A stretch of 46,700 nt of DNA from Nostoc linckia FACHB-104 (GTDB lineage: Bacteria > Cyanobacteriota > Cyanobacteriia > Cyanobacteriales > Nostocaceae). A program made the translations under genes and the position numbers. The notes under the pieces were generated by a model. The model had not been told where the DNA came from. It was given only the letters and a program-made list of their open reading frames with translations, and ran no database searches. Location: the NCBI RefSeq assembly GCF_014696615.1, contig NZ_JACJQJ010000066.1:1-46700 (forward strand). Reading direction: 5' to 3'. Below, one piece after another: positions 1 to 46,700 of the stretch; the stretch's first letter is position 1, and each line of letters starts with the position of its first letter.

Positions 1-56
1 CAGAACAATAATTTTGGAGGGGGTTTGGGGGACGCAACCGTCACCCAATCGGGGGT

Positions 57-75
57 TTGGGGGAGAATCCCCCAA
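57..75. repeat. G-rich inverted repeat
   Basis: TTGGGGG and CCCCCAA form a perfect 7-bp stem around the loop AGAAT. A second copy of the GGGGGTTTGGGGG half lies about 30 bases upstream. It could end transcription from a gene left of the window or be an interspersed repeat. Nothing else is visible before 252. Confidence 0.5.
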
Positions 76-251
76 TTGAGCTAGCTTTTTTAATAAGTGA
101 AAAATCAATCGCTAATGAGCTTAACCCAAGCGTATTGAACTACAAGCATTTTTTGTGGATAAATGATGCTGTTGTTTGATTGCCCTATTTTCCAACAACT
201 CTGGGTAATCTAATAACAAGGGGTAATTAGGAATTGGGAGCGTAAAATCCG

Positions 252-806
252 ATGAAGAATGCTAGAAATCGTTGGATGTTGGCTATTAACTCAGCAGTGA
301 TGGTAGGAATGCCGACACTGCTATTTTTAGCATTTTACCATCGTGCCATAGCTGAAGATTTGGGAAGCTGTTTTATGGTGACTTCCTCTGGTAGAACTAT
401 CAGTTTAGGAAAGCTTTGTGGTGTCACACCCCCAGACAACGGAGTTTTTCGCGTACCAATCAAACGCCGTATTGGGAAAACTCCTGTGATTGATGTGACT
501 TTTAACCAGCGACAAACATTTGAGATGATTTTAGATACGGGTGCAAGTAGTACTCTGATAACTCTGAAAATGGCAGCTACTCTGCAACTCCAACCCACAG
601 GTAAAATCAACGCTCAAATTGCAGATGGAACTGTAGTGCAATTTTTAACGAGTCAGATCAAAGATATTACTGTAGGTGGAGCTGTAGCTAATAATATTGA
701 AGTTGCGATCGCACCTAAAGCTAGTATTGGTTTACTAGGTCACGATTTTTTTGACAACTACGACATCAAGATTTTAGAAAAAGAAGTGGAATTCCGCCAG
801 CGCTAA
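252..806 (+). CDS. Retropepsin-like (clan AA) aspartic protease, membrane-anchored
   Basis: This 184-residue protein has a hydrophobic N-terminal segment at about residues 13-34, consistent with a signal anchor, so the catalytic part should lie outside the cytoplasm. The active-site motif LDTGASSTLI is at about residues 94-103, with the catalytic Asp at 95. A later LGHDFF segment matches the C-terminal part of single-domain retropepsin folds, which work as homodimers. The length fits bacterial single-domain clan AA proteases. GGGAG lies about 11 bases before the ATG. It stands alone, followed by repeat-rich DNA and a gene on the opposite strand. The substrate is unknown. Confidence 0.75.
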   Translation: MKNARNRWMLAINSAVMVGMPTLLFLAFYHRAIAEDLGSCFMVTSSGRTISLGKLCGVTPPDNGVFRVPIKRRIGKTPVIDVTFNQRQTFEMILDTGASSTLITLKMAATLQLQPTGKINAQIADGTVVQFLTSQIKDITVGGAVANNIEVAIAPKASIGLLGHDFFDNYDIKILEKEVEFRQR

Positions 807-844
807 AGTGCTAGCGGCTAGGGACTAGAGGCTAGTGTTTTACT

Positions 845-913
845 CAGCAACGCCACTGGTCTTTAAGCCGGGAAACCCGTCCAACGCAGTAGCTCGTCAG
901 CAACGCCACTGGC
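845..913. repeat. Direct repeat of CAGCAACGCCACTGG
   Basis: The 15-mer CAGCAACGCCACTGG occurs at 845-859 and again at 898-912. The surrounding 820-1010 stretch is full of short palindromic and GC-rich pieces, for example CTCCTTCGGAGAACTC. No coding signal is seen. The core CAGCAACGCC returns at 42681-42690 in the arm of a hairpin, so this looks like an interspersed repeat family. Confidence 0.55.
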
Positions 914-1029
914 TACAACAGGGGGAAACCCCGCAACCCAGTGGCTCCACCCTGCGGGTACTCCTTCGGAGAACTCGTTAGAGTAGCCGCAGAAGCATCT
1001 ACAGCACTCAGCACTATCAAGACAAATTC

Positions 1030-1413
1030 TTAAAACTTGTATCCTCTAGCAAGCCAATATTGCCAGTCTGCAAGTGCTTCTTGGGTATCTTCATCAGCAT
1101 CTATTGCTTCTATTTCTGACAGCTTTGCCGAAAATATATCTTCATCGTCGCCACCAGGATAGACTACTTCAACATACATATCTTTTAAACAATCATCGTC
1201 AGGTGCCATTGCTAAAACTTCGACTAGTTTCTCTTCAATGACTCCTGTTTTGCGTGCTTTCTTTTTCAACTTGGCGTTAAAGGGAAAGTTCAGGGTATCG
1301 TCTAGATAGTAGTACCAACCCATCGCCCGTTCCTCTTTATCATTACCAGTATCGGCAATGATCTCTGTTTCAATGCGACTCTCGCGAGTTTCATCCCTTT
1401 CAACATTAGACAT
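1030..1413 (-). CDS. ccbP: CcbP-like calcium-binding protein
   Basis: A 127-residue acidic soluble protein. From about residue 31 it reads GWYYYLDDTLNFPF, then a basic KLKKKARK segment, then Asp/Glu-rich patches (APDDD, GGDDED, DADEDT) and a C-terminal WQYWLARGYKF. This arrangement resembles the cyanobacterial CcbP family, whose Anabaena member buffers calcium and is lowered during heterocyst differentiation. The first 30 residues are an acidic extension. They may be real, or translation may start at the internal Met near residue 31. The gene is monocistronic. The family call is made from memory of conserved segments; the symbol is tentative. Confidence 0.65.
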   Translation of the reverse strand: MSNVERDETRESRIETEIIADTGNDKEERAMGWYYYLDDTLNFPFNAKLKKKARKTGVIEEKLVEVLAMAPDDDCLKDMYVEVVYPGGDDEDIFSAKLSEIEAIDADEDTQEALADWQYWLARGYKF

Positions 1414-1686
1414 AAAATCCAGGCTTGCATAGGATAAATGTTCAAATATGTATACCCTGTTGGAGATTGCCTGTCAATTTCTTATGACTTCTCTGGACTA
1501 AAAACTTCAGGTGTGATTTAGGCTAATTACTCCATTTTTGGGTTTTTAAGCGATAAATCAGCTAATTTAGACCCCCACCTTTTGCTTCAGTAAGTGCTAT
1601 TCATCCATCAAGTGTCGTCTATTTACATAAGCTGGGCTTGCACAAGCCTACCTTTACAAGTTGAGCTATTTGAGTCTTGCATAGCA

Positions 1687-1816
1687 TAGGACTTACGCAA
1701 CGCCGATAATGTCATTGCGAGCGAAACGAAGTGTAGGGAAGCAATCCCAGCGTCAGCATAGATTAGTTCGCTATCACTCGTAATGACGGGGTTACGTTAT
1801 TTTTGCGTGAGTCCTA
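1687..1816. mobile_element. MITE-like non-autonomous element with TSD
   Basis: The 130-bp element has ends TAGGACTTACGCAA and TTGCGTGAGTCCTA, inverted repeats with one mismatch. It is flanked on both sides by TAGCA (1682-1686 and 1817-1821), a likely 5-bp target duplication. Inside, GTCATTGCGAGCGAAACGAA and GTTCGCTATCACTCGTAATGAC are a second, imperfect inverted pair, so the whole element can fold into a long hairpin. It has no coding capacity. The same outer ends flank a different interior at 33546-33682. Confidence 0.65.
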
Positions 1817-1821
1817 TAGCA

Positions 1822-2315
1822 CTAAAACAGTATTACTCTACCGCCAGAGTATTTTGTATCACTTCAGAAATAAGATACTTTTCTTACCATCTCTAGATAA
1901 CGTCTATTGTATTAAGGCAAAGACTATGAAATTTGATATAAGTATTTTATTATCATATATCAAAGTCTTTTTCTTAAAGAGAACAATAATTTTCTGTATA
2001 TTTTTGATAAAATTTTGAAAAGCTAAAATTCTCATCTCACAGATATAAAACATTTTGGTAAAGCTATTACAAAATTTATTTAATTTTTGAATAAGTTTTA
2101 GTAAAATTTCCTGTGCTTTCAGCCATGTATTTTTCAGTAATTGCGCTTACGGATTTTAGCAACAAGAATTTCTGACTTTGGTAATTAAGTTTGCACAAAA
2201 TAAGAATGACTCATCTGGGTACTTGCCTATATCGTATTAATCAAGCGAGGAGAGAAGCAAGCCAAAAAGCAGCAAGCAACTCGCGAAACTAATAAAAACC
2301 CAGGAGACTTTAATC
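1822..2315. other. AT-rich upstream region of the precursor genes
   Basis: About 490 bases without a credible gene. It is strongly AT-rich up to about 2200. Just before the first precursor it becomes purine-rich with repeated AGCAAGC-like words. The promoter of the precursor operon must lie here, but no confident -35/-10 pair was identified. Confidence 0.5.
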
Positions 2316-2528
2316 ATGTCTAACGAACTATTTACCGAAGTAACTGTTGAAGAACAAGAAATCGTAGCTGGTGGTACAGCAGCTAGTGTGCTAACTGTGA
2401 ACAGTTTTGAGCAGTTAATAGGAGCTTTAGCAGTATCATCCGCAAATAAGAATGGTGCAACCTCTGCTGCAAGTTTTAGTGAAATTACAAAGACATTCTC
2501 TTCATTGTTCGGTACTGTAATTCAGTAA
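2316..2528 (+). CDS. Double-glycine leader peptide precursor 1 (CTB-type bacteriocin-like)
   Basis: A 70-residue precursor starting MSNELFTEV. The leader has the ELxxxVxxEEQEIVAGG pattern of peptides matured by C39 peptidases, and cleavage is predicted after GG at about residue 20. The predicted core of about 50 residues is small-residue and hydrophobic (Ala, Ser, Leu, Val), has no Cys and reads as a helix-forming unmodified peptide. The shared segment SSANKNGATSAASFSEITKT is almost identical in precursor 2. CAGGAG lies 9 bases before the ATG. A hairpin terminator follows at once. The exporter with a C39 domain is encoded 870 bases downstream. It resembles peptides annotated in cyanobacteria as CTB-family bacteriocins; activity and target are unknown. 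Confidence 0.8.
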   Translation: MSNELFTEVTVEEQEIVAGGTAASVLTVNSFEQLIGALAVSSANKNGATSAASFSEITKTFSSLFGTVIQ

Positions 2529-2549
2529 TCATCTAGTTTTGTTTGGAAT

Positions 2550-2576
2550 CCGAATCTGCAAAATTTGCAGATTCGG
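2550..2576 (+). terminator. Hairpin after precursor 1
   Basis: CCGAATCTGCAAA and TTTGCAGATTCGG form a perfect 13-bp stem with a one-base centre. It is followed by GCTTCTT rather than a long T-run, so it may be a partial terminator or a 3' stabilising hairpin. It lies 22 bases after the stop of precursor 1. Confidence 0.7.
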
Positions 2577-2654
2577 GCTTCTTAAAACTGGAAATCAACT
2601 TACAGAAAGAAGATGAACTCGTGTAACTATCTAGAAAATCAGGAGATTCCAATC

Positions 2655-2867
2655 ATGTCTAACGAACTATTCACCGAAGTAAATGTTAACCAACAAGAAG
2701 TTGTAACTGGTGGTGCATCAGCTAGCGTAATCACAGTTAACAGTTTTGAGCAGTTATTAGCAGCCGCAGCATTATCATCTGCAAATAAGAATGGTGCAAC
2801 CTCTGCTGCAAGCTTTAGTGAAATAACCAAAACCTATTCTTCTTTATTGGGTACTTTAATTCAATAG
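2655..2867 (+). CDS. Double-glycine leader peptide precursor 2 (CTB-type bacteriocin-like)
   Basis: A 70-residue paralogue of precursor 1. The start at 2655 is chosen over an upstream in-frame ATG at 2613 because AGGAGA sits 8 bases before it and MSNELFTEV then aligns exactly with precursor 1. The leader ends EVVTGG and cleavage is predicted there. The core keeps SSANKNGATSAASFSEITKT, and changes are concentrated in hydrophobic positions (IGALAV to LAAAAL, FSSLFGTVIQ to YSSLLGTLIQ). A tandem duplication that included the terminator is the simplest origin. The pair could act as a two-peptide system or as redundant copies. Confidence 0.8.
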   Translation: MSNELFTEVNVNQQEVVTGGASASVITVNSFEQLLAAAALSSANKNGATSAASFSEITKTYSSLLGTLIQ

Positions 2868-2882
2868 TTATTGAGTTTATTT

Positions 2883-2919
2883 GAAATCCGAAGCTGCAAA
2901 ATTTGTAGCTTCGGATTTC
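2883..2919 (+). terminator. Hairpin after precursor 2
   Basis: GAAATCCGAAGCTGCAAA and TTTGTAGCTTCGGATTTC pair over 18 positions with one G-U wobble. Compared with the hairpin at 2550-2576, a T-to-G change in the left arm is matched by A-to-C in the right arm, so pairing is preserved. The following sequence is CTAGGC, with no long T-run. Confidence 0.7.
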
Positions 2920-3004
2920 TAGGCAATATGAACATACTATTAGTTTTAATCTCTAGTAGTTAGATGTTCGGTTGACAAATGAAAGACTCAAAAAGGTTAA
3001 GATT

Positions 3005-3322
3005 GTGTCTAATGTTATTAAGCCACAAGACTCCGAACTATTTATAGATTTGTCTGAAGAAGAACAAGCTTGTATATCTGGTGGAATTTCTAGTTCACAA
3101 TTTGCTTTCTACTTCCAAATGAGAAAAATAATGTCTTTCGCTGGAACTCAAATAAGTGTTTCTGGAGGAAGCCAGAATCTCTCTCTCAATCAACAAGCGA
3201 TATATGTATCTTCAGAAATTAATATTGGTGTTAATCCTTCTTTTTTTTCAGGTGGCAGTATTCAGAGCCGAAACAGACGTTTTAATACTTTCTTACGTTT
3301 TTTATGGTCAATTATAAATTAG
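3005..3322 (+). CDS. Divergent double-glycine precursor 3
   Basis: About 105 residues. Two starts are possible: TTG at 2972 or GTG at 3005. The latter is preferred because AAAAGG precedes it and it gives MSNVIKPQDSELFIDLSEEE, which aligns with the leaders of precursors 1 and 2. The leader ends ACISGG. The core is unrelated to the other two: about 78 residues, Ser/Phe/Asn-rich, ending in a basic aromatic tail (RNRRFNTFLRFLWSIIN). Two further SGG motifs occur inside the core. No clear terminator separates it from the exporter gene 74 bases downstream, so they are probably co-transcribed. Function unknown; the leader is the evidence for export. Confidence 0.65.
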   Translation: MSNVIKPQDSELFIDLSEEEQACISGGISSSQFAFYFQMRKIMSFAGTQISVSGGSQNLSLNQQAIYVSSEINIGVNPSFFSGGSIQSRNRRFNTFLRFLWSIIN

Positions 3323-3396
3323 ATTGATTTTTCCTAAATCTCAATTATTATGATTTCTTTGGCTCTAAATTTTCGGTTGTTTAGAGTAATTTACCT

Positions 3397-5547
3397 ATGA
3401 GATACAAATTTGTTAAACAGCATAGTGAAGAAGATTGCGGGGCTGCTTGTCTAGCTACAATTGCTAAACATTATGGGCATAACTTTACTCTCAACCACAT
3501 TCGAGAAGCTGTAGGTACTGGACAATTCGGTACTACTTTATTAGGGTTAAGACGCGGCGCAGAAATATTAGGGTTTAATACTCGTCCCGTTAAAACTTCA
3601 CCAGAAGTATTAAACCGAATGCATGAAGCACCTTTACCAGCAATTATTCATTGGCAAGGAAATCATTGGGTTGTATTATATGGTAAAAAGGGAAAAAAAT
3701 GTTTAATCGCTGATCCGGCTGTAGGTATTCGCTATCTCTCTAAAAAAGATTTAGTTGAGGGTTGGACAGATTGGTTAATGCTATTACTGGAACCAGATCC
3801 AGTTAGATTTTTTGCTCAAAATGATGATAGCATTGGTGGCTTTTGGCGCTTCTTTAAACGTGTTTGGAATTATCGCGCAATTCTAGCACAAGCCTTACCA
3901 CTGAATTTAATATTGGGCTTGTTATCTTTAGCTTCTCCTTTTTTATTACAAATACTAACAGATGATGTTTTAGTTCGCGGAGATACTAGCTTACTAACTA
4001 CTGTGGCAATATCTGTAGTAGTAATGAATTTTATTTCCAGTAGTCTTTCATTTGTCCAATCTAATTTAATTGCTAACTTTGCTCAACGCCTACAATTAGG
4101 GATGGTAATGGAATTTGGTAGGCAAATTCTGCGATTACCCTTAACTTATTACGAAACTCGTCGTAGTGGAGAAATAGTTAGCAGATTACAAGATATTGAA
4201 CAGATAAATCAATTAGTGTCACAAGTAGTTGTTGGGTTACCTAGCAAGTTTTTTATTGCAATCATCTCTTTAGGATTGATGATTTTTTATAGCTGGAAAT
4301 TAACTGCTGTGGCAGTATTTATATCTATATTTATGACCCTGTCAACAATAGTATTCCAGCCTACATTGCAGCAAAAAACTCGCGAGTTATTAGTAACAGA
4401 AGCTGAAACCCAAGGACTTTTAGTGGAAACATTTAAAGGCGCGCTGACTTTGAAAACTACTGCGTCTGCTCCACAATTTTGGGATGAACTGCAACATAGA
4501 TTTGGTCGTCTTGGTAATCTCACCTTTCGCACCATGCAAATTGGAATTATTAATAATACTTTTTCTGGTTTTATTTCTGCGATTGGTGCAGTTATTTTGC
4601 TGTGGTTTGGTGGTAACTTAGTAATTAATCCGGCTGAGAACCTCAGTATTGGGCAATTAATGGCGTTTAACTCTATGAATGGAAACTTTTTGGGGTTAAT
4701 CGCTACTGTAATTAGTTTTGTAGAAGAATTTACGCGGGCTAAAACTGCGACACAACGCTTGACAGAAGTTATTGATGCTACCCCAGAAAATGAAGGTGAT
4801 GGACGCAAACCTTTAGCTTATATTGCCAATGATGCTGATATTAACTGTACTAATCTCAGCTTCCATTATGCTGGTCGCTTGGACTTGTTAGATAATTTTT
4901 CGTTAACAATTCCTGGTGGTCAAGTTGTGGCATTAATTGGTAAATCTGGGTGCGGTAAAAGTACTCTAGCGAAATTAATTGCCGGGTTATATCAACTGCA
5001 ATCAGGTAATATCCAAATTGGTATATATAATATCCAAGACCTTTCTCTAGATTGTTTACGTCAACAGATTGTGCTAGTTCCGCAAGATGCTCACTTTTGG
5101 AATCGTTCTATTGTCGAAAACTTTCGTTTAGGAACGCCTCATATTAGCTTTGAACAAATTGTGAGAGCTTGCCAAATTTCTGGAGCCGACGAGTTTATTA
5201 ATAAATTCCCAGAGAAATATCAAACTATTTTAGGCGAATTTGGTGCCAATATCTCTGGCGGACAACGGCAACGATTGGCGATCGCACGGGCTATTGTCAC
5301 AGAACCGCCAGTTTTAATCTTGGATGAATCCACTGGTGGACTCGATCCAGTCAGTGAGGCGCAGGTTTTGGATCGACTGTTTGAGCATCGTCAAGGTAAA
5401 ACCACCATTTTGATTACACATCGCCCCAAAGTAATTAACCGTGCTGATTGGGTGGTTTTACTAGAAAACGGCAAATTAAAACTGCAAGGTTCTTTAAAAG
5501 ATTTGATATCCCAACCAGGCGACCATCTAGATTTTCTCATTCCTTAG
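3397..5547 (+). CDS. Peptidase-containing ABC transporter (C39 bacteriocin exporter)
   Basis: 716 residues, the usual size for a PCAT. Residues 1-125 are a C39 cysteine peptidase: Gln8, catalytic Cys14 in EEDCGAACL, His90 in GNHWVVLYG and Asp106 in ADP. Residues of about 150-440 contain the transmembrane ABC domain. The nucleotide-binding domain has Walker A GKSGCGKST at about 515, signature ISGGQRQRLAIARA, Walker B VLILDEST at about 640 and the H-loop ITHRP. The protein should cleave double-glycine leaders while exporting the core peptide across the inner membrane. All catalytic residues look intact. The three precursors directly upstream are its obvious substrates and the HlyD adaptor gene follows 29 bases later. 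It differs from the longer HetC exporter of heterocyst development. Confidence 0.93.
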   Translation: MRYKFVKQHSEEDCGAACLATIAKHYGHNFTLNHIREAVGTGQFGTTLLGLRRGAEILGFNTRPVKTSPEVLNRMHEAPLPAIIHWQGNHWVVLYGKKGKKCLIADPAVGIRYLSKKDLVEGWTDWLMLLLEPDPVRFFAQNDDSIGGFWRFFKRVWNYRAILAQALPLNLILGLLSLASPFLLQILTDDVLVRGDTSLLTTVAISVVVMNFISSSLSFVQSNLIANFAQRLQLGMVMEFGRQILRLPLTYYETRRSGEIVSRLQDIEQINQLVSQVVVGLPSKFFIAIISLGLMIFYSWKLTAVAVFISIFMTLSTIVFQPTLQQKTRELLVTEAETQGLLVETFKGALTLKTTASAPQFWDELQHRFGRLGNLTFRTMQIGIINNTFSGFISAIGAVILLWFGGNLVINPAENLSIGQLMAFNSMNGNFLGLIATVISFVEEFTRAKTATQRLTEVIDATPENEGDGRKPLAYIANDADINCTNLSFHYAGRLDLLDNFSLTIPGGQVVALIGKSGCGKSTLAKLIAGLYQLQSGNIQIGIYNIQDLSLDCLRQQIVLVPQDAHFWNRSIVENFRLGTPHISFEQIVRACQISGADEFINKFPEKYQTILGEFGANISGGQRQRLAIARAIVTEPPVLILDESTGGLDPVSEAQVLDRLFEHRQGKTTILITHRPKVINRADWVVLLENGKLKLQGSLKDLISQPGDHLDFLIP

Positions 5548-5576
5548 TTAATACTCATTTTCAGAGGGGATATGAT

Positions 5577-6986
5577 ATGCTCTACATTCATAATCAGAAA
5601 GTCCTACCTGAAGTCCAAGAAGATTTTATTCCTCCTGTGAGTGCTTGGACATCATTAGCAGGAATGTTTCTTGTTGGTAGTTTCGGTTCTGCGATCGCCC
5701 TCTCTTCATGGGTGAAATATAATGTCACTGTTAAAGCTCCAGCCAGTATCCGTCCTACTGGCGAAATTCGGCTAGCACAACCGAAAATGGAGGGAACTAT
5801 TAAACGGATTTTGGTGCAAGAAAATCAAGTGGTTAAGCAAGGAGATATTATTGCTTACCTTGATGATGAACAATTACAAATTAAAAAGAGCCAACTGCAA
5901 GGAAATAGTCAACAAGGTAGGTTACAAATAGATCAAATTGATGCTCAAATCAAGAATTTAGATAGCCAAATTCAAGCAGAAAAGACAGTAATAGAGAGGA
6001 CTGTAGCTGCAGCTCAATCTGATTTAGTACGTAATCAAAGAGAGTATCAAGAACGTCAAGTTACAACTCAAACCGACTTACAAGTAGCTGCAGCTAATTT
6101 GCAAAAAGCTTATACAGATTTGCAAAAAGCTCAAGCTGATTTGGAATTTGCAGATTCAACGCTTAATCGTTATAAAACCTTAGAAAAAGAAGGTGCTATT
6201 AGTACCTTTGAATTTGAGCAGAAAAAGTTCTTAGTTGAACAGACAAAAGCAGTTGTTGAAGGTGAGAGAAAAGCTGTTGAAATAGCTCAGGCTAAAGTGG
6301 AATCAGCTAGATCCGCCATTAATCCCACTGATGCAACAGTCGCAATAGCTAAAGAACGGATTGCTCAAGAAGTTGCTAGAGGTCAAGCCAACATTGCTAC
6401 TTTAAATAAAGAAAGACAAGCTTTAATTCAGCGACGAGTTGAAATTCAATCCCAATTAATCCAATTTCACAAAGAACTCGAGCAAGTTTTTAAACAATTA
6501 CAAGATACTGTGATTCGCGCCACTACTGAAGGTACTATTCTCAAGCTGAATTTACGCAATCCCGGACAGGTTGTGAGTGCTAGTGATGCGATCGCAGAAA
6601 TTGTACCTAGTAATGCACCTTTAGTAATTAAAGCCATTATTCCCACCCAAGATATTAAAAGTGTAGAAGTTGGTCAAGAAGTACAATTACGAATAGACTC
6701 TTGCCCTTATCCTGATTATGGGACTCTCAAAGGTGTTGTAAATACAGTTTCTCCAGATGTAATTACATCTCAAAATAACAGTACAAATTCTCCAACATCT
6801 AGTTCTAATATTCTAGCTGCTAGCTATTTTGAGGCTACTATCGCACCAGAAAGTTTAGTATTCGGTCATCAGAAACATCAGTGTCATATCCAATTAGGTA
6901 TGGATGCTAAAGCTTATATTATCTCTAAACGCGAAACAGCGCTGCAATTTATGTTGCGAAAGGCAAGATTAATTACTGATATATAA
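5577..6986 (+). CDS. HlyD-family periplasmic adaptor (membrane fusion protein)
   Basis: 469 residues from the ATG at 5577. A longer frame opens at 5448 inside the exporter gene, but AGAGGGG lies 7 bases before 5577 and the upstream part has no family character. There is one N-terminal membrane span at about residues 24-46, then a biotinyl-lipoyl half-motif (ENQVVKQGDIIAYLDDE), a long coiled coil with many Gln/Ala/Lys heptads at about 100-310, and a second lipoyl/beta-barrel half (NPGQVVSASDAIAEIVPS). It should bridge the PCAT to an outer-membrane TolC-like channel, which is not encoded here. It is the last gene of the operon before the terminator at 7108. Confidence 0.9.
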   Translation: MLYIHNQKVLPEVQEDFIPPVSAWTSLAGMFLVGSFGSAIALSSWVKYNVTVKAPASIRPTGEIRLAQPKMEGTIKRILVQENQVVKQGDIIAYLDDEQLQIKKSQLQGNSQQGRLQIDQIDAQIKNLDSQIQAEKTVIERTVAAAQSDLVRNQREYQERQVTTQTDLQVAAANLQKAYTDLQKAQADLEFADSTLNRYKTLEKEGAISTFEFEQKKFLVEQTKAVVEGERKAVEIAQAKVESARSAINPTDATVAIAKERIAQEVARGQANIATLNKERQALIQRRVEIQSQLIQFHKELEQVFKQLQDTVIRATTEGTILKLNLRNPGQVVSASDAIAEIVPSNAPLVIKAIIPTQDIKSVEVGQEVQLRIDSCPYPDYGTLKGVVNTVSPDVITSQNNSTNSPTSSSNILAASYFEATIAPESLVFGHQKHQCHIQLGMDAKAYIISKRETALQFMLRKARLITDI

Positions 6987-7107
6987 ATCAGTATATTTCA
7001 TTTCAGCCAACTTCTCTGTGTAGTCAGTCAAGCGAGAAAAATAATACATAAAGCGTAAATTTTCTACAAAAAATCAAATTTATAGCTTAATTTTACTGTT
7101 TACATAG

Positions 7108-7140
7108 TTGATTGCCTAAGTTTAGGCAATCAAGATTTTT
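7108..7140 (+). terminator. Rho-independent terminator of the exporter operon
   Basis: TTGATTGCCTAA, loop GT and TTAGGCAATCAA form a perfect 12-bp stem followed by GATTTTTATTT. This is the clearest terminator on the plus strand in this part of the window. It separates the precursor/exporter operon from the signalling genes that follow. Confidence 0.85.
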
Positions 7141-7325
7141 ATTTGCAAAATACCGATATTCATATAAACATCAAGTCTATAAAAATCCTATGCATATTTT
7201 TATAATTATCATCAAAATCGTGGGCAGTTTTCTTATTCAATTTAAACATTTCACAAAAGATAAATCTGATATATTTTGCTTAAAAGCTCTATTTAATTGG
7301 CATAAAATACCCATCAAAACTTCCT

Positions 7326-8033
7326 GTGAAACTGCTATTGTGGACGCAAGTTATACTGTTAATAGCCAGCTTCATAACCCTCCTCTGGTTTATCAGCTCT
7401 GAATTAAGAATTCGGCAATCATTAAAATGGTGGTCTTATCAAGAGTCGATAAAAAGATTTTTAGAAGCTGAAAAAATTCGGGATGATTTATTGCAGGAAT
7501 CCTTTATTATCAGGCGCAATCTAGAAATGTTAACAGTAGATAATTTAGATTTATCAGTTAACAAAATTCAAGAATCTGTTAAAAAAATTGATAGGTTCCA
7601 TCAATCTTTGGTGGAATTGAGCGATCGCTTATTTCCATCGCAGCTACAGTATAGCTTGCCGTTAGCTATTGATTGTTTATTACAGTCTAGGCTGACGAAT
7701 AATTCTCAGTTCTCTTTTCATAGTGACATGCCAGTGATCTGGCAACATCAGTCAACCGAACAAAGCCTAGTAATTTTAAGCCTGTTAGAGGAATTGCTTA
7801 CAATAGCTTTGCCGCAAGTTTTAACACCTATATCAATTTATATTAATTTAAAGCAATGCAAGAATTTATGCCATTTAATGGTACAAATTACTTATCCGGA
7901 TGTATCTACACGTGTTTCGTACGCTAATCTACGAGAATTACAATATTTATGTGACAGCTTTTACCTATTAACTTCAGGTAAATGTTTTTATCGCAGTACC
8001 AACCTCATGCTAACCTGGTATTTCTACTGGTAA
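7326..8033 (+). CDS. Membrane-anchored degenerate sensor-kinase-like protein
   Basis: 235 residues from a GTG at 7326. One membrane span at about residues 4-25 is followed by a cytoplasmic helical region. Residues of about 48-70 (EAEKIRDDLLQESFIIRRN) match the dimerisation helix of NarL-type sensor kinases (ER.RIARDLHD..LQ), but the phosphorylated His is replaced by Leu. The C-terminal half has the general size of an ATPase domain but no recognisable N, G1 or G2 box. It is therefore probably a pseudokinase or a partner protein for the CHASE2 kinase. A response regulator follows 387 bases later. The start codon is uncertain because no good ribosome-binding site is seen. Confidence 0.55.
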   Translation: MKLLLWTQVILLIASFITLLWFISSELRIRQSLKWWSYQESIKRFLEAEKIRDDLLQESFIIRRNLEMLTVDNLDLSVNKIQESVKKIDRFHQSLVELSDRLFPSQLQYSLPLAIDCLLQSRLTNNSQFSFHSDMPVIWQHQSTEQSLVILSLLEELLTIALPQVLTPISIYINLKQCKNLCHLMVQITYPDVSTRVSYANLRELQYLCDSFYLLTSGKCFYRSTNLMLTWYFYW

Positions 8034-8348
8034 GCATCAGTTAATATTACTATCAGCGGTTTTAATTGAAGACCTCTAGATCGTCAATTTGATAATTGCT
8101 CAGGGCATCTTCCTTTGTCAATAACATAATTACAAATTATACAATCATAAATTCAGCGTTTTTTCTGATAAACATTAACAATCTAGCTTCAAATAGCTGC
8201 TTTTACTTCGACTGATCGCTAAGTAGAGATTCAGGAATACTAGTCCCTAATTTCCTTTTTATCCTGCGATTTTCTGCAATTTATAAATATTTGCAAGGAA
8301 ATGCTGTGAATAGGGATGAAAAGAATAACAAATGACAAAGAAGCACAA

Positions 8349-8383
8349 TTTTCATCTGCCTTGCTATAAGCAGTAGATGAAAA
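8349..8383 (+). promoter_or_regulatory. Long hairpin in the leader of the response-regulator gene
   Basis: TTTTCATCT pairs with AGATGAAAA over 9 bp, enclosing an inner TGCT/AGCA stem. It ends 37 bases before the ATG at 8421. There is no T-run, so an operator or a leader structure is more likely than a terminator. Confidence 0.45.
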
Positions 8384-8420
8384 CTTAGTATTTACTTAGT
8401 TCGATAACGAGGTGTTAATT

Positions 8421-9098
8421 ATGACACAACTTGCAGCAGAGAAGAAATTGCTCACCATTTTGGTCATTGACGATCATGAATCAGTGTTAGGTGGAACAGT
8501 CGATGTACTGAAAAAAAAATATGCTAGTGCAAAATTTATTACTGCAATCAATGCTAAGAACGCTCTCGAGCAGATGATGATATCACAGGCAGATCTTGTA
8601 GTGATGGATCTATCAATGCCAGAATACCCCGGAGCAACAGCACGTCCTGATACAGGAATTCAACTTCTAAGGAATCTGATGAAATCTTATCCGCATTTAG
8701 ATATTGTTGTTCAAAGCGCCCATGCTAGAACTCTAGTCAGAATTAGACCAGAGATTGATAGTCATAAAGGTGGCTTTACAGTTGCAGATAAAAGCCTTTC
8801 TACCCAAGAAATGTTAACTAGAGTTGACTGGGCATTACAGGGATTAACTCATACTAAAGATATCAAAGGTATCAATTCAGGATTAGAGGTGAAACCAGAA
8901 TGGCTGAAGGTACTGACTTTAGCATTTGAAGAAGGTTTACAAGATAAAACGATCGCAGAAAGAATGTGTATGTCTGAACGCATGGTGCGTCATTACTGGA
9001 ATAAGCTACAAGATGCTTTAGATGTTTACCCAGAAGAAGGTAAAAATATCCGCATTCAAACGGAAATGAAAGCTCGACATGAAGGGTTAATTGATTGA
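8421..9098 (+). CDS. NarL/LuxR-type response regulator
   Basis: 225 residues. The ATG at 8421 is preferred over the GTG at 8412 because GAGGTG lies 6 bases upstream of it. The receiver domain (about 10-145) has the acidic pair Asp17-Asp18, phospho-acceptor Asp63 in VVMDLSMP and the conserved Lys in VADKSLS. The C-terminal helix-turn-helix (about 160-210, EEGLQDKTIAERMCMSERMV) is of the GerE/LuxR class. It should bind DNA after phosphorylation, probably by the CHASE2 kinase encoded 500 bases downstream. Nearby candidate targets are the precursor/exporter operon or this signalling set itself; this is inferred from position only. Confidence 0.85.
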   Translation: MTQLAAEKKLLTILVIDDHESVLGGTVDVLKKKYASAKFITAINAKNALEQMMISQADLVVMDLSMPEYPGATARPDTGIQLLRNLMKSYPHLDIVVQSAHARTLVRIRPEIDSHKGGFTVADKSLSTQEMLTRVDWALQGLTHTKDIKGINSGLEVKPEWLKVLTLAFEEGLQDKTIAERMCMSERMVRHYWNKLQDALDVYPEEGKNIRIQTEMKARHEGLID

Positions 9099-9149
9099 CC
9101 ATAGTCAAGCTTTATTAGGTGCTGCTTCTGTGAATTATCAAATATTTAG

Positions 9150-9214
9150 TTCGTAATGACACAAGTATTAAGGCAAAATTAATTACACAATTTATTAGAC
9201 AATGTCATTGCGAA
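9150..9214. repeat. Inverted-repeat element with TTCGTAATGACA arms
   Basis: TTCGTAATGACA at 9150-9161 and TGTCATTGCGAA at 9203-9214 are inverted repeats with one mismatch around 41 bp of AT-rich DNA. The same GTCATTGCGA / TCGTAATGAC arms form the inner palindrome of the element at 1687-1816. The rest of 9099-9597 shows no gene. Confidence 0.5.
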
Positions 9215-9597
9215 TACAACAAAGTGAAACTTTCCCATTAGCCTTTGGCGTTCCCGCAGAGTAAGCTGTTTTGTTGAAGGAAAATACTTTCAGCAAACAG
9301 CTAATACTCTTGGGGAAGACCAAGGGCGATCGCATTGAATGTAAATATTTTTTTCTAATTACTTCTAAGGCTCAAATCCATTGCTAACAGGGGCAACACT
9401 TAGATATAAAATTAAATCAGGATTTGAGTAAATCCCCATATTTAAGGTTGACTATTGCTTAGGTCTTATTTGTAACCGTAAGCAAATTGAAGTTAGGAAA
9501 ATTTAATATGCATTTGTTAATAATGATTAATTTTTGAATAATGATGAATTATTATCAGTGATTTGTATTTAATAACTAAAGACTAGGAAACTGGTTT

Positions 9598-11481
9598 ATG
9601 CAGCCTGGAATTTGGAGAAGAATCAAAGAGGAAATCTCCATTTGGCGTGTAGGAACGCTACCCGGGATTGTAGTACTTTGTCTGGTGATTATTGTTCGTC
9701 TGACTGGTGCAATGCAATCTTTAGAGTGGCTAGTGTTTGATAGTTTCCTCCGTCTACGTCCTGTGGAATCTACAGATGAACGAATTGTAATTGTTGGTAT
9801 TAATGAAGATGATATCCATGATTTTGGATATCCAATTCCAGATCAAGAAATGGCAAGTCTGTTAAAAAAATTGCAGGCTTATGCTCCTCGAGCTATCGGT
9901 GTTGATGTTGTTAGAGATATACCAGTTGAGCCAGGCTCTGCTGAACTATCCAGCACATTTCAACAACATAAAAATTTAATTGGGATTGAAAAAGCATTAC
10001 CTGTAACAATCGATCCACCACCATATTTACCTGACGCACAAATCGGTTTTGTAGATCAAATCCCAGATGCGGATGGTAAATTAAGACGCAGCCTACTAGG
10101 AACAATTACACCAAAAGGATACAAATTTGCTTTATCTCTGAAGTTAGCACAGATGTATTTAGCTGATGAAGGCATTCAGTTAAAACATGGAGTAGGCGAT
10201 CGCAATCCAATCTGGGTTGGTAATATTCAACTTCCCCGTGTCTACAGCAACTCTGGCGGATATGTGCGAACAGACGCAGGTGGATTTCAGGTATTACTCA
10301 ACTTTCGTAGTGGCCAAGAACGATTTAGAACAATGACTCTTGGCGATATTAAAGCAGGAAAATTCCAGCCTGATTGGATACGCGATCGCATTGTAATTAT
10401 CGGCATGACAGCCCCTAGTGCGAAAGACTTTACCACGACTTCTGCTATTCCGTCGGCACAATTTGCACCACCAGGCCAAGTTTATGGCGTAGAAATTCAT
10501 GCTCATGCTGTTAGCCAAATTATCAGCGCAGTTCTCAATTCTCGACCCCTATTAAAGACTTGGGAAGATGAATGGGAATATCTTTGGATTATTGCTTGGG
10601 GTTTTTTAGGAATTGCTCACGCTAGGCTAACTAAATTACCTTTGCTTAATCTTGTAACCATTGCTTTTGCTAGCTTTATTCTTGTTCTTGTAGCTTATGT
10701 ATTTTTAATTTTGGGTTGGTGGATTCCTCTAGCACCAGCCATAATTATTTATACTTTTAATTCTCTAGGTCTCACCGCTTTATATCAATATGAACAAACT
10801 CTAAAAGCAGAAATTAATGCCCATTATACGATGATTGAACGCACATTTGAAACAATTCATAATGGGCCTCTACAAACTCTAGCTAAAGTATTAAAACTAG
10901 TTAAAGAACAGAGCTTACCGGCAGATCAATTACTACCTGAAATTGAAAAAGAACTAGAAAAATTAAATCACGATTTGCGGGGAATTTATGAATTCTTGCA
11001 ACGAGAACCTGTAAATCAGGATAAAAGTTTATATTTAGGACAAGGGCTAGTCATCAATTTACATGATCCTATCCACCAGATTCTTTATCAAGTTTACAGC
11101 TATACTTTAGAGCGAGACTTTCCCTGCTTTAAAACCATCAGAGTTAAAATCCGCACATTTGAACCTATCGAAGAGAAGGGATTGAGTATTGAACAAAAAA
11201 GAGGACTCTGCCGATTTTTAGAAGAAGCATTGTGTAATGTTGGCAAACACGCTGCCGGAGTCACCCGTCTAGAAGTTAATTGTTCTTCATCTGAAGGCTG
11301 GCACACGTTAAGTATTATCGATGATGCATTAGCTATTAGTTCTTATAAAGAAGGTAGAGGAACACAACAATTTAGAAATTTAGCTCGACAACTTAAAGGT
11401 AAGTTTCGGCGGGTTTCTCTGTCTCCTAGAGGTACCCTTTGTGAACTTTCTTGGCCAGCTAGCAAGTTTTGGTTCTATTAA
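9598..11481 (+). CDS. CHASE2-domain sensor histidine kinase
   Basis: 627 residues. After one membrane span (about 20-40) comes a periplasmic CHASE2 sensory domain (about 45-320, containing ERIVIVGINEDDI and IGVDVVRD). Three closely spaced membrane spans follow at about 330-400. The cytoplasmic part has a HisKA_3-like helix with His421 in FETIHNGPLQTL, then an ATPase region with an N-box-like EEALCNVGKHA at about 542-552. The G1 box is degenerate (IIDDALAISS instead of DNG.G), so ATP binding may be atypical. It is probably the partner of the response regulator at 8421. The ligand is unknown. Confidence 0.85.
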   Translation: MQPGIWRRIKEEISIWRVGTLPGIVVLCLVIIVRLTGAMQSLEWLVFDSFLRLRPVESTDERIVIVGINEDDIHDFGYPIPDQEMASLLKKLQAYAPRAIGVDVVRDIPVEPGSAELSSTFQQHKNLIGIEKALPVTIDPPPYLPDAQIGFVDQIPDADGKLRRSLLGTITPKGYKFALSLKLAQMYLADEGIQLKHGVGDRNPIWVGNIQLPRVYSNSGGYVRTDAGGFQVLLNFRSGQERFRTMTLGDIKAGKFQPDWIRDRIVIIGMTAPSAKDFTTTSAIPSAQFAPPGQVYGVEIHAHAVSQIISAVLNSRPLLKTWEDEWEYLWIIAWGFLGIAHARLTKLPLLNLVTIAFASFILVLVAYVFLILGWWIPLAPAIIIYTFNSLGLTALYQYEQTLKAEINAHYTMIERTFETIHNGPLQTLAKVLKLVKEQSLPADQLLPEIEKELEKLNHDLRGIYEFLQREPVNQDKSLYLGQGLVINLHDPIHQILYQVYSYTLERDFPCFKTIRVKIRTFEPIEEKGLSIEQKRGLCRFLEEALCNVGKHAAGVTRLEVNCSSSEGWHTLSIIDDALAISSYKEGRGTQQFRNLARQLKGKFRRVSLSPRGTLCELSWPASKFWFY

Positions 11482-11510
11482 TAATTTAAATTTATATCAC
11501 TCTTGCCCCA

Positions 11511-11533
11511 TTTGAGAACTGGAGCTTCTCAAA
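11511..11533 (+). terminator. Hairpin after the CHASE2 kinase
   Basis: TTTGAGAA, a 7-base loop and TTCTCAAA form a perfect 8-bp stem 29 bases after the stop codon. No T-run follows, so it is only a possible terminator. Confidence 0.45.
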
Positions 11534-12401
11534 AGAAATAATTAATAGTATTAGATTTTACATTAAAATAGATTATAAAAGACTCAGGTTACAAACTACC
11601 CGATGTTATAGTTTATATTTCTTATTTGTGAATTTAGTTGTACAGTCTCGACAGTAAAAGCGTTTGAAATTTATGTTTACACTCCTGTAAAGCATTTAAT
11701 AATTCGATGTTTTTAATTATATAGTTTGCTTATCCTACCTTAGTAAGTAACCTCAAAAAGAAACTGGTATAATTTATATGAGATAATTTGTTGCTATGAC
11801 TTAAATAAAAATTAGTCAAATTATGGCTTGTATACTCTATCACCTAAAATAATTTACATTTTCTATAAATTTGATTACATAAAAACTCTATATCTAATGA
11901 TAGATGCTTTTATATGTTTGGATATGTATACTGGAGGGGGCTTAAGCCAAATTATATCTACATAGGGTCAAAGCCATTTGCTGACACAAATACAGATGGA
12001 GCGAATTCTAAGATTAAGATATTCCGTTCATTTATAACAATTAGGTAGTTTTCTATCAGAGAATAGAATTAATAAATTACCAATTTTTAAATTACCTTTT
12101 GGGTGCAGACTACAGATAAATACAGATTCAGTGCAATATTCCTAGCTTTCACTTATAAATGATGGTTGGGGTTAATTACCGTGAAATTAAAGGTAAAAAT
12201 TAAGTTTAGCAATTAAGCACTGAACTGTTAATAAGTAGGCTAGATTTAACCCAACTATGTAAAATTTTATAGGGAGAAAGGAGAACTCTTTTCCCTTGAC
12301 TCTTCTAAAAATAGTCATGTGCGATCGCTAACCTACTTATTCATACATAATTTGTCAAAAGTTTTTTGATAATTTCCCCGTGCAATGCCGGAGGCTTAAC
12401 A
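11534..12401. other. AT-rich intergenic stretch without visible genes
   Basis: About 870 bases with no frame of convincing coding character on either strand. There is one GCGATCGC site near 12322, a GGAGGGGGCTTAAGCC block near 11935 with no start codon after it, and a purine-rich GGGAGAAAGGAGAA block near 12270. No RNA gene was recognised. Confidence 0.4.
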
Positions 12402-12572
12402 ATGATGAATTATATGAAGTGGCTTTTGCACCGATTTTTTATCATGCAGTTTTTCACAACTTTTGTTTTGAGTCTGACATTATGTTTCGCTATAGCTACA
12501 CTAGCGGAATATTACTCATTGCCACCGCAAAAAGCCCCTATTAGTTATACTGACTCATCAGGTGTGAGATAA
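12402..12572 (+). CDS. Small membrane protein, unrecognised
   Basis: A 56-residue frame beginning MMNYMKWLLHRFF. The start is well marked, with GGAGG at 12390-12394, 7 bases before the ATG. One hydrophobic stretch (about residues 12-35) should span the membrane, preceded by a basic segment and followed by a polar tail (PPQKAPISYTDSSGVR). It stands alone between the CHASE2 kinase and the convergent tsaB gene. I do not recognise the family; the strong ribosome-binding site is the main evidence. Confidence 0.5.
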   Translation: MMNYMKWLLHRFFIMQFFTTFVLSLTLCFAIATLAEYYSLPPQKAPISYTDSSGVR

Positions 12573-12640
12573 TTAGCGATAAATTTCGGTTATCCCGATT
12601 TAAACAATAGACTGCTTGCAGAAGTCGGGAAAAGGAGAAG

Positions 12641-12670
12641 GGGGAAAGGTTTTGTATTTTCCCTTTCCCC
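12641..12670. terminator. Hairpin between convergent genes
   Basis: GGGGAAAGG and CCTTTCCCC form a perfect 9-bp stem with a T-rich loop. It lies between the small plus-strand gene and tsaB on the minus strand, where a shared terminator would be expected. Confidence 0.5.
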
Positions 12671-12691
12671 ATCTATTACCCTAATTTTTGT

Positions 12692-13348
12692 TCAAGTTTC
12701 TACTGGATGCTGTCCATAGTAAGGTAAAGCCTCAGACCAATGCGGACGCTTTGCTTGTTCCCAGTCTAGATAAGCTAGTTCCAAAATATTAGTGACTGTT
12801 GCTGCTAACGCAGATTTTGCTTCCATTAATTGATAATTTGTCTGCCAATTTGCTAAAGTTTCTTGCCATGCTTCAGGTGTAAAAACGCTATCTGGTAACA
12901 ATGTTGTGAGATTTAAGCTATCAGCTTGAGGTTGATAAATAGCACCAAAAACTTGACCTCGCTGAGCCGGCATTTGAATAGCGATCGCATCTGTTTGAGC
13001 AATACTATCTTTTACACTCCAAGCAACTGCGGCTAAAGTAGATACTGCAAAGACAGGAATCTCTAACTGTTGTCCTAATGTCCGTGTTAAAACTACACCA
13101 ATCCTTGTACCTGTAAAACCACCAGGGCCTTTAGCCACTGCCAAAAAGCCTATATCTGACCAAGTTTGTGGCTGAATAAATTCCACTAAGTATTGATGTA
13201 CAAAACTGGACAAATCACGCCCTAAGTTCCATACTTGAGAGCGATTATCACCAGCAAAATTATTAATTGCTAATCCTAATTCAGGGGTTGTAGTGTGCAG
13301 TGCTAAACCGTATTTTGTGACTGCAAAGTTTTCTAGTTCAGTAGTCAA
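12692..13348 (-). CDS. tsaB: tRNA threonylcarbamoyladenosine biosynthesis protein TsaB
   Basis: 218 residues, typical for TsaB. The actin-like ATPase fold signature is seen in YGLALHTTTPELGLAI near the N-terminus and in the family motif AKGPGGFTGTRIG at about residues 73-85. TsaB is the non-catalytic scaffold that, with TsaD and TsaE, transfers threonylcarbamoyl to A37 of ANN-decoding tRNAs in the cytoplasm. The partner genes are not in this window. It is transcribed on the minus strand, with ycf34 upstream on the same strand about 415 bases away, so probably from its own promoter. Confidence 0.9.
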   Translation of the reverse strand: MTTELENFAVTKYGLALHTTTPELGLAINNFAGDNRSQVWNLGRDLSSFVHQYLVEFIQPQTWSDIGFLAVAKGPGGFTGTRIGVVLTRTLGQQLEIPVFAVSTLAAVAWSVKDSIAQTDAIAIQMPAQRGQVFGAIYQPQADSLNLTTLLPDSVFTPEAWQETLANWQTNYQLMEAKSALAATVTNILELAYLDWEQAKRPHWSEALPYYGQHPVET

Positions 13349-13393
13349 AATTAAGTTAAGTGGGGTTAAAGGTCAAGAGACAGAGAGACGGAG

Positions 13394-13413
13394 AGACACG
13401 ATTCATCGCGTCT
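13394..13413. repeat. Short palindromic repeat AGACACGATT...
   Basis: AGACACGATTCATCGCGTCT is a near-perfect palindrome. A sister copy, AGACACGATTAATCGCATCT, lies at 32771-32790. The 13349-13763 region otherwise shows only purine-rich low-complexity DNA and AT-rich DNA upstream of tsaB. Confidence 0.5.
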
Positions 13414-13763
13414 GTACAAGAGTCAAGGGTTGAAGATTCATTAGTATAATCAGTTAGTATGCTAATTATTTCAGATGTGATGATAATTCACACCTAAAAT
13501 TAGGGGTACAATAACTTGCGCCCCTAACATAAATTTGACCCTAGACTCTTTTTGAAATTTCTATGTTTTATAACTTTAGAAAAAAGAGTATTGCAAAGTC
13601 AACAAAATTTTAATTTGAAATTCTCACTACACATCAGCAAGTGGCTAGAATATCAAGACACTTTTTCTCATCACTCAATTTTAAATCTTGCTCAAATTCT
13701 AGCTAATATCAAAAACTCTAAAAATCCTAAATTCAAAACTTTTGAATTTGAGCATAGCACCAA

Positions 13764-14012
13764 TTACGTTGGTACTAATTCGCCTGGACGCAATTTCGCC
13801 CACTTACCAGTTTCTTGCTTAAAGCTGAGACAACCAACTACATCCCATTCCATTTCAATCACATCCTCTTGTGTGCGGATGTTGACATTGATTGAAGGCT
13901 CATTAGGATCAAAAGTGGGTGTTTCAGTTAAATGGGGCTGTTGGTGCTGGGTTTCGACGGCATGATATGTTAAACATCGGTCTACATAGTGGCAGTTGAC
14001 GCAAATACACAT
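13764..14012 (-). CDS. ycf34: Ycf34 family iron-sulfur protein
   Basis: 82 residues beginning MCICVNCHYVDRC. The clustered Cys residues (C2, C4, C7, C13) and the following YHAVETQHQQPHLT are characteristic of Ycf34, found in cyanobacteria and red-algal plastids. In Synechocystis it has been linked to an Fe-S cluster and photosynthetic electron transport. The C-terminal half contains IEMEWDVVGCLSF. It is transcribed divergently from the CCA-transferase gene, whose ATG is 87 bases away. Confidence 0.9.
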   Translation of the reverse strand: MCICVNCHYVDRCLTYHAVETQHQQPHLTETPTFDPNEPSINVNIRTQEDVIEMEWDVVGCLSFKQETGKWAKLRPGELVPT

Positions 14013-14099
14013 AATAGAACCAACTCCAGGAACCTTTATTGTTAATCTAGCTTAAGACAAACTTATATTCATTAGTTGCTAGGTTGATTTTTATTAAAC

Positions 14100-15374
14100 A
14101 TGGATAATTCAGTTTCTTCTACTCTAGCTCCCGAAACTTGGCCTTTTAGCCTATCATTACTGCCACAACCAGCATATATGGTAGGTGGTGCGGTGAGGGA
14201 TGCGCTTTTAGGTAGAAGTCGTGAATACCTAGATTTAGATTTTGTCATCCCTACTGATGCGGTGAAAGTCGCACGAGCGATCGCTCAACATTATCAAGCT
14301 GGTTTTGTCTTACTCGATCCCCAACGCCAAATTGCCCGTGTCGTCTTTCCTAAGGCTACAGTTGATATTGCCCAACAGGAAGGAGCAACTTTAGAAACCG
14401 ATTTACACAGAAGGGATTTTACAGTTAATGCGATCGCCTACGATCCCCATAACCAAGAACTTATTGACCCCCTACAAGGTTTGGCTGATTTAGAGAAGCG
14501 TGTTTTACGCATGATCTCACCAGCTAATTTACAAGACGATCCTTTAAGATTAATGCGCGCCTACCGCCAAGCTGCCCAACTGGGTTTTACTATCGAACCC
14601 GCTACACAACAAGCAATTCGTTCTTTGGCTGCACACATCACTACAGTAGCCGCAGAACGCGTGAGGGTAGAAGTCGGCTATTTATTGGCTATCGCTCAAG
14701 GAACGGATGCGATCGCTATGGCTTGGAAAGATGGTGTATTAGCACCTTTCTTTAAAAACGCTACAGATGAAAGCTTTGCTAAAATCGCTGCTGTAGATAC
14801 AGCCGCCACTTACATAGCAAAAAATTGGCAGCCTTTAGGGGTGGAACTACAAGAGTACATCCGCGACACCATTAAAACTACACACTTAGGTATCGCCAAA
14901 CTTGCTTGTCTAGTCCACCCCAATCCCGAAGCTGCGGAAATGGAGTTATTGCAACTAACCTACAGCCGTGCTGAAATTCACTCTGTCATTACAGCCCTGA
15001 GACTGATCCCGAGGCTAAAAGTCACAAATATGTCTTTGAGAGAACAATATTTTTTCTTTCAGGAAGCAGGTAATGTATTTAGTACTGCTGTAGCGTTGGC
15101 CCTAGCTTGTGATAATCTGGTAGGGGCGATGTCTAGGGATAAACCACTTAGCGTTTACGCACCTTTGATCAGCCGCTACCTAAACCCTGATGACCTGGTC
15201 GCTCATCCCTCTCCAATCGTGAGTGGGAAGGAGATTATTATAGCACTAAATCTCTCACCTTCGCCATTAATTGGGAAAATTCTTACAGAAATTGCGATCG
15301 CCCAAGCTGAAGGAAAAGTCTCTACACCACAAGAGGCGATCGCACTTGCCCAGCAAATATTTACTAATTTGTAA
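14100..15374 (+). CDS. cca: CCA tRNA nucleotidyltransferase (class II)
   Basis: 424 residues. The N-terminal nucleotidyltransferase head has VGGAVRD at about 28-34 and the metal-binding pair Asp45/Asp47 in YLDLDFVI. Motif B is RRDFTVNAIAYD at about 103-114. The nucleotide-recognition motif DDPLRLMRAYRQAAQLGF follows at about 140-158, then the AAERVRVE motif. It should add or repair the 3' CCA of tRNAs in the cytoplasm. Some cyanobacteria split CC- and A-adding activities between two proteins, and which type this is cannot be settled by eye. Confidence 0.9.
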   Translation: MDNSVSSTLAPETWPFSLSLLPQPAYMVGGAVRDALLGRSREYLDLDFVIPTDAVKVARAIAQHYQAGFVLLDPQRQIARVVFPKATVDIAQQEGATLETDLHRRDFTVNAIAYDPHNQELIDPLQGLADLEKRVLRMISPANLQDDPLRLMRAYRQAAQLGFTIEPATQQAIRSLAAHITTVAAERVRVEVGYLLAIAQGTDAIAMAWKDGVLAPFFKNATDESFAKIAAVDTAATYIAKNWQPLGVELQEYIRDTIKTTHLGIAKLACLVHPNPEAAEMELLQLTYSRAEIHSVITALRLIPRLKVTNMSLREQYFFFQEAGNVFSTAVALALACDNLVGAMSRDKPLSVYAPLISRYLNPDDLVAHPSPIVSGKEIIIALNLSPSPLIGKILTEIAIAQAEGKVSTPQEAIALAQQIFTNL

Positions 15375-15392
15375 TTCGTAGTTGCTAAAAGT

Positions 15393-16262
15393 TTAGGGTA
15401 AATAGCGATTCATCCTTACCCAATCTTGAGTTGAGCCAAAGTTAGGATTTTCAGTACTGTTATTAGTACCATATATTTGCCCTTGACGATTGATCCAATA
15501 GTAGTTGTAGTTGTTTGGTAACTCGACGGTTGGATAACCGTAAGGGTTTGTCCAAGTTGTGACATTACCCAGATTTTCACGAAACTGGAAGTTTTGACGG
15601 TCTAGAGATTCATTTCGTGGACGGCTGACTTCGTCCCAAGTCCGTTGAGACCATTCGCGGTATTCCCGATATCTTTGCCCTTCAGTCTGCGAAATCTCTA
15701 GATTTTGCGCCATGATTCCTTGCATTCCAAAAGCTGCCCCATTGGTTGCTGAAACCTGAGATGCTACCTGTGGCAACCATGAAGCATAATTAGCCCATTG
15801 TGATTGATGCGATGCAGCACAAGTCATCACCATAGTACAGATGTTGTAACTATATGCCACGCTGCATTGGGCTAGACCTTGACAGGGAATACCATTGGAG
15901 AAGTATGTGCAATCAAATTCATAAGCCACTGAACATCCAGCAATTGGCTGCGCTGGACGGGGTTGACCAATCCGCAGGTCGTAAGGTTGCATTGCTAACA
16001 ACTTTTCATAAACAAACTGCCAAGGATTGTAGTTTACAGGTAGTCCCGAATTTCCCACCATAATTATCAAAGCAGCATTGTCTGGAGAAACCAGAACAAC
16101 GGCAAACTGACCATCCTCAACCACTCGCCAATGATTTGGTACTACATAGTTGAAATAATTTCCCCGCCAGATTGACAGCGAACTAGGGTTAGGAAAAGAA
16201 GACTGATTGTAGTTGTTGTACATTGACTTGGTGGCCAAGGAGAAAACTAATACTGAATACAT
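15393..16262 (-). CDS. Conserved cyanobacterial protein of unknown function
   Basis: Up to 289 residues. The start may be the ATG at 16262 or the internal ATG at 16223 (MYNNYNQS), and neither has a clear ribosome-binding site. The N-terminal half contains YVVPNHWRVVEDGQFAVVLV and several Cys (GCSVAYEFDC, PCQGLAQC), resembling a compact globular domain. The C-terminal part is Asn/Tyr-rich (PNNYNYYWINRQGQIYG). There is no membrane span or obvious signal peptide. It lies 32 bases downstream of the zinc-ribbon gene on the same strand and is probably co-transcribed with it. I do not recognise a function. Confidence 0.7.
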   Translation of the reverse strand: MYSVLVFSLATKSMYNNYNQSSFPNPSSLSIWRGNYFNYVVPNHWRVVEDGQFAVVLVSPDNAALIIMVGNSGLPVNYNPWQFVYEKLLAMQPYDLRIGQPRPAQPIAGCSVAYEFDCTYFSNGIPCQGLAQCSVAYSYNICTMVMTCAASHQSQWANYASWLPQVASQVSATNGAAFGMQGIMAQNLEISQTEGQRYREYREWSQRTWDEVSRPRNESLDRQNFQFRENLGNVTTWTNPYGYPTVELPNNYNYYWINRQGQIYGTNNSTENPNFGSTQDWVRMNRYLP

Positions 16263-16294
16263 GTTGAGAATTGGTTTTTACGCACTCTCCTTGC

Positions 16295-16510
16295 TCAATC
16301 TTCAACAAAAAGCTGCACATTATGGCAATTAAGGCATTTACGGGCGTGTAGCTTTTCGCCTTCTCCCCAAACAGCATCTAACGCACGGAAATATACCCAA
16401 GTACTTGGTGATTCGCCTACAGTGCGACCCCAAACAAAATTTTGTGAACCACAGATAAAACAGGGTTTTTCTTGCGGACTAAAATTTTGTGGATTGTCTA
16501 TGTTGTTCAT
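16295..16510 (-). CDS. Small zinc-ribbon protein
   Basis: 71 residues with two CxxC knuckles, CFIC near residue 17 and CLNC near residue 60, separated by about 40 residues. This is the layout of a zinc ribbon. The middle part contains WGRTVGESPSTWVYFRALD. It could be a nucleic-acid-binding or regulatory protein. It is first in a likely two-gene unit with the 289-residue protein. Function unknown. Confidence 0.7.
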   Translation of the reverse strand: MNNIDNPQNFSPQEKPCFICGSQNFVWGRTVGESPSTWVYFRALDAVWGEGEKLHARKCLNCHNVQLFVED

Positions 16511-16533
16511 GGGTTGTGTCTAAAAATTAGTGA

Positions 16534-16564
16534 GTGCGATCGCTTTGATAAAGAGCGATCGCAC
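16534..16564 (-). terminator. HIP1-containing hairpin downstream of recR
   Basis: GTGCGATCGCT and AGCGATCGCAC form a perfect 11-bp stem made of two HIP1 octamers. On the minus strand it is followed by TCACTAATTTTTAG, a short T-run. It lies between the end of recR and the start of the zinc-ribbon gene, so it may end the recR transcript. Confidence 0.5.
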
Positions 16565-16697
16565 CATTACACTTTCTATTTTTTCTCTGTACGAGACACT
16601 AAACACAAACACAGGAATTTTACGGGGGCGCTCCACTTTCCACCAGAGTTCACAGCGTAGCCCCAAAAGAGTAGATTTTTGTTGGCGAAAACTGCTG

Positions 16698-17294
16698 CTA
16701 ATCTAATTCTCTGCGGCCTTCCAAGGCTCTAGCCAAAGTTACCTCGTCAGCGTACTCCAAATCACCGCCCACAGGCAACCCAAAGGCAATCCGCGTCACC
16801 TTTGTGAAAGGTTTCAATAGCTGACCTATATATAATGTTGTGGTTTCCCCTTCTACACTGGGACTGATTGCCAAAATTACTTCCTGGGGTTTTTGTTGAC
16901 TTACTCGCCGCACCAAAGCCTGAACAGTTAACTGTTCTGGGCCAATTCCATCCATTGGCGAAATCACCCCACCTAGAACGTGATACTTACCTTTGTACTC
17001 GCGGGTTTTTTCCAGTGCAATCACATCACGAGAATCTGCTACCACACATATAGTATTGATATCGCGGTTAGGGTTGCGGCAGATTTCACAAACTGGTTCA
17101 GCAGATAAATGAAAGCAGACAGAACACAAGCCCACCTGTTTTTTAGCATCAATCAGAGCTTGTGCCAAAGCCTCTACTTCTGTTTCTGGTCGCTTCAAAA
17201 TATGCAAAGCCAAGCGTTGGGCAGACTTAGGCCCCACTCCTGGTAGGCGTTGCAATTGCTCAATTAACCGTGCTAAAGGACGTGCGTAAACCGT
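16698..17294 (-). CDS. recR: Recombination mediator RecR, apparently with an ACG start
   Basis: About 198 residues. [17 protein letters not shown] is the helix-hairpin-helix, CSVC...CEIC the zinc finger, and the Toprim domain contains [13 protein letters not shown] and ends [17 protein letters not shown]. RecR with RecO/RecF loads RecA at gaps. No ATG precedes the conserved N-terminus. The first standard start is TTG at 17255, which would delete the conserved [12 protein letters not shown] segment. The codon aligned with the initiator Met of other RecR proteins (for example MQYPEPISKLI in Bacillus) is ACG at 17292-17294, with GGAGAT at 17301-17306, GGAG 8 bases upstream. Either a non-standard start or a start-codon mutation is implied. 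Confidence 0.85.
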
Positions 17295-17351
17295 AGCTTT
17301 ATCTCCAGAATGTTTTACCTTAACTATGATGACATTCTTAGGAGATTTTGG

Positions 17352-17408
17352 ATGAACAATTGCCCAAATTGCGTAGATGCAGAGCAGCTTATCGTAGACA
17401 TCACCTAA
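17352..17408 (+). CDS. Putative 18-residue peptide [18 protein letters not shown]
   Basis: A tiny frame with a textbook ribosome-binding site (AGGAG at 17340-17344, 7 bases before the ATG), a CxxC motif and, 40 bases after its stop, a strong plus-strand terminator. It lies opposite the region upstream of recR and overlaps no other plus-strand gene. It could encode a small peptide, be the coding part of a short RNA, or be accidental. The terminator without any other plus-strand gene is the reason for listing it. Confidence 0.3.
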
Positions 17409-17448
17409 TTCCCATATATTTATATTGCAGTAATTGTATTATTTGTTG

Positions 17449-17475
17449 AAATACCCTATTATTAGGGTATTTTTT
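17449..17475 (+). terminator. Orphan Rho-independent terminator
   Basis: AATACCCTA, loop TTAT and TAGGGTATT form a perfect 9-bp stem followed by TTTT, making a continuous T6 at 17470-17475. On the plus strand no conventional gene precedes it back to 15374. On the minus strand the tail is only TTTC, so plus-strand use is favoured. Confidence 0.75.
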
Positions 17476-17522
17476 GAATGTAATTTCCTACTTAAATTAA
17501 TATATTTCGAGATTATTAAGAT

Positions 17523-19094
17523 ATGCCAAATTCTCTAAATTTTAGTGATACTCAAAATCATTGGGCAGAAAAATGTATCAGGGAATTAGCCAAACGCGAA
17601 GTGATTAACGGTTATCCAAATGGTATATTTATGCCAGAAAAGACAATTACTCGTGCTGAAGCTGCGGCGATTTTAATGAAAGCTTTTGCTAATATGCCTG
17701 CAAGACGAAATCCGATGCAATTTACGGATGTTTCACCGAATTTTTGGGCAGAACAAGCAATTGAATTTGCTAGTGCTAGAGAATTTTTCCAAGGTTATCC
17801 TGATGGCACTTTTAAACCAAATGAATTGTTACCAAGGGTGCAAGCAATAACTATTTTGGTAAAAGGAGTAAATTTTAATTTAATCCAAAACCCTGATGCA
17901 ATTCTGCCAGAATTTTTAGATGATGCGACAGAAATTCCTGATTATGCTAAAGCCGCGATCGCAACTGCTTGTCTAAACTTTTTCGCTGTCAATTATCCCA
18001 ATGTCAGAAGGTTACTTCCCAATCAACCAACTACTAGAGGCGAATTTGCGGCTTTAATTTGTCAAGCTTTATTTCTGTGGAATTTAGTGCCATCAAAATA
18101 TGTAGTTGGTAGCGATATATTTAAAATTCAGCCGCAGTTTGATGCTGTAGAGGGTTTTTCTGATGGTGTAGCTTGGGTGCAAATTGGCAAGAAATGGGGT
18201 GTAATCGATAAAACTGGCAAAATAATTATAGCACCGCAATATTATGAGCATTACCCGTTTTCTTATGGGTTAGGATTAGTAACTATTGGCGGTAAGTATC
18301 GCTATATAGACAAGACAGGTAAAATAGCGATCGCGCAAAATGTTGACAAAGCTTTTCCTTTTTATGAAGGTTTAGCCACGATTATAGTTAATGGCAAGAT
18401 AGGCTACATTGATACCACAGGTAAAATTGTCATTAAACCGCAATTTGATTCTCCAAGAGGTTTATTCGGTTTTGCACATTTCTCTGAAGGTTTAGCAGCA
18501 GTTGGCTATCAAGAGAAAGTTGGTTTTATTGATAAATCAGGAAAATTTATTATTAAACCACAATTTCTCTGGGCTGATGCTTTTTCTGATGGAGTAGCAT
18601 TTGCTTCAACAAATTCAGTTTTTGGTTTTATTGATAAATCAGGGAAATTTACTGAAGTAGAGAAATTAGATACAGTAGATGTCAACACCCCTTTTTCTGA
18701 TGGATTGGCAAGATTTGCAGTCAGAGGTGGTTATGTTTTTATTAATAAAACTGGAAAACAGGCATTTCCGATAATATTTCCCTATGCCTCAACTTTTTAT
18801 GAAGGTTTAGCCATAGTATCTATAAATGATAAAAGACAGTTTATTGATACGACTGGTAAATTTGTTCTGCAAAATAAATTTGATTCAGTATCAGACTTTC
18901 ATGATGGTGTTGCCTGGGTTAGTATTGGTGATAAAAAGAGTTATATTAATCGCAATGGTGATGTGTTAATTAAACCTCGCTATATTGTGAATTATCATAC
19001 TTTTTCCGATGATTTAGCTGGGGTATTTGTAGGTGGTCAATTGAATTCATACAATTTTGTCGGTAAATGGGGTTATATTGCTAAAGCAAAATAA
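17523..19094 (+). CDS. SLH-domain and WG-repeat protein
   Basis: 523 residues. Three S-layer-homology repeats occupy about residues 5-180 (FSDTQNHWAEKCIREL, FTDVSPNFWAEQAIEF and a weaker third). Then come about eight WG/KWG-type beta repeats at about 200-520, each with a core like WGVIDKTGKIIIAPQ. SLH domains normally attach proteins to the cell wall, and WG repeats form binding scaffolds. No signal peptide is visible before the first SLH domain. Either the protein stays in the cytoplasm, it is exported by another route, or the true start is missed. It stands alone after the orphan terminator. Target unknown. Confidence 0.8.
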   Translation: MPNSLNFSDTQNHWAEKCIRELAKREVINGYPNGIFMPEKTITRAEAAAILMKAFANMPARRNPMQFTDVSPNFWAEQAIEFASAREFFQGYPDGTFKPNELLPRVQAITILVKGVNFNLIQNPDAILPEFLDDATEIPDYAKAAIATACLNFFAVNYPNVRRLLPNQPTTRGEFAALICQALFLWNLVPSKYVVGSDIFKIQPQFDAVEGFSDGVAWVQIGKKWGVIDKTGKIIIAPQYYEHYPFSYGLGLVTIGGKYRYIDKTGKIAIAQNVDKAFPFYEGLATIIVNGKIGYIDTTGKIVIKPQFDSPRGLFGFAHFSEGLAAVGYQEKVGFIDKSGKFIIKPQFLWADAFSDGVAFASTNSVFGFIDKSGKFTEVEKLDTVDVNTPFSDGLARFAVRGGYVFINKTGKQAFPIIFPYASTFYEGLAIVSINDKRQFIDTTGKFVLQNKFDSVSDFHDGVAWVSIGDKKSYINRNGDVLIKPRYIVNYHTFSDDLAGVFVGGQLNSYNFVGKWGYIAKAK

Positions 19095-19105
19095 CATCGG
19101 CTAAT

Positions 19106-19145
19106 AATTCGTAGTTCGTAATTCGTAATTCGTAATTCGTAATTA
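19106..19145. repeat. Heptanucleotide tandem repeat (GTAATTC)n
   Basis: About five units of the 7-mer GTAATTC, one variant (GTAGTTC), lie between the SLH-WG gene and the decayed DUF2887 gene. This matches the STRR class of 7-bp repeats described in heterocystous cyanobacteria. Confidence 0.75.
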
Positions 19146-19151
19146 AGATTT

Positions 19152-19432
19152 ATGAAAACAGATGCGATTTTCTATGAACTGATTAGAGAACTACCGCAAA
19201 TATTTTTTGAATTAATTGGTAAACCCGAAACCAATACGGACATTTACGAATTCACTGCACCAGAGATTAAACAACAATCTTTGAAAAAACTGCTTTTTAT
19301 CAAAGCTTCCTCAAAAGCACTAAGTTAAAATTTGTACCAGCGTTATTAAATAAAGGACTAAGCATTCAAGAAATTGCTGAATCATTAGAACTAGATGTAG
19401 AAGAAGTGCGGGAAATTGCTAAAGAAAAATAA
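19152..19432 (+). pseudogene. Decayed DUF2887 / Rpn-family nuclease gene
   Basis: The ATG at 19152 opens a frame reading MKTDAIFYELIRELPQIFFE, the usual N-terminus of DUF2887 (Rpn/PD-(D/E)XK type) proteins. It stops after about 58 residues. In another frame just beyond, the typical C-terminal tail appears (VPALLNKGLSIQEIAESLEL, then DVEEVREIAKEK and a stop at 19430-19432). About 150 central residues, including the nuclease core, are missing. It looks like one gene collapsed by an internal deletion and frameshift. Confidence 0.75.
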
Positions 19433-19500
19433 ATATTATATTAATCCTCTACATTGCATAACAGACTTTAACTCGGTAAGTTTTCAAAAGTTTAATCATG

Positions 19501-19532
19501 AAAAAAGGGTATGGTTTTGTTCCCATACCCTT
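19501..19532 (-). terminator. Rho-independent terminator of ftsH
   Basis: Read on the minus strand, AAGGGTATGG, an 8-base loop and CCATACCCTT form a perfect 10-bp stem followed by TTTT; the A6 run at 19501-19506 gives T6 in the RNA. It lies 25 bases after the ftsH stop. Confidence 0.9.
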
Positions 19533-19557
19533 CGTTTAAAGAATTTTTAATCAGTGA

Positions 19558-21444
19558 TTATAGTTGTGGTGCGTACTGAGGCTTTTCTGGAACATGAGTG
19601 TACTCAGCCACAATTTGCCGAAATTCAGCGCCGTCAATGGTTTCTTTTTCGATCAACAAATCAACTAAACGGTCGGTGACGCTACGATTTTCACGAATGA
19701 TTTTCTTAGCTTGTTCGTAACATTCTTCTACAATCGATCTGACTTGACCGTCAATCCGAGAAGCGATCGCTTCGGAATATTCAGATCGAGTTGTCCAGTC
19801 ACGACCTAAGAAAACTTCACCTTGTTGGCTTTCCAAAGATAAGGGGCCTAAATCTGACATCCCGAATCTGGTGACCATTTGTCTAGCCATTCCCGACAAC
19901 TGTTGTAAGTCGCCACCTGCACCAGTGGTCACTTCCGCAGCGCCAAAAATAACTTCTTCCGCAGCGCGTCCACCCAAAGCACCAGTAATCCGCGCTTTCA
20001 GTTGGGAACGAGAAATTAATCCCTGTTCTTCGTTGGGAGTAAACCAGGTTAAACCTTGTGCTTGTCCGCGAGGAATCAGAGTGACTTTCTGTACAGGATC
20101 GTGGTCTTTTAAGACAGTTCCCACCAAGGCGTGTCCTACTTCATGGTAAGCAATTAAGCGCTTGCTCTTGCTGTCAACTAAAGGAGTACCTTCCATCCCT
20201 GCAACAACCCGATCCACCGCATCATCAATTTCGGTGAGGGTAATGCCTTCTTTGCGTCTTCTGGCGGTGAGAATAGCAGCTTCGTTGAGTAAGTTAGCTA
20301 AATCTGCACCAGTGAATCCAGGTGTACGGCGGGCGATCGCTTCTAAAGATACGCTAGGGTCAAGTTTCTTATTGCGGGCGTGGACTTGTAAGATTTCCAA
20401 ACGTCCTTTAATATCCGGTGCATCGACAGTTACTTGACGGTCAAAGCGTCCGGGACGTAACAAAGCTGAGTCTAATACGTCAGGACGGTTGGTGGCAGCA
20501 ATAATAATAATGCCTGTGTTACCTTCAAAACCATCCATTTCGGTGAGTAGTTGGTTGAGGGTTTGTTCTCTCTCATCGTTACCACCACCGATACCAGCAC
20601 CCCGTTGTCTACCTACTGCGTCAATTTCATCAATAAAGATGATACAGGGGGCGTTGTCTTTGGCTTTTTTAAATAGGTCACGTACACGGGACGCACCTAC
20701 ACCCACAAACATTTCTACGAATTCTGAACCAGAAATACTAAAGAAAGGTACACCAGCTTCCCCGGCGATCGCTTTTGCTAGTAAAGTTTTACCAGTTCCT
20801 GGAGGCCCAACTAACAGCACACCTTTGGGAATGCGCGCGCCTACAGCAGTAAATCTTTCTGGCTGTTTTAAGAAGGTAACTACTTCTTGTAATTCTTCTT
20901 TTGCTTCTTCAATACCTGCTACGTCATCAAATTTTACGCCTGTTTTGGCTTCCATTTGAAAACGCGCTCTCGATTTGCCGAAGTTCATCGCTTGACCTGG
21001 CCCGCCTGGGAGGTTGCTAGAACGACGGAACAAAAAGAACAGACCCGCAATCAATATAATGGGAAACACCAGATTGCCTAAAAGTCCCCAAATTGCTCCA
21101 TCATTCCGCATGGGGTGGGCATCAAAACTAATGCCTTTGTCTTTTAGTTTGCTAATTAACTCAGGTGCGTTAACAGGCAGATCCACTCGCCAGCGTTGAA
21201 TACGATTTTCGATATCTTGATCTACGGCTTCGACAATCGCTGTCCTACCACCTTCATAAAGATCTACACTACTGACGCGATTAGCGTCTAAATATTCCAG
21301 AAAGCGTCCATAGGTCATGCGAGTATTGGCTGCATTCTTTGTCATGTCAGCAGGAGCGCCAGCAAATGCCCCTTGCCAGAAGAAAAAGCCAATTACCAAA
21401 GCAGGCAATGTCCACAGTAATAGGACTTTCCAAGAAAATTTCAT
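19558..21444 (-). CDS. ftsH: ATP-dependent zinc metalloprotease FtsH
   Basis: 628 residues, full length. An N-terminal membrane span (about 6-28), a lumenal/periplasmic domain and a second span (about 118-138) anchor it. The AAA+ domain has Walker A GPPGTGKT at 213-220, Walker [10 protein letters not shown] and the second region of homology ([19 protein letters not shown]). The zinc site is HEVGH at 434-438, with the more usual Ala replaced by Val. The sequence most resembles the cyanobacterial/chloroplast FtsH2-type proteases, which degrade photodamaged D1 in thylakoid membranes. The roughly 690-base upstream region suggests its own promoter. Confidence 0.95.
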
Positions 21445-22136
21445 TTTAATCTGCCTCTAAATGCCAATACAACTCATCAGCTTTAGCAACCAAATGATGA
21501 ATCACCCTGTTTAATCAGGATGATATTGGGAGTAAAAAGTATAAAAATTTTCAAACTAACTGACCCTGCAGCAATAGCCAGAGGGCGCGTCATCCTAGAA
21601 TTCAAAACTTCTTTTTCATCATCCATCCTTTATTTGGTTGCTAGCTAGCTGTGAAACGGACTCTTAATAAATCCACTTTGATGAATTTGATGTTTTGTGT
21701 GTAGCGTCCTAGAACTATAAGGTCATTACAGTAAATCCAGAGCGACGGCACGAATCTTAATTAAAGTTAACTTAATTTTAATACATAATAGCTCCACAAG
21801 GAAACGAAATTTAAGGAACATCAGCATCAGGAAGCTTTATCAAAGCCATGCTCCCTGAGCCATTGCTGTCCCTCTACCCCTCTATACTATTGTGGATGCT
21901 CAATTTTAGATTATGAAATCCTTTAGCTAAAGCTGACGTATTGTCGGCTGCAAGTGGCTGCAATCGCAAACTGCTAGGGACTTCCAAAGAATTAATTTCT
22001 AGACATTAGTCTTTTAACGCATACAACATGACCACATAGTTCTTAGAGATGTGTCAGTCCTAGATGTGAAGAGAGCAAGTTGTATGATTTTCCCTCTGTA
22101 CCCTAAAAATTGGGTAATTTTTCCCATAGAAGTCGA
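21445..22136. other. Intergenic region upstream of ftsH
   Basis: About 690 bases with no plausible gene on either strand. It should hold the ftsH promoter (minus strand), but no clear promoter motif was found. Confidence 0.4.
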
Positions 22137-22640
22137 TTATTTAACTTCACTAATTTGGAGAGTATAAGGAAAATATTTGCCTTTCACATAAGAACCCACC
22201 CAAATCTGGTAAGTTCCTGGGAGCCATTCACCAACCATCCCAGGATTTTGCCCATCAAACTCGTCATTGCACCATGTACCACCAGGGCCTTTGACTATGA
22301 GTGTAGTATCTTCAGGACTTTGCACTAATAGCTTTAAGTAATCCAATTTCGTGGTGATTTCTAATTTATGGTCTGGTGTTTCATCAACAAATCCAGTACA
22401 TGGCCCAGTTGCAGTTTCAGTTCTCTTAGCCACTTGGTTACCTGCAACTGAACCGCCACTCATACCCCGAACAGTGAAGGGGTCAGGAGAAAAATTCTTA
22501 CCGATGGAGATATCTCCAAATATTGGTGGTGTTTGTGGCACATCTGCTCCAGCATGAGTGACCGATGTGACTAAGAGTGTAACCACCATTAATGATAATC
22601 TTATTCCTTTGTTAATAACTCTTTTCGGCATTTTAATCAC
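22137..22640 (-). CDS. Secreted protein with PPC-like beta domain
   Basis: Up to 167 residues, starting at GTG 22640 or ATG 22631. A basic start and hydrophobic stretch ending near THAGADVPQ indicate a signal peptide. The mature part has two Cys (GPCTGFVDE and GTWCNDEFD) about 50 residues apart, which may form a disulfide, and DTTLIVKGPGGTWCND and WLPGTYQIWVGSY segments typical of pre-peptidase C-terminal (PPC) beta-sandwich domains. Probably periplasmic or extracellular. It is monocistronic. Function unknown. Confidence 0.7.
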   Translation of the reverse strand: MIKMPKRVINKGIRLSLMVVTLLVTSVTHAGADVPQTPPIFGDISIGKNFSPDPFTVRGMSGGSVAGNQVAKRTETATGPCTGFVDETPDHKLEITTKLDYLKLLVQSPEDTTLIVKGPGGTWCNDEFDGQNPGMVGEWLPGTYQIWVGSYVKGKYFPYTLQISEVK

Positions 22641-22712
22641 ATGGTTGTCTAAGTGGAGTTGATGACATGAATTTTACACGTAAAGTTCCCAAAAGTAGAA
22701 GAATTAACTAGT

Positions 22713-22742
22713 TGGGTGTTTGGTGTTTGGTGTTTGGTATTT
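22713..22742. repeat. Heptanucleotide tandem repeat (TGGTGTT)n
   Basis: Three to four units of a 7-mer (GGTGTTT register), the last degenerate (GGTATTT), followed by a CATTACCC-type tail. STRR class. Confidence 0.65.
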
Positions 22743-22796
22743 GTCCCATTACCCGATCCCTAATTCCCAATCCCTGTGACTGTTTATATTATGAAT

Positions 22797-22820
22797 AGAG
22801 GCGCACCAGGGTACGCCTCT
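22797..22820 (-). terminator. Hairpin downstream of gltX
   Basis: AGAGGCG and CGCCTCT pair around a 10-base interior that can add further pairs. It lies 31 bases after the gltX stop on the minus strand. The T-run is poor on that strand, so efficiency is uncertain. Confidence 0.55.
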
Positions 22821-22851
22821 AAAAATCTAAAATATTCTCAAAAACTGTGAG

Positions 22852-24294
22852 CTAACTGTTTGCTGCGATCGCTTTACTCAAGCGGGGGCGATCTAAACCA
22901 ATTTTGTGGAGTAGTAGCCAGGATTGAATCAGGTCTGGGCCATGAACATCTCCGGTTAAAGCGGCGCGGAGCGATCGCATGACTAAGCCTTTCTTGACAT
23001 TTTGGGCTTTAACTACCTGCTTAATAATCTCTTGGGCGGTAGCTTCTTGCAATTCTTGAGTTTCTAAAGCTGCAAGAATTCCTTGCAAAACAGCCGCAGA
23101 ACCTTCTTGTTGCAACTGTTTACTAGCTTCTTCGCTAAATTCAACTGTCTCAGTAAAAAACAGTTGGCTTTGAGCTACAGCATCTTTCAGGCGAGTTAAG
23201 CTTGGCCCAAGTAAAGCTACTAATTGCTCTAACCAAGCGCGATCGCGTCCACCATCAAAGTTAAATCCTGCTAATTCCCAATAAGGGATGAGTAAATCTG
23301 TTAGTTGATTTGCTGGGATATTGTGGATGTACTGGCTGTTTAGCCAATCCAATTTTGCCCAGTCAAACTTTGCACCTGCTTTATTAACACGCTCAAAGCT
23401 GAATTCTTTGGCTGCTGCTTCTAAGGTGAAAATTTCTTGAGTCGAGTCTGGTGGTGACCAACCCAATAAAGTCATGTAATTCACCAAGGCTTCGGAAGTG
23501 AAACCTAATTGCTGAAAGTCGGAAATCGACGTTACTCCATCCCGCTTGGAAAGTTTCCGCCCTTCCATATTCAAAATTAACGGTGAGTGGGCGAATTGGG
23601 GAATTTTTGCCCCCATAGCTTCATAAAGGAGAATTTGCTTAGCTGTATTAGCAATGTGGTCTTCTCCTCGAATGATATGGGTGATTTGCATATCAATGTC
23701 ATCAACTACAACGACAAAGTTATACAGTGGTTGACCAATACCATCTTCGGAAGCACGGGCGATCACCATATCACCGCCTAAGTCGCTACCACGCCAAGAC
23801 ATTTTTCCCCGGACTAGATCGTCCCAAACAATTTCCCGGTCATCTTCGATTTTGAAGCGAATCACAAAGCTACGTCCTTCAGCTTTGAAAGCAGCTTCTT
23901 GTTCTGGGGTAAGATTGCGGTGACGGTTGTCATAGCGTGGTGCTTCCCCTTTGGCTTTTTGGGCTTCCCGTAAAGCTTCTAGTTCTTCGCTAGTGGTATA
24001 GCAACGATAGGCTAACCCTTGTGCTAGCAGTTTTTCTACTGCTTGTTTATAAAGATCCAAGCGTTGAGATTGAAAAAATGGGCCTTCATCCCAGTTCAAC
24101 CCTAACCAGCGCAACCCTTCAAGAATATTTTCTGTGTATTCAGGACGCGATCGCTCTAGGTCTGTGTCTTCAATTCGCAGGATAAATTTCCCACCGTGGT
24201 GGCGAGCAAATAGCCAGTTAAATACAGCCGTTCTGGCTGTACCGATATGTAGATTTCCAGTTGGGCTTGGAGCAATACGGACTCTAACAGTCAC
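22852..24294 (-). CDS. gltX: Glutamyl-tRNA synthetase
   Basis: 480 residues from the GTG at 24294, chosen because AGAGAGAAAG precedes it and [20 protein letters not shown] is the usual N-terminus. A TTG seven codons upstream is unlikely. HIGH motif HIGTAR is at about 16-21, [10 protein letters not shown] follows, and KMSKS-type KLSKRDG is at about 250. It attaches Glu to tRNA-Glu; cyanobacterial enzymes are non-discriminating and also make Glu-tRNA-Gln. Glu-tRNA also feeds chlorophyll and haem synthesis. tRNA-Asp is encoded upstream on the same strand. The leader can form alternative hairpins (see 24311-24358). Confidence 0.95.
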
Positions 24295-24310
24295 AGTTCT
24301 TTCTCTCTTT

Positions 24311-24358
24311 AGCAAAGCATGATCACTATAACAAGCACTGAGGAACCAGTGCTTTGCT
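24311..24358 (-). promoter_or_regulatory. gltX leader with mutually exclusive hairpins
   Basis: On the minus strand, AAGCACTG pairs with CAGTGCTT (24333-24354), while the overlapping AGCAAAGC (24351-24358) pairs with GCTTTGCT (24311-24318), which directly precedes the AAAGAGAGAA ribosome-binding region. The two perfect 8-bp stems share four bases, so they compete. Confidence 0.4.
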
Positions 24359-24433
24359 GAGGTAAATATTGATAATAAGTTGCTTTTACCTCAATTTACT
24401 GAGTGTTAAGCACTTATGAATCTTTCGTTAGAA

Positions 24434-24507
24434 CGGGACTGACGGGGCTCGAACCCGCAACTTCCGCCGTGACAGGGCGGTGCTCTAACCAATTGAACTA
24501 CAGTCCC
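24434..24507 (-). tRNA. trnD: tRNA-Asp (GTC)
   Basis: 74 nt, read on the minus strand. The acceptor stem GGGACTG/CAGTCCC has discriminator G. The D-arm contains TAGTTCAATTGGTTAGAGCA. The anticodon stem-loop CCGCCCTGTCACGGCGG has anticodon GTC, and the T-arm contains GGGTTCGAGCCCC. The 3' CCA is not encoded. It lies about 140 bases upstream of gltX on the same strand. Confidence 0.97.
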
Positions 24508-24618
24508 TTGATTACCGACTTTGCTATTATGCAAATTTTTTTATTAGTTGTCAAGCAATTTGGCGGAAGAAATTTCAGAAATAGTTCTGAACTCCTTTGT
24601 GTAAACTTCCCAGGTGCT

Positions 24619-24648
24619 GCTAAAAACTAGCAAAACTTAGTTTTTAGC
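24619..24648. repeat. Long AT-rich hairpin downstream of a kinase gene
   Basis: GCTAAAAACTA and TAGTTTTTAGC form a perfect 11-bp stem with an 8-base loop, 7 bases after the kinase stop on the minus strand. No T-run follows the stem, so termination is possible but not certain. Confidence 0.5.
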
Positions 24649-24654
24649 CTTAAT

Positions 24655-26229
24655 TTACTTTTTGGGAGAATCTGAGGCTTTAGGGGTTGGCATCGAGGCT
24701 AAATGCTCCTGAATCTGAGATTGCATTTGTTTGTACTGTTGCTTTAAGAGGTTTTTACTCAAATGCGCCTGAGATGAGGGTGGTAAGGTTTTACTCTGTT
24801 CTAGCCAAGTTTTCAACGTTTGTCGCTGAGTGTCATTAATGTAACTGCTCATGACGCTAGTACAAGGATGAGGCGGTTCTAGAGTAAATGAAATTAACGG
24901 GTAGCGTTCATTGGTGGCTAAGGAATACACTATTTTCTGATTTTGTGCTTCTTGCATATCGAGGTAGCAAGGTAGCCACTTTGGCCCTAGTTGCTTGTTG
25001 TACAAAACTGTCAGCCACAGCAGCATAGGGTGAGGAAGTTTGATGAACAGAAACTGGTTGTAACGGATAGAATGGGAACGCTTTTGGATTTCTGCTTTGG
25101 GCAACATTAGCCATAGTGAGGCTATAGAGTCTTTTTCAGTATCTAAAATTCGTGGAAATACAATTTCTTTAATCGGTTTGTTTTGCGGCCAAATTGCTTT
25201 CCAACAAATTTGCTCTATAGCCACAGGTAAATCAGATTTTGCAGCTACATGAGAACTATTAGCATTGACGGATTCTGGAATACTACCACCCATATTCATT
25301 GAACTCTTGTTTGCAGGCCAATTCAGATAATAAGTTCTATTGATATTTTCTAAAGCTTGCAGTAGTTGCGTACTACTTTGGGGGCGATCGCCTGGTGCTT
25401 TTGCCAAACAAGCCATAATTAAATCATTTAGCTCTTTGGGTAATTGCAGTTCTGGTTTAACTTCTGCGATTGTTCTGGGTTGCTCAAAGTGATGTGCTTT
25501 ATACCATGCACCGAAATGATCGGTTTCTGGTTGCCAAGGTTTTTTACCAGTGAGCATTTCAAACATCACCACACCCAAGCTATAAATATCAGAGCGACTA
25601 TCTAATTCTTCTCCTTCTAATTGCTCTGGTGAACAATAAGGTAAAGTCCCATGAAATCCTTTATTTGTGCTAATTGTTGTTACAGAATTTAAAAATTTAG
25701 CAATGCCAAAATCTAAAATTTTTGCTAAATAACCTAATATGGGGTCGGGAATTACTAATATATTTGCTGGTTTAATATCTCTATGAACAAGTGGATAAAT
25801 CTTACCTTCTATGTTCATACCTTGATGAGCGCATTGTAAGCCTAAGCAAATCTGACGTGTCAGATTCATAAACATTGGTAAATTCATCGGTATGAATTCT
25901 TTTAAAGATGTACCCGATAAATATTCCATGACGTAAAAGGGATTACCTTGTTCGCTGACTCCATAGTCATAAGCCTTAACAATATGTATAGTTTTCTGAC
26001 TCAAAGCTGCACTCACCATTGCTTCACGAGCAAAATCTTTTTGCATCTTTGGGTTTAAAACAGTTTGAGCAAGAAACTTGATAGCGACTGGTGTCCCTCC
26101 TAACAACAGATCATTCGCTAAAAAAACCTTGCCCATACCTCCTGTGCCAATTAACTTTATCAGTTGATACCTATTGGCAACTAAACCTTTACTATCGGGA
26201 GAAGCTGATGAGCTTTGATTCACTTTCAT
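24655..26229 (-). CDS. Ser/Thr protein kinase (Hanks type) with unknown C-terminal region
   Basis: 524 residues. The kinase domain (about 20-295) has glycine loop IGTGGMGKVF, Lys in VAIKFL, catalytic HRDIKPANIL and DFGIAKFL. It appears fully active. There is no membrane span, so it is probably cytoplasmic. Residues of about 330-510 form an extra region (AIWPQNKPIKEIVFPRIL, FIKLPHPMLLWLTVLY, PPHPCTSVM) also present in the neighbouring kinase but not recognised as a known domain. The last residues are Gln/Ser/Pro-rich. The two kinase genes are tandem paralogues on the same strand, separated by 221 bases. Confidence 0.9.
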   Translation of the reverse strand: MKVNQSSSASPDSKGLVANRYQLIKLIGTGGMGKVFLANDLLLGGTPVAIKFLAQTVLNPKMQKDFAREAMVSAALSQKTIHIVKAYDYGVSEQGNPFYVMEYLSGTSLKEFIPMNLPMFMNLTRQICLGLQCAHQGMNIEGKIYPLVHRDIKPANILVIPDPILGYLAKILDFGIAKFLNSVTTISTNKGFHGTLPYCSPEQLEGEELDSRSDIYSLGVVMFEMLTGKKPWQPETDHFGAWYKAHHFEQPRTIAEVKPELQLPKELNDLIMACLAKAPGDRPQSSTQLLQALENINRTYYLNWPANKSSMNMGGSIPESVNANSSHVAAKSDLPVAIEQICWKAIWPQNKPIKEIVFPRILDTEKDSIASLWLMLPKAEIQKRSHSIRYNQFLFIKLPHPMLLWLTVLYNKQLGPKWLPCYLDMQEAQNQKIVYSLATNERYPLISFTLEPPHPCTSVMSSYINDTQRQTLKTWLEQSKTLPPSSQAHLSKNLLKQQYKQMQSQIQEHLASMPTPKASDSPKK

Positions 26230-26450
26230 AACCTCTTAAATACTCACCAAAATTAATAATGAGTATTCTAACTAACAATTTTCAATATATGTATAATCCT
26301 ACCAATCTTGACTTCCAGGTTTTTATATAACTTCTCAAATTTAGGGACTATTTTCCAGGTATTTCCTCACAGAACAAGCCCATAACTAAATATAATAAAT
26401 TCTTTCTTTCACTTTCTAGTAACTAGTTTATTGCCCTTTTTTAGACAGAC

Positions 26451-28067
26451 TCAACGGCGCAATATAACTTGTAAAAATGTATAAAATAATTTCATAAGTT
26501 TAGCTTTAAGACTATCATCTTTCTTGGGAAGATTAGCTATCATTTTACGGAGAATACTAGATTTGAGCCGTTCGTAATCTGCCTTTAAAATAATTTTTGC
26601 TTGTTTGGCAGAAATAAATTCGTTGGCATTTTGATTACTAGCTAACCAATCTAGTAATTGCTGACGCTGGTTAGCATTGAGAGTCAAAGTCATGACCTTA
26701 GTACATTTGTGGGGTGCTTCTAAAGGAAAAAATAATAAATGATAAAATCCTGTTTCTGCTAAACTACGCAGGATTTTTTGTCCTTTATTATCTTTCATAT
26801 CTAAAAAACAAGATAACCATTTAGCTTGAGAGTTTTGAGTATTGTATAGTAATGTACTCCATAAAACCATAGGATAAACATTGATTTTGGCAATAAATTC
26901 TACACCATGCGATTTATTGAAAAACTTGTTAATTTCTTGTTGGGGTAACATTGCCCAAAAGGTGGGAATCGTCCCTTGTAATGTATGCAATAAATAATGA
27001 AAACCTATTGGTGCAATTGGTCGATTTTTCGGCCAAGTTTTCTGTAAACACTCTTTTTCTGTTAATGATGTTAGCGGCACTATCTGTAATATTGGATTAC
27101 TTTCTACGCTATCAGTGCTGCTATTAGAAGTAAGAGCTACTTCCGATTTGACCTGTTCTAAAATTTCTAATATTTCTTTAATATTTTGTGGGCGATCGCT
27201 CACTTCCTTAGCTAAACAACGCAGCACTAATTTTTGTAAAGGCTGGGGTATAACGACTTGCGAATTTACTTCCTCAAATGCTGGTGGTGCTTGAAAGTGA
27301 TGGGCTTGATACCAAATACCAAAGGAGTTACTTGTTGTGTGAAATGGATGCTTTCCTGTCAACATTTCAAACATCAAGATTCCTAAACTATAAATATCAG
27401 AGCGGACATCGAGTAGTTTGCGCCCTTCCATGTGTTCTGGAGAACAGTAAGGTAAACTGCCAATAAACGAATCAGTGAGTGTCATCCCACTGCGCTCTGT
27501 TAAAAATTTAGCAATGCCAAAATCCAGAATTTTGACAAGAGGCTCTCTTTTACCATCTTCAATAATGAAGATATTTTCTGGCTTAATATCCCGATGTACA
27601 ATCGGATAATTTTCTCCTTTGAGGATGATACCTTGATGAGCGCATTGTAAACCTAGACAAATCTGATTGCAGATATCTAAAACTTTTGCGATAGGAAATA
27701 TTTGATTTTTTAAGAGGCGTTTTAAGTTTTTACCTTGGAGATATTCCATTACATAATAAGGAATATTTTCCTCGGTTACACCATAACTAAACATCCTCAC
27801 AATATTTTTACTTTTACGTCCTAATTGAGCGCCAATAAAGATTTCTCGAGCAAAGCGTTGAGTCATTTGCTGACTTCCCAAGCTCAGGGATAAGATTTTT
27901 ACAGCAACTGGCATTCCGCCTTTAGCAACATCTTCTGCTAGGTAAACTCTACCCATCCCGCCTTTGCCAATCAAATCTCTGATTAGATAGCGATTATTGA
28001 GAAGTTTACCAATATAAACATCTAATTCAGTTTTAGTATTAGCAACATTAGGGATGGGATTTAGCAT
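26451..28067 (-). CDS. Ser/Thr protein kinase (Hanks type), paralogue
   Basis: 538 residues. Kinase motifs are IGKGGMGRVYLAED, VAVKIL, HRDIKPENIFI and DFGIAKFL, and the domain spans about 28-310. The C-terminal region (about 340-520) matches that of the downstream kinase in order and spacing (TWPKNRPIAPIGFHYLL, MVLWSTLLYN, PHKCTKVMTLTLNANQRQQL). It ends in a basic hydrophobic tail (KLFYTFLQVILRR). The duplication with conservation of the extra region suggests it is a real regulatory or binding domain. Substrates are unknown. Confidence 0.9.
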   Translation of the reverse strand: MLNPIPNVANTKTELDVYIGKLLNNRYLIRDLIGKGGMGRVYLAEDVAKGGMPVAVKILSLSLGSQQMTQRFAREIFIGAQLGRKSKNIVRMFSYGVTEENIPYYVMEYLQGKNLKRLLKNQIFPIAKVLDICNQICLGLQCAHQGIILKGENYPIVHRDIKPENIFIIEDGKREPLVKILDFGIAKFLTERSGMTLTDSFIGSLPYCSPEHMEGRKLLDVRSDIYSLGILMFEMLTGKHPFHTTSNSFGIWYQAHHFQAPPAFEEVNSQVVIPQPLQKLVLRCLAKEVSDRPQNIKEILEILEQVKSEVALTSNSSTDSVESNPILQIVPLTSLTEKECLQKTWPKNRPIAPIGFHYLLHTLQGTIPTFWAMLPQQEINKFFNKSHGVEFIAKINVYPMVLWSTLLYNTQNSQAKWLSCFLDMKDNKGQKILRSLAETGFYHLLFFPLEAPHKCTKVMTLTLNANQRQQLLDWLASNQNANEFISAKQAKIILKADYERLKSSILRKMIANLPKKDDSLKAKLMKLFYTFLQVILRR

Positions 28068-28398
28068 AAAATTTTTTATTAATAAAAAGCCAGAGACTTA
28101 TTAATAAAGCGCCATTTAAGCCTTTATTTTATCTAAAAATATATTCACTATTTTATAGAGTTGATTATGCCAGCTAAAATTTACAACAAAATAGGGTTAA
28201 TTTTTAATAAAATCCAGAAAAATCTGTGTGCAATAACTCTTAAACATGGTGTAACATATTTATTAAGATAAACGTATGGTAAATTACACTGAATCCGCAA
28301 ATGAGGATGATTACTTTGCTCCATACCATCCGTAAATATACGTAAATAGTGAGCATCTTCAGCGATCTATGCTGCTAAATTTTTATGCACACCCTGAT

Positions 28399-28513
28399 CA
28401 CTAGTACCGCAAGGTGGAATTCAAAATTCAAAATTCAAAATTCAAAATGAATACAGCGTAAGCGTTTCGTGAGTTTAGAATGGTCTGCTTATTTACGCCG
28501 AGGTGTACTAGTG
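28399..28513. repeat. Composite repeat with CACTAGTAC ends and ATTCAAA heptamers
   Basis: CACTAGTAC (28399-28407) and GTACTAGTG (28505-28513) are perfect inverted repeats. Between them is a 4-unit ATTCAAA 7-bp tandem repeat (28419-28446) and unique DNA. The remainder of 28068-28663 is AT-rich with no visible gene. Confidence 0.5.
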
Positions 28514-28663
28514 GGAGTAAATTCGTAATCAGGGCTTTAGTCGTGAATTTTGAAGCAAACAAAGTGCTGACTAAGAATTCTTGAGGAATTTTGCAGTAGA
28601 AAAATAGCTTTTACCTTGAGCTTGGCTAAAGGTGCGATAAGCTGAAAAAACAGACTGTTAAAG

Positions 28664-29845
28664 TTAGCGCTGGAAATTGGGTATGAGACGGCGCAAGAGC
28701 CTGATTAGTGGTGATTCGATTTTGAGCTTAAAGGCTAATATTTGGGTACGTTGTATAGCATTAAAATTGTTGTCGCTAACCAAGATTAAGGCACGTTGAC
28801 CATCAGGTAATGTGGGGCCAAGGGTTAAACCTTCAATATTGTCTAGTAACACATCAAGACCTCGCAAATCTAACAGCAGCTTTTTCTGCACAGGCTTGAT
28901 TTTTTGCTTAACATTCAAAAGACTATCAATATTGTGAATATCATCAGCGCCAGCCAGAGAAACCTGAAACAGGAGAACAGCAAATCCTACGCCTGTAAAA
29001 GAACGTTCTAAGGTGAGGAAGGTTCCTTGATTATCTAAGGCAACTAAATCAGGTAAACCGCTAGCAAACTTGCCAGTAAAATTTAAAAAAGGTGATATTG
29101 ATTCTGTAGAATATAAAAATTCCTTTTCTAGCTGCTTGCTGAGTAGGTTATATTGTAGAATCCGGCAGGGAGTGCTGATATTGGGTTGAGCAGCTGGCCC
29201 ATCTTGAATTAAGGCATTTTCGGTAGCTGTAAATAGTTTATTTGTATCTGGTGTAATGGTGAGGCTTTCAAAAGCCAAATTGTTGCGTATACCACGCTGA
29301 CTATTTTTATCGGGTAAGAATTTCTTTGGTATGGGAAGCGTTGCGATCGCCTGACCATTAGATAATGAGAATTCTTTAATAAAAGGATTGGTTAATTCTC
29401 CAGAATCCCCTTCTGAAGAGATAAAAACGGTTTTTTTGTTAGTGAAAGCAATCCCTTCTGTATCGCTAGTACCTGGAGCGAACTTTTCACCGCTTTCATT
29501 TAATAAAGTTGACACACCAACGATAGCAACACCATTATTTTTTAACGAACCTTGGCTAAGGTCAATTTTTAAAGTGTAGAATCGTGCAGAAGCTTTGTTG
29601 CCTCGGTCATCAGAGATAGCATAATAAATATTATTTTTAGCATCGTAGGTAATTCCAGATAAGCCACCTACAAGAGTACTTTGGACAGCTAATCCTTTCG
29701 GTATTGTTGCTTCTCCGATAAACTCAATACTACTAACTGTTACAGCCGCTGATGCTAAATTGCTGGCAAAGAAACTAATTATAAGTAGAGGAATAGTAAA
29801 ATAAATAATTTTTCGCCAAGTTAAGAGTTTTTTAAGAAACTGCAT
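28664..29845 (-). CDS. Secreted phytase-like esterase-family protein
   Basis: 393 residues. The N-terminal basic and hydrophobic segment (residues 8-33, ending near SNLASAAV) is a signal peptide. The mature part reads GGLSGITYDAKNNIYYAISDDRG, then DTEGIAFTNKKTVFISSEGD and NIEGLTLGPTLPDGQRALIL. These are the beta-propeller signatures of the esterase-like activity of phytase family. It is probably periplasmic or extracellular and may hydrolyse phosphoesters, but this is by family only. The gene ends 29 bases before the downstream nuclease-like gene starts its own stop region, and the two share strand and may share a transcript. Confidence 0.8.
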   Translation of the reverse strand: MQFLKKLLTWRKIIYFTIPLLIISFFASNLASAAVTVSSIEFIGEATIPKGLAVQSTLVGGLSGITYDAKNNIYYAISDDRGNKASARFYTLKIDLSQGSLKNNGVAIVGVSTLLNESGEKFAPGTSDTEGIAFTNKKTVFISSEGDSGELTNPFIKEFSLSNGQAIATLPIPKKFLPDKNSQRGIRNNLAFESLTITPDTNKLFTATENALIQDGPAAQPNISTPCRILQYNLLSKQLEKEFLYSTESISPFLNFTGKFASGLPDLVALDNQGTFLTLERSFTGVGFAVLLFQVSLAGADDIHNIDSLLNVKQKIKPVQKKLLLDLRGLDVLLDNIEGLTLGPTLPDGQRALILVSDNNFNAIQRTQILAFKLKIESPLIRLLRRLIPNFQR

Positions 29846-29874
29846 AGATAGCGCTAGGATTAAAGTAATTCGGC

Positions 29875-31362
29875 TTAAGCTGGACGTAAATAGTATTCTT
29901 CCAGGAAAAATTTGACGAGCCAGTCTTTGACATTACGAGTAGCGCGACAGTCGTCTTCGTTATAACGTTGGATCATTTCTAATAAAGTGCGATCGCCTGT
30001 TTCTAACCACTGATCATACCAGTAGATACACTTAGCACCGCTAGCTTCTTTGTCGCGCCATTCAAACCCTAACCAACGAGCAATCGCTTTCAGCGCATAG
30101 CTTTCAATTGGTAAAGCTACACTTTGAGTTAATTGCTCATATACATCCACAAATCGATTTAATACAGGACGAACTGCAGCATACGGAGTTTGGTACAGCT
30201 TTGCTAGCCGTTTAACTGTATCAAGTTCGTAGGCACAAAAATGATAAATTGGTGCTTCGGGATATTGCCAGACTAAATCTAAAAACTGCTGCCAAACTAA
30301 GCCTTCATCTTCTGGTTTTGTAGCTAACAAAGAATAAAATTGTTCTGTGTTAGTTTGCCTATTCACTACCAAAACACCTAATAAATAATCTAAATTTAAA
30401 TCTGGTTGTGCCTCAATATCAAAGTAAATTTCAATTGGAGCCGTAAAGGTAATATTTTCTACTGGTAGGGTATAGGGTAAGATAAACGGGCGATTTTGCA
30501 GTACAGATTGTGCTTGGATTACCAGTTTGTGCGCTACTTGAGTGTCAAAACCAGGCAGATTTTCCAAGACACTAGGGCTGGTAATAGCTAAAGATTCTAG
30601 GGTAGTTAGGGAGAGTGATTGCAGTTGAGTGTAGCGCAACGGTGAAACACCTGGTAACAATGACAGATGTTTTTCTGATTGCGCGATCGCATAACATTGA
30701 CTGTGCCAGTGGCAAAGATTGCATTTTTGGCGAGAAATAAATACTTCTGCTCCTTCTGGGGACTGTAGCGCTTCAATTAACTCCGCTAAAATCAACTGCA
30801 TCTGGGGCGACCATTTCAGTAAATCTACTGCATATGTAGTTTCTTTAGTACGTAATTTTAGCAGTCCGATTTGGGGTGCAACTCCCTGCACTATCGCCAA
30901 AACTTGAGCATGAAATGCAACTCCCACTTGATATTCCTGCTTCGGGCGTTTACCCATTTCCATACTCGCCGGCACATACATCCAATCTCCAAAGCGAGAT
31001 TCTCCAGGATGTTTCACAAGTAAATCTGGACGACTAAGCAAGGTATATTGTTGATTCTGGGGTTCTATATCTTCCCATTGGTCGTAATTGACTAACAATA
31101 TACCTCGATGAATGTAGTCAACGCCACGCTGCATCAATTCTAAGGTTGCTGCTTGCCCCGCTTTCAAATTTCCTTTAGGATATTCTGGCTGCTGGTAAGC
31201 CAAGTTAGCCAAGATACCCTTTTGATAGGCGATTTTGTCTTGTTGGAGTTTTAGCAGCAACTCATTGGGAGAATCTCGCTGGTTTTTATCACCGTGACTA
31301 TCTAAAAAAGGTCGGCGCTTACAGCGTTGATATTGCAGTAACAGATCAGCATTAATTAACAT
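29875..31362 (-). CDS. TM0106-family RecB-like putative nuclease
   Basis: 495 residues. The N-terminal half resembles RecB/Cas4-like nucleases and ends in a Cys cluster (CNLCHWHSQC at about 215-224) likely to bind an Fe-S cluster. The C-terminal half has a DEDD/RNase H-like 3' exonuclease core: IEIYFDIEAQPDLNLDY with the first acidic pair, HFCAYELDTVKRL in the middle and YNEDDCRATRNVKDWL at the end. The family is widespread in cyanobacteria but has no established function; DNA processing is inferred. The protein starts MLINADLLLQYQRCKRR, typical for the family. Confidence 0.85.
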   Translation of the reverse strand: MLINADLLLQYQRCKRRPFLDSHGDKNQRDSPNELLLKLQQDKIAYQKGILANLAYQQPEYPKGNLKAGQAATLELMQRGVDYIHRGILLVNYDQWEDIEPQNQQYTLLSRPDLLVKHPGESRFGDWMYVPASMEMGKRPKQEYQVGVAFHAQVLAIVQGVAPQIGLLKLRTKETTYAVDLLKWSPQMQLILAELIEALQSPEGAEVFISRQKCNLCHWHSQCYAIAQSEKHLSLLPGVSPLRYTQLQSLSLTTLESLAITSPSVLENLPGFDTQVAHKLVIQAQSVLQNRPFILPYTLPVENITFTAPIEIYFDIEAQPDLNLDYLLGVLVVNRQTNTEQFYSLLATKPEDEGLVWQQFLDLVWQYPEAPIYHFCAYELDTVKRLAKLYQTPYAAVRPVLNRFVDVYEQLTQSVALPIESYALKAIARWLGFEWRDKEASGAKCIYWYDQWLETGDRTLLEMIQRYNEDDCRATRNVKDWLVKFFLEEYYLRPA

Positions 31363-31532
31363 TCCTTTAAGCTAGCAAGAATTAGTAATTTCTGTAAGTC
31401 GGTCAAATAACTATAATTCCTTTGGGTGGCGTGCAATGATGCACCATGATGAATCATTTATGTAAATCTTAGGCTAATCTGTTGCTTCCTAGTATAAAGC
31501 AGTTATTTTTGCCAGTTTAATCTAAAATTCTT

Positions 31533-32711
31533 ATGACTAGTCTTTCTGACGTACAACAGAGTTTGCATCGCCATCGAGAACAATTTCCCGCTTTAGCGAA
31601 TAAGACTTATTTCAATTATGGCGGTCAAGGGCCAATGCCCCTTGCGGCAATCAAAGCAATTTCTGAAACTCAAATGCACATTCAACAGCTAGGCCCATTT
31701 GGTAATGAGGTTGGACGCTGGATTGGCAAAATGATTCAAGCCACAAAAGCTGCGATCGCATCTGAGTTGAATGTACCACCATCAACCATCGCTCTCACAG
31801 AAAATGTGACTGTGGGTTGCAATATTGCCATGTGGGGTATTGAGTGGCAAACTGGCGACCATCTACTACTTTCTGATTGTGAACATCAGGGGATCATTGC
31901 GATCGCCCAGGAAATTGGGCGCAGATTTAGCGTGGAAGTTACTATCTGTCCTTTATTGGATACTTTAAACGCAGGCGACCCTGTAGAAGTGATTTCCCAA
32001 CATTTACGCCCAAATACCCGCCTTGTAGTTTTAAGCCACATCCTCTGGAATACGGGTCAACTTTTACCTTTAGACCAAATTGCTGAATTATGCAGAAATA
32101 ACAATTCTTTACTTTTAGTTGATGCGGCCCAGTCTGTTGGGGCTATGCCTTTAAATTTAACCCAATTAGGGGTAGATTTTTATGCTTTCACTGGTCACAA
32201 GTGGTTATGTGGCCCGGCTGGTGTGGGTGGGTTGTATGTGCGCCCAGAAGTCCAAGTTAATTTGCAACCCACCTTTGTAGGCTGGCGTAGCGTCGTTATC
32301 GATGAGCGCAGTAAGCCTGTAGATTGGGAGAAGGGTGGGCAACGCTACGAAGTAGCAACATCAGATTATCCATTGTACGTTGCCTTACAGGAAGCGATCG
32401 CCATTCATCAACAATGGGGAACCCCCGAAGAACGCTATCAGCAAATTTGCCGCAACAGCGAATATCTGTGGCGCAAATTATCTGATTTACCCAATATCAA
32501 ATGTTTGCGAACTTCTCCACCTGAAAGCGGTTTAATTTCATTTCAACTAGCTAATCAACAACCTCAAACTACTGTAGAAGTTGTGCAATTTTTAGAATCA
32601 CAAAGAATATTTACTCGCAAAATTGCCGACCCCAACTGTGTACGTGTCTGCGTCCATTACTTTACCTTAGAATCGGAAATCGACCAATTAGTTGAGGCGT
32701 TGCGAATGTAG
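31533..32711 (+). CDS. PLP-dependent aminotransferase class V, cysteine/cystine-lyase-like
   Basis: 392 residues. The fold-type I class V signature is present: YFNYGGQGPMP near the N-terminus, TENVTVGCNIAMWGI, LSHILWNTGQLLPL, the cofactor Asp in LLLVDAAQSVGAMPL and the Schiff-base Lys in YAFTGHKWLCGPAG at about residue 227. Length and composition resemble the Synechocystis cystine C-S lyase (C-DES), which releases sulfane sulfur for Fe-S assembly. SufS-type desulfurases have a Cys-containing loop that is not obvious here. The gene is divergent from the RecB-like gene with 170 bases between them. Confidence 0.8.
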   Translation: MTSLSDVQQSLHRHREQFPALANKTYFNYGGQGPMPLAAIKAISETQMHIQQLGPFGNEVGRWIGKMIQATKAAIASELNVPPSTIALTENVTVGCNIAMWGIEWQTGDHLLLSDCEHQGIIAIAQEIGRRFSVEVTICPLLDTLNAGDPVEVISQHLRPNTRLVVLSHILWNTGQLLPLDQIAELCRNNNSLLLVDAAQSVGAMPLNLTQLGVDFYAFTGHKWLCGPAGVGGLYVRPEVQVNLQPTFVGWRSVVIDERSKPVDWEKGGQRYEVATSDYPLYVALQEAIAIHQQWGTPEERYQQICRNSEYLWRKLSDLPNIKCLRTSPPESGLISFQLANQQPQTTVEVVQFLESQRIFTRKIADPNCVRVCVHYFTLESEIDQLVEALRM

Positions 32712-32770
32712 AGATTGGAGATTGGGGACAAGGGAGAATATGAGAAAAATAACTTGTGAATTTTGAGTAC

Positions 32771-32790
32771 AGACACGATTAATCGCATCT
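32771..32790. repeat. Short palindromic repeat, second copy
   Basis: AGACACGATTAATCGCATCT, a near-palindrome matching the copy at 13394-13413. It lies between two convergent genes. Confidence 0.5.
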
Positions 32791-32836
32791 CTGCAGCTTT
32801 GACTTTGATCCCTTGACCCCTAGCCCTTAACTCTCC

Positions 32837-33196
32837 TTATTTACTATTACCAAAATCAAATTGTACTTGCGTTCCGTCGTTGCCGTTAAAAGACTGAACA
32901 GGAACAAAGAAAACAGAACTGTTAGGTGCAGACAAGGCTTCTTGAAGTTGCAAATTTTCAGAAAGTTTAGTGTTTACTTGATTTTCATTGGCAACGTCTG
33001 CAGGATTTTTTTGCTCAAAAAAGCTGTTAAAATCTTGTTGAGCATTTCTATTATTAATTCCGGTTAAAGAATCACCAGTTATTGAATATTGTTCTATATT
33101 TTGGTTTGATGCTCCTGATGATTGTGCTTGAACCGGGTTTCCTATGCTTGCAAAAGCTGTCATGATTGCCAATAAAGCAAAAATTCTAGCGTTCAT
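32837..33196 (-). CDS. Small secreted protein, unrecognised
   Basis: 119 residues. The start MNARIFALLAIMTAFASIG and cleavage region VQAQSS are a clear signal peptide, and GGGGG lies 5-9 bases before the ATG. The mature part is Asn/Gln/Ser-rich with no Cys (FNSFFEQKNPADVANEN) and ends FNGNDGTQVQFDFGNSK. It is convergent with the PLP-enzyme gene. I do not recognise the family. Confidence 0.65.
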   Translation of the reverse strand: MNARIFALLAIMTAFASIGNPVQAQSSGASNQNIEQYSITGDSLTGINNRNAQQDFNSFFEQKNPADVANENQVNTKLSENLQLQEALSAPNSSVFFVPVQSFNGNDGTQVQFDFGNSK

Positions 33197-33545
33197 AAGT
33201 TTCCCCCAATTCTCTGTATATTGATCGGTAATGTCGCTAAGTTATATTATTCCCAGACTGATTATAAATTAACCTTTATAATTAATTGTAATAACATATA
33301 CTTAATGATTAATTATTTTTTGAAGTATCTTAAATAAAAACAATATAGTAAATCAAAATCTGATTTCATTTTGTAAAGCTTGGAAAAACTAAAATGGATA
33401 GATATAAATTAATAATAATTTATTTATACTTCTAAATTTATCTATGCAATTATCATGGTTAAGTTTCGTACAAATAAAAAAATCATTTATTAAAATAATT
33501 AAACTATTAAAACTTTAGATTATAAAACTTATATTTGATATTTAC

Positions 33546-33682
33546 AGGACTTACGCAACTGGTACACCAATCTTTTGGTTTAAGAGTCAACAGTCAAGGG
33601 TCAAGGGTCAAAAATTCAGGTTTTTTGGACTTTTGACTCTTGACAGCCTCAACGAAAAAAATGTGACACTTGCGTAAGTCCT
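33546..33682. mobile_element. MITE-like element, second copy type
   Basis: AGGACTTACGCAA and TTGCGTAAGTCCT are perfect 13-bp inverted repeats bounding 137 bp. The interior differs from the element at 1687-1816 and contains GGGTCAA heptamers that can pair with a TTTTGACTCTTGAC segment, again giving a long foldback. No convincing target duplication is seen. Nothing codes here. The flanking 33197-33545 is very AT-rich and empty. Confidence 0.55.
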
Positions 33683-33700
33683 AATTTAAAATTCACGTAG

Positions 33701-33727
33701 GATGCGTTAGCGATAGCGTAACGCATC
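33701..33727 (-). terminator. Palindromic repeat downstream of hyuB
   Basis: GATGCGTTA and TAACGCATC form a perfect 9-bp stem, extended inside by GC/GC. It lies 13 bases after the hyuB stop on the minus strand. A related palindrome lies after the rel gene (38248-38275). It may be an interspersed repeat used as a 3' end structure. Confidence 0.5.
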
Positions 33728-33740
33728 AGTAACGCACTCA

Positions 33741-35303
33741 TTACTCTTGAAAAACTCCTCCTCCCCCTGGAGTTTCTATCACAAATACATCTCCAGGTTT
33801 CATTTCTACAGTTGCGGTGCTATCTAAAGTTTCTTGAGTTCCATCTTGGCGTTGTATCCAGTTAAATCCTACTTTTCCCGCTTCTCCACCATGTAATCCA
33901 AAGGGAGAGAGCCGGCGATGATTAGAAAGAATATTCGCTGTCATCGGTTCTAGAAACTTGATGCGGCGAATGACTCCATTTCCACCAGAAAACTTGCCTT
34001 TACCACCGCTATCAGGACGCAAACTAAAGCTTTCTATTTGTACAGGATAGCGGGTTTCTAAAACTTCAGGATCGGTTAAGCGGGAGTTAGTCATATGGGT
34101 ATGAACTGCATCTGTACCATTAAAGTTAACCCCTGCGCCAGAACCACCGCAGATAGTTTCATAATATTGATAACGTTCATTCCCAAAAGTAAAATTATTC
34201 ATGGTTCCCTGAGAAGCAGCCATGACACCTAAAGCACCATACAAAGCATCAACAATTGTTTGGGATGTCTCCACATTACCTGCTACTACGGCTGCTGGAT
34301 AAATTGGGTTCAGCATACAGCCTTCAGGAATGATAATTTCCAAAGGTTTGAGACACCCTGCATTTAAGGGAATACTATCATTAACTAAAGTACGAAAGAC
34401 ATATAATACTGCTGCTTGAGTAACAGCTTTGGGCGCATTGAAGTTACTGTTTAATTGCCCAGATGTGCCTGTAAAATCAATAGTAGCGCTACGGTTATCG
34501 TGATTAATATGAACTTTTACTGCAATCTTAGCACCACTATCCATTTCATAAATAAATGACCCGTCCTTGAGAATATCAATTGCTCTCCTAACTGCCTCCT
34601 CAGCATTATCTTGCACAAATTTCATGTAAGATTCTACTATATCTAGCCCATATTTCTTAACCATTGTGCGGAGTTCTTGCAGTCCTCTTTCATTAGCGGC
34701 AATTTGTGCTTTAAAGTCTGCAATATTTTGGTCAGAATTACGAGCAGGATAACGATGATTTAAAAGTAAATTTCTTACTGATTTTTCCTGTAAATTCCCT
34801 TCTTCAACTAAGAGAAAATTATCAAATAAAATTCCTTCTTCTTCTACAGTTTTACTATGGGGAGGCATAGAACCGGGGGTAATACCGCCAATATCAGCTT
34901 GATGTCCTCGAGAAGCAACGTAGAAAATGGGACTTTTAACTAGAATATTTTCACTGATATCGAGGAATACAGGAGTAATTGCAGTTACATCAGGAAGATG
35001 AGTTCCACCGTTATAAGGATTATTAGATAGATAGACATTTCCTGGTTTTATAGTGTCACCTTTATCGTTAATTAAACTGCGGACACTTTCACTCATTGAA
35101 CCTAAATGTACAGGGATATGAGGAGCATTAGCCACTAATAATCCAGAAGCATCAAAAATAGCACAGGAAAAATCTAGGCGTTCTTTGATATTCACAGATG
35201 TCGCTGTGTTTTGCAGAACGATCCCCATTTGTTCGGCGATAAATTGATAGAGATTTTTAAATATTTCTAGGCGAACAGGGTCGGGTTGAGATGTTACGTA
35301 CAT
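33741..35303 (-). CDS. hyuB: Hydantoinase B / oxoprolinase B-type subunit
   Basis: 520 residues from the ATG at 35303, chosen because AGGAG lies 6 bases upstream. An in-frame extension to 35345 lacks this. Typical family segments are NPYNGGTHLPDVTAITPVF, SRGHQADIGGITPGSMPPHS and GGSGAGVNFNGTDAVHTHM, and the end is a Gly-rich PGGGGVF. HyuB works with HyuA in ATP-dependent ring opening of 5-oxoproline, hydantoins or related compounds. It is the third gene of a minus-strand operon (hyuA, phosphatase, hyuB). The substrate cannot be assigned from sequence alone. Confidence 0.9.
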   Translation of the reverse strand: MYVTSQPDPVRLEIFKNLYQFIAEQMGIVLQNTATSVNIKERLDFSCAIFDASGLLVANAPHIPVHLGSMSESVRSLINDKGDTIKPGNVYLSNNPYNGGTHLPDVTAITPVFLDISENILVKSPIFYVASRGHQADIGGITPGSMPPHSKTVEEEGILFDNFLLVEEGNLQEKSVRNLLLNHRYPARNSDQNIADFKAQIAANERGLQELRTMVKKYGLDIVESYMKFVQDNAEEAVRRAIDILKDGSFIYEMDSGAKIAVKVHINHDNRSATIDFTGTSGQLNSNFNAPKAVTQAAVLYVFRTLVNDSIPLNAGCLKPLEIIIPEGCMLNPIYPAAVVAGNVETSQTIVDALYGALGVMAASQGTMNNFTFGNERYQYYETICGGSGAGVNFNGTDAVHTHMTNSRLTDPEVLETRYPVQIESFSLRPDSGGKGKFSGGNGVIRRIKFLEPMTANILSNHRRLSPFGLHGGEAGKVGFNWIQRQDGTQETLDSTATVEMKPGDVFVIETPGGGGVFQE

Positions 35304-35366
35304 TGTTGCTCCTATTTCTTGCGATATGATATGGCGATATTTCATATCCTAGAATTAAACAATTTG

Positions 35367-35912
35367 CTAAATCGTAGTTTTTCCTGTAAAGCGGCAACTA
35401 TCCAAAAGTGTGTTTAACTCTGCAATAACTTTCCACGGATTACGACCTTTTAAAAAAGCCATAATTGCTGCTTCATAAGGGTTCCTTCCAGTTTTTATCA
35501 CGGCTGATATTGCTGCTTGATTAGAAAATCCTCTTTCCCTAACTAGCCAAGCAGCTAAGATATGTCCTGTACGTCCAATTCCGCCAGAACAGTGAACCAC
35601 TACTTTTTCACTCAACTGATTTGCAAGTAATAAGAAAGGCAAAATTTTTTGAGTAAGAATTTCGCGATTAACAAGTTGAAAATCTTCAATAGGTGCCCAA
35701 CAAACTTGTTCAATGCCAAAGTTTTGTTGATAAATTTCTAGTAAATTCGAGTATCGATTAAGCTGAGTTTCCGAAAGTAAACAGCAAACCCGCTTAATAT
35801 CTTGATTTTGCATAAACTCAAGCCACTGATTAATTTGCTGACTACTGTATCCAGGCCTTGCAGCACCAAATACAATAGTTTCATTTTCAGCAGCCGCAGC
35901 GAATTTGTACAT
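35367..35912 (-). CDS. Protein-tyrosine/dual-specificity phosphatase-like protein
   Basis: 181 residues. The catalytic P-loop VVVHCSGGIGRTGHILAAWL matches HCX5R with the nucleophile at about Cys108. An upstream candidate general acid lies in PIEDFQLVN. There is no signal peptide or membrane span. The C-terminus is GRNPYEAAIMAFLKGRNPW. It should dephosphorylate a phosphoprotein or a small phosphorylated molecule. It lies between hyuA (27 bases upstream) and hyuB (63 bases downstream), all on one strand, so co-expression is likely. That placement is unusual and suggests a role in the same pathway or in its control. Confidence 0.85.
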   Translation of the reverse strand: MYKFAAAAENETIVFGAARPGYSSQQINQWLEFMQNQDIKRVCCLLSETQLNRYSNLLEIYQQNFGIEQVCWAPIEDFQLVNREILTQKILPFLLLANQLSEKVVVHCSGGIGRTGHILAAWLVRERGFSNQAAISAVIKTGRNPYEAAIMAFLKGRNPWKVIAELNTLLDSCRFTGKTTI

Positions 35913-35939
35913 ATTGTGATTATCGAAAATATAAATGCT

Positions 35940-38036
35940 TTATAAATGTTGCAAAATTAAATGATTACGCTCAGTTAATCTTGCTTGCCACTTAGGTTCT
36001 ACAACAATCGTGCTAATCTTTTCTACAATAATGGCAGGGCCATTAATAATATCTTCTGGTTGCAAATCCTCTCGGCGATAAACGGGTGTATTATGCCATT
36101 GTTCGTTAGCAAACATTCTAACTTGCTCAACAGATTGAGGCTTTTTATCTAAAGAACGAGTACGACTAACTAAAGGTTCTGCCGGAGTATCCATTTTTTG
36201 AATTAATTCAACTGAGACAGATTCAACAATTAATTGCTTTTCAAGTTGAACGAAACCATAACGAGATTTATGTTCAGCTTCAAAACTTTCTCGCATTGCT
36301 GCTGCATCAAGATTGAAATCAATAGTTAATATTGAGTTAGTACCTGCATATTTTAAATTTAGTTTAGCAACTATTTCTTGTTTTTGATTATTGTAATAAT
36401 CGCTAATTTCATTTGCTGCTTGATTCACTAAATTAATGATTAAATGTTGTAAGTCTGGTATTAATGATGATGTTAAAGCCTGTTCTACTCCCTTTTCTCT
36501 AATAGCGCGGATATCAGCTAATCCCATACCATAAGCAGATAAAACCCCAGCATAAGGGTGCAAAAATATCTTTTTCATGCCTAAAGTATCAGCAATTAAA
36601 CAAGCAACTTGTGCGCCAGCACCGCCAAAACAACAAAGTACATATTGAGTGACATCATAACCACGTTGCAGACTGATTTTTTTAATTGCATTTGCCATAT
36701 TCTCTACTGCGATCGCAATAAATCCTGCGGCTACTTGTTCGGGTGTACGATTGTTACCTGTTGCTGTTTTTATATCTTGTGCTAACTGAGTAAATTTAGC
36801 TGTGACAATCTCTTGATCTAATGGTAAATTGCCCTCAATTCCAAAAACTGCCGGAAAATATTGTGGGTGAATTTTACCTAGCATCACATTAGCATCAGTT
36901 ACAGCTAAAGGGCCGCCACGTCGATAACAAGCAGGGCCAGGATTAGAACCAGCCGATTCTGGCCCCACGCGATAACTAGAACCATCAAAAAACAAAATTG
37001 AACCGCCACCAGCAGCAATTGTATTAATTGCTAATACAGGAACTCGCATCCTTGCACCAGCAATTTCTGACTCTAATTGACGTTCATACTCTCCTTTAAA
37101 ATGGGCAACATCTGTACTAGTTCCGCCCATATCAAAGGTAATAACTAACTCAAAACCTGCCCTTTTACTAGTTTGAACTGCACCAACAATTCCCCCAGCC
37201 GGGCCGCTTAAAATACTATCTTTACCTTGAAATTGTTGGGCTGCAACTAAACCACCGTCAGATTTCATAAACATTAATCTGACTCCAGGTAACTGACTTG
37301 CTACCTGGTTAACATAGCGTCGCAATATCGGGGTTAAATAAGCATCAACAACTGTTGTATCACCGCGACTTACTAATTTCATTAACGGGCTAACTTGATG
37401 AGAAACAGATATTTGTGTAAATCCAATTTCTTGAGCAATTTGATATACTTGTTGCTCATGAACAGGATAGCGATCGCTGTGCATAAAAACAATGGCACAA
37501 CTGCGAATGCCTGTGTTGTAAACTGCTTGTAAGTCTTGTTTAACTTGTGCAAGATTGACAGCAGTTAATTCATTACCTTGAGCATCATAGCGTTCTTCTA
37601 CTTCAATTACCTGCTCATAAAGCATCGTTGGTAAAACGATATGACGGGCAAAAATATCAGGACGATTTTGGTAGCCAATTCGCAATGCATCTTTAAAGCC
37701 TTTAGTAATTAGAAGTAAGACGCGATCGCCTTTTCTTTCCAATAGTGCATTTGTGGCTACTGTTGTCCCCATTTTTACTACTTCTATAGCTTCAGTGGGA
37801 ATAGGTTCAGTATTTGCAATACCAATAATATCCCGAATACCTTGGATAGCTGCATCTTGATATTGCTCAGGATTTTCTGAGAGTAATTTATATATTATGA
37901 TCCATTGCTGTTTAGGCAGGTTCACAATTAAAAACCGTTCCGGATGGGTTAATAATCTATCTATAATTTTCTGATTATTTGTAACGGCAACAATATCTGT
38001 GAAGGTTCCGCCTCTGTCAGCAAAGAATTTTAACAT
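35940..38036 (-). CDS. hyuA: Hydantoinase A / oxoprolinase A-type subunit
   Basis: 698 residues. The N-terminus FFADRGGTFTDIVAVT is the phosphate-binding loop of the actin-like ATPase fold, with the second one in VITFDMGGTSTDVAHFKGEY. Family motifs GGSILFFDGSSYRVGPESAG and NPGPACYRRGGPLAVTDANV are intact, as is CCFGGAGAQVACLIAD. With HyuB it should hydrolyse ATP to open a lactam ring such as 5-oxoproline from glutathione turnover. It is the first gene of the three-gene operon. Confidence 0.92.
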   Translation of the reverse strand: MLKFFADRGGTFTDIVAVTNNQKIIDRLLTHPERFLIVNLPKQQWIIIYKLLSENPEQYQDAAIQGIRDIIGIANTEPIPTEAIEVVKMGTTVATNALLERKGDRVLLLITKGFKDALRIGYQNRPDIFARHIVLPTMLYEQVIEVEERYDAQGNELTAVNLAQVKQDLQAVYNTGIRSCAIVFMHSDRYPVHEQQVYQIAQEIGFTQISVSHQVSPLMKLVSRGDTTVVDAYLTPILRRYVNQVASQLPGVRLMFMKSDGGLVAAQQFQGKDSILSGPAGGIVGAVQTSKRAGFELVITFDMGGTSTDVAHFKGEYERQLESEIAGARMRVPVLAINTIAAGGGSILFFDGSSYRVGPESAGSNPGPACYRRGGPLAVTDANVMLGKIHPQYFPAVFGIEGNLPLDQEIVTAKFTQLAQDIKTATGNNRTPEQVAAGFIAIAVENMANAIKKISLQRGYDVTQYVLCCFGGAGAQVACLIADTLGMKKIFLHPYAGVLSAYGMGLADIRAIREKGVEQALTSSLIPDLQHLIINLVNQAANEISDYYNNQKQEIVAKLNLKYAGTNSILTIDFNLDAAAMRESFEAEHKSRYGFVQLEKQLIVESVSVELIQKMDTPAEPLVSRTRSLDKKPQSVEQVRMFANEQWHNTPVYRREDLQPEDIINGPAIIVEKISTIVVEPKWQARLTERNHLILQHL

Positions 38037-38247
38037 TGCTCTGTTTATTTAATGCTCTAGAAGTAGGATAACAATGGGATGGATTCTATTTATATTTTTA
38101 GCAACACCAATTTAAAAAATGATTGCGACAGATGGATCGCCCAAAAGCTTGGTTAATCAATCTTTTACAATCTAAAATCCAAAATGGTATAACATTCAGG
38201 TGTAAAATTTGTTATTGCGTTAGAGTACAGCACCATCAAAAATTTAA

Positions 38248-38275
38248 GGTGCGTTAGCCTACGGCATAACACACC
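38248..38275 (-). terminator. Palindromic repeat downstream of rel
   Basis: GGTGCGTTA and TAACACACC pair with one mismatch around GCC/GGC. It lies about 55 bases after the rel stop on the minus strand and resembles the palindrome at 33701-33727. Confidence 0.4.
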
Positions 38276-38329
38276 CTACTTCTTAATTACCTGTACCTAC
38301 TGAATAATAGAGGGGCATCATTGCCCCTA

Positions 38330-40603
38330 CTACTCTTCAAGCTGACCGACGCGACGTATATTGAGAATATCGCTCATTTTTTTAATTTGGGTAAACACTT
38401 GTTCTAGCTGTGGGCGATCGCGTATTTCTATCCCTAAGTCCATCAAAGCTGGTTGTCCGATCGCAGTTTTTACCTGAGCATGGCGAACATTGATTCCCTG
38501 GTCGCTTAAACGTGACAAAATGTCTTTTAACACTCCCACGCGATCCAGTGCTTCAATTTGCACATTGACGGGATAAGTATGGGGACGCGCGCTATGTTCG
38601 GCGGCGGTGTTCCAGCCTACTGGTACTAGACGTTCATATTCTACGCTTTCAAGATTATTACACCCTTGGCGATGAATAGAAATTCCGCGACCGCGGGTAA
38701 CTACACCAATAATCTGTTCGCCTGGAATGGGAGTACAACACCCAGCTAGGTGATACACCAAACCTTCTACTCCAACTATTGGCGAATCGCTGGCGCGGGA
38801 ATGAGTTGTTGGTGCATCCCGCAAAGCTTTGCTGCTGGAGGCTGACTCTTTGGGTAAAAATGGGGGTGCTACAACCATAGGTTGTTGTGCTTTCACCACT
38901 TCTCGCCAACGGTTCAGTACTAAGTTCAGCGTAATTTCGCCGTAACCCAAACCTGCAAGTAAATCTTCGACGCTGTGGTAGTTACATTTTTCTGCCACAC
39001 TCTGCATAGCATCTGATTTCAGCAGACTCTCGAAACCAGTTTTCCCAAGTTCTTTTTCTAATAATTCCCGGCCTCGTGCCACATTTTCTTCGCGGCGCGA
39101 TCGCTTATACCATTGTTTAATCCGATATTTGGCTGCGGAAGTTCTGACAAAATTCAACCAATCCAAACTAGGATGGCAGTTCTTTTGGGTCATGACTTCT
39201 ACAATATCGCCATTGTGCAATCGCGTTGACAGTGGAACCATACGCCCATTGACTTTAGCCCCAGCACAGTGGTTACCTACTTCTGTATGAATACGATAGG
39301 CAAAATCTATACTTGTAGAACCAGGACTTAAAGGAATTACATCACCTTTAGGGGTGAAAACATAAACATCATCTTCAAATAAATTATCTTTGACGCTATC
39401 AAGATACTCTTGAGCATCCTTTAAATCGCTTTGCCATTCTAGGAGTTGCCGCAACCATGTAAATTTCTCATCTGTGGCTGTTAAATGGCTATTATTAGAA
39501 TTGCCTGTTTCTTTATATTTCCAGTGGGCAGCAATCCCATACTCAGCAATATGGTGCATTTCCATTGTCCGGATTTGCACTTCTAATGGACGACCAGTCA
39601 GTCCAATTACGCCCGTATGTAATGACTGATAACGGTTCGGTTTTGGTAGCCCAATATAATCTTTAAATCTACCAGGAATAGGACGGAAGGCATCATGAAC
39701 TACGGCTAAAGCACGATAGCATTCTTCATTGGTCTCAACAATAATCCGCAGTGCTGCCAAATCATAGATTTCATGAAATTCTTTTTGCTGTCGTTGCATC
39801 TTTTGGTAAATACTATAAAGATGCTTAGGACGACCGCTAATATCAAGGCATTTAATGCCGGCTTGTTGTAGGCGATCGCGTAAAATTGCTGTAGCCTTAG
39901 CTAATTTTTCTTCTCGTGATGTCCGTTTCTCAGAAACGTGCTGTTGAATTTCGCGGAAAGCTTCTGGCTCTAAATATTTAAAAGATAAATCTTCTAATTC
40001 CCATTTCAAGTGCCAGATCCCCAAACGATTAGCTAAGGGTGCAAAAATATCTCGTGTTTCTTGTGCAATGCGACGGCGTTTTTCATCTGGCATAAATTGC
40101 AGAGTTCGCATATTATGCAAACGGTCAGCCAACTTTACCACAATGACACGAATATCCTGTGCCATTGCCAAAAACATCCGTCGGAAGTTTTCTGCTTGAC
40201 TTTCGGTTTTGCTTTTGAAATTGATTTTAGAAAGTTTAGTGACACCTTCTACTAATTGCCGGACTTCTGAACCAAATAGCTCTTCTATTTGTTCAATTGT
40301 AATCTCTGTATCTTCGACTACATCATGGAGAAATCCAGCTGCTATCATAGCAGCACTACCGCCTAAGTCACGCAGTAATCCAGCCACTGCAACGGGATGA
40401 CAAATGTATGGTTCTCCCGATTTTCGGTATTGCCCTTGATGGAGTTGATAAGCGAATTGGAATGCCCTACCAATTAACACTGTATCATTATGCCTTCGAT
40501 CATCTTCCCCTGCACCGTCATTTCTGAATGACTCTTTTAAACATTTCTTGAGCCACTCCGGAAGAGGAACATCAATGGAAGAATTGAGAACTATGGTACT
40601 CAT
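38330..40603 (-). CDS. rel: Bifunctional (p)ppGpp synthetase/hydrolase
   Basis: 757 residues from the ATG at 40603 (MSTIVLNSSIDV). A TTG 16 codons upstream is less likely. The HD hydrolase domain has YICHPVAVAGLL, AAGFLHDVVEDTEI and KLADRLHNMRTL, all intact. The synthetase domain contains RFKDYIGLPKPNRYQSLHT. A TGS domain (DVYVFTPKGDVIPLSPGSTS) and a C-terminal ACT domain (NVQIEALDRVGVLKDILSRL) follow. The protein should both make and degrade the stringent-response alarmone. It is divergent from the patD-like gene, sharing a roughly 300-base upstream region that contains a hairpin. Confidence 0.95.
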   Translation of the reverse strand: MSTIVLNSSIDVPLPEWLKKCLKESFRNDGAGEDDRRHNDTVLIGRAFQFAYQLHQGQYRKSGEPYICHPVAVAGLLRDLGGSAAMIAAGFLHDVVEDTEITIEQIEELFGSEVRQLVEGVTKLSKINFKSKTESQAENFRRMFLAMAQDIRVIVVKLADRLHNMRTLQFMPDEKRRRIAQETRDIFAPLANRLGIWHLKWELEDLSFKYLEPEAFREIQQHVSEKRTSREEKLAKATAILRDRLQQAGIKCLDISGRPKHLYSIYQKMQRQQKEFHEIYDLAALRIIVETNEECYRALAVVHDAFRPIPGRFKDYIGLPKPNRYQSLHTGVIGLTGRPLEVQIRTMEMHHIAEYGIAAHWKYKETGNSNNSHLTATDEKFTWLRQLLEWQSDLKDAQEYLDSVKDNLFEDDVYVFTPKGDVIPLSPGSTSIDFAYRIHTEVGNHCAGAKVNGRMVPLSTRLHNGDIVEVMTQKNCHPSLDWLNFVRTSAAKYRIKQWYKRSRREENVARGRELLEKELGKTGFESLLKSDAMQSVAEKCNYHSVEDLLAGLGYGEITLNLVLNRWREVVKAQQPMVVAPPFLPKESASSSKALRDAPTTHSRASDSPIVGVEGLVYHLAGCCTPIPGEQIIGVVTRGRGISIHRQGCNNLESVEYERLVPVGWNTAAEHSARPHTYPVNVQIEALDRVGVLKDILSRLSDQGINVRHAQVKTAIGQPALMDLGIEIRDRPQLEQVFTQIKKMSDILNIRRVGQLEE

Positions 40604-40800
40604 AAAAAGAGAACTAAAGGTGATCTGTGGATAAAGTTTAGAAAGGAGCAAACTAACAGCATCGCCGCAGGAAAATGCTAATGCCCAAAGACCGGTAGAA
40701 AAAACTTGAGAAGATGATTACTAATTGTTATTTGTTATGGTAACCATCGAGTGGAAGCTTTAAGTTACATAATTCCAAATATATATTTCTGGCAAATAAA

Positions 40801-40822
40801 GCCTCAAAGCATGACTTGAGGC
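40801..40822. promoter_or_regulatory. Hairpin in the rel/patD divergent region
   Basis: GCCTCAA, an 8-base loop and TTGAGGC form a perfect 7-bp stem. On the minus strand it is followed by TTTATTT, so it could attenuate transcription in the rel leader. On the plus strand it would lie in or upstream of the patD leader. Confidence 0.4.
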
Positions 40823-40900
40823 TTCTAGTTCTAAAAAGAGCTGAAGAAAGTTTATTGTAGAAAAATTACTTGACATTAATACTATCTTAACTACCACTGG

Positions 40901-41257
40901 ATGTCTCTAAATCAAGAGAAATATCAGGACTTGGCAAATTTGTTAGAGCAATTCCGCTCTGATGCCAACAAGACCACACTAGATGCAACTGAACTGCGAC
41001 AGCGTTTAGCCTCCTTAAATCAATTGTTTGGGCAGCAGATTCTACCTTTACCTGAACTGAATTCGCGAGAGCAGTCTTATCGGACAGAGATTGGCAAGCA
41101 GTTGCGCCTATTGGAAATTGACATAATGTTTTTCCAAGGAGCAAGGCAGGTATCAACTGCACAAGCTAGGCTGCAAACCATTAGCGATCGCTTGAAAACT
41201 CTCATCCAATATTGCGATGCTATTCTGCGACCAGAAGATACAGAGGAAAAATCATAA
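40901..41257 (+). CDS. patD: Heterocyst frequency control protein PatD-like
   Basis: 118 residues, helical and soluble, with no Cys. It reads MSLNQEKYQDLANLLEQFRS, then LRQRLASLNQLFGQQILPLP and QLRLLEIDIMFFQGARQVST. This matches my recollection of PatD, the NtcA-regulated protein of Anabaena that limits heterocyst number and interacts with the cell-division protein FtsZ. If right, the host makes heterocysts. A GTA-N7-TAC sequence lies about 45 bases upstream, one base short of the NtcA consensus spacing. It is divergent from rel. Confidence 0.65.
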   Translation: MSLNQEKYQDLANLLEQFRSDANKTTLDATELRQRLASLNQLFGQQILPLPELNSREQSYRTEIGKQLRLLEIDIMFFQGARQVSTAQARLQTISDRLKTLIQYCDAILRPEDTEEKS

Positions 41258-41376
41258 TTGATTTCCTTTTGATCTAGTTTATTTATCATCCCACCTATGA
41301 TTGACAGTTGACAGCTATTTTGACAACAAGTTGTAAACTACGTAAATATCGTGATTGAGGGGTGGTATTGGGGAGT

Positions 41377-41475
41377 GGGGACTGGGGACTGGGGACTGGG
41401 GACTGGAGATGAGGGGGATGAGGGAGAAACCCTATCACCAATTACCCATTACCCATTACCAATTACCAATTACCC
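41377..41475. repeat. Two heptanucleotide tandem repeat blocks
   Basis: GGGACTG units repeat about four times at 41377-41406. CATTACC / AATTACC units repeat at 41438-41475. Both have a 7-bp period (STRR class). They directly precede the transporter relic at 41488. Confidence 0.75.
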
Positions 41476-41487
41476 TATGCCCAATTC

Positions 41488-41613
41488 CTTGAAGCAGCAG
41501 TTTTGTCTTTTGCAGATATCTTTCGAGTTGTGGGAGTGGCGTTTCTCTGCTCATTACCTTTATTACTCTTTTTAGGCAAAGGTGGCACGGGAGCAAAAGC
41601 ACCAGTACATTAA
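41488..41613 (+). pseudogene. C-terminal relic of a DHA2-type MFS efflux transporter
   Basis: The frame starting at 41488 reads LEAAVLSFADIFRVVGVAFL, then about ten hydrophobic residues and GKGGTGAKAPVH with a stop at 41611. This is the pattern of the last transmembrane helix and tail of EmrB/DHA2 drug exporters. Everything upstream is replaced by heptamer repeats, so only about 41 residues remain. It is too short to function. The rest of 41614-42052 is AT-rich and holds nothing recognisable. Confidence 0.5.
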
Positions 41614-42052
41614 GTGCGAGTTGCTTTAAATAGTAGGTGAAGACAGCAGAGGGAGCATTGGAAACTTCTTGCCTATACCCCATGCCCCATTCCCTATACC
41701 CATATAAGTAAATATTATAAGCAGTATTACTTATTTATATGATTTGTCTATTTCCTTGCTCAGGTTCAAAGTATATTTTGGATCTTATATGTCAAGGTTT
41801 CATGACATTTTAGAGCAAGTAAATTTTTTAATCAATGAATTTAAATTTTCTACTGCGGAGAATGCTGATTTAGGGCTTAAACTTTCTGTTCATTAGATGG
41901 AAATCTTATCTGATAAATCTAATTTAAGATTCCACCTATTGGCAGAGTTTAGGTATTTTTCTAGCTAATTTACTAACCAAGATTAGCTAAGCCAGTAAAT
42001 ACAGGGAATTTTTTTGTTTTCAGACTGTTATTTGTAGTTGCTGTAGAGATTT

Positions 42053-42646
42053 ATGAAAGGTTATTTACCCAAAGGGTGGCTTTCTTCAACATATTTAAGC
42101 AGATTTAATTATCAATATGCTCAGGAGAAATGGAAAAGTTACTGCTTTAAAATACGTGGGACTAGACGTTCGTCGGCTTTAGATAGGCCTCACCACAGAC
42201 ACATCTTTTGGAGTTGGTGCGGCAGTTTTATTGGCATAGCAGCAACAGCTTACCTTTCTATAAAAATGAATTCTCCTTTATTGATGGCTCCTTTTGGTGC
42301 GACAAGCGTATTAATCTTTGGTATACCTGATAGTCCTTTAGCCCAACCTCGAAATGTAATTGGTGGTAATTTTGTAGCAGCATTAGTTAGCCTGACTATT
42401 CTGCATCTTTTCGGTTCAGAACCTTGGGCTATGGGAATGGCAGTAGCTACAGCTATTGGGATAATGCAACTTACTGCAACCTTACATCCTCCTTCTGGTG
42501 CTGTTGCATTAGTTGTGATGATGACAAAAGCATCCTGGCAATTTCTGTTAACTCCCGCCTTAGAAGGTTCAATAATTTTGGTACTCTGTGCTGTGGTATT
42601 CAATAATTTGGCACATGAGCGAACATACCCTAAGTATTGGTTCTAA
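42053..42646 (+). CDS. HPP-family integral membrane protein
   Basis: 197 residues. After a basic cytoplasmic N-terminus (about 1-60, rich in Arg, Lys, Tyr) there are about four or five membrane spans from residue 62. The family signature is clear: LMAPFGATSVLIFGIPDSPL, QPRNVIGGNFVAALVSL, and LHPPSGAVALVVM, which gives the family its name. HPP proteins include a plastid/cyanobacterial nitrite transporter; the substrate here is not established. A strong hairpin follows the stop. Confidence 0.85.
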   Translation: MKGYLPKGWLSSTYLSRFNYQYAQEKWKSYCFKIRGTRRSSALDRPHHRHIFWSWCGSFIGIAATAYLSIKMNSPLLMAPFGATSVLIFGIPDSPLAQPRNVIGGNFVAALVSLTILHLFGSEPWAMGMAVATAIGIMQLTATLHPPSGAVALVVMMTKASWQFLLTPALEGSIILVLCAVVFNNLAHERTYPKYWF

Positions 42647-42652
42647 AAGTTA

Positions 42653-42689
42653 GCGTTGCTGTCTATCCGTGAGCGGGATTCAGCAACGC
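42653..42689 (+). terminator. Hairpin after the HPP gene
   Basis: GCGTTGCTG and CAGCAACGC form a perfect 9-bp stem, with additional ATCC/GGAT pairing inside. It starts 7 bases after the stop. No T-run follows, and the CAGCAACGC arm belongs to the repeat family seen at 845-913. Confidence 0.5.
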
Positions 42690-42758
42690 CAAGCTTTCTA
42701 TGTGTAGATTAAAGAGGCGATCGCAATTAAAATTCAGCCTATTCAGCCTGTGATGCCA

Positions 42759-43277
42759 TTAAGAAGCATTGCTATCTGTAATTTGCTCTTTAGCTGAATC
42801 AACTTCTCCTGCTAACTCTTGGCGGGTTGAAGCTTTCAAGAAATAGCGAGAAACAAACCAGATGACATAGCTAAATCCAATCAACTGAAAAAATGAAGCT
42901 AAAAATGGAATATCATCGATGGCATCTGTAATTGCCACTAACATTCTGAGGGCAATTACTGTTGCTACAAGCACAGCAAAGCTAATGACAAGAAAATTGT
43001 ATTCATTGATGAAATTAGCTACATTTTTCGGCAACCTTTCCAAAAATTCCGCAGTTTTTTTACCTATTTCTGTACCTTGATTTTCAGATTGAGCTTCATC
43101 TGTTACCGTTGACAAAGTTTCTGCGGCTGAACTGTCAATTTTTGCCTTATCGGTTGTATAAGGAGGCTCAACATATCTTGGTGGTTGTACTTGAGTTTGC
43201 ATAGTTTTTTTAGAGAAATTGTTCATTTTCGGATGTGATATTACCATTCCGGCAGTTTTTAGTCTGTTTTTCATCAA
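42759..43277 (-). CDS. CAAD-domain membrane protein
   Basis: Up to 172 residues; the start could be the first Met or internal Mets at about residues 18 and 26, as no ribosome-binding site decides. An acidic, low-complexity N-terminal half (Gln/Pro/Ser/Thr-rich) leads to two predicted membrane spans around residues 92-150 (FLVISFAVLVATVIALRM and ASFFQLIGFSYVIWFVSRYF). This matches the CAAD domain, which anchors some cyanobacterial aminoacyl-tRNA synthetases in thylakoids and also occurs as stand-alone proteins like this one. The related plant CURT1 proteins curve thylakoid membranes. Confidence 0.85.
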   Translation of the reverse strand: MMKNRLKTAGMVISHPKMNNFSKKTMQTQVQPPRYVEPPYTTDKAKIDSSAAETLSTVTDEAQSENQGTEIGKKTAEFLERLPKNVANFINEYNFLVISFAVLVATVIALRMLVAITDAIDDIPFLASFFQLIGFSYVIWFVSRYFLKASTRQELAGEVDSAKEQITDSNAS

Positions 43278-43523
43278 CCAATGGGATATATTTGCCCTCT
43301 CAAAAGTTATAAAATTATTCTTTAAAATTGAGTAGCTAAATCAAAACCGCAGTTTTGCTATTCATAAAATAAAACTAGTATGGGTAAGAACGAATGCACT
43401 TACTTCAATCAACATTGCTGCCCAGATCCGCTAAAGTCAGTGACATTATTCTGTAGTGACTGTTTACTCTAGTGTTGCAAAATCTCTAATTACCAGTTAC
43501 CAACTATTGATTTAAATCTTGAT

Positions 43524-43553
43524 AAAAAAACTCCCACTGCAAGAACAGTGGGA
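43524..43553 (-). terminator. Orphan Rho-independent terminator on the minus strand
   Basis: On the minus strand TCCCACTG, a short loop and CAGTGGGA form a perfect 8-bp stem followed by G and T7. No minus-strand gene is visible between it and 44769. It therefore probably ends an unannotated small transcript. Confidence 0.8.
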
Positions 43554-44085
43554 TAAAACAATCTATTTCGATTCAATTCTGAGCTTAACACGCTGTTTTT
43601 CAATACACATCAAGATGAAATTTAGATGAAATCCTGATGCTTGTCTAGATAAAAATATTTATTACCTCATTTATATATTGCGATCGCACCAAGGAAATTT
43701 CTTTATTTACTAAACAAAACAAATTTAGAAATTGATTTTATAAATAAATATTTAAATTGTAATCTCTGATGACTTTGAGCATCTTTTTAGTCCTCATAAG
43801 TTAACTGAAACGCCTTACCTGAATGATTACTATAACTGAGTACATCAATTATCTGAAATATGCTATATGTCATCCCCTGATAGGTATAAAATTCAGCAGT
43901 AACCAATATTTTTATAATTCTCTCGAGAGATTATTTAAGTTTATAGTTGCCGACTCTGGCTAAATATGAGATGCCATGCATTGAAATTAATACTCATGAG
44001 TCTACCTTAGGGTGATGCATTGATAGGCAAAAATTCCTTAACCTAAGTTGAGAGTTCAATAAAAAGGTATAAGGAAAAAATTTGT
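43554..44085. other. Intergenic stretch that may encode a small RNA
   Basis: About 530 bases, AT-rich, without a plausible large gene on either strand. Between 43278 and 43523 there is also no gene. The orphan terminator at its left edge implies a minus-strand transcript starting somewhere here. One minus-strand mini-frame near 43780-43800 has a GAGGA ribosome-binding site but is only about 13-19 codons long. Confidence 0.35.
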
Positions 44086-44655
44086 ATGACAGCAAATGTT
44101 TCTAGTGATATCAACAAGAGTGATAATAAGTCTCTATTAACAGGTATTCTCTTAATTGTGTTAGGGGTTATTGCGATCGCAATGCCTACTATCTCCACAA
44201 TTTTTGCAGAAACCTGGGTAGCAGTGATTCTGGCTTCTGCTGGATTTGCCAAACTTTTCTATGCATATAACACCCGCGAGTCAGGCGGCTTTCTTTGGAA
44301 ACTACTATTAGGCGTACTCTACATTGCAACGGGTATCATGCTGTTGATTTACCCTTCTACGGGTATTTTCACATTGACTCTATTGTTGGGTAGCTTCTTA
44401 TTAACTGAAGGTGTTTTCGAGTTAATTCTGGCATTTAAACTGCGTCCCCAACAAAACTGGACATGGGTTTTAGGCGACGGGATTATCACATTAGTATTAG
44501 GTGCAATGATTTGGTTCCAGTGGCCCTTTAATGCACCTTGGGTAATTGGAACTCTATTAGGTGTTAGTATTCTGTTCACTGGCGTTTCCCGGTTGATGCT
44601 GTCTTGGAATCGTTCTAATTTAGACCACCCTGATCAAGCCGCGGGATCTGCTTAA
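44086..44655 (+). CDS. HdeD-family membrane protein (DUF308)
   Basis: 189 residues with about six hydrophobic spans from residue 14 onward. The typical repeated pattern LLTGILLIVLGVIAIAMP, LLLGVLYIATGIMLLIYP and LGDGIITLVLGAMIWFQWP identifies the DUF308/HdeD fold. In E. coli HdeD contributes to acid resistance at high cell density; the cyanobacterial role is not known. AAGGA lies about 11 bases before the ATG. The gene appears monocistronic. Confidence 0.88.
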   Translation: MTANVSSDINKSDNKSLLTGILLIVLGVIAIAMPTISTIFAETWVAVILASAGFAKLFYAYNTRESGGFLWKLLLGVLYIATGIMLLIYPSTGIFTLTLLLGSFLLTEGVFELILAFKLRPQQNWTWVLGDGIITLVLGAMIWFQWPFNAPWVIGTLLGVSILFTGVSRLMLSWNRSNLDHPDQAAGSA

Positions 44656-44672
44656 GCCTGTGGTATCTTTTA

Positions 44673-44705
44673 GGGTGAGCATTGCACGGAATTCTACACT
44701 CACCC
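44673..44705. terminator. Hairpin between hdeD and the GST gene
   Basis: GGGTGAG and CTCACCC form a perfect 7-bp stem with a 19-base loop, 17 bases after the HdeD stop and between convergent genes. Two HIP1 octamers follow. Confidence 0.4.
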
Positions 44706-44768
44706 GAATTAAGCGATCGCACTATTTGCATGATGTTAATTGAAGTGAATGCGATCGCCTTTGATTTT

Positions 44769-45830
44769 TTAGACTGGTAAATTGGCACTGTTGCCAATTT
44801 TATCGCGATTATGAGGTTTGAGCAGATATGCCATATCTGGCCCGGAGGGAATAATCCCACCTGGATTAAGTGGAAAGAGATTGCCATAATAATCTTGCTT
44901 CACACTTTCCAAATCGCAGGTATCAGCTACGCCCGGAAGCTGATACATATCACTTAGGTACGCCCCTAAATTGGGATAATCTTGAATTCTGTGACGGTTA
45001 CATTTAAATAGCCCATAGTAAGCAACATCAAAGCGGAATAAAGTAGTGAACAACCGCACATCAGCCAGCGTAACTTGATTTCCGCAGAGGTAGCGACTTG
45101 TTTCTAATGCTGCTTCAATCTCATCCAAAGTTGTAAATAATTCATTGCAGGCTTGGTTGTAAGCTGTTTGAGTTTGAGCAAAACCACAGCGATATACACC
45201 ATTGTTTACACTTTGATAAATCTTTTCATTCCACCAATCAATTTTCTCTTTCAAATCATCTGGGTACAAATTCAGCATCGGATTTGTAGCGAACTCGTTC
45301 AATTGTGAGTTCAGCATCACAATAATTTCTGCACTTTCGTTGTTGACGATAGTCTTAGTTTGTTTGTCCCATAGTACGGGAACGGTTGCGCGTCCACTGT
45401 AGCCAGGTTGAGCAGCTGCATAAAATTGAGCCAGGCTAGCGCAACCTTCCTCTTCTTCATTGAACACCCAACCGCCTGCGATAGGGGAAGGATAAACAAC
45501 GGTAACTGAAATAATTTCTTCAAGTCCTTTGAGTGCGCGAACAATTAGGGTGCGATGCGCCCAAGGACAACTCATCCCCACATAAAGATGATAACGTCCT
45601 GCGGCTGGCGGGTAGAGGCTATCTTTTTCTGTACTAATAAAGTTTCTAAATTGACTGTTAGGACGAATATACTCTCCCGATTTACTGCGGGGAGCAATTT
45701 TTGACACCATCGTATGCCACATTGTTGACCAAACAAACTTACCCAGTTTGATAATTAGCTTTGGTGGCAAAGATTTTCCTTTCTTTTGAGTCCGAGGAAA
45801 ATCAGTTTGGGAATTTTGCACATCAGTCAT
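44769..45830 (-). CDS. Glutathionyl-hydroquinone reductase-type GST (Xi class)
   Basis: 353 residues, the usual size for the ECM4/YqjG family, longer than ordinary GSTs. The catalytic Cys88 lies in GMSCPWAHRTLIVRALKGLE. NNESAEIIVML contains the glutathione gamma-Glu-binding residues, and the helical C-terminal domain contains LCGNQVTLADVRLFTTLFRF. Xi-class GSTs reduce glutathionyl-hydroquinones with glutathione in the cytoplasm. The gene is convergent with hdeD and probably monocistronic. Confidence 0.92.
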   Translation of the reverse strand: MTDVQNSQTDFPRTQKKGKSLPPKLIIKLGKFVWSTMWHTMVSKIAPRSKSGEYIRPNSQFRNFISTEKDSLYPPAAGRYHLYVGMSCPWAHRTLIVRALKGLEEIISVTVVYPSPIAGGWVFNEEEEGCASLAQFYAAAQPGYSGRATVPVLWDKQTKTIVNNESAEIIVMLNSQLNEFATNPMLNLYPDDLKEKIDWWNEKIYQSVNNGVYRCGFAQTQTAYNQACNELFTTLDEIEAALETSRYLCGNQVTLADVRLFTTLFRFDVAYYGLFKCNRHRIQDYPNLGAYLSDMYQLPGVADTCDLESVKQDYYGNLFPLNPGGIIPSGPDMAYLLKPHNRDKIGNSANLPV

Positions 45831-46258
45831 AGTTGCTTATTAAGGTAAAGGAAAGGCATTTTATAAAATACCGAGCTTTGCATTTTGCCAGAATTGCTCT
45901 AATTATTTGGAAATTAGGAATCTATACATAGCTATTACATCTCTAGCATTAGAGATATTTAGCTCTGTCTATAGTCTTGTGTAAGATTGTATATTTAAAA
46001 CTAATTTTATCACTTTAGCCAGAAGCCAATATCACCTGATTTTTTTAATATATATGTAATTTGTTTTAGTACACAAATTAGATATTTTTCATAAACATTA
46101 ATGTAATCTGTGAATATTTTTGATATCCAGTAACATTAAATAATTTATAAATCTTATCGGCAATTAACTTTTAGCTTATTTATAGTCTCAACAATATAAA
46201 AATTTCTACAAGTATTTATTCAACCATTTAATTGTCATTTTTGTGAGATTTTTGCCAT
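45831..46258. other. AT-rich intergenic region between divergent genes
   Basis: About 430 bases between the GST gene (minus) and the last gene (plus). Very AT-rich with no visible gene, terminator or repeat; it should contain both promoters. Confidence 0.4.
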
Positions 46259-46627
46259 ATGAATATACTAAGTAAAGAGCGTTCTGATCGCGATACTAAA
46301 GCTCAAAACACCCCACGGACTTTGAAGTTTCAGGATGCAATACTACTATTTTCTTTGGTATTGATAGCTGGAATGGTCAAATTCGGTAATGTTGATGAAT
46401 CAGAGGCTAATAATGTAAACCGTGTTACCCCAATATCAGAATTAGTTAACAATACAGACACATTTGTTGATAAAACTGTCACAATTAGAAGCCAGCCATT
46501 GCAGAAAGTAGGCTTAAGTTCTTTCACAGTCAACGATCAGCCAGGAATCATTCAAGAACCAATTTTAGTAGTGAATGCGTCAGGGGTTCCTTTTGATTTC
46601 AGGGTAAGCTCATCTAATTTGGTATAG
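46259..46627 (+). CDS. Hypothetical single-span membrane protein, possibly truncated
   Basis: 122 residues. A basic N-terminus is followed by one hydrophobic span (about 26-42, DAILLFSLVLIAGMVKFG). The rest reads TPISELVNNTDTFVDKTVTI and VGLSSFTVNDQPGIIQEPIL, an OB-fold-like beta pattern. It ends at VPFDFRVSSSNLV, where related proteins seem to continue, so an early stop may have removed a C-terminal part; this is from memory and unverified. No clear ribosome-binding site is seen. Function unknown. Confidence 0.5.
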   Translation: MNILSKERSDRDTKAQNTPRTLKFQDAILLFSLVLIAGMVKFGNVDESEANNVNRVTPISELVNNTDTFVDKTVTIRSQPLQKVGLSSFTVNDQPGIIQEPILVVNASGVPFDFRVSSSNLV

Positions 46628-46700
46628 CATGAACTTGACAAAAGAAACAATACAAGCATAAATAACTAGATAAAAAATGTACTTGACATCAGAGCAAAAT

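Follow-up and report, generated by a model that had tools for sequence, protein, structure and literature searches.

A conserved locus for the probable export of double-glycine peptides in Nostoc linckia, with a homology break at the Gly-Gly codons of the class A precursor

Several described systems resemble the locus analyzed here, as far as the available portions of the cited papers go. The Group III bacteriocin clusters of cyanobacteria combine a short-type PCAT (C39 peptidase, transmembrane and nucleotide-binding domains) with an HlyD protein and several precursors, on average 3.89 per cluster (Wang et al. 2011, PMC3140520). The EbfG peptides of Synechococcus elongatus likewise carry GG leaders and use a C39 exporter, PteB; their cores are said to be without homologues in other cyanobacteria (PMC4997328, PMC9981879). 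The prochlorosins, lanthipeptides with Nif11-type leaders, share a conserved leader ending in GG and a hypervariable core for which recombination is suspected (PMC10783134). The pneumococcal blp locus encodes GG peptides, an ABC exporter and a regulator pair, and shows allelic diversity with leader recombination (PMC4860687).

The window, i.e. the whole analyzed stretch of 46,700 nucleotides from Nostoc linckia FACHB-104, differs from each of these. Judged by the domain content of ten scanned ORFs (short-type PCAT, HlyD and precursors) its locus is of the Group III kind, but the regulatory triplet, the upstream element, the two precursor classes and the proposed core replacement described below go unmentioned in the available text of PMC3140520. 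Prochlorosins are modified by a LanM-type enzyme (PMC10783134, in the portion available), whereas such an enzyme is missing from our locus, whose cores are free of Cys and whose single conserved slot shows an abrupt break at GG. The blp locus possesses a signal peptide of its own and numerous immunity genes according to the available part of PMC4860687; neither was identified at the window's locus.

All features lie on the forward strand. The segment 2316-6986 holds three precursors (two of class A, one of class B), an intact C39 exporter and HlyD. Class A precursor 1 (2316-2528, 70 residues) starts with the leader MSNELFTEVTVEEQEIVAGG (2316..2375). Class A precursor 2 (2655-2867, 70 residues) is a near-duplicate with 79% amino acid identity; a longer ORF from 2613 is its in-frame upstream extension. 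The class B precursor, precursor 3 (3005-3322, 105 residues, best start GTG 3005), is a single copy with a basic tail and scores 123.3 bits with its own HMM. The short-type PCAT (3397-5547) consists of a C39 peptidase (PF03412, 4.5e-37) with catalytic Cys/His/Asp fused to ABC transmembrane and nucleotide-binding domains (PF00664, PF00005), the arrangement that defines a PCAT. All 75 aligned orthologues have Cys14, His90 and Asp106, and the triad that a first-pass annotation had called intact is confirmed. The HlyD-type periplasmic adaptor follows from an ATG at 5577 to 6986 (PF13437, 7e-17). Profile scans of ten ORFs (252-11478) revealed no modification enzyme, and the translated mature parts of all three precursors contain no cysteine, both as annotated. 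That PCAT and HlyD mature and export unmodified double-glycine peptides is well supported at the level of sequence, and the gene set probably cuts and secretes small peptides.

Precursors 1 and 2 exceed the curated cut-off (32 bits) of the NCBIfam model NF038167, "CTB family bacteriocin", with 35.9 and 34.9 bits, whereas precursor 3 lies just below it (31.3 bits). Leaders are similar to those of CTB precursors, and a central GPxG-like motif occurs in about half of the A cores. The window precursors belong to or border on this known cyanobacterial family, and the basic finding is not new. Three points extend beyond the family: a larger unit with an upstream element, two precursor classes and a homology break at Gly-Gly.

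Among the matches listed, PCATs of 75% identity or more occur at no fewer than 101 places (L014 is a named copy of one). Working down from the top of the list and skipping some near relatives, we took 70 loci including the window (two each from genomes G017 and G122); neither own paralogues nor the distant PCATs L118-L131 enter the counts. A and/or B precursors precede the orthologous PCATs in 54 of the 70 loci, a strong result for the co-occurrence that had earlier been set as a test. Together with the scores of precursors 1 and 2 this makes the cassette more than chance.

The two precursor classes differ in copy number. Class A is multi-copy, with arrays of up to nine genes whose members are mostly of one core type within a locus (by eye), while class B occurs once per locus, as the last gene before the PCAT, in all 45 loci that have it. 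Of 88 distinct A cores, 42 contain a loose central motif, [GS][PFY]xG[SAG], against a mean of 4.5 and a maximum of 10 after shuffling. The "invariant middle segment" noted by the first-pass annotation holds between the two near-duplicate A copies of the window but not at other loci, where the A core is hypervariable. Its suggestion of a two-peptide agent is matched by the architecture (multi-copy A, single-copy B) but finds no support as to function; compared with class IIb systems, two predicted classes of unmodified GG peptide are present.

The export genes are real, but the end of the unit had been set too early, at 7140: it runs to 11481 and includes three regulatory genes (7326-11481) that the earlier cassette lacked, as it did the upstream element and the leader-anchored break. 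In 58 of 70 loci the exporter is found together with HlyD and all three of these genes. The first, o235 (7326..8033), encodes an orphan protein with an N-terminal hydrophobic helix. It has no Pfam match at E≤1 and a single NCBIfam match (E = 0.73, far under that model's cut-off); Pfam scans of 36 relatives yielded only scattered weak matches. Nevertheless, 78 of 82 close o235 homologues lie within 8 kb of a listed PCAT. By eye we suspected a degenerate histidine kinase, an idea that was discarded since a profile-profile comparison with the kinase gave nothing and a PDB profile search returned chance-level matches only. The AlphaFold model, built on a two-sequence alignment, was too poor for use (mean pLDDT 44).

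The second gene encodes a response regulator (8421..9098; receiver PF00072, 3.8e-11) with a C-terminus that looks HTH-like by eye; D63 and the C-terminal region are conserved. It was the only protein with matches in a defence-system library, the best being SduA (E = 3.7e-10 over the receiver region), which we take as receiver-domain similarity. The third is a CHASE2 histidine kinase (9598..11481; PF05226, 6.2e-66) with conserved motifs IHNGPLQ and EEALCNVGKHA and profile matches to VraS (4gt8, E = 0.0011) and DosT (3zxq, E = 0.0067). All or part of CHASE2 is missing in 20 of 61 kinases. The triplet also accompanies an unrelated cargo, class C, in 12 of 13 class C loci. Of twelve distant triplets eleven are complete; in ten the stretch read shows no leader-like ORF, and the other two (L137, L138) also have a PCAT. 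Distant copies adjoin DUF928 genes (6/6 checked) or CHAT genes (3/3 checked), and one checked copy adjoins a gene with a TPS-secretion domain.

Upstream of the first precursor we found a bipartite element, TGTATTTTTCrG ... TGGTAATTAAGTTTGCA (2126..2195), whose form was derived from k-mers across loci; fixed motif strings guessed from the window were present in at most 4 of 45 loci. When 2 and 3 mismatches are permitted, 55 of 67 loci have both halves. The first lies at -159 to -227 (-266 in one locus) and the second at -125 to -157 (-212 in one locus), with a spacing of mostly 54-55 or 32 nt. As an exact pattern the window's version occurs once in the genome. No paired copy was found near the distant triplets, which argues against a general binding site of the regulator family, and the idea of an RNA element was dropped as positions 1400-12000 gave no Rfam match. 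Presence of the regulator is weakly associated with the element (Fisher's test, p = 0.04, with four regulator-less loci and a hand-made list of six loci with neither half, loci near contig ends left out). From this association and the neighborhood we infer that the triplet may control the cluster.

Comparison with four congeners located a sharp boundary. Homology ends at 2375, 2375, 2375 and 2374, i.e. at the last or last-but-one base of the Gly-Gly codons of the A leader. The leader is 93-98% identical in nucleotides, and the aligned flanks mostly 86-94%, whereas the core and its 3' flank do not align. The segment 2376..2960 (A1 core, 3' flank and A2 gene) is 0% aligned to three congeners and 14% to the fourth, in the A2 leader region only; hairpins lie within it at 2550-2576 (A1 3' flank) and 2883-2919 (after the A2 gene). 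Positions 1817-2315 upstream of A1 and the checked gaps from HlyD to the kinase align over 100% of their length at 79-97% identity, so neutral drift at such divergence is still alignable. Among five congeners (the B gene of L051 is blank in this comparison, not split) the A leaders are 85-100%, PCATs 97-99%, response regulators 97-100% and CHASE2 sensors 92-94% identical. The A cores, at 19-35%, fall largely to the shuffled level (mean 23%, 95th percentile 30%, which 8 of 10 pairs do not exceed). In the closest relatives nearly all else is unchanged, but the first peptide appears to have had its active part exchanged exactly where the exporter is expected to cut. Two A cores were searched in 217 genomes; each was found in one, its own, and no donor came to light.

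In a survey of 51 close pairs (PCATs of unequal length and 12 matches without a fitting leader pattern were skipped), homology broke within 9 nt of GG in 40, spread over nine of eleven clades, the pairs not being independent. None ended 10-60 nt beyond GG and nine ran on for more than 60 nt. No such break was seen at 235 random PCAT anchors. Of the 40 broken pairs, 31 have core DNA within the 95th percentile of codon-shuffled cores; nine are above it, four of these above the shuffled maximum, and in L115/L099 and L115/L100 the core stands at 76%. Breaks in such pairs may be indels between homologous cores, and since about half of the A cores have the central motif in common, the cores may be strongly diverged homologues and not unrelated cassettes. 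Class B is mostly unbroken at GG (9 of 37 broken, 19 run through). The class B core of one congener (L050) finds no match at E≤1e-4 in the seven other genomes of the genus, yet 32 of 217 genomes contain one, the best outside its own genome being 54-60% identical. This suggests that the allele came from outside the genus.

As a control we used CTB precursors elsewhere in these genomes, found by tblastn and represented by the matches listed, with the C46 queries outside that listing; their leaders differ, and a leader-pattern scan found none. The main control precursors in four same-genus genomes (G002, G003, G005, G007) are kept through the core at 82% or more among the matches listed, whereas the A core at the window's locus does not align. 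The control comparison is not clean: matching precursors of same-genus G001 reach no more than 47-52% identity, and additional precursors in three control arrays match through the leader alone.

Based on these results we propose, with a probability of roughly 60%, that the locus is a regulated type I export chassis. It would secrete small unmodified double-glycine peptides, and its cargo slot would be exchangeable and diversified by recombination. Transcription would be driven from the region that holds the conserved bipartite element, under control of the neighboring triplet of o235, response regulator and histidine kinase. The PCAT would cleave the leaders behind GG; together with HlyD and an outer-membrane channel, presumably encoded at another place, it would export multi-copy A and the single-copy, basic B. 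The class A core would be diversified by recombination that replaces whole DNA segments, with the conserved promoter and leader on the left and the region of the B gene and PCAT on the right serving as arms; through such replacement between fixed arms each strain would secrete its own peptide through an unchanged machine.

Antagonism, recognition and a surface or matrix role are unproven candidate functions. The likeliest, held tentatively, is antagonism between strains, which by itself has somewhat less than even odds, or recognition; in either case A would confer specificity and B would be the constant partner. Typical bacteriocin loci carry an immunity gene. In the non-aligning segment of six loci we found ORFs of 30-70 residues but no convincing immunity gene; the segment of L053 contains a hydrophobic ORF of 50 residues. 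Slightly more speculative is a dedicated cargo-swapping locus. Its promoter element and leader would serve as an invariable docking arm, and all DNA between the protease cut site and the next constant gene would be exchanged by recombination. Through an unaltered exporter and regulator each strain would send out a peptide of its own that marks identity or acts as a weapon, with no immunity gene paired to it.

It is possible, if doubtful, that the products are surface or biofilm-matrix peptides like EbfG, exported by the PCAT and deposited outside, with a core free to change or under phage or grazer pressure. Immunity would be unneeded, in keeping with the segments of the six loci, and the DUF928, CHAT and TPS-domain neighbors of distant triplets also fit. 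EbfG1-4 are GG-leader proteins whose secretion depends on the C39 cysteine of PteB (PMC4997328, available part); EbfG1-3 form amyloid, and EbfG4 is found on cells and in the matrix (PMC9981879, available part). Against this, the CTB model has no match (0/14, E≤0.01) in control genomes that include S. elongatus, and the available portions of both papers describe no triplet, strain-by-strain turnover or single conserved B partner for EbfG.

Unlikely as an account of the break is differential loss, by which strains each kept a different gene of an ancestral A array through deletions between leader repeats, with no horizontal replacement. Such deletions would likewise break at GG; A arrays do reach nine genes and control arrays do contain precursors alike in the leader only, but copies within one locus are mostly of one core type (by eye) and the class B case of L050 points outside the genus.

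More improbable still is a pheromone circuit in which the adjacent kinase senses an exported A or B peptide and activates the cluster via the response regulator. Peptide, exporter, kinase and regulator do adjoin, all four downstream genes being present in 58 of 70 loci, and the upstream element is conserved. However, the CHASE2 sensor (92-94%) does not vary with the A cores (19-35%), CHASE2 is absent or partial in a third of the kinases counted above (20/61), the same triplet serves class C, and most distant triplets show no leader-like ORF on the stretch that was read. The lack of receptor co-variation disfavors this model and weakens the cell-cell signals suggested in the first-pass annotation; a link through B, o235 or the membrane part of the kinase is a possible route for signaling. 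Rapid point changes that positive selection drives in the core alone are very improbable: leader and core are under different constraints and 9 of 40 broken pairs keep core similarity above shuffled, but the non-coding 3' flank is lost too while other neutral gaps align, and break positions are all-or-none.

Leader peptides are regarded as export and maturation tags. With the proposed cargo slot, the leader-core border looks like a recombination border too, and new peptides would arise export-ready. Leader-anchored swapping could explain the many unrelated GG peptides in cyanobacteria, and the natural cores of congeneric strains make the role of orphan cores, a long-open question, testable. 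The triplet and the operon element would provide a regulatory handle on when such clusters switch on.

The window carries two class A double-glycine precursors (precursor 1, 2316–2528; precursor 2, 2655–2867), a class B precursor with a GTG start (precursor 3, 3005–3322), an exporter with C39, ABC membrane and ATPase domains (PCAT, 3397–5547) and an HlyD gene (5577–6986). With the NCBIfam model NF038167 (CTB family bacteriocin; cut-off 32 bits) precursors 1 and 2 scored 35.9 and 34.9 bits and precursor 3 fell just below with 31.3 bits. All 75 aligned orthologues of the exporter have Cys14, His90 and Asp106. The first-pass annotation of three double-glycine precursors, an exporter with an intact catalytic triad and HlyD is thus confirmed. 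Near-perfect hairpins with 1-nt loops lie 3' of precursors 1 and 2 (2550–2576 and 2883–2919, respectively) and are possibly terminators or processing sites setting peptide ratios.

For comparison we assembled 70 loci including the window by taking the neighbourhoods of orthologous PCATs, which share at least 77% identity, from Nostocaceae genomes; they were drawn from 101 PCAT places at 75% identity or more among the matches listed. Precursor classes were scored with profiles derived from these same loci, a choice that favours their own members; on this basis 43 loci carry classes A and B, 9 only A, 2 only B (in L074 on a weak match), 13 an unrelated class C and 3 none. All 45 loci that carry class B have one copy of it, placed immediately upstream of the PCAT; 43 of these have one to nine class A copies and two have none. 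The median net charge is 0 for A cores and +4 for B cores, and cysteine occurs in 0 of 93 A cores and 2 of 38 B cores. Class C (L076, L080, L094–L097, L103–L105, L112, L113, L116, L117) uses the same chassis with a leader of the type ..EESAtVSGG and a core of the type ..FdLntYLfILGAGVvFGnpGLT.., which is more similar between loci than the class A core. On a PCAT tree built by a quick method the cargo type (A/B or C) changes 3 times compared to 13 in shuffles, so exporter and cargo class are linked, while the regulators serve A/B and C alike.

These regulators form a triplet 3' of the cassette: an orphan protein of 235 residues (o235), a response regulator and a CHASE2 histidine kinase. HlyD and the triplet are complete in 58 of the 70 loci; three lack o235 alone, two lie too near a contig end to be judged, and L083 has its kinase match on the opposite strand. 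An aspartyl protease-like gene and CcbP, upstream of the window's cassette, are present in the four closest loci only. Compared with the window, one congener (L053) has insertions of ~200 nt and 1.1 kb near its o235 and kinase, located behind HlyD and ahead of the kinase gene. In the kinase the His motif and the N box are conserved, and its profile matches VraS and DosT weakly. CHASE2 is absent or incomplete in 20 of 61 kinases (L057–L060, L064, L068, L071, L077, L082, L084–L086, L088, L090, L091, L095, L102, L106, L111, L116); these 20 keep the membrane-kinase part, which suggests an input other than CHASE2 in these orthologous loci. We found o235 in 83 of 145 genomes; of 82 close homologues, 78 have an orthologous-type PCAT no more than 8 kb away. 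Distant triplet copies were also observed (L132–L143, L145), several adjoining DUF928 and CHAT-TPR genes. Eleven of 12 examined keep all three genes (L139 has o235 alone); alongside them we found DUF928 genes wherever checked (6 of 6), likewise CHAT genes (3 of 3), and, in one case, a TPS-domain gene. The triplet is thus a portable signalling cassette of three genes, the first of them an orphan, and is not tied to these peptides. L137 and L138 have a PCAT on the same stretch, and L140 and the less distant copy L145 an ABC exporter/HlyD pair nearby.

Upstream of the first precursor we identified a bipartite element, TGTATTTTTCGG and GGTAATTAAGTTTGCA. Both halves occur in 55 of 67 precursor-carrying loci (up to 2 mismatches in the first and 3 in the second), mostly spaced by 54–55 or 32 nt, a difference of about two helical turns; the halves were found 64 and 15 times in 741,746 nt downstream. 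Searched as an exact pattern, the window's version is unique in its genome, although degenerate copies may exist elsewhere in it, and Rfam families gave no match in 1400–12000. Both halves were missing from 4 of 61 loci with the response regulator and from 2 of the 4 lacking it (Fisher p = 0.04), a weak association. Further upstream, a MITE-like stretch of ~130 nt (1686–1816) is missing from all four congeners. By eye its ends form an imperfect inverted repeat (TAGGACTTACGCAA / TTGCGTGAGTCCTA); these ends were not among the repeats called by the tool.

The flanks of the cassette are 86–94% identical to the four congeners in the main blocks. The alignments stop at 2375, 2375, 2375 and 2374; the Gly-Gly codons of precursor 1 end at 2375. 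Three congeners show no alignment over the following 585 nt (2376–2960), and the fourth aligns there solely in the leader region of precursor 2 (14%). Homology is lost on the 3' flank of the A core as well. The stretch 1817–2315 and the checked gaps from HlyD to the kinase align fully at 79–97%, the short gap between class B and PCAT partly (20–100%). A cores of the window and congeners are 19–35% identical (shuffled mean 23%, 95th percentile 30%), with 2 of 10 pairs above this percentile (31 and 35%), whereas A leaders are 85–100%, PCATs 97–99% and response regulators 97–100% identical. Since neutral gaps still align at this divergence, the lost homology calls for an explanation by DNA replacement instead of drift. 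The left homology arm would be the promoter together with the leader, both of which are conserved.

A wider survey covered 51 close pairs from 38 loci, which are not independent events because pairs share loci. The break lies within 9 nt of the Gly-Gly codons in 40 pairs (within 3 nt in 34) and in 9 of 11 clades; none of the remaining pairs ends 10–60 nt past them, nine extend more than 60 nt past and two stop at −19. Random anchors within PCAT gave no such break (0 of 235). Core DNA of 31 broken pairs is inside the 95th percentile of codon-shuffled cores; the other nine reach 63–76% vs a shuffled maximum of 66%. Cores of L115 with L099 and with L100 (76%) are plainly homologous, so an indel may account for the break seen in these two ungapped comparisons.

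Class B mostly stays homologous over its whole length (19 of 37 pairs), with 9 of 37 broken at Gly-Gly. The differing B core of congener L050 has matches in 32 of 217 genomes, the best outside its own 54–60% identical, and none at E ≤ 1e-4 in the seven other same-genus genomes; this case favours outside sources of new cores. The A core of the window and that of L053 were each found in a single genome of 217. As a control we used CTB precursors on two other contigs of the window genome: those of G002, G003, G005 and G007 are at least 82% identical to them, core included, and those of G001 47–52%. Three control arrays (L123, L153, L154) are mixed, also holding precursors that match through the leader alone and share no more than the leader with their array neighbours; leader-core shuffling may thus occur inside arrays too. 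These mixed arrays keep differential loss within an array alive as the alternative origin of the new cores.

Parts of this picture are already known from published accounts. Group III clusters, catalogued in 2011 (PMC3140520), share with the window a short PCAT, HlyD and several (there about four) precursors; conserved leaders with hypervariable cores are described for prochlorosins (PMC10783134) and leader recombination for the pneumococcal blp locus (PMC4860687). In the open-licence PMC literature we found no paper linking a CHASE2 kinase to cyanobacterial bacteriocins and, by titles and abstract openings, no description of this system. In Nodularia, genes that carry the CTB annotation, in an operon that may or may not be of this type, are reported to rise under phosphate limitation (PMC9846622).

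No convincing candidate for an immunity gene travels with the non-aligning segment in six loci, short ORFs aside. A surface or matrix role like that reported for the EbfG proteins of Synechococcus elongatus (PMC4997328; PMC9981879) is therefore well alive. A pheromone read by CHASE2, one form of the cell-cell signalling raised as a possibility in the first-pass annotation, is disfavoured, given a CHASE2 domain 92–94% identical among five congeners with divergent A cores and the kinases lacking all or part of that domain. The diversity of the peptides by strain suggests a function in antagonism or recognition.
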